NCBI GenBank assembly: GCA_028700625.1
Contig: JAQVSI010000010.1
Span: 1 to 35,603, forward strand
DNA length: 35,603 bases
DNA from: Candidatus Shapirobacteria bacterium
Lineage (GTDB): Bacteria > Patescibacteriota > Microgenomatia > UBA12405
Direction of reading: 5' to 3'
Shown: piece after piece, positions 1 through 35,603 of the stretch
Layout of the letters: each line of letters begins with the position of its first letter
Numbering within the stretch: position 1 is the first letter of the stretch
The notes under the pieces: model-generated
Told to the model about the DNA's origin: nothing
Seen by the model: the letters and a program-made list of their open reading frames with translations, nothing else
The model's database searches: none
Made by a program: the position numbers and the translations under genes

Positions 1-893
1 AAAGTTGGTACTTTTTGAGATTTCTTAAGCAAACGCATAACCACTTTTTCTCCATAAGTTGTCGGCAATGTTGAAACACGCAAATCAACATCATTACCAT
101 CTGATGAAAAAAAGAAACGTCCATCTTGGGGGACCCTCTTTTCGTCGATCTTTAAATTTGACAGAATTTTAATTCTCGAAACCACCGCATCATTAACATT
201 TCTGGGTAATAAATATTTTTCTTGTAAAATACCGTCAATTCTATATCTAATCCTGACATTATCTTCTTGTGGTTCAATATGAACATCAGAAGCCCTAGAT
301 TTAACAGCATATTCCAAAATTGTTGTCACGATTTTTGCCACGGGTGCTTCCACTGCCACTTTTTCATCAGCCATTTTCATCGTTTTTTCTTCATCTTTTC
401 TCTCATCCAAAGCTCTGGTCACTTCTGAAGTAATATTCTTTTCTCTAATATATTTTTCCTTAAGATAGGAACTAATTTGTTTTTCAAGAGAAATTGCTAC
501 ATTTACTTTTAGATTTGTTTTCTTTTCTAAAAACTCAATTGTTTCCAAATCAAGTGGGTTAACCATGGTAATCCACAATGTTTTATTTTTGGTATCCAAA
601 TTATAAGGAACTATTTTATATTTTTGAGCCACACTTTCTGGAACTAAAGTTAATGCTTCTGGAGAAAAACCAATTGTCTCTAAATCCACAAAAGGTACTC
701 TCAAAAAAGCAGCTTTTGCTTTAACAAAATCTATTTCGGATACAATTCTCAAAGCATCAATAACTTCTTCTTCACCCTCTCCAGTCTTCAATTGTCTTAA
801 ATTAATTTCATCATATTTAGACTGATCAATCAATCCTTTTTCCAACAGGACATCTTTTAAGTTCTTGTATATTTTTGAGGCAGAATCATTCAT
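1..893 (-). CDS. pilB: Type II secretion/type IV pilus assembly ATPase (GspE/PilB family), N-terminal part, truncated by window edge
   Basis: Reverse-strand translation from ATG at 893: MNDSASKIYKNLKDVLLEKGLIDQSKYDEINLRQL...SRASDVHIEPQEDNVRIRYRIDGIL...RVSTLPTTYGEKVVMRLLKK, typical GspE/PilB N-terminal and early ATPase motifs. Confidence 0.9.
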   Translation of the reverse strand, partial: MNDSASKIYKNLKDVLLEKGLIDQSKYDEINLRQLKTGEGEEEVIDALRIVSEIDFVKAKAAFLRVPFVDLETIGFSPEALTLVPESVAQKYKIVPYNLDTKNKTLWITMVNPLDLETIEFLEKKTNLKVNVAISLEKQISSYLKEKYIREKNITSEVTRALDERKDEEKTMKMADEKVAVEAPVAKIVTTILEYAVKSRASDVHIEPQEDNVRIRYRIDGILQEKYLLPRNVNDAVVSRIKILSNLKIDEKRVPQDGRFFFSSDGNDVDLRVSTLPTTYGEKVVMRLLKKSQKVPT

Positions 894-938
894 AATATAT
901 AATCATAGTACATTTTTTTTAATAGCAAAACAAGCATT

Positions 939-1580
939 ATGGATAACTTTCCATCAGTCTTAATCACCGCCAAAAATAAAGAATCAATCACTAAAAAAAT
1001 TGATCAAATTTGCTCTGGCTTAAATCATCAATTAGATAAAAAAAACCCTGATATTTTTATAATCGATCAAAATTCAGGCTGGAAGGTTGAAAAAATTAGA
1101 GAAATTAATAATTTTCTTTCCCAAAAACCTTTTTGCCATCAAAGCAAGATTGTTATTATTTTTGAAGCTGAAAACCTCAACGTTGAATCCCAAAACACTC
1201 TGTTAAAAAACCTTGAAGAACCAGGTGAAAATAATTACTTTATTCTCTCAACCAATAAACTTAAAACCATTTTACCAACCATAATTTCCCGTTGCCAAAC
1301 AATTAAAATTGTACGGGCGCATCATGATGCGCCCCTTCAAAAAAATATCGAAATTACCGGCAATTTAATTAAAGATTTAGCCCTATCGGAAAAATTAGGC
1401 AAAGACAAAGAGGGAATTTTACCTCTTCTCGAAAAAGAACTTTATGTTTATCAACAACTTCTTATTAAATCCCCAAATCAAAAAAACAGAATCATCATCG
1501 AAAAGATAATAAAAGCTATTCAAATGATAAATGCCAACGTTGATCCTAAAAACGCCCTTGATTTTATATTTTTATCTTAA
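939..1580 (+). CDS. holB: DNA polymerase III delta'-like subunit (AAA+ clamp-loader fragment)
   Basis: NVESQNTLLKNLEEPGENNYFILSTNKLKTILPTIISRCQTI matches the clamp-loader delta'/gamma signature; no Walker A seen. Confidence 0.8.
   Translation: MDNFPSVLITAKNKESITKKIDQICSGLNHQLDKKNPDIFIIDQNSGWKVEKIREINNFLSQKPFCHQSKIVIIFEAENLNVESQNTLLKNLEEPGENNYFILSTNKLKTILPTIISRCQTIKIVRAHHDAPLQKNIEITGNLIKDLALSEKLGKDKEGILPLLEKELYVYQQLLIKSPNQKNRIIIEKIIKAIQMINANVDPKNALDFIFLS
1311..1345 (+). repeat. Palindromic element copy A inside holB-like gene
   Basis: gtac GGGCGCATCATGATGCGCCC cttcaaaaaa; core 1315-1334 is a perfect 20-bp palindrome. Confidence 0.8.
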
Positions 1581-1637
1581 TCTATCTCCGCATTATCCCC
1601 TTATTGATTTTTTAAAAAGTGATATAATCTCTCTTAG

Positions 1638-2771
1638 ATGTTTTATCCCATCTTTTCAATCAATAATCAAATTTTAAAAAATATTGGTACAATCGAAGGT
1701 GCCAAGGCTATTATTGATGAAGCTCCTTTAATTCCTGCCTACGAGAAACAATTTCAGCAAGAAGCTATTGTTCGAACTGTTCACTTTGGAACTCGTATTG
1801 AAGGAAATGACTTAACTTTTCAAGAAGTAGCCAAGCTAGTCGAAGGTCAAAAAATCACTGCCACCGAACGTGATATTCAAGAAGTAATAAATTATAGAAA
1901 CGTTGTTTCTTATCTCGAAGAACTTTGGTCTCTCTACGATGCTAATATGCCTCTTCCAGAAGAAAAAAATATTTCCAACTCAGAAGACGGCAGTAATAGA
2001 CCTTTTTTCTACAGTGAAACCCTAATCAAAAGAATTCACGAATTAACCACCGCTAAAGTTATTCCTGAAATTGAATGTGGAAAATACCGTCATCAACAAG
2101 TCGTTTTGAAAAACACTCGCACCGGCGAAATTGCCCACCGACCACCACCAGCCATTGAAGTTCCTTATCTTGTTACTGATTTTGTAGATTGGCTCAACAA
2201 TCCCGCTTCAAGAGAAGTTCATCCTACCATTCGTGCAGCTATTACCCAATATGTTCTAGTCGCCATCCATCCCTTTATCGAAGGAAATGGTCGTGTTAGT
2301 CGTGCTTTTGCCATGTTGCCTCTCTACGTTGAAGGTTATGACATTCGTCGTCTTTTTTCTCTTGAAGAATATTTCGACCGAAATGCTGAAACTTACTACA
2401 ACACTTTACAAAGTACTCATGAATTATCTTCCGATATTTTTAAAAGAGATTTAACCAATTGGATTAATTATTTTACTGAAGCTTTAGCCATCGAATTATC
2501 TCGTGTTAAGACCAAAGTTCAATCTCTTTCTCGTGACATTAAACTAAAACAAAAACTTGGCGGTAAACAACTCCATCTAACCGAAAGACAAATTAAATTA
2601 GTTGAATATATGCAACAATTTGGTGGTTTGCGTATGCCAGATGCTCAACAACTTCTTCCAATGGTTTCCGATGACACCATTTGGCGTGACCTTAAAAAAT
2701 TAGTCGATAGCGGTGCAGTTGAAAAAAAAGGTTCCACTAAAGGTGCCTATTACTGCCTAGCCAACGTCTAA
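1638..2771 (+). CDS. Fic family protein (Fic/DOC domain plus C-terminal winged-helix-like region)
   Basis: Fic core motif HPFIEGNGRVSR; Fic_N-like N-terminus; C-terminal HTH-like segment LTERQIKLVEYMQQFGGLRMPDAQQLL. Confidence 0.92.
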   Translation: MFYPIFSINNQILKNIGTIEGAKAIIDEAPLIPAYEKQFQQEAIVRTVHFGTRIEGNDLTFQEVAKLVEGQKITATERDIQEVINYRNVVSYLEELWSLYDANMPLPEEKNISNSEDGSNRPFFYSETLIKRIHELTTAKVIPEIECGKYRHQQVVLKNTRTGEIAHRPPPAIEVPYLVTDFVDWLNNPASREVHPTIRAAITQYVLVAIHPFIEGNGRVSRAFAMLPLYVEGYDIRRLFSLEEYFDRNAETYYNTLQSTHELSSDIFKRDLTNWINYFTEALAIELSRVKTKVQSLSRDIKLKQKLGGKQLHLTERQIKLVEYMQQFGGLRMPDAQQLLPMVSDDTIWRDLKKLVDSGAVEKKGSTKGAYYCLANV

Positions 2772-2774
2772 ATC

Positions 2775-3473
2775 ATGAAAAAAAACAATCTTTTGCTTCT
2801 CCATGGCTGGAGTCAAAATCCAAATTACTTCACCTTAATCAAACCCTTATTAGAAGCTAAATATAAAATATTTTCACCAATTATGCCCGGTTTTGGTGAA
2901 ATAAAAATAAAAAACCCTTATGATCTAGATAAATATGCTGATTGGTTAAAAGATTTTATTATTAAAAATAAAATCACCAACCCAATTCTTTTAGGTCATT
3001 CTTTTGGTGGTTCTGTTTGTGTTAAATTTTTATTCAAATATCCCAACCCAAAAATTAAATTAATTCTTGTCGATGCTGCCATTGTTCGAGATAAATATTC
3101 TTTCAGAAAGAGAATATATTATTTTTTAGTTTATATTATAAAACCAGTAATAAATTTTTTAAGAATCAAAAATTTTATTTTAAAAATAATGAAATTAAAT
3201 AATTCGGACTATCAAAACATCAATAGTCCAATTATGAAAGAAACTTTTCAAAAAGTTATTTATTCTGATCTCATTAAAGAAGCCAGTAAATTGAAAAATA
3301 AAACATTAATTATTTGGGGCGATAAAGATGTTGTAACACCATTAACATTTGGCAGAGAAATTAATAAAAATATGAAAAATTCAATATTAAAAGTGATTCC
3401 AAATTCTGGTCACTTTCCTTTCATAGATGATCCAATAAAATTTATTTTTTATATCAAAAAATTTTCTGTATGA
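2775..3473 (+). CDS. alpha/beta hydrolase
   Basis: LLLHGWSQNP, nucleophile elbow GHSFGGS, late GHFPF His motif. Confidence 0.88.
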   Translation: MKKNNLLLLHGWSQNPNYFTLIKPLLEAKYKIFSPIMPGFGEIKIKNPYDLDKYADWLKDFIIKNKITNPILLGHSFGGSVCVKFLFKYPNPKIKLILVDAAIVRDKYSFRKRIYYFLVYIIKPVINFLRIKNFILKIMKLNNSDYQNINSPIMKETFQKVIYSDLIKEASKLKNKTLIIWGDKDVVTPLTFGREINKNMKNSILKVIPNSGHFPFIDDPIKFIFYIKKFSV

Positions 3474-4666
3474 AAATAAGAAATCTTGTCTATTTAGCTC
3501 AATTAGAAGAATACAATCCAAAAAGAATTTCTGATTGGTTAAGAAAAAACCCTAAAAAAAATCTTATTGAAATCAAAAAAAAATTAATTTTTACCCATAA
3601 AACAATAATGATTTTTGGACTAACAAAAATCATATCTATATTTACAAATTCACAAAAAGCCATTATTTATTCTCTAAATATATTGAACCCAATATATTCT
3701 TTTATAAAATTATTTTTAATATTTCTAGCAAAAATTAAATTAATTATCTTTCATTCAAAATTAAAAACGATAGCTATTACTGGCTCTTGGGGAAAAACAA
3801 CTTCTAAAGAAATTCTCTGGGAATTATTAAAAGAAAAATATAAAAGTGAAAAAACCACTGGGAATCAAAATACTTTAATAGGAATATCAATAAAAATTCT
3901 AAAATTACCAATAAATACCGAAATATTCGTATGCGAAATTGGAGCATATAAAATTGGAGAAATAAAAAAAGTTTGCCAACTATTAAGACCTCAAATCGGA
4001 ATAATTACTGCAATCGGACCAATGCATTTAGAAAGATTTGGTTCAATAAAAAATATCAAAACTGCAAAACTAGAAATTATTAATTCACTACCTAAAAGTG
4101 GAAAAGGTTTTATACCTAAAGAATTAATTAAGGAAAAAAAAATAATCACACATAATAGTAAAAATATTTATTATTTTTCAAAAATTTCAGAAGTCTATAA
4201 ACAGATTGGTGATATTTTTAATATTAGTACAATTGTTTTAGAAAAAACAATAAAAAAACCTCCAATAATTAAGCATCGCCAAGAAATGATGGATACTGGA
4301 ATTGTAAAAATAATAGATAATTCGTATAATAGCAATCCTTTAGGGTTTAAGATGGCAGTTGATAAGCTTTTTGAGCAAAAAACTAAAATCAAAATTATTA
4401 TTACACCTGGAATGATTGAATTGGGAAATTTATCTTTTAAGGAAAATTATAAAGCCGCAAAATATGCATCTCAAAAGTGTACACACGCCATTATAGTAGG
4501 TGACACCAACAAGAAAGCTTTAATTAACGGTTTCAAAAACTCAAAAAAAATAAAAATATTTACTGCCAACTCACAAAATAAAATTGATGAAATTATCCAA
4601 AAAACAATCATCCCAAAAAAAACCACCATTCTTTTTGAAAACGACCTACCAGACAATTATTTTTAA
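3470..4666 (+). CDS. Mur ligase family protein (MurF-like central/C-terminal domains with hydrophobic N-terminus)
   Basis: ATP-binding motif TGSWGKTTSKE; GNQNTLIGI; EIGAYKIGEI; DNSYNSNP; overlaps preceding ORF by 4 nt (ATGA). Confidence 0.82.
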   Translation: MKIRNLVYLAQLEEYNPKRISDWLRKNPKKNLIEIKKKLIFTHKTIMIFGLTKIISIFTNSQKAIIYSLNILNPIYSFIKLFLIFLAKIKLIIFHSKLKTIAITGSWGKTTSKEILWELLKEKYKSEKTTGNQNTLIGISIKILKLPINTEIFVCEIGAYKIGEIKKVCQLLRPQIGIITAIGPMHLERFGSIKNIKTAKLEIINSLPKSGKGFIPKELIKEKKIITHNSKNIYYFSKISEVYKQIGDIFNISTIVLEKTIKKPPIIKHRQEMMDTGIVKIIDNSYNSNPLGFKMAVDKLFEQKTKIKIIITPGMIELGNLSFKENYKAAKYASQKCTHAIIVGDTNKKALINGFKNSKKIKIFTANSQNKIDEIIQKTIIPKKTTILFENDLPDNYF

Positions 4667-5811
4667 TAATCCTTATTAAAAACATTTGATTCATAAGTAA
4701 AAAGAATGTCATTTTTAATTTTATGTTTTTTCAAACCCCAATTAACTAGTTTGTCTAGTAATTTTGTATAACTTAAACCACTTTTTTCCCAAAGATAAAA
4801 AGATAAAGAACCAGGAATTGTATTGATCTCATTTAGAAACAATTTTTTTGTCTTATTATCATACATAAAATCAATTCTTGAAACACCACTTCCACCTAAG
4901 GAAGTAAACGCTTTTTTTGCCCATTCTTGAACTTGTTTTCTTAAAGATTCAGATATTGGGGCTGGTATTAATTTACTGAAATTTTTACTTCCTTTTGTTT
5001 TTCTTCCTTTAATATATTTGTCTTCGTAAGAAAGAATTTTTTCTGTCTTTATTGGCTGTTCACAAACGGAAACTAAAACAGTACTTTCGAATCCAGTTAC
5101 AGAACAATTTATTTCTTTCATATCTATCAATGCTTTTTCTACAATAATTTTTCTATCAAATTTAGAAGCTACTTCAATTGCATAAATTAATTCTCTCCTG
5201 TTTTTGGCGATAGAAATTCCAACACTACTTCCAAGATTAGATGGTTTAACACAAAAAGGATATTTTAATTTTTCAACTCTATCTAAAATCATTTTTTTGT
5301 TATTTTCCCAATCATAAATCCAAAAATATTTAAAAGGGATAATATTAATTTTTTCTTTTTCAAAAATTATTTTTTGAGCAACTTTATCCATTCCAACAGC
5401 AGAAGAAAGAACTCCACAACCAACATAAGGAATATTCATAAATTCAAACATGCCTTGAATTGTTCCATCTTCACCATTCGTCCCATGTATGATAGGAAAA
5501 GCAATATCAAACTCTATTTTTTTGACATAAAATGGAAATTTAACTTCCAAAAAATATTTATTATCAAAAACAACAGGAAGTAATTTACACTTATAAATTC
5601 CACCTAATTTGGATATTTCTTTTTTTTTGAAACTATCAATATTTGTTAATGGTTTTCCTGTTAACCAAGTATTATTTTTATCTATATAAACAGGAACTAT
5701 GTTGTATTTTTTTTTATCAAAATTATTTATTGCTTGACAAGCAGTTATTATAGAAATTTCATGTTCAACACTCCTTCCACCAAATATTACCAAAACAGTA
5801 TTATTAGACAT
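4663..5811 (-). CDS. ddl: D-alanine--D-alanine ligase
   Basis: VLVIFGGRSVEHEISIITA; HGTNGEDGTIQGMFE; CVKPSNLGSSVGISIA; FLNEINTIPGS. Confidence 0.95.
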   Translation of the reverse strand: MSNNTVLVIFGGRSVEHEISIITACQAINNFDKKKYNIVPVYIDKNNTWLTGKPLTNIDSFKKKEISKLGGIYKCKLLPVVFDNKYFLEVKFPFYVKKIEFDIAFPIIHGTNGEDGTIQGMFEFMNIPYVGCGVLSSAVGMDKVAQKIIFEKEKINIIPFKYFWIYDWENNKKMILDRVEKLKYPFCVKPSNLGSSVGISIAKNRRELIYAIEVASKFDRKIIVEKALIDMKEINCSVTGFESTVLVSVCEQPIKTEKILSYEDKYIKGRKTKGSKNFSKLIPAPISESLRKQVQEWAKKAFTSLGGSGVSRIDFMYDNKTKKLFLNEINTIPGSLSFYLWEKSGLSYTKLLDKLVNWGLKKHKIKNDILFTYESNVFNKDY

Positions 5812-5873
5812 AAGATAGTTTAAATAATAACATAAAATAATATTTAAATAAAATATGATAAAATACCGTAAAG

Positions 5874-6188
5874 ATGAGCATTAATCAATGTAAAACTTGT
5901 CCAAAAATTTGTTGTATTGATTTCAGATTAACACAAGAATTGACTTTCCCAAAAGAAACCGAAGAACAACTTAAAAAATATCCTTTTATCCACCGCACAG
6001 ATTTAGACTTGATTATTTTTCATGGACACGAAAAAATGATTGGTATTTATAATTGTAATCGATTTGATAAAGAAACAAAAAAATGTATAGATTATGATAT
6101 TAAAGAAAGACCAGAATTCTGTAAAAATACAGGTATAATTTGCTACCCACACAAAGAATGTATTTTAAATAAGACAGAAGAGATATAA
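5874..6188 (+). CDS. YkgJ-type cysteine-cluster protein (putative metal binding)
   Basis: CKTCPKICC...CNRFDKETKKCIDYDIKERPEFCKN cysteine pattern. Confidence 0.6.
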   Translation: MSINQCKTCPKICCIDFRLTQELTFPKETEEQLKKYPFIHRTDLDLIIFHGHEKMIGIYNCNRFDKETKKCIDYDIKERPEFCKNTGIICYPHKECILNKTEEI

Positions 6189-6195
6189 TTTATTG

Positions 6196-8163
6196 ATGAT
6201 CACTCTTGATTCTCTCGACCTCCAAAAAATAACTCCAGAAAAATTAGGAGAGTTATTAATGGATGCCAAAAAAACCTATTACACCACCGGGAAACCAATA
6301 ATGGACGATCATACTTTCGACACTTTAGAAGAAATTCTTCATCAAAAAAACCCCTATCATCGCATTTTTACTAAAGCTGGTCATAAAAATTTTGATACTG
6401 GTTTTGAAAAGAAAAAACATATCATATCTATGGGTTCCCAAAATAAAGTCAACAAAATTGAAGATTTGATTCATTATTTTGAACTAAAGAATGTTTTACC
6501 CCTTCTTGTCAAAGGAGAGGGTGGGGGGGGATTTTGTGTTCAACCAAAATGTGATGGTATTTCTTTAGAAATCGAATACAAAGAAGGAAAGTTAATCGAT
6601 GCTATTACTCGCGGTGACGGACAAATAGGCGACGTGATTACTCAAAATGTGGTAAAAATGAAAAATTTTGTGATGACTTTACCAAATCACTTTTCTGGTT
6701 CTATCCGTTGTGAAGTCGTTGTACTAGAAAAAGATTTTAAAATCCTAAATAATTTATCAGAAGAAAAATATTCTAATTCCAGAAATGCAGTTTCTGGTAT
6801 CTCTCAAAGATTAGATAGTAAATTTTCTGAATATTGTAGCCTTATTGCCGTCGATGTTTTTTCTGTAGGGACAATGCATGCCTTGTCCCTAACAACAGAA
6901 TCAAATAAAATAGATTTTTTAAAAACCCTTGGTTTCACTCCAGTCGAAACTTTCATTTGTCAAAATTTTGATCAAATTGAAGAAATTTACCAAAAATTTT
7001 TAAACAAAACTCGTCTCAATTATCCCTTTGAAATAGACGGTCTGGTTATTAAAATTAATAATTTAAATATTCAAAATCAACTCGGTTATAAAAATAATCG
7101 CCCCAAAGGCCAAGTCGCTTACAAATTTCCCGCCAGATCAAGTCAAACTAGAATTATTTCCATCGATTGGCAAGTCGGACCACTTGGCATGATTACTCCA
7201 GTCGCCAAGATTGATCCAATCGAAATTTCTGGAGCAGTCATTACTTTTGCTTCCCTCGCCAACTACGATTTGATTAAAGAAAAAAATATTAATGTCAATG
7301 ATATTATTGAAGTCAGTCGTCGTGGCGATGTTATTCCTCATATCGACCATGTGGTTAGCAAAGTTACTCCTGGCCATTTTGAATCTCCAATAAAATGTCC
7401 TTCTTGTGGTACCTTATTAATTTCAGAATCAAAATTTTTAAAATGTCCCAACATTAAAAATTGTTTAGCTCAAATTTTGGGCTCCTTGAAACTATTTTGT
7501 GATTCTCTAGAAATTAGGGGTATTTCCAACAAAACCATAGAAAAACTTTATCAAGCTAATTTAATTAGATTACCTGGCGATTTTTACAAACTTTCTGTCT
7601 CCGACTTTACCAATTTAACTGGTCTTGGTCAAAAATCTGGTCAAAACATTGTTCACCAAATTCAATCCAAGAAAAATATCACCCTAAAACAAATTTTAAC
7701 CGCTGCCAGTATTCCCAATTTCAGTAGTAAACGAATTCAACAATTAATTACTCAAAATTTCGACACTCCAGAAAAAATTCTAGAATTAACTGTCGAAAAA
7801 TTAGAAAGCCTTCCCGGCATCCAAATTACTTTAGCCAAAAAAATAAAGGAGGGGATAGATGCTCGAAAAACTTGGATTCAATCCATCCTTTCCCAAATAA
7901 ATATCAAATCAACGATCAACGATCTATCACCGACGATCTATAACCTAAGTTTTGCCATAACTGGCACTTTAAATAGACCTAGAAAAGAAATAGAAGACCA
8001 AATAATTTCTCTTGGTGGACAAGTCGTTTCTTCCGTCTCCAAAAACACCGATTATTTGATTACTAACGAGACTGAATCTACTTCTAGTAAATTTATAAAT
8101 GCCCAAAAGTTTGGCATAAAAATAATATCTGAAGCTGAATTTGAGTCATTAGCAGTCAAGTAG
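6196..8163 (+). CDS. ligA: NAD-dependent DNA ligase LigA
   Basis: Catalytic VQPKCDGISLE; GQVAYKFPA; four-Cys zinc site CPSCGTLL...CPNIKNC; HhH region; C-terminal BRCT. ATG at 6196 preferred over TTG at 6193 in the ORF track. Confidence 0.95.
   Translation: MITLDSLDLQKITPEKLGELLMDAKKTYYTTGKPIMDDHTFDTLEEILHQKNPYHRIFTKAGHKNFDTGFEKKKHIISMGSQNKVNKIEDLIHYFELKNVLPLLVKGEGGGGFCVQPKCDGISLEIEYKEGKLIDAITRGDGQIGDVITQNVVKMKNFVMTLPNHFSGSIRCEVVVLEKDFKILNNLSEEKYSNSRNAVSGISQRLDSKFSEYCSLIAVDVFSVGTMHALSLTTESNKIDFLKTLGFTPVETFICQNFDQIEEIYQKFLNKTRLNYPFEIDGLVIKINNLNIQNQLGYKNNRPKGQVAYKFPARSSQTRIISIDWQVGPLGMITPVAKIDPIEISGAVITFASLANYDLIKEKNINVNDIIEVSRRGDVIPHIDHVVSKVTPGHFESPIKCPSCGTLLISESKFLKCPNIKNCLAQILGSLKLFCDSLEIRGISNKTIEKLYQANLIRLPGDFYKLSVSDFTNLTGLGQKSGQNIVHQIQSKKNITLKQILTAASIPNFSSKRIQQLITQNFDTPEKILELTVEKLESLPGIQITLAKKIKEGIDARKTWIQSILSQINIKSTINDLSPTIYNLSFAITGTLNRPRKEIEDQIISLGGQVVSSVSKNTDYLITNETESTSSKFINAQKFGIKIISEAEFESLAVK
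6497..6534 (+). repeat. GC-rich insertion-like segment inside ligA with G8 run
   Basis: taccccttcttgtcaaaggagagggtggggggggatttt, encodes LPLLVKGEGGGGF just before the catalytic-lysine motif. Confidence 0.55.
6866..6891 (+). repeat. Palindromic element inside ligA
   Basis: TAGGGACAATGCATGCCTTGTCCCTA, near-perfect 26-bp palindrome encoding VGTMHALSLT. Confidence 0.65.
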
Positions 8164-8268
8164 AAAGACTGCTAACAAATAGTCATTTTCTACTTTTCCC
8201 AATGCTTAGGGTATAAATATATGTCAATCTATAACAATGTATATCATTTATAAATGTTAGAATAACTT

Positions 8269-8793
8269 ATGAAATTAATTATTGGTCTAGGTAATCCAGA
8301 TAAAAAATATCAAAATACTCGCCATAATTTAGGTCAAAAAATTATTATTGATTATGTACGGGTGTATTGCAATACGCACCTTCAAAAAAAATCAAACCTT
8401 TCCGCTCAAATTTACGAAACCGGACAAGGGACTAATAAAACCATTTTTGCCGTCTCTACTGAATATATGAATAATTCAGGTATTACAATTCAAAAAATTT
8501 CTCAATTCTATAAAATCTCTCCACAAGATACTTATATTATTCATGACGATCTAGACTTAGAAGTAGGGGATTCAAAAATTCAATTCGACCGTGGATCAGC
8601 TGGTCATAATGGGATTAAATCTATAATTGAAAATTTAGGCACCCAACAGTTTAATCGTATTAGAATTGGTATCGGTAAACCTCAAAATAATATCCCTATA
8701 GAGGATTATGTTCTTCAATCTTTTTCAAAAGAAGAAAAAGAAAAAATAGAAAATATAACAACTAAGATATTTACAGTAATTAATAACCTTTAA
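8269..8793 (+). CDS. pth: Peptidyl-tRNA hydrolase
   Basis: MKLIIGLGNPDKKYQNTRHNLG; YMNNSG; HDDLDLEVG; GSAGHNGIKSI. Confidence 0.95.
   Translation: MKLIIGLGNPDKKYQNTRHNLGQKIIIDYVRVYCNTHLQKKSNLSAQIYETGQGTNKTIFAVSTEYMNNSGITIQKISQFYKISPQDTYIIHDDLDLEVGDSKIQFDRGSAGHNGIKSIIENLGTQQFNRIRIGIGKPQNNIPIEDYVLQSFSKEEKEKIENITTKIFTVINNL
8356..8388 (+). repeat. Palindromic element copy B inside pth
   Basis: gtac GGGTGTATTGCAATACGCAC cttcaaaaaa; same outer sequence as copy A, core palindrome with two substitutions. Confidence 0.8.
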
Positions 8794-10320
8794 ATGGTAA
8801 AAACTATTTTTAAATCAGTTACTAAATCAATTGGTCGCAGCATTAAAAATGATCCAGAAGTACAACGTCTTCGTCATAAATATCCTCGCTTCTTTAATTT
8901 CATAAAAAAACGTCTTACTCCTAATGAAAAATATGGTCTTTATTTAACTGTAGGTATTTTATTTACCTTATTTTTCATTTATCTTTTCTTTGGCATTGTC
9001 CAAGATTATATTGGTCAAGATATTTTAATTCGAACCGATCTTAGAATTATCAATTTAGTCAGTCATTTCCGAACTCCTTTCCTAAATAAGTTCATGCTTT
9101 TTATAACTTATCTTGCTAAAGCCGAAATTATAACCGTGGCCGTTATTTTTTCTTTAATAATCCTTTTTCTACTTCGAAAATGGTCTTATTTTAACAATCT
9201 TCTAGTTTTTGTTCTTGGTGGTGAACTTTTTGTTTGGATTATTAAAAACATTGTCAGTCGACCAAGACCTCCACTTGCCGAAGCTCTTGTCTCCGAAACC
9301 AGTTATAGTTTTCCTAGTGGTCATAGTTTTGTCGCTATTGCTTTCTATGGACTAATCACTTTTTTTCTATTTGAAACTTGTAAGAAAAAATATAAAAAAA
9401 CTTTAATTTTAATTTTTGGTCTTATTTTAGTAATTTTAATCGGATTTTCTAGAATTTTTCTTGGAGCCCATTGGCCCTCAGATGTTTTAGCTAGTTATAC
9501 TTCAGGACTGGCTTGGTTATCTATAATTATTACCACTGCTCAGATCAAAAGAAAATTTCACCCAAAATTAATCCACTCACCTCATTTAAAACACAAAACT
9601 GTCGCCAAAATTGCTTTATCACTAATAATAATATTTTCCATCTTCACATATCTTTTTTATAAAACTCATCCACTAAAACCAATAAATACAACACAAACTA
9701 CAAAAACTATTATCCAATTAAAAGAAGTTAACACAAAACTTTTTGAAAAATTACCAAAAATCAGTGAAACTATTACTGGTGCTCCAGCTGAACCAATTAA
9801 TATCATTACTATTGCCAGTAAAGATACACTAACCAAAGCTTTCATCGATTCTGGTTGGTATTTATTAGATCCAATTAATACCAAAAATACTTTCAAACTT
9901 ATTAATTCCATCATTAAAAAAAAATCTTATCCAAAAACTCCTGGTCTTCCCGTTTTTTGGGATACTCGTGCCAACGATCTTGGTTTTGGTAAACCAACTT
10001 CTGAAAACTTAGCCAGTTCTCGACATCATATTCATTTTTGGGAAACAGATTTCATCACCCCAGAAGGTCAAACAATTTGGGTTGGAACCGCCCATTTTGA
10101 TCAACAAATTAAAAAGAAGTTTAATATAATTCTTCCGATTCATTCCACTGAGCTAATTGTAGACAAAGAAAGAGAAGAAATTAAAAACACTCTTGAGAAG
10201 AATAATTTTCTCAAATCTTTTGAAAAAATAGATATAACTGGTCTTTCCTACGGAGTCAAAAAAAGTGGTAATAATTTTCTTACCGATGGGCAAGCTTATA
10301 TTTTATACTTAAAAAATTAA
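8794..10320 (+). CDS. PAP2-family phosphatase with C-terminal LssY-like domain
   Basis: KNIVSRPRPP, SYSFPSGHSF, SRIFLGAHWPSDV (PAP2 motifs); C-terminal PVFWDTRANDLGFGKPT...RHHIHFWET (LssY_C-like). Confidence 0.85.
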   Translation: MVKTIFKSVTKSIGRSIKNDPEVQRLRHKYPRFFNFIKKRLTPNEKYGLYLTVGILFTLFFIYLFFGIVQDYIGQDILIRTDLRIINLVSHFRTPFLNKFMLFITYLAKAEIITVAVIFSLIILFLLRKWSYFNNLLVFVLGGELFVWIIKNIVSRPRPPLAEALVSETSYSFPSGHSFVAIAFYGLITFFLFETCKKKYKKTLILIFGLILVILIGFSRIFLGAHWPSDVLASYTSGLAWLSIIITTAQIKRKFHPKLIHSPHLKHKTVAKIALSLIIIFSIFTYLFYKTHPLKPINTTQTTKTIIQLKEVNTKLFEKLPKISETITGAPAEPINIITIASKDTLTKAFIDSGWYLLDPINTKNTFKLINSIIKKKSYPKTPGLPVFWDTRANDLGFGKPTSENLASSRHHIHFWETDFITPEGQTIWVGTAHFDQQIKKKFNIILPIHSTELIVDKEREEIKNTLEKNNFLKSFEKIDITGLSYGVKKSGNNFLTDGQAYILYLKN

Positions 10321-10610
10321 TGACCAAAAACCCCGCCACTTCAATCGGTGATCAATTATTTAAGTTTAAAGAAACTTTAGAAAAAAGAGGTAAATACGTT
10401 AAAAATGAGTTTCAGGCTTATGGCCTCGATTTGGCCAAAGAATTAGACGATTGGAAAAACAAATCTCTTTATCTTCGGCTAGCTAAAACTGTTGATCGAG
10501 AAATTCTAGAAAAAGCCAGATATTTTGTCAAAGACCAAAACCCTGGTACCATTAAAACTCCCTACAAACTCTTTATGTGGAAATTAAAAGAATTAAAAAA
10601 AGAGAAATAA
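10320..10610 (+). CDS. Hypothetical protein
   Basis: ORF translationally coupled (TAATG) to preceding gene; no recognised motif. Confidence 0.6.
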   Translation: MTKNPATSIGDQLFKFKETLEKRGKYVKNEFQAYGLDLAKELDDWKNKSLYLRLAKTVDREILEKARYFVKDQNPGTIKTPYKLFMWKLKELKKEK

Positions 10611-10639
10611 ACCTAATTTTGGAGTATAATACACCGAAT

Positions 10640-11671
10640 ATGTCATTTCTTAAAAAACATTTTAAAAAAATCATTATTATTTCTATTATTTTAATTGCCT
10701 TATTTGTTGGATTTAAAATAAAGAATAGAAATAGTGATCAAAAATTCGATCCTAAAAAAGAAATTCTTGTCAACCCTCAAAAAAAAGATCTAGTTGAACA
10801 AATAACTTTAGCTGGATCAATCGATGCTACCTATAAAGCTGAATTAAAATTTCAAACCGGTGGTCAATTAGCTTGGATAGGAGTAAAAGTAGGGGATAAA
10901 GTTAAAAAATACCAAACAATTGCCAACCTCAACCAAGATCAGCTCAAAAAACAACTTGCAATAGACTTCAACAATTACAAAACCACTGCTTCTACTTTTT
11001 ACGATACTAAAGATCAGTATAAAGATTCTGTAATCACTACTGAAATTAAAAGAATTCTAGAACGCTCTCAAAATACTTTGGATAATTCAGTTATTAACTA
11101 CGAATTAGGAGATTTGGCGATTAAATATTCTCGTCTCTCTAGTCCTATTTCTGGTGTAGTAATTGCAGTTGATCAACCAAACGCTGGAATCAATATTACC
11201 CCAGCCAATAACATTGCTTCTATTATTGACCCTCAAAGTCTTTATTTTAAATCGCAAATTGACCAAGAAGATGTCGTTAAAATTAAAGTTGGTGACAAAG
11301 CCAAAATTAAAATAGATAGTTTTTCTGATCAAATTCTTGATTCTGAAATTACATACATTTCATTCACCCCAGTTATCGGTCAAACTTCTACTGTTTATGA
11401 AGTTAGATTCAAATTATCACTAAATAATGATGATTTGAAATATCGATTAAGTATGGATGGCGATGCTAATATTATTCTTAAAGAAATTCCTAATACTCTA
11501 ACTGTTCCAGTTGACAGCGTTTATCAAGATCAAGACCAACCTTATGTTTTTACTATTGATCAAGACAAAAAACTAATTAAAAAAACTATTAAAATTGGCA
11601 TTGAAACTGACACTGAAGTTGAAATTTTGGAGGGACTTAATGAAAACGATCAAATCGTCATTAAAAAATAA
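10640..11671 (+). CDS. HlyD/MacA-like membrane fusion protein of ABC exporter
   Basis: N-terminal TM; SIDATYKAELKFQTGGQLAWIGVKVGDKVKKYQTIANL; LSSPISGVVIAV; followed by MacB-like ATPase and permease. Start moved from 10577 to ATG 10640 because TATAAT at 10625-10630 lies inside the longer ORF. Confidence 0.85.
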   Translation: MSFLKKHFKKIIIISIILIALFVGFKIKNRNSDQKFDPKKEILVNPQKKDLVEQITLAGSIDATYKAELKFQTGGQLAWIGVKVGDKVKKYQTIANLNQDQLKKQLAIDFNNYKTTASTFYDTKDQYKDSVITTEIKRILERSQNTLDNSVINYELGDLAIKYSRLSSPISGVVIAVDQPNAGINITPANNIASIIDPQSLYFKSQIDQEDVVKIKVGDKAKIKIDSFSDQILDSEITYISFTPVIGQTSTVYEVRFKLSLNNDDLKYRLSMDGDANIILKEIPNTLTVPVDSVYQDQDQPYVFTIDQDKKLIKKTIKIGIETDTEVEILEGLNENDQIVIKK

Positions 11672-12350
11672 GATTGTTCTAGAACTAGAAAATGTGGTTA
11701 AAACTTACATTTCTGGTAATAGTCAATTTAATGCTCTTGACGGCGTTTCTCTAAAAATTATGGAAGGGGAATTTGTCTCAATAACTGGACCATCTGGATC
11801 TGGCAAATCAACTCTAATGCATATCATTGGTCTACTCGATAACCCCACTTCTGGACGAGTTTTATTAGAAGGCAAAGATATTTCTCAGTTAAAAGAAAAT
11901 CAACTCGCTCAGATTAGAAATATTACTCTCGGTTTTGTTTTTCAACAATTTAATCTTTTAGCCAGAACTCCCTCACTTGAAAATGCTATGTTGCCCTTAC
12001 TTTATTCTGATATTCTCAAATCAGAACGCGAACCAATCGCCTTAAAAATGTTAACTAAAGTTGGTTTAGCCGATAAAATAAAAAATACTCCAGCCCAACT
12101 TTCTGGCGGCCAACAACAACGTGTTGCCATTGCCAGGGCCTTAGTTAATAACCCTAAAATTATTCTTGCCGACGAACCAACTGGAAACCTTGATTCAAAA
12201 TCAGGAAAAGAAATTATCGAACTTTTTCATTATCTAAATAAAAAAGAGGGGAGAACTATCGTTCTAGTTACCCACGATATTGAATTAGCCAAACAAGCTA
12301 ATAGAATTATTATCATTAAAGACGGCAAAATCTTCAAAAAAGTTTTGTAA
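11640..12350 (+). CDS. ABC transporter ATP-binding protein (MacB/LolD-like)
   Basis: Walker [39 protein letters not shown] 11640 preceded by GGAGGG. Confidence 0.95.
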
Positions 12351-12353
12351 AAT

Positions 12354-13577
12354 ATGATTAAACCTTCCATCGATGACTTAATCAAATCAAGTTTTAGATC
12401 AATTCTAAAAAATAAAGGCCGAACCGTTTTAACTTCTTTAGGAATAATTATTGGTGTTGCCTCTGTTATTTTATTAACTTCAATTGGAAATGGTCTTAAA
12501 GGCTACATCGAACAGCAATTTGACGCTCTTGGAGCTAATTCCATTTTCATTTCTCCTGGTAAAATTTTTAATGATGATGGCGGATTTTCCCAAAACAGTA
12601 TGGCCACTGCCATGACTACCAGTTTTACTCAAAAAGATTTCAATCTTCTCAATCGAAAACTTAAAAACTCTGTTATTATGCCAGTTAATGCCACCTATGC
12701 TGACATCAAATCAAATTATGCTATAAAAAAAACCACCGAAATTGATGGTTCTGTCGAAGAATATGGAAAAAGTAATAATGTAATTCCTTCCAACGGAAAT
12801 GGTCGTTGGTTTACTAATGAAGAAAATGATAAAAAAAGTCCAGTTGTAGTTCTAGGTTACAAAATTGCCGAAACTCTTTTTCCTAAATCAAGTGCTGTCG
12901 GTAAAAAAATTATTATTAAAGGAAAAACATTCAAGGTTATTGGTGTCGTCGATCAAAAGGGAGCTTCAATGGGAGGACCTAGTGTCGATGATGCTGTTTA
13001 TGCCCCATTTTCAGTTGTTTCCGATTTAGCTGGTAATGAAAATATTAATACTTTTATAATTAAAGCTGCAAACAAAGATTCTGTTGAGTCAACTAAAAAA
13101 GAAATCACTAAAATTATGCTTGAAAAATACGACTCTGATGCTTTCACTGTTTTTGACAGCAGTCAGTTATTATCCAGTATCAATTCCATAATTGGCATAT
13201 TAACTGTCGGTTTATCAGGTATTGCCGCTATCTCCCTAATCGTCGGCGGCATTGGAATTATGAATATTATGTTAGTTACAGTATCTGAAAGGACTAAAGA
13301 AATTGGCCTTCGAAAAGCTATTGGTGCTTATCCTCGAGCTATTCTTATTCAATTTTTAATTGAAGCCATTATCCTTTCTAGTTTTGGTGGAGTTGTAGGC
13401 ATTATGATTGGTTGGCTAGGATCACTTGGCATTAATAACTTTTTTCCAGCCAAAGTTACTCTCAGTTCAGTTATTATTGCTTTTGGAGTTTCCACTTTAG
13501 TCGGTATTATTTTTGGTGTTGTTCCAGCTCGTAAAGCTTCAAAACTTTCCCCAATCGAAGCTTTAAGATACGAATAA
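12354..13577 (+). CDS. ABC transporter permease (MacB/FtsX family)
   Basis: LTSLGIIIGVASVILLTSIGNGL; GGIGIMNIMLVTVSERTKEIGLRKAIGA; PARKASKLSPIEALRYE. Confidence 0.95.
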   Translation: MIKPSIDDLIKSSFRSILKNKGRTVLTSLGIIIGVASVILLTSIGNGLKGYIEQQFDALGANSIFISPGKIFNDDGGFSQNSMATAMTTSFTQKDFNLLNRKLKNSVIMPVNATYADIKSNYAIKKTTEIDGSVEEYGKSNNVIPSNGNGRWFTNEENDKKSPVVVLGYKIAETLFPKSSAVGKKIIIKGKTFKVIGVVDQKGASMGGPSVDDAVYAPFSVVSDLAGNENINTFIIKAANKDSVESTKKEITKIMLEKYDSDAFTVFDSSQLLSSINSIIGILTVGLSGIAAISLIVGGIGIMNIMLVTVSERTKEIGLRKAIGAYPRAILIQFLIEAIILSSFGGVVGIMIGWLGSLGINNFFPAKVTLSSVIIAFGVSTLVGIIFGVVPARKASKLSPIEALRYE

Positions 13578-13601
13578 CTTTATTTTTGTTATCATTAATT
13601 A

Positions 13602-14165
13602 GTGAAAAAAGATTTACTCTTTCATTTATTACCATCTGCGATTGTTTTTGTTACAGTTTCCCTCATTTGGGTTATTTTTAGGGTCCCAAATCTTGAAATT
13701 ATTTATCTTTTCACAGGATTACTCTTGGGAACTTTTTTTCTAGATATCGACCATATTATTTACTGGTTTTATAGAAAACCAAATACTGATGAAAGTCGAA
13801 TTGTTCAAGCTGTTGTCGAAAAAAAAGATTTTAAATCCCTTTATCGATTAATCAAAGCCGCCAGACGTAGTCATGATAATTTAATCTTTCATCACTATTT
13901 TTTTCAAATAGGATTAACATTAATTTCTTTTTTTATTTTTAGTTCATCTTCAAATATTTTAATTCTTTCTTTTCTTTTATCTATGAATTTACATTTATTA
14001 ATAGACGAAATAAAAGATTATTTTAACAACCCCAAATTTCTTCAAGATTGGCTTTTTGCCAGAGAAGAAAAACAATTACCTCTCAGATTTCTCAAAAACT
14101 ATTTAACAGTTTTTATTATTCTCTTCTTTATTTTCCTTTTCCTTCTTGTAAAATCTAAAACATGA
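13602..14165 (+). CDS. Hypothetical membrane protein, possibly membrane-bound metal-dependent hydrolase-like
   Basis: GTG start; multiple hydrophobic helices; FFLDIDHIIYWF. Confidence 0.5.
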   Translation: MKKDLLFHLLPSAIVFVTVSLIWVIFRVPNLEIIYLFTGLLLGTFFLDIDHIIYWFYRKPNTDESRIVQAVVEKKDFKSLYRLIKAARRSHDNLIFHHYFFQIGLTLISFFIFSSSSNILILSFLLSMNLHLLIDEIKDYFNNPKFLQDWLFAREEKQLPLRFLKNYLTVFIILFFIFLFLLVKSKT

Positions 14166-14683
14166 TAATGTCATCTCCTCAGCTTTTTGAAGAAACAAAA
14201 AGATTTTTAACTCCACTTCAACAAAATTTATTAACTGACGTTGAAACCATCTTAAAAAAGATAAATTCCGAAGATCAAATTTACGATTACGCTTTTTTTG
14301 TTGCTCCTATTGCCAAGGCCTACGAGGGATTTTTAAAGGATTTCTTTCTTAAAATAGGCATAATTTCCGACAATGAATATGAAAGTGACCGTTTTAGAGT
14401 TGGTAAAACTTTAAACCCTTCTCTTAGATATAAAAGATTTTCTGTTTTTCAAAAATTATCAGACATCCACCAAGATGGTGAAGAATTAGCTGAAAGTCTT
14501 TGGGATGCTTGGAAGTTTGGCAGAAATGAAATTTTTCACTTTTTCCCCAATATTTCTCAAAATTTATCCAGAAATGAAGCTGAAGATAGAATCGATCTAC
14601 TTTTAAAAGCCATGATAAAAGCAGGGGAATTTTTAATTAACAACAAAGAAATTATTCGTCGATCTCGACTCGATTCCCGTTAA
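14162..14683 (+). CDS. HEPN-like domain protein (hypothetical)
   Basis: All-helical protein with R-x4-H motif (GRNEIFHFF); overlaps preceding ORF by 4 nt. Confidence 0.45.
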   Translation: MIMSSPQLFEETKRFLTPLQQNLLTDVETILKKINSEDQIYDYAFFVAPIAKAYEGFLKDFFLKIGIISDNEYESDRFRVGKTLNPSLRYKRFSVFQKLSDIHQDGEELAESLWDAWKFGRNEIFHFFPNISQNLSRNEAEDRIDLLLKAMIKAGEFLINNKEIIRRSRLDSR

Positions 14684-15479
14684 AATCTATTAAGGTGTTA
14701 GTTTTGAAATCCCAGAAATCTAGAGGTACTGGAATCTTATTTGCATTCCCTGGCACATCAATAATTAAAGTTGGACAAGCAAATCCAGAGATATTTTTTC
14801 TTAATTCCGTCATTATTTTTATTTCTTTTTTTAGTGGTACTATAAAATTTTCAATCCCTTCAATCTTGTTGCATTGATAAATGTTATATGGCCTAACTCC
14901 AATTTCGATTAGTCTACAAAAAAGCTTCTCTAAAACTTCTACTGAATCATTAAATCCTTTCAAAAAGACCGATTGTGAATACAAAATTACTCCTGTTTTT
15001 CTGATTTTTTCAATAACCTTTTCAGTTTCAGAAGTTAGCTCATTAATATGATTAATATGAACTGAAAAATAAATTATTTGTTTATATTTTTGTCCTAAAA
15101 TTTTTAAAAACTTTTCAGAAACCAATAGAGGAGCGGTAACCAAGGCTCGACTATGAATTCTAAAAATTTTTATTTGATCCAAAGCACTTAGTTTCTCAAG
15201 AGAATATTTTAATAAATCTAACACCATTAAAGGTTCACCTCCCGATAAAATTACTTCAGCAATTTCTTTATTTTTAAAAATATAATCGACAATCTTATCA
15301 ATGTCTTTCCTTGTCAAACTTTCTCTTTTTTCTTCTTTCTTCCATTTTCTAAAACAAAATTCACAATCCACCGGACACAAATATGTTAATTCAATCAAAA
15401 CCCTTGTTTTATATCTCCTAATTAACCCCTTAACAGGGGTAACTTTATCTTCAAAAAAAATATCTTTCATTTTATTCAA
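14652..15479 (-). CDS. KamA/EpmB-family radical SAM protein (lysine 2,3-aminomutase-like, short)
   Basis: CPVDCEFCFRKW (CxxxCxxC), VILSGGEPL, YNIYQCNKIEGIENF, PTLIIDVPGNANKIPVP (KamA-like PLP-lysine region). Confidence 0.85.
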   Translation of the reverse strand: MNKMKDIFFEDKVTPVKGLIRRYKTRVLIELTYLCPVDCEFCFRKWKKEEKRESLTRKDIDKIVDYIFKNKEIAEVILSGGEPLMVLDLLKYSLEKLSALDQIKIFRIHSRALVTAPLLVSEKFLKILGQKYKQIIYFSVHINHINELTSETEKVIEKIRKTGVILYSQSVFLKGFNDSVEVLEKLFCRLIEIGVRPYNIYQCNKIEGIENFIVPLKKEIKIMTELRKNISGFACPTLIIDVPGNANKIPVPLDFWDFKTNTLIDFNGNRVEIDE

Positions 15480-16461
15480 TTAAAATCAGTTTCAAATCAT
15501 TAATATTTTTAACATCAGCAAAAATCATCGCTAATCTATCTATTCCAATAGCAATTCCTGCACACTTTGGCAATTTTTCTAAAATTTCTAAAAATTCTAT
15601 GTCTGGCTCACAATTAATTAATCCTAAATTTTGGCGTTTTTTAATATCTTTTTCAAATCTTTCTTTATATTCTTCAATTATTACTCCCTCGTTTCCACAA
15701 TTTCCCAATTCAATTCCTTCAATATAAAACTCAAATCTTTCAGCAATATTATTTTCATTAACTTTAACAATTGCTGCCAATTCAGGTGGATATTCATAAA
15801 TAAAAGTAATTAAGCCATTTTTACCCAAATTTGGTTCAATTTCAATTCCATAAATTTGCGACCAAAGATCAACATAGTCCATTTTTTCAATTTCATAACC
15901 TTTCTTCTTTGCTTCTTCAAAAAATTTATTGTGATCAAAAATGTCAGTTATTCCAGCATATTTTTTAAAAGCTTCAGCCACTGTAATCTTCTCAAAAATT
16001 TTTAAATCAATAATTTTATTTTGATATTTAATTTCCTCTTTACCAAATAAATTTTTTGAAATAAATCTAATCAAATTCATAACATCTTCGGCAATATCAA
16101 AGTAATCTGCATTTACTCGATAAAATTCCAACATGGTAAATTCATAAGAATGTTTCTTTTCCACTGGTTCATTATTTCTAAAAGATTTTTCCAAAGAATA
16201 ACAACTACCAATTCCTTCAACAATTAATCTTTTTAAAAACAATTCAGGAGAAGGAATTAAATATAATTTTTCCTTTATTTCAGAATATAAATTTTCTGTT
16301 TCAAAAATTTCTAAATACGATTCTGGTATTAATTTAGGCGAAAGTAGGGGAGTATCAACTTTTACAAAAGAATTTTTTTGCAAAAAAACATCCACCAATC
16401 TTTTTACTTCCAAAAAAATCTGATGATTTTTTAAATTATCAATTTGAGACTTAATTTCCAT
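15472..16461 (-). CDS. epmA: EpmA/PoxA-like truncated class II lysyl-tRNA synthetase homolog
   Basis: Class II motifs SPELFLKRLIVEGIGSCYSLEKSFRNNEPVEKKHSYEFTMLEFYRV, AERFEFYIEGIELGN, GIAIGIDRLAMI; no N-terminal OB anticodon-binding domain. Confidence 0.85.
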   Translation of the reverse strand: MEIKSQIDNLKNHQIFLEVKRLVDVFLQKNSFVKVDTPLLSPKLIPESYLEIFETENLYSEIKEKLYLIPSPELFLKRLIVEGIGSCYSLEKSFRNNEPVEKKHSYEFTMLEFYRVNADYFDIAEDVMNLIRFISKNLFGKEEIKYQNKIIDLKIFEKITVAEAFKKYAGITDIFDHNKFFEEAKKKGYEIEKMDYVDLWSQIYGIEIEPNLGKNGLITFIYEYPPELAAIVKVNENNIAERFEFYIEGIELGNCGNEGVIIEEYKERFEKDIKKRQNLGLINCEPDIEFLEILEKLPKCAGIAIGIDRLAMIFADVKNINDLKLILIE

Positions 16462-16490
16462 AGAATCATATTATATCAACTAAATTAATA

Positions 16491-16518
16491 TTGACATAAA
16501 AACTAAATCAAGTAATAT
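16491..16518 (+). promoter_or_regulatory. Ferredoxin gene promoter
   Basis: TTGACA -16 nt- TAATAT, 6 nt before ATG 16525. Confidence 0.6.
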
Positions 16519-16524
16519 AAAAGC

Positions 16525-16719
16525 ATGTCTAAAATAATAATTGATCAAGAAAAATGTATTGGCTGCAACACTTGTCCAATGATGGATCCAGAAACTTTTG
16601 AAATGGATAATGCCATCTACAAGGCCAAAATAAAAAAACAACCAACAGAAATTACTGATAATATTAAATCAGCAATTGATGCTTGTCCTGTTGGAGCAAT
16701 TACCATTGAAGAAAATTAA
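16525..16719 (+). CDS. Ferredoxin (single [4Fe-4S])
   Basis: CIGCNTCP...CPVGAI cysteine pattern, 64 aa. Confidence 0.92.
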   Translation: MSKIIIDQEKCIGCNTCPMMDPETFEMDNAIYKAKIKKQPTEITDNIKSAIDACPVGAITIEEN

Positions 16720-16733
16720 TAATTAAAAAAAAT

Positions 16734-17771
16734 ATGGTCAAAAAACAAATTAAAAAAAACATTATTTCTCCTGTTCGTAAGAAATCAATAAATGTTCCAA
16801 TAATTGGAATTATTCTTTTCTCCTTATTATTAGCTGGATCTTCTTTTGCTGCTGGTATTGCTTTAATGAAAGTCAGGGCTAAAATAGCCACCAAATTAAC
16901 CTCAAAAAATATATTTGCCGCCACCAAGACTGATAAACCTCAATTAGACTTTTACGTCATGAGTTTTTGCCCTTATGGCAATCAAATAGAAGAAACTCTT
17001 AGGCCAGTTTTTGATCTTCTTGGCGATAAAGTTGAACTTAGACCTCGCTATATTTTTGAAAAAATTGAAGGTAATCTTAGCAGTTATTGTAAAACAGTTA
17101 ATCCAGACCCAACTCAATGTGAAACTTATGTCAAAAATAGTGGTGGTCAATTAAGAGATGTTGCTGATTGCCAACAACAAATTTCTGTTATGGTTAAAAA
17201 TTGTAACAACGAAAGTCAATATTTAAAAATTGGTAATAATCTTTATTCTTCTCTTCATGGCCGAATCGAAGCTAATCAAGATGTAAGAGAAATTTGTGCC
17301 TATAATTTAAATGAAGATAAGAAAGCTTGGTGGGATTTCATTAAAAACACCAATGATAATTGCACCTATCAAAACGCTGATACTTGCTGGGAAGAACAAG
17401 CTAAAAAAGCTGGTTTAGATACCAACAAAATCACTGAGTGTTTTAATAAAGATGCTGCCAGTTTAATTGAAAAAGAAATTGCTGATACTACCAAATACCA
17501 GATTCAAGGATCGCCTTCATTAATGATTGGAGAACAATCTTTTCCACCAGAAATCACTGCTGATGCTACTGATCAAAATCTTAAAATTGGTAATGAAGTA
17601 TTTAGTTTAAATCAAATTAGAACTCCAGATGTTATTAAAGAAGCTATCTGTAGTGCTTTCAAAAACGCTCCAAAAGAGTGTAGAAAAACTCTAACTGATC
17701 CAAATGCTATTGCTGCTGAAGCCGCCACTGGTGACGTCGCTGGTGCTGCTACTGCTGCTGAATGTAATTAA
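16734..17771 (+). CDS. Membrane-anchored thioredoxin-fold (DsbA-like) protein, Cys-rich
   Basis: N-terminal TM; FYVMSFCPYGNQIEETLRPVF; cis-Pro-like QGSPSLMI. Confidence 0.65.
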   Translation: MVKKQIKKNIISPVRKKSINVPIIGIILFSLLLAGSSFAAGIALMKVRAKIATKLTSKNIFAATKTDKPQLDFYVMSFCPYGNQIEETLRPVFDLLGDKVELRPRYIFEKIEGNLSSYCKTVNPDPTQCETYVKNSGGQLRDVADCQQQISVMVKNCNNESQYLKIGNNLYSSLHGRIEANQDVREICAYNLNEDKKAWWDFIKNTNDNCTYQNADTCWEEQAKKAGLDTNKITECFNKDAASLIEKEIADTTKYQIQGSPSLMIGEQSFPPEITADATDQNLKIGNEVFSLNQIRTPDVIKEAICSAFKNAPKECRKTLTDPNAIAAEAATGDVAGAATAAECN

Positions 17772-17787
17772 ATAAATTTGTAACTAA

Positions 17788-17816
17788 TAAAAACCCCGCC
17801 CCTGCGGGGTTTTTTG
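17788..17816 (+). terminator. Rho-independent terminator
   Basis: aaaaACCCCGCccctGCGGGGTtttttt: GC stem followed by T run, immediately 3' of the 17771 stop. Confidence 0.92.
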
Positions 17817-17837
17817 ATATAATTAATTATTATAAAA

Positions 17838-17866
17838 AATATCTCCCTATGTTAAAGGGAGATATT
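17838..17866 (+). other. 5'-leader stem-loop upstream of TrmH-like gene
   Basis: AATATCTCCCT-atgttaa-AGGGAGATATT, perfect 11-bp arms, 7-nt loop. Confidence 0.7.
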
Positions 17867-17885
17867 CGAAGGACAGAGAAGATTT

Positions 17886-18428
17886 ATGAAACTCAATTCT
17901 CATCAATTAAGAAAAAGCAAAACAGGGGAGTCAAAGAAATTACAAAAAGAAATCAAACGCAACCCAATTATTTTAGTTTTAGATAACGTTTTAGATACAT
18001 ACAATATTGGTTCTTTTTTTCGATTGGCGGATGCCTTAGCTGCCGAAAAAATTTGTCTTTGCGGACCAGTCGTTACTCCTCCCAACATAAAAATTCATCG
18101 AGCTTCTATTGGCACTTGGAAATGGGTTCCGTGGGAACAATATCAAAACACCAAAGAATGCATTATTCAGCTTAAAAAAGAAGGTTATCAAATTGTTGGT
18201 TGTGAACAAACAAAAGACAGTGTTAATTACCAAAAAGCCAAATATAAATCAAAAATTGCCATTATTGCTGGCAGTGAAAACTTTGGAATTTCTCAAGATG
18301 TCTTAAAATTAGTCGATAAAATAGTAGAAATACCTATGTTTGGGATAAATATATCTTTAAACGTTCTAGTTGCCACTTCTATCATCAGTTTCGATGCTAT
18401 CTCTAAATTAACAACTAAAAAAGCCTAA
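17886..18428 (+). CDS. TrmH/SpoU-family RNA methyltransferase
   Basis: LVLDNVLDTYNIGSFFRLADAL; IIAGSENFGIS; EIPMFGINISLNVLVATSI. Confidence 0.92.
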   Translation: MKLNSHQLRKSKTGESKKLQKEIKRNPIILVLDNVLDTYNIGSFFRLADALAAEKICLCGPVVTPPNIKIHRASIGTWKWVPWEQYQNTKECIIQLKKEGYQIVGCEQTKDSVNYQKAKYKSKIAIIAGSENFGISQDVLKLVDKIVEIPMFGINISLNVLVATSIISFDAISKLTTKKA

Positions 18429-18505
18429 GTTAAGGCATTATTTTAGTCAAAAATTAGAGTAATTTTATAAAAAAGTTTTGCCTAAAGATAGGAATAATTT
18501 GCTTA

Positions 18506-20484
<1,979 letters not shown>

Positions 20485-20490
20485 TTTAAT

Positions 20491-23145
20491 ATGACCGAAG
20501 AGAAAAATACTATTGTCAACGACATTAAAAGAACCAACACCAATATTGGCCGAATTTTAGAAGTAGACATCGTTCCAGAAATGGAAACATCTTATCTCGA
20601 TTATGCCATGAGTGTCATCGTTCAACGAGCCCTTCCAGACGTCCGTGATGGTCTTAAACCAGTTCATCGCCGAATTATTTATGCCATGGATTCAATGAAT
20701 CTTGGTAGTGGTGGTAAAACTTGTAAATCAGCTAAAGTTGTCGGTGAAGTTTTAGGTAAATATCATCCACATGGAGATATGTCTGTTTATGGTGCTCTTG
20801 TTCGCCTAGCTCAAGATTTTTCCCTTCGTTACCCCCTAATTAAAGGCCAAGGAAATTTTGGATCAATTGATGGAGACCCTCCAGCTGCCATGCGTTACAC
20901 CGAAGTTAAATTAGATAAAATTACCACCGAAATGATTTCTGATATGAGTAAAGAAACCGTCGATATGGTTGATAATTTCGACGCCACCATCAAAGAACCA
21001 TCTGTTCTTCCTACTAAAATTCCAGTTCTACTTTTAAATGGCGCCGACGGTATTGCTGTCGGTATGGCCACCCGCATTCCTCCACACAATTTGAAAGAGT
21101 TATGTCAAGGTATCGATTTTATTTTAGATAATAGTCGATTAGAAAAAATCGAAGCTGAAGCTGAACTAAATAATCTTTTAGCTCCACCCAAAAACACTCA
21201 AGAAATGGTTTTAAGACCAGCTTTTGAGTTAGAAAAAGAACATTTTAATTTTGAAACCAGTGCCACAGTCGAAGATTTAGTCAAATTTGTCCAAGGACCA
21301 GACTTTCCTACTTCTGGTGAAATTTATGGTAAAACAGGCATTATCGAAATGTATAACACTGGTCGTGGTAAATTCATGGTCCGAGGTAAAACTAACATAG
21401 AAGAAACCAAATCTGGAAGAATCCGAATTATTATTACTGAACTTCCTTATCAAGTTAACAAAGCTGAATTAGTCAAAAAAATTGCTGATTTAGTTCGTGA
21501 TAAAAAAATAATTGGTATTTCCGACCTTCGTGATGAATCAGACCGCCATGGTATTCGAGTCGTTGTTGAAATTAAAAAAATTGGTAAACCAAAATCAATT
21601 TTAAACAAACTTTTTAAATATACCGCCCTTCAATCATCTTATTCTGCCAATATGTTGGCCTTGGTTAACGGAGTTCCTCAAACTCTAAACTTACGCCAAA
21701 TGTTATTACTTTTCCTCCGACACCGCGAAACTGTCATTCGTCGCCGTACCATTTTTGACTTAAAAGGATCATTAATGCGAGCTCATATTCTAGAAGGTCT
21801 TAAAAAAGCTCTCGATTTCATTGAAGAAGTTATTAAAACTATTCGTGGTACCAAGCCAGAAGAAGATCCAAAAGGTAAATTAATGGAAAAATTTGGTTTT
21901 ACAGATCTTCAAGCTCAAGCCATTCTTGAAATGCAACTTAAAAAACTCTCTGGACTTGAACGTCAAAAGCTTGACGATGAATATAGTGAAATTGAAAAAA
22001 CTATTGCCAATTTAACAGCCATTATTACTAAACCAGAAGTTATGGTTGGAGTCCTTAAACAAGAAAACAGTGAAATTATAGAAAAATATGGTGACACTAG
22101 AAAAACTAAAATTTATGCTCGTAGATTAGAAGATTTTAGTGAAGAAGATTTAGTCCCAAATGAAGCTGTTCTTGTTGCTCTTACTAAAACGGGTTACATA
22201 AAGCGAGTTGCTAAAGAAACTTACCACACTCAAAAAAGAGGTGGAGTTGGAGTGGTTGGAATGACCACAAAAAGTGAAGATGAAATTGAATGTATGCTTT
22301 CTGTTGATACCCACGACGATCTTTTGTTCTTTACCAATCGCGGTCGAGTTTTTAAAACAAAAGTTTGGGATATTCAAGAAGGAACTAGACAAGCCAAAGG
22401 CCAAGCTGTTGTTAATTTAATTAACATTGTTCAAGGTGAAACTGTTCAAACAATTCTTCCTATCGGCAAAAATACCAAAGCTAAGTTCATTTTACTTGCC
22501 ACCAAAAATGGTGTCGTTAAGAAAACTTCTATCGACAAATTTAAAAATATTCGTCAAACCGGTTTAGCTGCTATCAAGCTTGATTTAAACGATCAACTCA
22601 CTTGGGCCAAACTAACTGAAGGCGATAATCAAATATTCATAGTTACCAAAAATGGTAAATGTATCCGCTTTGATGAAAGAGATTGTCGTCCAATGGGTCG
22701 TCAAACTCGAGGAGTCAGAGGTATTCTTCTTAAAGAAGCAGATACCCTGGTTGGAATGGATGTTGTTCCTAGTGTTATCGATAAAAAAGAAAAAGGCATT
22801 TTTAAACACCTTCTGGTTGTCACTGAAAACGGAGTTGGTAAAAGAACTGATGTTTATCTCTATCCTTCTCAAAAACGTGGTGGTATAGGTATTAAAGTAG
22901 CTAATCTTAGTGCTAAAAATGGAAAGATTGCCGCTGCTCAAGTTGTTTCCGAAACAGATGACCAAGTTGTTTTAGTTTCCAAAAAAGCTATTACAATTAG
23001 ACTCCCTTTAAAAAATATTCCAACTCTTAGTCGCAACACTAAAGGAGTAATTCTTATGCGCTTTAAATCTACTGACGACAAACTCAGTGCAATGACTGTC
23101 ATAAATAAAAATGATTCAACAATAGAAGACGAAAAAACAAAGTAA
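20491..23145 (+). CDS. gyrA: DNA gyrase subunit A
   Basis: [39 protein letters not shown]; GyrA C-terminal beta-pinwheel blades; box-like [10 protein letters not shown]. Confidence 0.97.
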
Positions 23146-23341
23146 AAAATATTGATACTATAGGGTGTACATATCTAATAAGTATACATTAGCAATATTA
23201 CTAAAAGACCGCTAAGATACCCACGTTTTTCGTTTTTGGCCTAAATTAGGGATAAATATACTACCATCAAAGAGTAAACTATTAAAAACAGTGGAGGGGA
23301 CTAATTATTGGTAATTTACCGTCACTATAGGGTATTAATAT

Positions 23342-24292
23342 CTATTTATTTCCCGAATGAAATTTTTCATGAACTTCTCGCAATCTAGCATCCGTCACAT
23401 GAGTATAAATTTGAGTTGTGGCAATATTTTTATGTCCCAAAAGTTCTTGAACCGATCTTAGGTCAGCTCCAGATCTCAAAAGATCTGTAGCCATTGAATG
23501 TCTTAAGGTGTGGGGTGTCGCATCTACTGGTAAGTTAGCAGTTTTCACATAGTGTTTAACTAATCTTTGTATAGATCTTGCTGTTAGTCTAACTTTTTCA
23601 TCTCCAAGTGGAATTTCATTCGGTCTCAAATCTCTAATAAACAGGGGTTTATACTTATCTTCGCGACTCATTAAATATTTTGCGACATGGTCAGCTGCTT
23701 GTTTAGAAATAAAAACCACTCTCGCTCGACCACCTTTACCAATCACTCCAAACTCCCTAGTTTTCAAATTAATTTGATCACGATCTAAGTGAACCAATTC
23801 AGAAACACGTAATCCAGTTGAAAATAAAAGTTCTAAAATGGCTCGATCCCTAAAACCATTTTTGCTAGAGGGGATTGGTTGTACTAAAAGTCTCTCCATC
23901 TGCTGAGCATCCAAAAACTTCAAAGAATGATCTTTAACTTTGGGCACATCCAACTTTTCTGGTTGAAGCACCTTATAGTCGTTTTTGATTAGCCATTTTA
24001 AAAACGATCTTAAAGCAATCACGTAATAACCCTGAGTTACCAATTTCATTTCTCCTATACTTCCCTTCTGTCTGGCCAAAAAAAGTCTAAACCTTCTCAC
24101 CACATCCACTGTTATTTCATTAACAGTAAGTTTCTTATCTTTATTCTCTTCCGACAGAAAATGCATTAACACATCTAAATAATGTTGGTAATTTCTAATT
24201 GTCAGTCTTGAGCAGTTTTTTTCAATTTCCAAATGCTCCAAAAATCGCCTTATTAAAATACCCAAATCATTTTCCATAAACAATCTTACCAT
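23342..24292 (-). CDS. xerD: Tyrosine recombinase XerC/XerD-like
   Basis: FSTGLRVSEL (Arg I), HTLRHSMATDLL, LLGHKNIATTQIYTHV (His...Tyr). Confidence 0.93.
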   Translation of the reverse strand: MVRLFMENDLGILIRRFLEHLEIEKNCSRLTIRNYQHYLDVLMHFLSEENKDKKLTVNEITVDVVRRFRLFLARQKGSIGEMKLVTQGYYVIALRSFLKWLIKNDYKVLQPEKLDVPKVKDHSLKFLDAQQMERLLVQPIPSSKNGFRDRAILELLFSTGLRVSELVHLDRDQINLKTREFGVIGKGGRARVVFISKQAADHVAKYLMSREDKYKPLFIRDLRPNEIPLGDEKVRLTARSIQRLVKHYVKTANLPVDATPHTLRHSMATDLLRSGADLRSVQELLGHKNIATTQIYTHVTDARLREVHEKFHSGNK

Positions 24293-24638
24293 GTTGGCAC
24301 TTTTTCAAGACAGATCCAATCAATTTAATAAATAAAGAGGTAAAAGTAATCGGCAGTTTTATTATTTGCGTTTACAGGGGCTCTGATGACGTTTTAGGTT
24401 CAATTTTGCCTATCATTAGGCACAAAATCCAAAATCTCCTGTCCAAAAAAGACATAGGGGAGTCAACCACCAAAATTTAAGGCCAAAGTTATAAATTTAA
24501 AAGAAAAAGACCAAATGGGGAATTAGGGCTTTTTAAATAAATTAAACAAATAAAGATAAATCCAGTGATTTAAAATTGGAAATTAAAAATTAGAAATTAG
24601 TTTAAAAATAGCCCTCCCCCTACCTAAATATTTACATA

Positions 24639-24666
24639 ATGTCGCAAAAGATACATTGTGCGACAT
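24639..24666. other. Candidate dif-like Xer recombination site (11-6-11 inverted repeat)
   Basis: ATGTCGCAAAA GATACA TTGTGCGACAT; arms match at 10/11 positions; upstream of the xer gene. Confidence 0.5.
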
Positions 24667-24841
24667 AGCATATTTAGCCTCCTTCTGCTAGGAGATAGCA
24701 ATTAAATCTCTTCTCTCTCACTTGTCTTTTTCACCATTAATTAAATATTGAATATTAGAAATTGGTAATTAATTACGTCTTCTCCTCCCTCTTGGAGACT
24801 CCACTTTGATACATTCAGCCGAATATGAGTTTTCCACAGAG

Positions 24842-24924
24842 ACTATATCACACTATATCACCTGCTCCGTGAAAACTATAGGATATTTCGTGAAAATATT
24901 ATAGGATGTTATATATTATAGGAC
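24842..24924. repeat. Iteron-like repeat cluster
   Basis: Two tandem ACTATATCAC (24842-24861), CGTGAAAActATAGGAT (24868-24884), CGTGAAAAtattATAGGAT (24889-24907), third TATAGGAC (24917-24924). Confidence 0.65.
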
Positions 24925-25166
24925 TCCCCTCTGCCCTGCCTACCTGTCATTTATTTTTTAAAAAATCTGAACCTAATTAAAGCTAAACAATTACTCTGTC
25001 TGTAACTTATTATTTAATATCTAAACTGACATCTGAAATCTGAGAACTGAGATCTAAGTTCCCTTCACTCCCCTTTTTTAACATATTAATATATAAATAT
25101 TACCTATCTTTCCAATAAAAACAATCAAATTCTATTTAATATCCTCATTTTTATATATAATAGGCA

Positions 25167-26111
25167 ATGAATCAAATTATTGAAAATATTTATCAACAAG
25201 CCAAATTAAATTATAAAAAAATTGTTCTTCCGGAAGGTACCGATAACAGAATTATCCAAGCTGCTAAAATAATCCGTGATCAAAAAATTGCCGAAGTCAT
25301 AATTTTAGGCTCAAATCCAGATTCTGATATTAATCCTAAAAAGTCCCCTCTTCTAGACCAATTTGCCACGACTCTTTTTGAATTAAGAAAAGACAAAGGT
25401 TTAACCTTAGATGAGGCAAAAGTTCTAGTTAAAGATCCAATTTATTTTGGCACTTTAATGGTTCATCTTGGTCTAGCTGATGGTCTAGTTGCCGGAGCTA
25501 TCCATACCACTCTTGACACTCTTAAGCCATCTCTTCAAATTATTAAAGCCAAAGAAAATTCAAAATTAGTTTCTAGTTTTTTTATTATTGAAACTAAAAA
25601 TAAAGATATTGGTGAAGACGGTTTATTGTTTTTTGCCGATTGTGGCCTAAATGTTAGTCCAACTGCTGAAGATTTATCTGAAATTACTATTCAAACAGCC
25701 AAATCTTTTAATCTTCTTACCAAAAAAATTCCTCTAATTGCTATGCTTTCTTATTCAACCAATAGCAGTGCTAAGGGTGAATCAGTCGACAAAGTTAAAC
25801 TTGCTACTAATTTAGTTCGTCAAAAAAATCCTGACTTAATTATAGAAGGTGAATTACAAGGTGATGCTGCTTTAGTTCCTCGTATTTGTGATCTTAAATT
25901 TCCTGGAAACTGTATAGGTGGTCAAGCTAATATTTTAATTTTCCCAGACCTAAATTCTGGAAACATCGCCTATAAATTAGTAGAAAGAATTGCTCAAGCC
26001 AAGGCTTATGGTCCTCTTACTCAAAATATGAAAAAACCAATTAATGATCTTTCTCGTGGCTGTAGTATCGAAGACGTTGTTACTACTGTTGCTATTACTT
26101 GTGTTCAGTAG
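25167..26111 (+). CDS. pta: Phosphate acetyltransferase
   Basis: KIVLPEGTDNRIIQAA; GLADGLVAGAIHTTLDTLKPSLQII; LSYSTNSSAKG; PDLIIEGELQGDAALVP; FPDLNSGNIAYKLVER. Confidence 0.92.
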   Translation: MNQIIENIYQQAKLNYKKIVLPEGTDNRIIQAAKIIRDQKIAEVIILGSNPDSDINPKKSPLLDQFATTLFELRKDKGLTLDEAKVLVKDPIYFGTLMVHLGLADGLVAGAIHTTLDTLKPSLQIIKAKENSKLVSSFFIIETKNKDIGEDGLLFFADCGLNVSPTAEDLSEITIQTAKSFNLLTKKIPLIAMLSYSTNSSAKGESVDKVKLATNLVRQKNPDLIIEGELQGDAALVPRICDLKFPGNCIGGQANILIFPDLNSGNIAYKLVERIAQAKAYGPLTQNMKKPINDLSRGCSIEDVVTTVAITCVQ

Positions 26112-26114
26112 TTT

Positions 26115-26903
26115 CTAAACTATAGAATTCCCAGTCAAAACTATTCCTAATATTATTGCCACTCCTATCCATACTAAAACTCGCCAAGTTTTTTTAAAAA
26201 GTCTTTCTCTCAATTCTGCATGAAGCAAACTACTCAAAACATAAACTATCATAACTAAATATATTGATCCCTTAAAAATACCAACCGGCCAAAAACTCAA
26301 AACTAAAGCCATTTCTGCCATTAAAAGTGAAGGGACAAAAATATAATACCAAACATTTTTATCTTTTCCATCATCGGGTAATTCTATTGTTACACTGAAA
26401 AAAATATATAAAAATATAACAATTGAAATAACAAAAACTATAATCATATTTAACCAGTAGTTAAACTTAAAAGAAAAAAGACTATCAAATAAGAAAAAAG
26501 AAGATAACAATAATAAAATTAAACCAACAGTATAAGCTGCTCTGTAAAGTGGTGGCGTTCTAAAACCTATTGCTACTAAAAACACATTTTCTACCAAAAA
26601 CATGGCATAACTTATTAACCCAAAAAACAAACTATAGAAAAAAGTTAATAAAAAATTTTGAGGTAATAAAGTTGCAAATAAAGCAAATCCAATAAAAAAA
26701 GCTACTGGCATAACTATAGACATCAATCTGATATAAATGCTTTTATCAAAAACAATTCCTAATCCAAACCAAAAACAAAAAATTACCAAAACTACTCCTA
26801 CCAACAATCCATAATAATGAGATTCATAGGGTAAGCTCAAGAAGAAATAAAAGCCAATTGCTGCTAATAAAGATGATATTAAATACCTAATTCTTTTTGA
26901 CAT
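26115..26903 (-). CDS. Hypothetical polytopic membrane protein
   Basis: Many hydrophobic segments; ATG at 26903 (MSKRIRYLI) preferred over 26945 since TATAAT sits 6 nt upstream of it. Confidence 0.7.
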   Translation of the reverse strand: MSKRIRYLISSLLAAIGFYFFLSLPYESHYYGLLVGVVLVIFCFWFGLGIVFDKSIYIRLMSIVMPVAFFIGFALFATLLPQNFLLTFFYSLFFGLISYAMFLVENVFLVAIGFRTPPLYRAAYTVGLILLLLSSFFLFDSLFSFKFNYWLNMIIVFVISIVIFLYIFFSVTIELPDDGKDKNVWYYIFVPSLLMAEMALVLSFWPVGIFKGSIYLVMIVYVLSSLLHAELRERLFKKTWRVLVWIGVAIILGIVLTGNSIV

Positions 26904-26910
26904 TAATAAA

Positions 26911-27606
26911 TTATACCTTTTTATAATCAAATCCTGCAAAAACACTTACCACATCATCATTTTCTTCAAGTTCTTCAATCATATCCATAATTTTACTTAC
27001 TTCATCATCCGAATTAAGTATAGTTGGATTATTTGCTCTTAAGACCAATCCCGAGTTTGCCACCTTTAAACCCATTTTCTCTACTTTTTTTACCATTTCA
27101 TCTAAATTGTTTGGTTCTGTCAAAATAATATTTTCGTCAAAATCAATTACTCCAGCATCAATCAATTCCAAACTGAGATCTGATGAACTAAGATCTGGAA
27201 AATCAGATATTTCCACTTCCCCTACTCTTTTAAATTGAAACATAACTGAATTACTTTCACCTAAATTACCACCATAATTTCTAAAAATTAATTTAATTTC
27301 TCCCAAAATTCTATTTTTATTATCTGTCTCTAAATCAATTACGATTGGTACTCCAAATGGACCATAGCCTTCAAGAGTTACAGTGACCAAATTTGCCTTT
27401 CCTCCTTCAAATTTTGCAATTAATCTATCTATATTTTCTTTCGGCATATTCACTTCTCTTGCCTTATCAATTGCTGCTTTTACACCAGTTCCATCTCTCA
27501 ATGCTGTTAATATATTTTTCGAAACCCTAGTAAAAACCGTACTTCTTTTTTTATCTTGAGCCCCCTTTCTATTTTTAATGTTTGACCACTTAGAATGACC
27601 TGACAT
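26911..27606 (-). CDS. yebC: YebC/PmpR family protein
   Basis: MSGHSKWSNIKNRKGAQDKKRSTVFTRVSKNI. Confidence 0.96.
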   Translation of the reverse strand: MSGHSKWSNIKNRKGAQDKKRSTVFTRVSKNILTALRDGTGVKAAIDKAREVNMPKENIDRLIAKFEGGKANLVTVTLEGYGPFGVPIVIDLETDNKNRILGEIKLIFRNYGGNLGESNSVMFQFKRVGEVEISDFPDLSSSDLSLELIDAGVIDFDENIILTEPNNLDEMVKKVEKMGLKVANSGLVLRANNPTILNSDDEVSKIMDMIEELEENDDVVSVFAGFDYKKV

Positions 27607-27615
27607 AAATATATT

Positions 27616-28437
27616 TTATTTAAAATAATTAGAATATTTTACCATTGAAGCAAATTTATCGCCAAAATATATCTCTAACTCATTTTCATTTAAAGTTTCA
27701 TCTTTTTTCTTTTCACAATCAAAAATTCTATTGATTATCTTCCAACCATAATTCAAATCAGTTTTATTCCCATAAACAATTAAACATTTATCGACTTTTT
27801 GATTATCATTATCATTAGAAATCACCGAAAATCCCGACCATTCCAATCTCTTAGTCATAAATCTTGCTAAACCGCTTTCATTAGTATTATTAAAAACCGA
27901 CAATCTCAGTTCTTCATTATTTAACTTACTTTCGGAAAAATCTCTTACCAAAACTTCATCAAGAAATAAATCATTTTCGCTAATTTTGCCATTTATTTTT
28001 TCTTGTTTTAAAAACATTTTTTCATAATTTTTTCTATATTTTAACCAATTTAAAAATCCTAAATTTTCAATTAAAAAAGAATTTTCTTTCCATTGACTTG
28101 TTGAATTTAAAAATAAAATTTTATCAGGAAAAAATCCAAAACTATACCAAAAAATATTTTTTATCTGGTCAGAATTTTTTTCTTCATCCAAAATATTTTT
28201 AAATTCTTTTGATACTTCTTCATTTAAATTTAACTCATTAATCATTTTTCTATCATCAGAGATAGAAACCAAAGCAACTCCATCTGTCGCAATTATCCCA
28301 AACTTGTGATCTAAATTTAAATCTTTGTCCCTTTTATTCCAAAAACTCAAAAAAATTAAAACTCCAAAAAATATCAACCAAAAAATTGCAAAAAAAACTT
28401 TTATATTTATTTTCTTTTTTATTCTATTGTTCCTCAT
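27616..28437 (-). CDS. Membrane-anchored protein with C-terminal LytR_C-like domain
   Basis: N-terminal TM; LRLSVFNNTNESGLARFMTKRLEWSGFSVI resembles LytR_C. Confidence 0.6.
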   Translation of the reverse strand: MRNNRIKKKINIKVFFAIFWLIFFGVLIFLSFWNKRDKDLNLDHKFGIIATDGVALVSISDDRKMINELNLNEEVSKEFKNILDEEKNSDQIKNIFWYSFGFFPDKILFLNSTSQWKENSFLIENLGFLNWLKYRKNYEKMFLKQEKINGKISENDLFLDEVLVRDFSESKLNNEELRLSVFNNTNESGLARFMTKRLEWSGFSVISNDNDNQKVDKCLIVYGNKTDLNYGWKIINRIFDCEKKKDETLNENELEIYFGDKFASMVKYSNYFK

Positions 28438-29098
28438 AATTTTTTAAAACCTCTTTCAAGTCATTAGGTATGTCTATTTCTAAATTTATTTTTTGACCAC
28501 TAGTTGGATGTTCAAAAACTATTTTAAAAGCATGCAAGAAAGGCCTTTTCAAATCATCGATAACTTCTCCTCCGTAAACCCTATCCCCCACCAAGGGCCA
28601 CCTTAAATAACTTAAATGAACCCTAATTTGATGCGTTCTTCCTGTTTTTAAATTAATTGACAATAAACTATAAATTTTCTCTTCTTTTTTATATTTTTTA
28701 ATCACTCTAAATTCAGTCAAAGCCTTTTTTCCATCAACACTTACTCCAAATTTAGCAAAAACATATTTAGACCTATCAATTGGCATATTTATCTCCCCTT
28801 CAAAGGATACATCTCCACCAACCAAACAATAATACTGTTTAATCAAAGTTCTCTCCTTAAATTGCTTTTTTAACCCCAAAAAAGACTCTTCTGTTTTAGC
28901 CATCATTACCAATCCAGAAGTTCCTTTATCTAATCTATGAACAATTCCATTTCTTGGTAAATCATTTGGCCTAAACTCCCTTAAAAAATCTTCCAATGTT
29001 CCTTTTTCTTCTTTTTTCTCTTTAGTTGTCGTCATAAAGGCCGGTTTTTCCACCACCAACACTTCTTTATCTTCAAAAATTATTTTGACTTCTTCCAT
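28424..29098 (-). CDS. RluA-family pseudouridine synthase
   Basis: GIVHRLDKGTSGLVMMAKT; LKTGRTHQIRVHLSYLRWPLVGDRVYGG. Confidence 0.95.
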   Translation of the reverse strand: MEEVKIIFEDKEVLVVEKPAFMTTTKEKKEEKGTLEDFLREFRPNDLPRNGIVHRLDKGTSGLVMMAKTEESFLGLKKQFKERTLIKQYYCLVGGDVSFEGEINMPIDRSKYVFAKFGVSVDGKKALTEFRVIKKYKKEEKIYSLLSINLKTGRTHQIRVHLSYLRWPLVGDRVYGGEVIDDLKRPFLHAFKIVFEHPTSGQKINLEIDIPNDLKEVLKNYEEQ

Positions 29099-29385
29099 AA
29101 GATATCAATTAAACAAATTAAAACCCCTATTCCAATTATCCAATCATTAATATTGTTGTAAAGACCTAAATAAAAAAAATTCCAATAATCCCTCACATAA
29201 CCAAGCATAATTCTTTCAATTAAATTAGCCATCGCACCAATAAAAATCAACCAATATCCCCTACCTTTTTTAATTGCCAGATATAAAAATAATAGAGTAA
29301 ATATTATACTCAATAAAATAAAAAATACCCCATTTATTCCAAAACTTATACCGTAGTTTTTCACTATTATTTCGCTAGGCTTCAC
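29080..29385 (-). CDS. lspA: Signal peptidase II-like protein, short
   Basis: GAMANLIERIMLGYVRDYWNFF...NNINDWIIGIG resembles LspA motifs, two Asp retained; 101 aa; overlaps RluA gene. Confidence 0.7.
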   Translation of the reverse strand: MKPSEIIVKNYGISFGINGVFFILLSIIFTLLFLYLAIKKGRGYWLIFIGAMANLIERIMLGYVRDYWNFFYLGLYNNINDWIIGIGVLICLIDILWKKSK

Positions 29386-29755
29386 GTTCTTTGCTACATT
29401 TTATACAATCTGTTGCTTCTGGTTTAACTGCCAATCTGTCCGTATCAATCATTTTTCCACATTTTTCACAAATACCATATTTACCTATTTTCATTCTCGT
29501 TAAAGCTTTTCTAAATTGAACAATCTGTTTACTTAAAAATCTAGTTTTAATTTCATTATCAAAATGGCCAATTTGTTCATCTAAATCATCTTCAAAAGAA
29601 TTCTCATTAGTTCTATCCCCAACAAGAAATGGATCATTCTTTTTAAGCTGTTTTTTAATTCTTTTAGACTTAACTAATTCTTTTTCTAAAAAAAGTTTAA
29701 TTGGAGATAATAGTTTTCTTGGAAAATTTAAAATATCACTTTTATTTTTTTTCAT
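29375..29755 (-). CDS. DksA/TraR-type C4 zinc finger protein
   Basis: MKIGKYGICEKCGKMIDTDRLAVKPEATDCIKCSKE. Confidence 0.9.
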   Translation of the reverse strand: MKKNKSDILNFPRKLLSPIKLFLEKELVKSKRIKKQLKKNDPFLVGDRTNENSFEDDLDEQIGHFDNEIKTRFLSKQIVQFRKALTRMKIGKYGICEKCGKMIDTDRLAVKPEATDCIKCSKEREA

Positions 29756-29759
29756 ATAT

Positions 29760-30389
29760 TTATCCTAATATACCTAATCCCACCAAGGAAATCAAACTGA
29801 TAATCCAATATAAAATTGAATAAATTAAGTTAACCTTAAAAACAATTCCTAATATTCCCAAAATTAAAAAAGAAATAAATCCAGTTGCAAAAAAAGCAAA
29901 ACCTTTTTTGCCACTCTTATACCAAACCAATGATCTATATTTTTTCTTAGCCAAGTTCACAAAAAACATTAATAAAATTAAAAGCAAAAGATAACCTCCA
30001 ACTTTTAAATCAAATTTTGTTCTTAAAAATTCATCCCCCATCAGAAAAACTATTAACAATAAAACATTAATTAAAATGTCTTCACAAAAAGGGATAAATT
30101 TCCAGTTATTTAACTTAGAAAAAATAAAATTAACCAATATTAAAGACAGGAATCCACCAACATAATCCATTCCTGGTTTATTCCAAACCGAAAACCAACT
30201 TAACCAACTATCATTCCAAATTCCAAAATTAATCAAACCGTAAGTAATTCTTCCTCCAACAAAAAATCCCAATAAAGAAATCCAAGAATAAGTTACAATC
30301 TTATCTTCTTCATAATTATCCCTTAAATTCCTCCAAGTTAGATAGACAAAAAGTAGTATTCCAATAATTCTCAAAATTCCTAAATTCAT
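29760..30389 (-). CDS. Prolipoprotein diacylglyceryl transferase-like membrane protein (divergent)
   Basis: FFVGGRITYGLINF...FSVWNKPGMDYVGGFLS resembles the Lgt GAR...GGMSxHGG region; polytopic. Confidence 0.55.
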   Translation of the reverse strand: MNLGILRIIGILLFVYLTWRNLRDNYEEDKIVTYSWISLLGFFVGGRITYGLINFGIWNDSWLSWFSVWNKPGMDYVGGFLSLILVNFIFSKLNNWKFIPFCEDILINVLLLIVFLMGDEFLRTKFDLKVGGYLLLLILLMFFVNLAKKKYRSLVWYKSGKKGFAFFATGFISFLILGILGIVFKVNLIYSILYWIISLISLVGLGILG

Positions 30390-30444
30390 AATCTATTTTA
30401 TCATTTAAAAAAACCTTGTTTAGGTTATAATATAGATTACTTTA

Positions 30445-30527
30445 GCCGAAGTGGTGGAATGGTAGACACGCACGCCTCAAGAGCGTGTGACAGCAATGTC
30501 ATGGGGGTTCAAGTCCCTCCTTCGGCA
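30445..30527 (+). tRNA. tRNA-Leu(CAA)
   Basis: Acceptor GCCGAAG/CTTCGGC; anticodon arm CACGC-CTCAAGA-GCGTG; long variable arm TGACAGCAATGTCA; T-arm GGGGGTTCAAGTCCCTC; TATAAT at 30426-30431; 3' CCA not encoded. Confidence 0.96.
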
Positions 30528-30534
30528 CAAAATA

Positions 30535-31845
30535 TTATTGCTTTTTTTCTACATCAAAAAAACTAACTTGTTTGCCATTGAAATATAAATTAAAGCTTCC
30601 AGTCGGTCCATTTCGGTGTTTTTCGATACTACATGTCACCATTTCTCTTATTTCCTCATCTTCTCTCGACAAAAAGAACACTACGTCAGCATCTTGTTCA
30701 ATACTTCCAGATTCTCTTAAATCAGACAATCTTGGTTTACCCCCTCTTGCTTCCATGGCTCTAGATAATTGAGCTAAAGCCAAAATTGGTACTTTTAATT
30801 CTCTAGCTAAATTTTTCAACCCTTGAGAAATTTCCGAAACCTCTTGAACTCTGTTGTCTCTAGTAGATCCATGCATTAATTGCAAATAATCAACTACTAT
30901 AAATTTAATTCCTTTATCTATTTGTAATCTTCTGGCTTTTGTTCTTAATTCAGTTACTGTTAATCCTGGAGTGTCATCAATATATAGAGGTGCTTCCGCC
31001 AATATTCCCATAGATTCGGATAATGCATCAAAATCAGTCGCCGACAATTGGCCTGTTTTTAATTTCCAAGCATCAATTAAACCTTGTCTTACTAATAAAC
31101 GATCAACTAATTCCTCCTTGCTCATTTCCAATGAAAAAAAACAAACTGGCATTTTTTCTTCTACCGCCACATGTCTGGCAATATTCAAACCAAAAGCTGT
31201 TTTGCCCACACCTGGTCTAGCTGCTAAAATTAATAAGTTACTGTCCTGCATCCCTGCCAAAATATTATCTAACCCCTTAAAACCACTTGGCACCCCTCTT
31301 AAACCACTTCCCAATTTTTGCAATTCATCCAACCTATCAAAACTAGCTGTTAAAACTTCCTTTAGTGAAGTTGGAATAGATTTTAAATGTTTTTGAGATA
31401 AAGAAAAAATTTCCTGTTCAGCTATATCTAATAATTGGTCTGCTGGCAATCCAGGATCAAAAGCTTTTTCACTAATTCTTCCAGCTGCTGAAATTAATTC
31501 TCTTTTAGCGGATAGCGATTTAATAATATGCCCATAACTTTCCACATTTGCCGAAGTTGGCACTTCACTGGCCAATCTTGTCAAAAATCCTTTCCCGCCA
31601 ATATTTTTTAAAACTTTAAGTTCTTTCAATTTTTCCGAAACTGTAACTATATCTATAGGTGATCTTTCTTCATAAAGCTTCATCATCGCTTCATAAATCT
31701 TACTGTAGTTAGAATTATAAAAATGATCTGATCTCAAAAATTCCGACACCGCCAAAACCGCATCATTATCAATTAAGATTGAACCTAATACACAAACTTC
31801 TGCTTCCTCAGAGCTAGGTGGCAATCTGATTAAGTCTGTTGTCAT
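30535..31845 (-). CDS. dnaB: Replicative DNA helicase DnaB
   Basis: LPPSSEEAEVCVLGSILID; AARPGVGKTAFGLNIA; VDYLQLM; SRAMEARGGKPRLSDLRESGSIEQDADVV. Confidence 0.97.
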   Translation of the reverse strand: MTTDLIRLPPSSEEAEVCVLGSILIDNDAVLAVSEFLRSDHFYNSNYSKIYEAMMKLYEERSPIDIVTVSEKLKELKVLKNIGGKGFLTRLASEVPTSANVESYGHIIKSLSAKRELISAAGRISEKAFDPGLPADQLLDIAEQEIFSLSQKHLKSIPTSLKEVLTASFDRLDELQKLGSGLRGVPSGFKGLDNILAGMQDSNLLILAARPGVGKTAFGLNIARHVAVEEKMPVCFFSLEMSKEELVDRLLVRQGLIDAWKLKTGQLSATDFDALSESMGILAEAPLYIDDTPGLTVTELRTKARRLQIDKGIKFIVVDYLQLMHGSTRDNRVQEVSEISQGLKNLARELKVPILALAQLSRAMEARGGKPRLSDLRESGSIEQDADVVFFLSREDEEIREMVTCSIEKHRNGPTGSFNLYFNGKQVSFFDVEKKQ

Positions 31846-31855
31846 ATATTTAGTA

Positions 31856-32437
31856 TTATACCTTCTTTAAAACCTTCAATTCTAAACCATCTGGTAAATC
31901 ATCTTTATCAACTTTCAAACTCTCAATTGCCTCCAAACCCTCTTGATCTGCTTTATCTAAAAATGTATCTAAATTAGTTTTATCTTTATCATCATAACCC
32001 ATTGGAATTAAATAATTTACTCCCCACTTTTTAGCCCAATCTAAAACCAATTTTGCACTTGAACTATCTTTTATTAAAACCGGAGCCAAAAGAACATCAG
32101 CTGAATCTATTTTTTCAATCCTTTTGTCACTTAAAGATTCCTCCAATTCACCCAAAAATACTATTTTAATTCCATCAATATTTAAAACATAAAGTGTATT
32201 ATCGTCTCCCAAGCTATAGCCATTTATTTCCACTCCGCCAACCTCATATTCTCCTGGAGCTCTAATTAAAATATTATCACCATTAAAACCCATCCCATCG
32301 TACTTTTCTGCTGTAAATAAAAAAATTCTTGAAGGATATTTACTGTCTTCACGCATCTCTTTATTTGGATTAATTAAAACACTTTCTTTTTTACCTTTTA
32401 AATAAACTGAATTATTTGCGAGAATTTTTATTTCCAT
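31856..32437 (-). CDS. MBL-fold (Lactamase_B_3-like) protein, apparently lacking the HxHxDH motif
   Basis: GEYEVGGVEINGY; IVFLGELEESLSDKRIEKI; DVLLAPV typical of this family; FTAEKYDGMGFN where HxHxDH expected. Confidence 0.65.
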   Translation of the reverse strand: MEIKILANNSVYLKGKKESVLINPNKEMREDSKYPSRIFLFTAEKYDGMGFNGDNILIRAPGEYEVGGVEINGYSLGDDNTLYVLNIDGIKIVFLGELEESLSDKRIEKIDSADVLLAPVLIKDSSSAKLVLDWAKKWGVNYLIPMGYDDKDKTNLDTFLDKADQEGLEAIESLKVDKDDLPDGLELKVLKKV

Positions 32438-32493
32438 ATGTTCAATTCTATCATCAACTTTTGACTATTTGTGATATCATCTATAATAGTAAA

Positions 32494-32952
32494 ATGATAA
32501 AAGAACTATTTCTGGCCATTACTCTCGGCTCAATTTTAGGTTTTGGTATTACCGGTGCTTTTTTTGCTCTAAACAAAAACAAAACTTCTAACCAATCTTC
32601 TATTCAAGTATCTCCTACTCCTACTATTACAAATATTCAAATGTCCACTCAAATGACAACTACTCCAGCCGTTTCTCAAACAAAAACTTCAACGACCATT
32701 ACTTCTCCAGAAAATAACTCTGTTCTTTCCAATGCTAAAATCAGCATCAAGGGAGATAGTAAACCAAATAGCCTTATTATAATTTCTACCGCAGCCAAAA
32801 CTTTTAATGGCAAAGCCAACTCCAACGGTGTTTTTAGTATTAATATCGAGCTTGAAAGTGGTATGAATTTAATTAAAATTAACAGCATTGACTCTGAAGA
32901 TAATCAAGAAGAGATAGAATTAAGTCTTACTTATTCAACTGCTAAAATATAA
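32494..32952 (+). CDS. Secreted/membrane-anchored protein with Thr/Pro-rich linker and bacterial Ig-like domain
   Basis: N-terminal TM MIKELFLAITLGSILGFGITGAFFAL; VSPTPTITN linker; TTITSPENNSVLSNAKISIKGDSKPNSLIIIS; TATAAT 6 nt upstream of ATG 32494. Confidence 0.7.
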   Translation: MIKELFLAITLGSILGFGITGAFFALNKNKTSNQSSIQVSPTPTITNIQMSTQMTTTPAVSQTKTSTTITSPENNSVLSNAKISIKGDSKPNSLIIISTAAKTFNGKANSNGVFSINIELESGMNLIKINSIDSEDNQEEIELSLTYSTAKI

Positions 32953-32956
32953 ATAT

Positions 32957-33667
32957 ATGTATTTATTTTTTTTGCTTTTAAGCTCTCTTATTTTTTCTCA
33001 ACCAATCTTTGCCCAGGAAGTCACTCCTACTCCAAACAAAACTTTAACTGAAGAAGTTAGAGAAATGGTGACTAACAAAGTTAAAGAAATACAACAAACC
33101 AGTAAAGAAATTGTTTCTAATGTTTCAAATACACCAAAATCTCTTATTGGCACCATTACTAAAATTGACACTACCAAAATCACTATCAGTTATAAAAACG
33201 AATCAAAAAATATAACTCTAAACACTGATACTGTTTTTATAGATGCTAAAAAAAACAAAACAAAAATAGAAAACCTTAAAGTTGGACAAGATATTTTGAT
33301 TATGGGTTATTTTGATCAATTCAATAATCTCGAAGCTAAAAGAATTGTTATTACTGAATTAAAAACTATTGAAAATAAAAACGAAATTGTTCTTGGAAAA
33401 ATTGTTGATATTTCACAAGCTTCCCCAGTTTTTGTTTTAATTCCAATTAAAAATAAAGAAGCTCAATATCAAATTAAAACCGATTCTAAAAGTGAAATAA
33501 TAGATAAAGATGGTAATAAATTAACCATCGACAAATTAAAATCTGGTCAAAAAATTATTGTAGTAATCCAACCAGACGCCAAAATCGCCAAAACTTTTTA
33601 TGTATCTAAAATAATTACTCTCGATACTCCAACTGCCCAAATTCCAGAGACTCCCGTCAATAACTAA
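32957..33667 (+). CDS. Secreted protein with two DUF5666-like repeats
   Basis: Signal peptide-like N-terminus (FFLLLSSLIFSQPIFAQ); GTITKIDTTKITI...LKVGQDILIMGY and GKIVDISQ...LKSGQKIIVVI. Confidence 0.6.
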   Translation: MYLFFLLLSSLIFSQPIFAQEVTPTPNKTLTEEVREMVTNKVKEIQQTSKEIVSNVSNTPKSLIGTITKIDTTKITISYKNESKNITLNTDTVFIDAKKNKTKIENLKVGQDILIMGYFDQFNNLEAKRIVITELKTIENKNEIVLGKIVDISQASPVFVLIPIKNKEAQYQIKTDSKSEIIDKDGNKLTIDKLKSGQKIIVVIQPDAKIAKTFYVSKIITLDTPTAQIPETPVNN

Positions 33668-33769
33668 AATTCTCTCAAAATCTCCCCTTCGTGTTAAAAT
33701 AAACCACTTAATTCTATTTTTTATTGGACATTTGTCATTAGAAATTTAAACTTAAGTTTTAAAAATCAT

Positions 33770-33847
33770 GGTGGTATTAGCTCAATTGGTTAGAGCGCAG
33801 CTCTGTGAAAGCTGAGGTTGCCGGTTCAAGTCCGGTATACCACCCCA
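33770..33847 (+). tRNA. tRNA-His(GTG)
   Basis: G-1 + GTGGTAT/ATACCAC + C73 + CCA encoded; anticodon arm CAGCT-CTGTGAA-AGCTG; T-arm CCGGTTCAAGTCCGG. Confidence 0.96.
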
Positions 33848-33848
33848 A

Positions 33849-34556
33849 TTAAAAAACTTCGATAACTTGTTTTAACCTCAATTCTCCTCTCGGTTTCAGT
33901 AAACTTGCTTCATCTTCCACAAATCTCTCTCTTTCCATAATAGGTTCAACACAAATATATTTTTGATCAAAAATTTTTTCTCCTTTTTCTTCTTTAACAC
34001 CCGTCCACAATTTTACATATTTAAAACCAAACAAATACCAATTAATAGGCGCTTTATTTGGCAATTCTAAAACATTATTCTTTTCTATTTTTAAATCAAC
34101 ACTATTTTTTATTCCTCGGTCAATCTTTTTTCCGTTAAGTTTCGATCCTTTCCACCCAAATTCTGTATCCCAATAATTATGCATTCCCACATTTACTCTT
34201 TTTACTTCAGTACTTTTATTATTAATAATTATTTCTTGTTTAAATTTATTACCAATACTAAATCTTTGGATTACATTCAAAGCATCTATTTCACAATTAA
34301 TTTCCAAACTATTATTAGTTTGGTTAATCAATTTCCATTCACTATTTCTAAATGGCCCATGAAAGATAAAGCCATATTTTTCCATTCCTTCCGCCGCAAA
34401 ATTTGGCACACAAACATGAGTATTACCTTGTTTTCCATCAATTCTATCAAAAGTTCCCAATATTTTTTGATCCCTTTTTTCTAATTTAATAATTCTTCCA
34501 CCTTCTAGATCAACATTTAATTTCCAATCTTTATAAATTAAATTAATTACATTCAT
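33849..34556 (-). CDS. Aldose 1-epimerase family protein
   Basis: LEGGRIIKLEKRDQKIL; VCVPNFA; FIFHGPFRNSEW; VNVGMHNYWDTEF; VCVEPI. Confidence 0.7.
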   Translation of the reverse strand: MNVINLIYKDWKLNVDLEGGRIIKLEKRDQKILGTFDRIDGKQGNTHVCVPNFAAEGMEKYGFIFHGPFRNSEWKLINQTNNSLEINCEIDALNVIQRFSIGNKFKQEIIINNKSTEVKRVNVGMHNYWDTEFGWKGSKLNGKKIDRGIKNSVDLKIEKNNVLELPNKAPINWYLFGFKYVKLWTGVKEEKGEKIFDQKYICVEPIMERERFVEDEASLLKPRGELRLKQVIEVF

Positions 34557-34599
34557 AAGTCCTATTTTACTTCAAAGTAACTTTCATTTAAAATACATC

Positions 34600-35603
34600 A
34601 TGACTAAACCACAAACATTAAAAGGTTTTCGAGATTTTTTGCCCAAAGAAATGACGGTCCGTAACTATGTCAAAAATACTTTAACTGAAATTTTTGAAAC
34701 TTTTGGTTTTCAACCTTTAGAAACTCCAGCGTTGGAATATGCTTCAGTTTTAAAAGGTAAATACAGTAATGAAACTGACGATAAATTAGGCTATTTCTTT
34801 AAAGATAATGGCGATCGAGAAATTGGTCTTCGTTATGATTTAACCGTCCCTGCTTCAAAAATTCTAGCTATCTATTCAAACGAAATTCAACTTCCTTTTA
34901 AGCGTTATCAAATTCAACCAGTCTGGCGTGCTGAAAACACTCAAAAAGGTCGTTATCGAGAATTCATTCAATGTGATATCGATATTTTCGGAACTTCCTC
35001 CCCTATTGCTGATGCTGAAATCATTGCCTTAATGTATGCCGGCATTCAAAAATTAAAAATTAAAAACGCTATTATTAAAATTAATAGCCGTTCTGTTCTC
35101 TTTGAGATTTTGTCCAAAAGTGATGTCAAAAACAACCAAGAATCTGTACTTCAATCTCTCGATAAGTTAGACAAAATTGGTCAAGATAGAGTAAAAAATG
35201 AGCTCATTTCTAAAGATATTCCTAAGGTTCAAATTGATAACCTTTTTAAATATATCAAAGAAGCTCAACCAGACGAGTTTTTAAAACAAGTTTTAGACAA
35301 ATTAAAAGCTTTTAATATCCCTGAAAGCGCTTATATTTTCGATCCAACCTTAGTTCGCGGTTGTGATTACTATACTGGCACTATTTTTGAAATTAGTGTT
35401 ACTGAACCCAAAATTGGTGCTATTGGCGGTGGTGGTCGCTACGATAATCTAATTGCCAATCTTGGTGGTCCAAATATCCCAGCTGTCGGTTTCTCTTTTG
35501 GTTTTGAAAGAGTTGTCGACGTTATTCAAGAACTCAATCTTCTTCCAGAATCCACTCAATCAAAAACAAAAATATTAGTTGCTAATTTTGGCGAAGAGAC
35601 TGA
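34600..35603 (+). CDS. hisS: Histidyl-tRNA synthetase, truncated by window edge
   Basis: LKGFRDFLPKE; LRYDLTVPASK; PVWRAENTQKGRYREFIQCDIDIFG; LVRGCDYYTGTIFEI; GGGGRYDNLI. Confidence 0.96.
   Translation, partial: MTKPQTLKGFRDFLPKEMTVRNYVKNTLTEIFETFGFQPLETPALEYASVLKGKYSNETDDKLGYFFKDNGDREIGLRYDLTVPASKILAIYSNEIQLPFKRYQIQPVWRAENTQKGRYREFIQCDIDIFGTSSPIADAEIIALMYAGIQKLKIKNAIIKINSRSVLFEILSKSDVKNNQESVLQSLDKLDKIGQDRVKNELISKDIPKVQIDNLFKYIKEAQPDEFLKQVLDKLKAFNIPESAYIFDPTLVRGCDYYTGTIFEISVTEPKIGAIGGGGRYDNLIANLGGPNIPAVGFSFGFERVVDVIQELNLLPESTQSKTKILVANFGEET

Follow-up and report, generated by a model that had tools for sequence, protein, structure and literature searches.

A 28-bp palindrome lies upstream of a tyrosine recombinase gene in the genome of an uncultured Shapirobacteria bacterium, and the question it raises is whether this is the chromosomal dif site, at which chromosome dimers are resolved, or a sequence of some other kind. 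The stretch of DNA analyzed here (the window; 35,603 nucleotides) is all of contig 32 of the source genome (G000; 813,330 bases in 55 contigs, 96.65% completeness). On the + strand the sequence at 24639-24666 is ATGTCGCAAAA-GATACA-TTGTGCGACAT; read on the - strand, towards the recombinase gene, it is ATGTCGCACAA-TGTATC-TTTTGCGACAT. By alignment with E. coli dif, the left arm ATGTCGCACAA (24656-24666, - strand), which is conserved class-wide, is the XerC side and the right arm TTTTGCGACAT (24639-24649, - strand) the XerD side. Between them lies the centre TGTATC (24650-24655, - strand), the putative strand-exchange region. In the ORF map the site falls in a non-coding interval (24293-25166) bounded on one side by xer (23342-24292, - strand), whose 316-aa product, P0001, is proposed to act at the site. 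On the other side is a + strand ORF of 314 aa (25167-26111) that by eye is putatively phosphate acetyltransferase-like and lies outside the system.

The shape is that of a dif site, with two 11-bp arms around a 6-bp centre. The initial annotation had described an 11-6-11 inverted repeat with 10 of 11 arm positions matching, and this is exact as written. The distance to xer, given there as about 350 bp, is 346 bp from the start of the gene; the 18 of 28 matches to the E. coli dif sequence given there were counted correctly, and the switch in gene orientation around the site is present at the scale of the window. However, such repeats are not rare here. With at least 10 of 11 positions paired, five were observed in the window compared with 1.7 expected under a first-order Markov model, so that the palindrome by itself is only suggestive. 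Requiring at least four G/C in the arm gave two compared with 0.17 expected under the same model. It is conservation that carries the identification as dif.

A single occurrence of the 28-mer was found, both in the window and in the genome as a whole, when up to 3 mismatches were tolerated, as expected of a sequence present in one copy per chromosome. Conservation in close relatives and linkage to xer had been proposed as checks, and both bore the site out. In the family, the pattern with correct spacing was present in 32 of 35 genomes (≤2 mismatches), some of these being chance matches. At 29 of 30 family loci the orthologous xer has the site approximately 0.3-1.3 kb upstream, always in the same orientation; at the thirtieth, just 260 bases of the contig lie upstream of the match. 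All 20 high-quality family genomes searched contain the conserved xer and a single-copy orthologous site. Most family copies differ just in the outermost bases or by C/T (G/A) at one arm position, and the centre is fixed. In two divergent genomes (G008 and G032, with sites ATTTCGCAGAATGTATCTTTCACGAAAT and ACTTCGTAGAATGTATCTTTCACGAAGT), both arms are altered in step (TTTCG..CGAAA and TTCG..CGAA), which is expected if a recombinase evolves in concert with the two half-sites it binds.

The arm pattern is also common beyond the family. Allowing one mismatch, it was found in 177 of 281 class genomes, nearly always in one copy, and in 155 of 380 genomes of a phylum sample, again almost always in one copy. 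The reversed control pattern gave no matches in the 281 class genomes, showing that the conservation is far beyond chance, and reversed controls also gave none in the phylum sample. By contrast with the arms, the centre varies between families (TAATAC, TATAAC, TGATAC, and TATATC among others), within the limit that the arm search pattern fixes its first base as T. The neighbouring lineage labelled Woesebacteria likewise keeps the arms with an altered centre (TATAAC, TAATAC, TGTAAC, or TATACC). Constant arms around a lineage-specific centre are characteristic of the core site of a tyrosine recombinase. Linkage to xer is a lineage trait that is present in the window's family (f1) and in f27; families f7 and f11 retain the site with no xer within 1.5 kb of it. 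When the xer loci of Saccharibacteria and Peregrinibacteria, among others, were scanned with a position weight matrix, nothing convincing turned up at distances of up to 6 kb from xer. Several family genomes (G008, G014, G021, and G024) contain another palindrome that looks conserved, TGTCGYAT-TATGCCTGA-ATACGACA.

A dif site is expected where GC skew passes from positive to negative. Because the source genome is in 55 contigs, its terminus position was read from relatives, and the window itself shows a local drop only. The lack of an obvious skew flip had been held against the site in the initial annotation. The sign indeed stays the same, yet the skew falls across the site from -0.066 in the 10 kb on the left to -0.342 in the 10 kb on the right. 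A drop was observed in 23 of 24 loci; these share neighbouring genes and thus amount to one observation repeated, not 24 independent ones. In a complete chromosome of the class (G050), the skew in 2-kb windows is +2.9% before the site (112,657) and -2.8% after it, with the sign change no more than 2 kb away and dnaA (478,725) at the opposite skew change. In the complete 902-kb chromosome G297 (CP055307; 150 kb of the record masked), the cumulative skew maximum (794,108) is 14 kb from the site (779,672), and dnaA (131,680) is near the skew minimum (148,629); the largest skew drop at the 100-kb scale is near 680 kb, away from the site. In G124, another complete relative, the skew is negative throughout, and the site marks a step in it from about -29% to about -50%. 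The exception is the complete chromosome G069, where the sign changes approximately 80 kb from the site. Thus, the site is at or near the skew maximum in G050 and G297 and at a step in G124, and the objection is answered by the fact that on some chromosomes of the class the skew keeps a single sign overall and shows a step where the site lies. Skew of a single sign, with only a step at the terminus, was seen in the parts read of G124:C1 (about -15 to -50%), in G013:C3, and in the window.

We compared P0001 with known Xer proteins. All six catalytic residues of the R, K, H-x-x-R, H, Y set are present (R162, K186, H261, R264, H287, and Y296). The protein matches the XerC, XerD, XerA, and XerS models but is below the cut-off of every one. 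The curated NCBIfam cut-offs for the XerC and XerD equivalogs are missed at 242.2 compared with 335.15 bits and 237.1 compared with 329.6 bits, respectively, the XerA score is 216.2 bits against a cut-off of 220, and the XerS score is 133.7 bits against 267. The best solved relative is E. coli XerD (1a0p), and the closest named relative by this protein is a Ca. Shapirobacteria MAG with a Xer that is 93% identical. This one protein suggests that the source organism is a Patescibacteria of that kind. Judged by these matches, P0001 is a member of the Xer superfamily that is not assignable to XerC or XerD. The initial annotation had suggested a single recombinase acting on both arms, as in XerH/difH or XerS/difSL. 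One recombinase is still likely to serve both arms, but the size of P0001 is XerC/XerD-like and not that of the long XerS/XerH type.

The main alternative to a single recombinase is that the linked Xer and a second Xer-like protein act together on dif, as XerC and XerD do. A second, diverged Xer-like protein of 289 aa is indeed encoded in the source genome (G000:C46:24270-25028; L003), and most family genomes have such a protein (approximately 290-330 aa) that matches XerD/XerC models. The asymmetry of the inner arm halves (ACAA compared with TTTT) also fits two proteins. However, in the two genomes where this was checked (G000 and G013) the catalytic HxxR histidine of the second protein is an asparagine (NDLR). 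In addition, the second protein is unlinked to the site, and the close match between the outer arms fits recognition by one protein. We consider this two-protein arrangement unlikely. By eye, the gene for the second protein adjoins a VirB4/TraG-like ATPase ORF.

The source genome also encodes, on another contig, an FtsK with a gamma domain that scores above cut-off. In E. coli FtsK the XerD-activating motif is RQFRIGYNR (PMC5052618), and the source FtsK has RKLSVGYAR at this position. The E. coli XerD residues that contact FtsK gamma are E183/E184, Y187, and W188 (PMC5052618). A point against the dif reading is that, in the alignment with XerD, these are not kept in P0001, which has K/Q, D, and H, respectively. 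Together, the single copy, the conservation, the constant arms with lineage-specific centres, the linkage to xer, the position relative to skew, the catalytic residues, the FtsK gamma domain, and the provirus junctions described below lead us to conclude, with high confidence, that the 28-mer is the chromosomal dif site of the source genome. It is functionally an ordinary site of known kind. We infer that the neighbouring xer product would bind both 11-bp arms. When recombination between sister chromosomes leaves a dimer, FtsK would bring two dif copies together at the division septum, and the recombinase would then exchange strands across TGTATC, restoring two monomers.

As a comparison, the site resembles E. 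coli XerCD/dif, and bacterial dif sites in general, in its 28-bp length, 11-6-11 form, terminus location, and single copy. The likeness to E. coli extends to the FtsK gamma domain, the XerC/D-type recombinase, and a matching inner sequence (CGCAxAATGTATxTTxTG). It differs from the E. coli system in that xer adjoins the site in the window's family and in f27, the outer arms are near-perfect inverted repeats, and just one catalytically complete Xer was seen in the genome. A recombinase gene adjoining its site is a feature shared with XerS/difSL of streptococci and lactococci and XerH/difH of epsilonproteobacteria, in each of which one recombinase gene is beside its site (PMC5357621). Both XerS and XerH are longer proteins, of 354-362 aa, and difSL is a 31-bp site in which the centre is large (PMC5357621), whereas the recombinase here is 316 aa and nearest to XerD/XerC/XerA, and the site has the canonical 28 bp. 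The XerS score and the site length therefore place it outside the XerS/difSL class. Archaeal XerA/dif has a single recombinase, as is likely here, and P0001 is near the XerA cut-off; archaeal XerA/dif is FtsK-independent (PMC5357621), unlike this system, in which an FtsK with a gamma domain is present.

A viral contig provided natural evidence of crossovers within such a site. In L195, an IMG/VR contig of 9,208 bp, a 5.3-kb element at 2225-7564 adjoins a murG-like gene. The element encodes a Rep of the rolling-circle type (PF23343; phrog_3419) together with an ATPase that falls into one group with Zot-like proteins from other contigs. A full site is at 2225, and at 7537 there is the same left arm and centre with a different right arm. 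Thus, the left arm is retained at both junctions, which share a 21-bp identical block with differing flanks and fall in the arm and centre. The L195 element is an inovirus (filamentous-phage)-type provirus inserted at a dif site with TLCphi-type junctions (as described in PMC5357621), where one arm and the centre are kept and the other arm is divergent. With dif at one end and a hybrid dif-like site at the other, it belongs with the IMEX filamentous phages (CTXphi, VGJphi, and TLCphi), and it is predicted to use the host Xer. It differs from known IMEX in its host, which the site suggests to be one of the Patescibacteria.

These data also bear on two other explanations of the palindrome itself, neither of which we retain. 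One is that it is an operator for a dimeric regulator of xer or of the divergent neighbour gene, as its intergenic position upstream of a gene and its near-perfect outer arms might suggest. Yet an operator gives no reason to keep the arms and the ACAA/TTTT asymmetry while the middle 6 bp swaps between families, nor for the variable distance to xer, the retention of the site in f7 and f11, its one copy per genome tracking the skew change, or its use as a provirus junction in L195, and we regard this explanation as highly improbable. The other is that the sequence belongs to a mobile element travelling with its recombinase, as attachment site or remnant, and has no housekeeping role in the chromosome. 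This is hinted at by the linkage to a protein of the phage-integrase superfamily and by similar sites on viral contigs, but it has next to no chance of being correct given the vertical, single-copy, orthologous site and xer in all 20 high-quality family genomes, the class-wide distribution of the site, its persistence in families where linkage is lost, and the absence of phage genes adjoining it in the window.

The dif site identified here defines the dimer-resolution site for a large uncultured bacterial branch and provides a searchable consensus, GTCGYACAAT-NNNNN-TTTTRCGAC. Our search of the open literature returned no description of dif in this phylum; absence there is not proof of novelty. 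The site can serve as a terminus marker for fragmented genomes. It is also a DNA tag by which viral contigs can be assigned to hosts among the Patescibacteria, a group with few phage-host links, and the wider set of viral sites is of greater interest than the host dif.

Exact matches to the arm pattern were found in 72 IMG/VR contigs (L169-L240), many of which carry terminase, portal, primase, or capsid genes. At all 34 loci with recognised terminase families (F1, F2, and F12), the site is upstream of the terminase gene, which points away from it; the orientation of the site itself varies among these loci. An 11.5-kb phage contig in a same-genus bin (G004:C4; L293) has a dif-like site at 5944-5971, with centre TCTACA, upstream of TerL (7330-9018) and portal (9150-10988) genes, both identified with PHROGs. 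No PF00589 recombinase was found in 27 of the 31 viral contigs above 30 kb, which may be incomplete. Viral centres are diverse, with 31 kinds in the 72, and only 11 of the 72 also appear in the class and phylum tables of host centres. The last base of the centre is A in 48 of the 72 but C in every one of the 148 class sites listed. Because centres ending in A do occur in other classes of the phylum, this contrast is limited to the class. These host and viral tallies rest on the matches listed, from a search pattern in which the centre must begin with T.

Two sites are hardly ever seen in one host genome, from which it appears that insertion of such phages at dif is uncommon, and we therefore propose resolution or circularisation by the host Xer instead. 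Tailed phages of Patescibacteria would carry dif-like sites, with host arms and private centres, upstream of terminase genes so that the host Xer resolves or circularises their genomes, while the differing centre blocks crossover with the host dif. We give this proposal an even chance of being correct. The working analogy is with element-borne resolution sites such as cer/psi of plasmids and P1 loxP, here placed near packaging genes. The role would be loxP-like but without a phage recombinase, as in the 27 contigs above. The phage sites also yielded no clear accessory sequences: direct and inverted repeats flanking them had looked promising by eye but were not above shuffled pairings and were discarded. 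VGJphi-type integration needs homology on one side only and is possible for phages with TATxxx or TAATxx centres. Two viral loci have additional features. At L175:3336-4755 a dif-like site with the host-like centre TATATC adjoins the contig's own tyrosine recombinase, and at L236:86-134 a second half-site, ATGTCGCACAATGTAGGGTTA, is directly beside the viral site.
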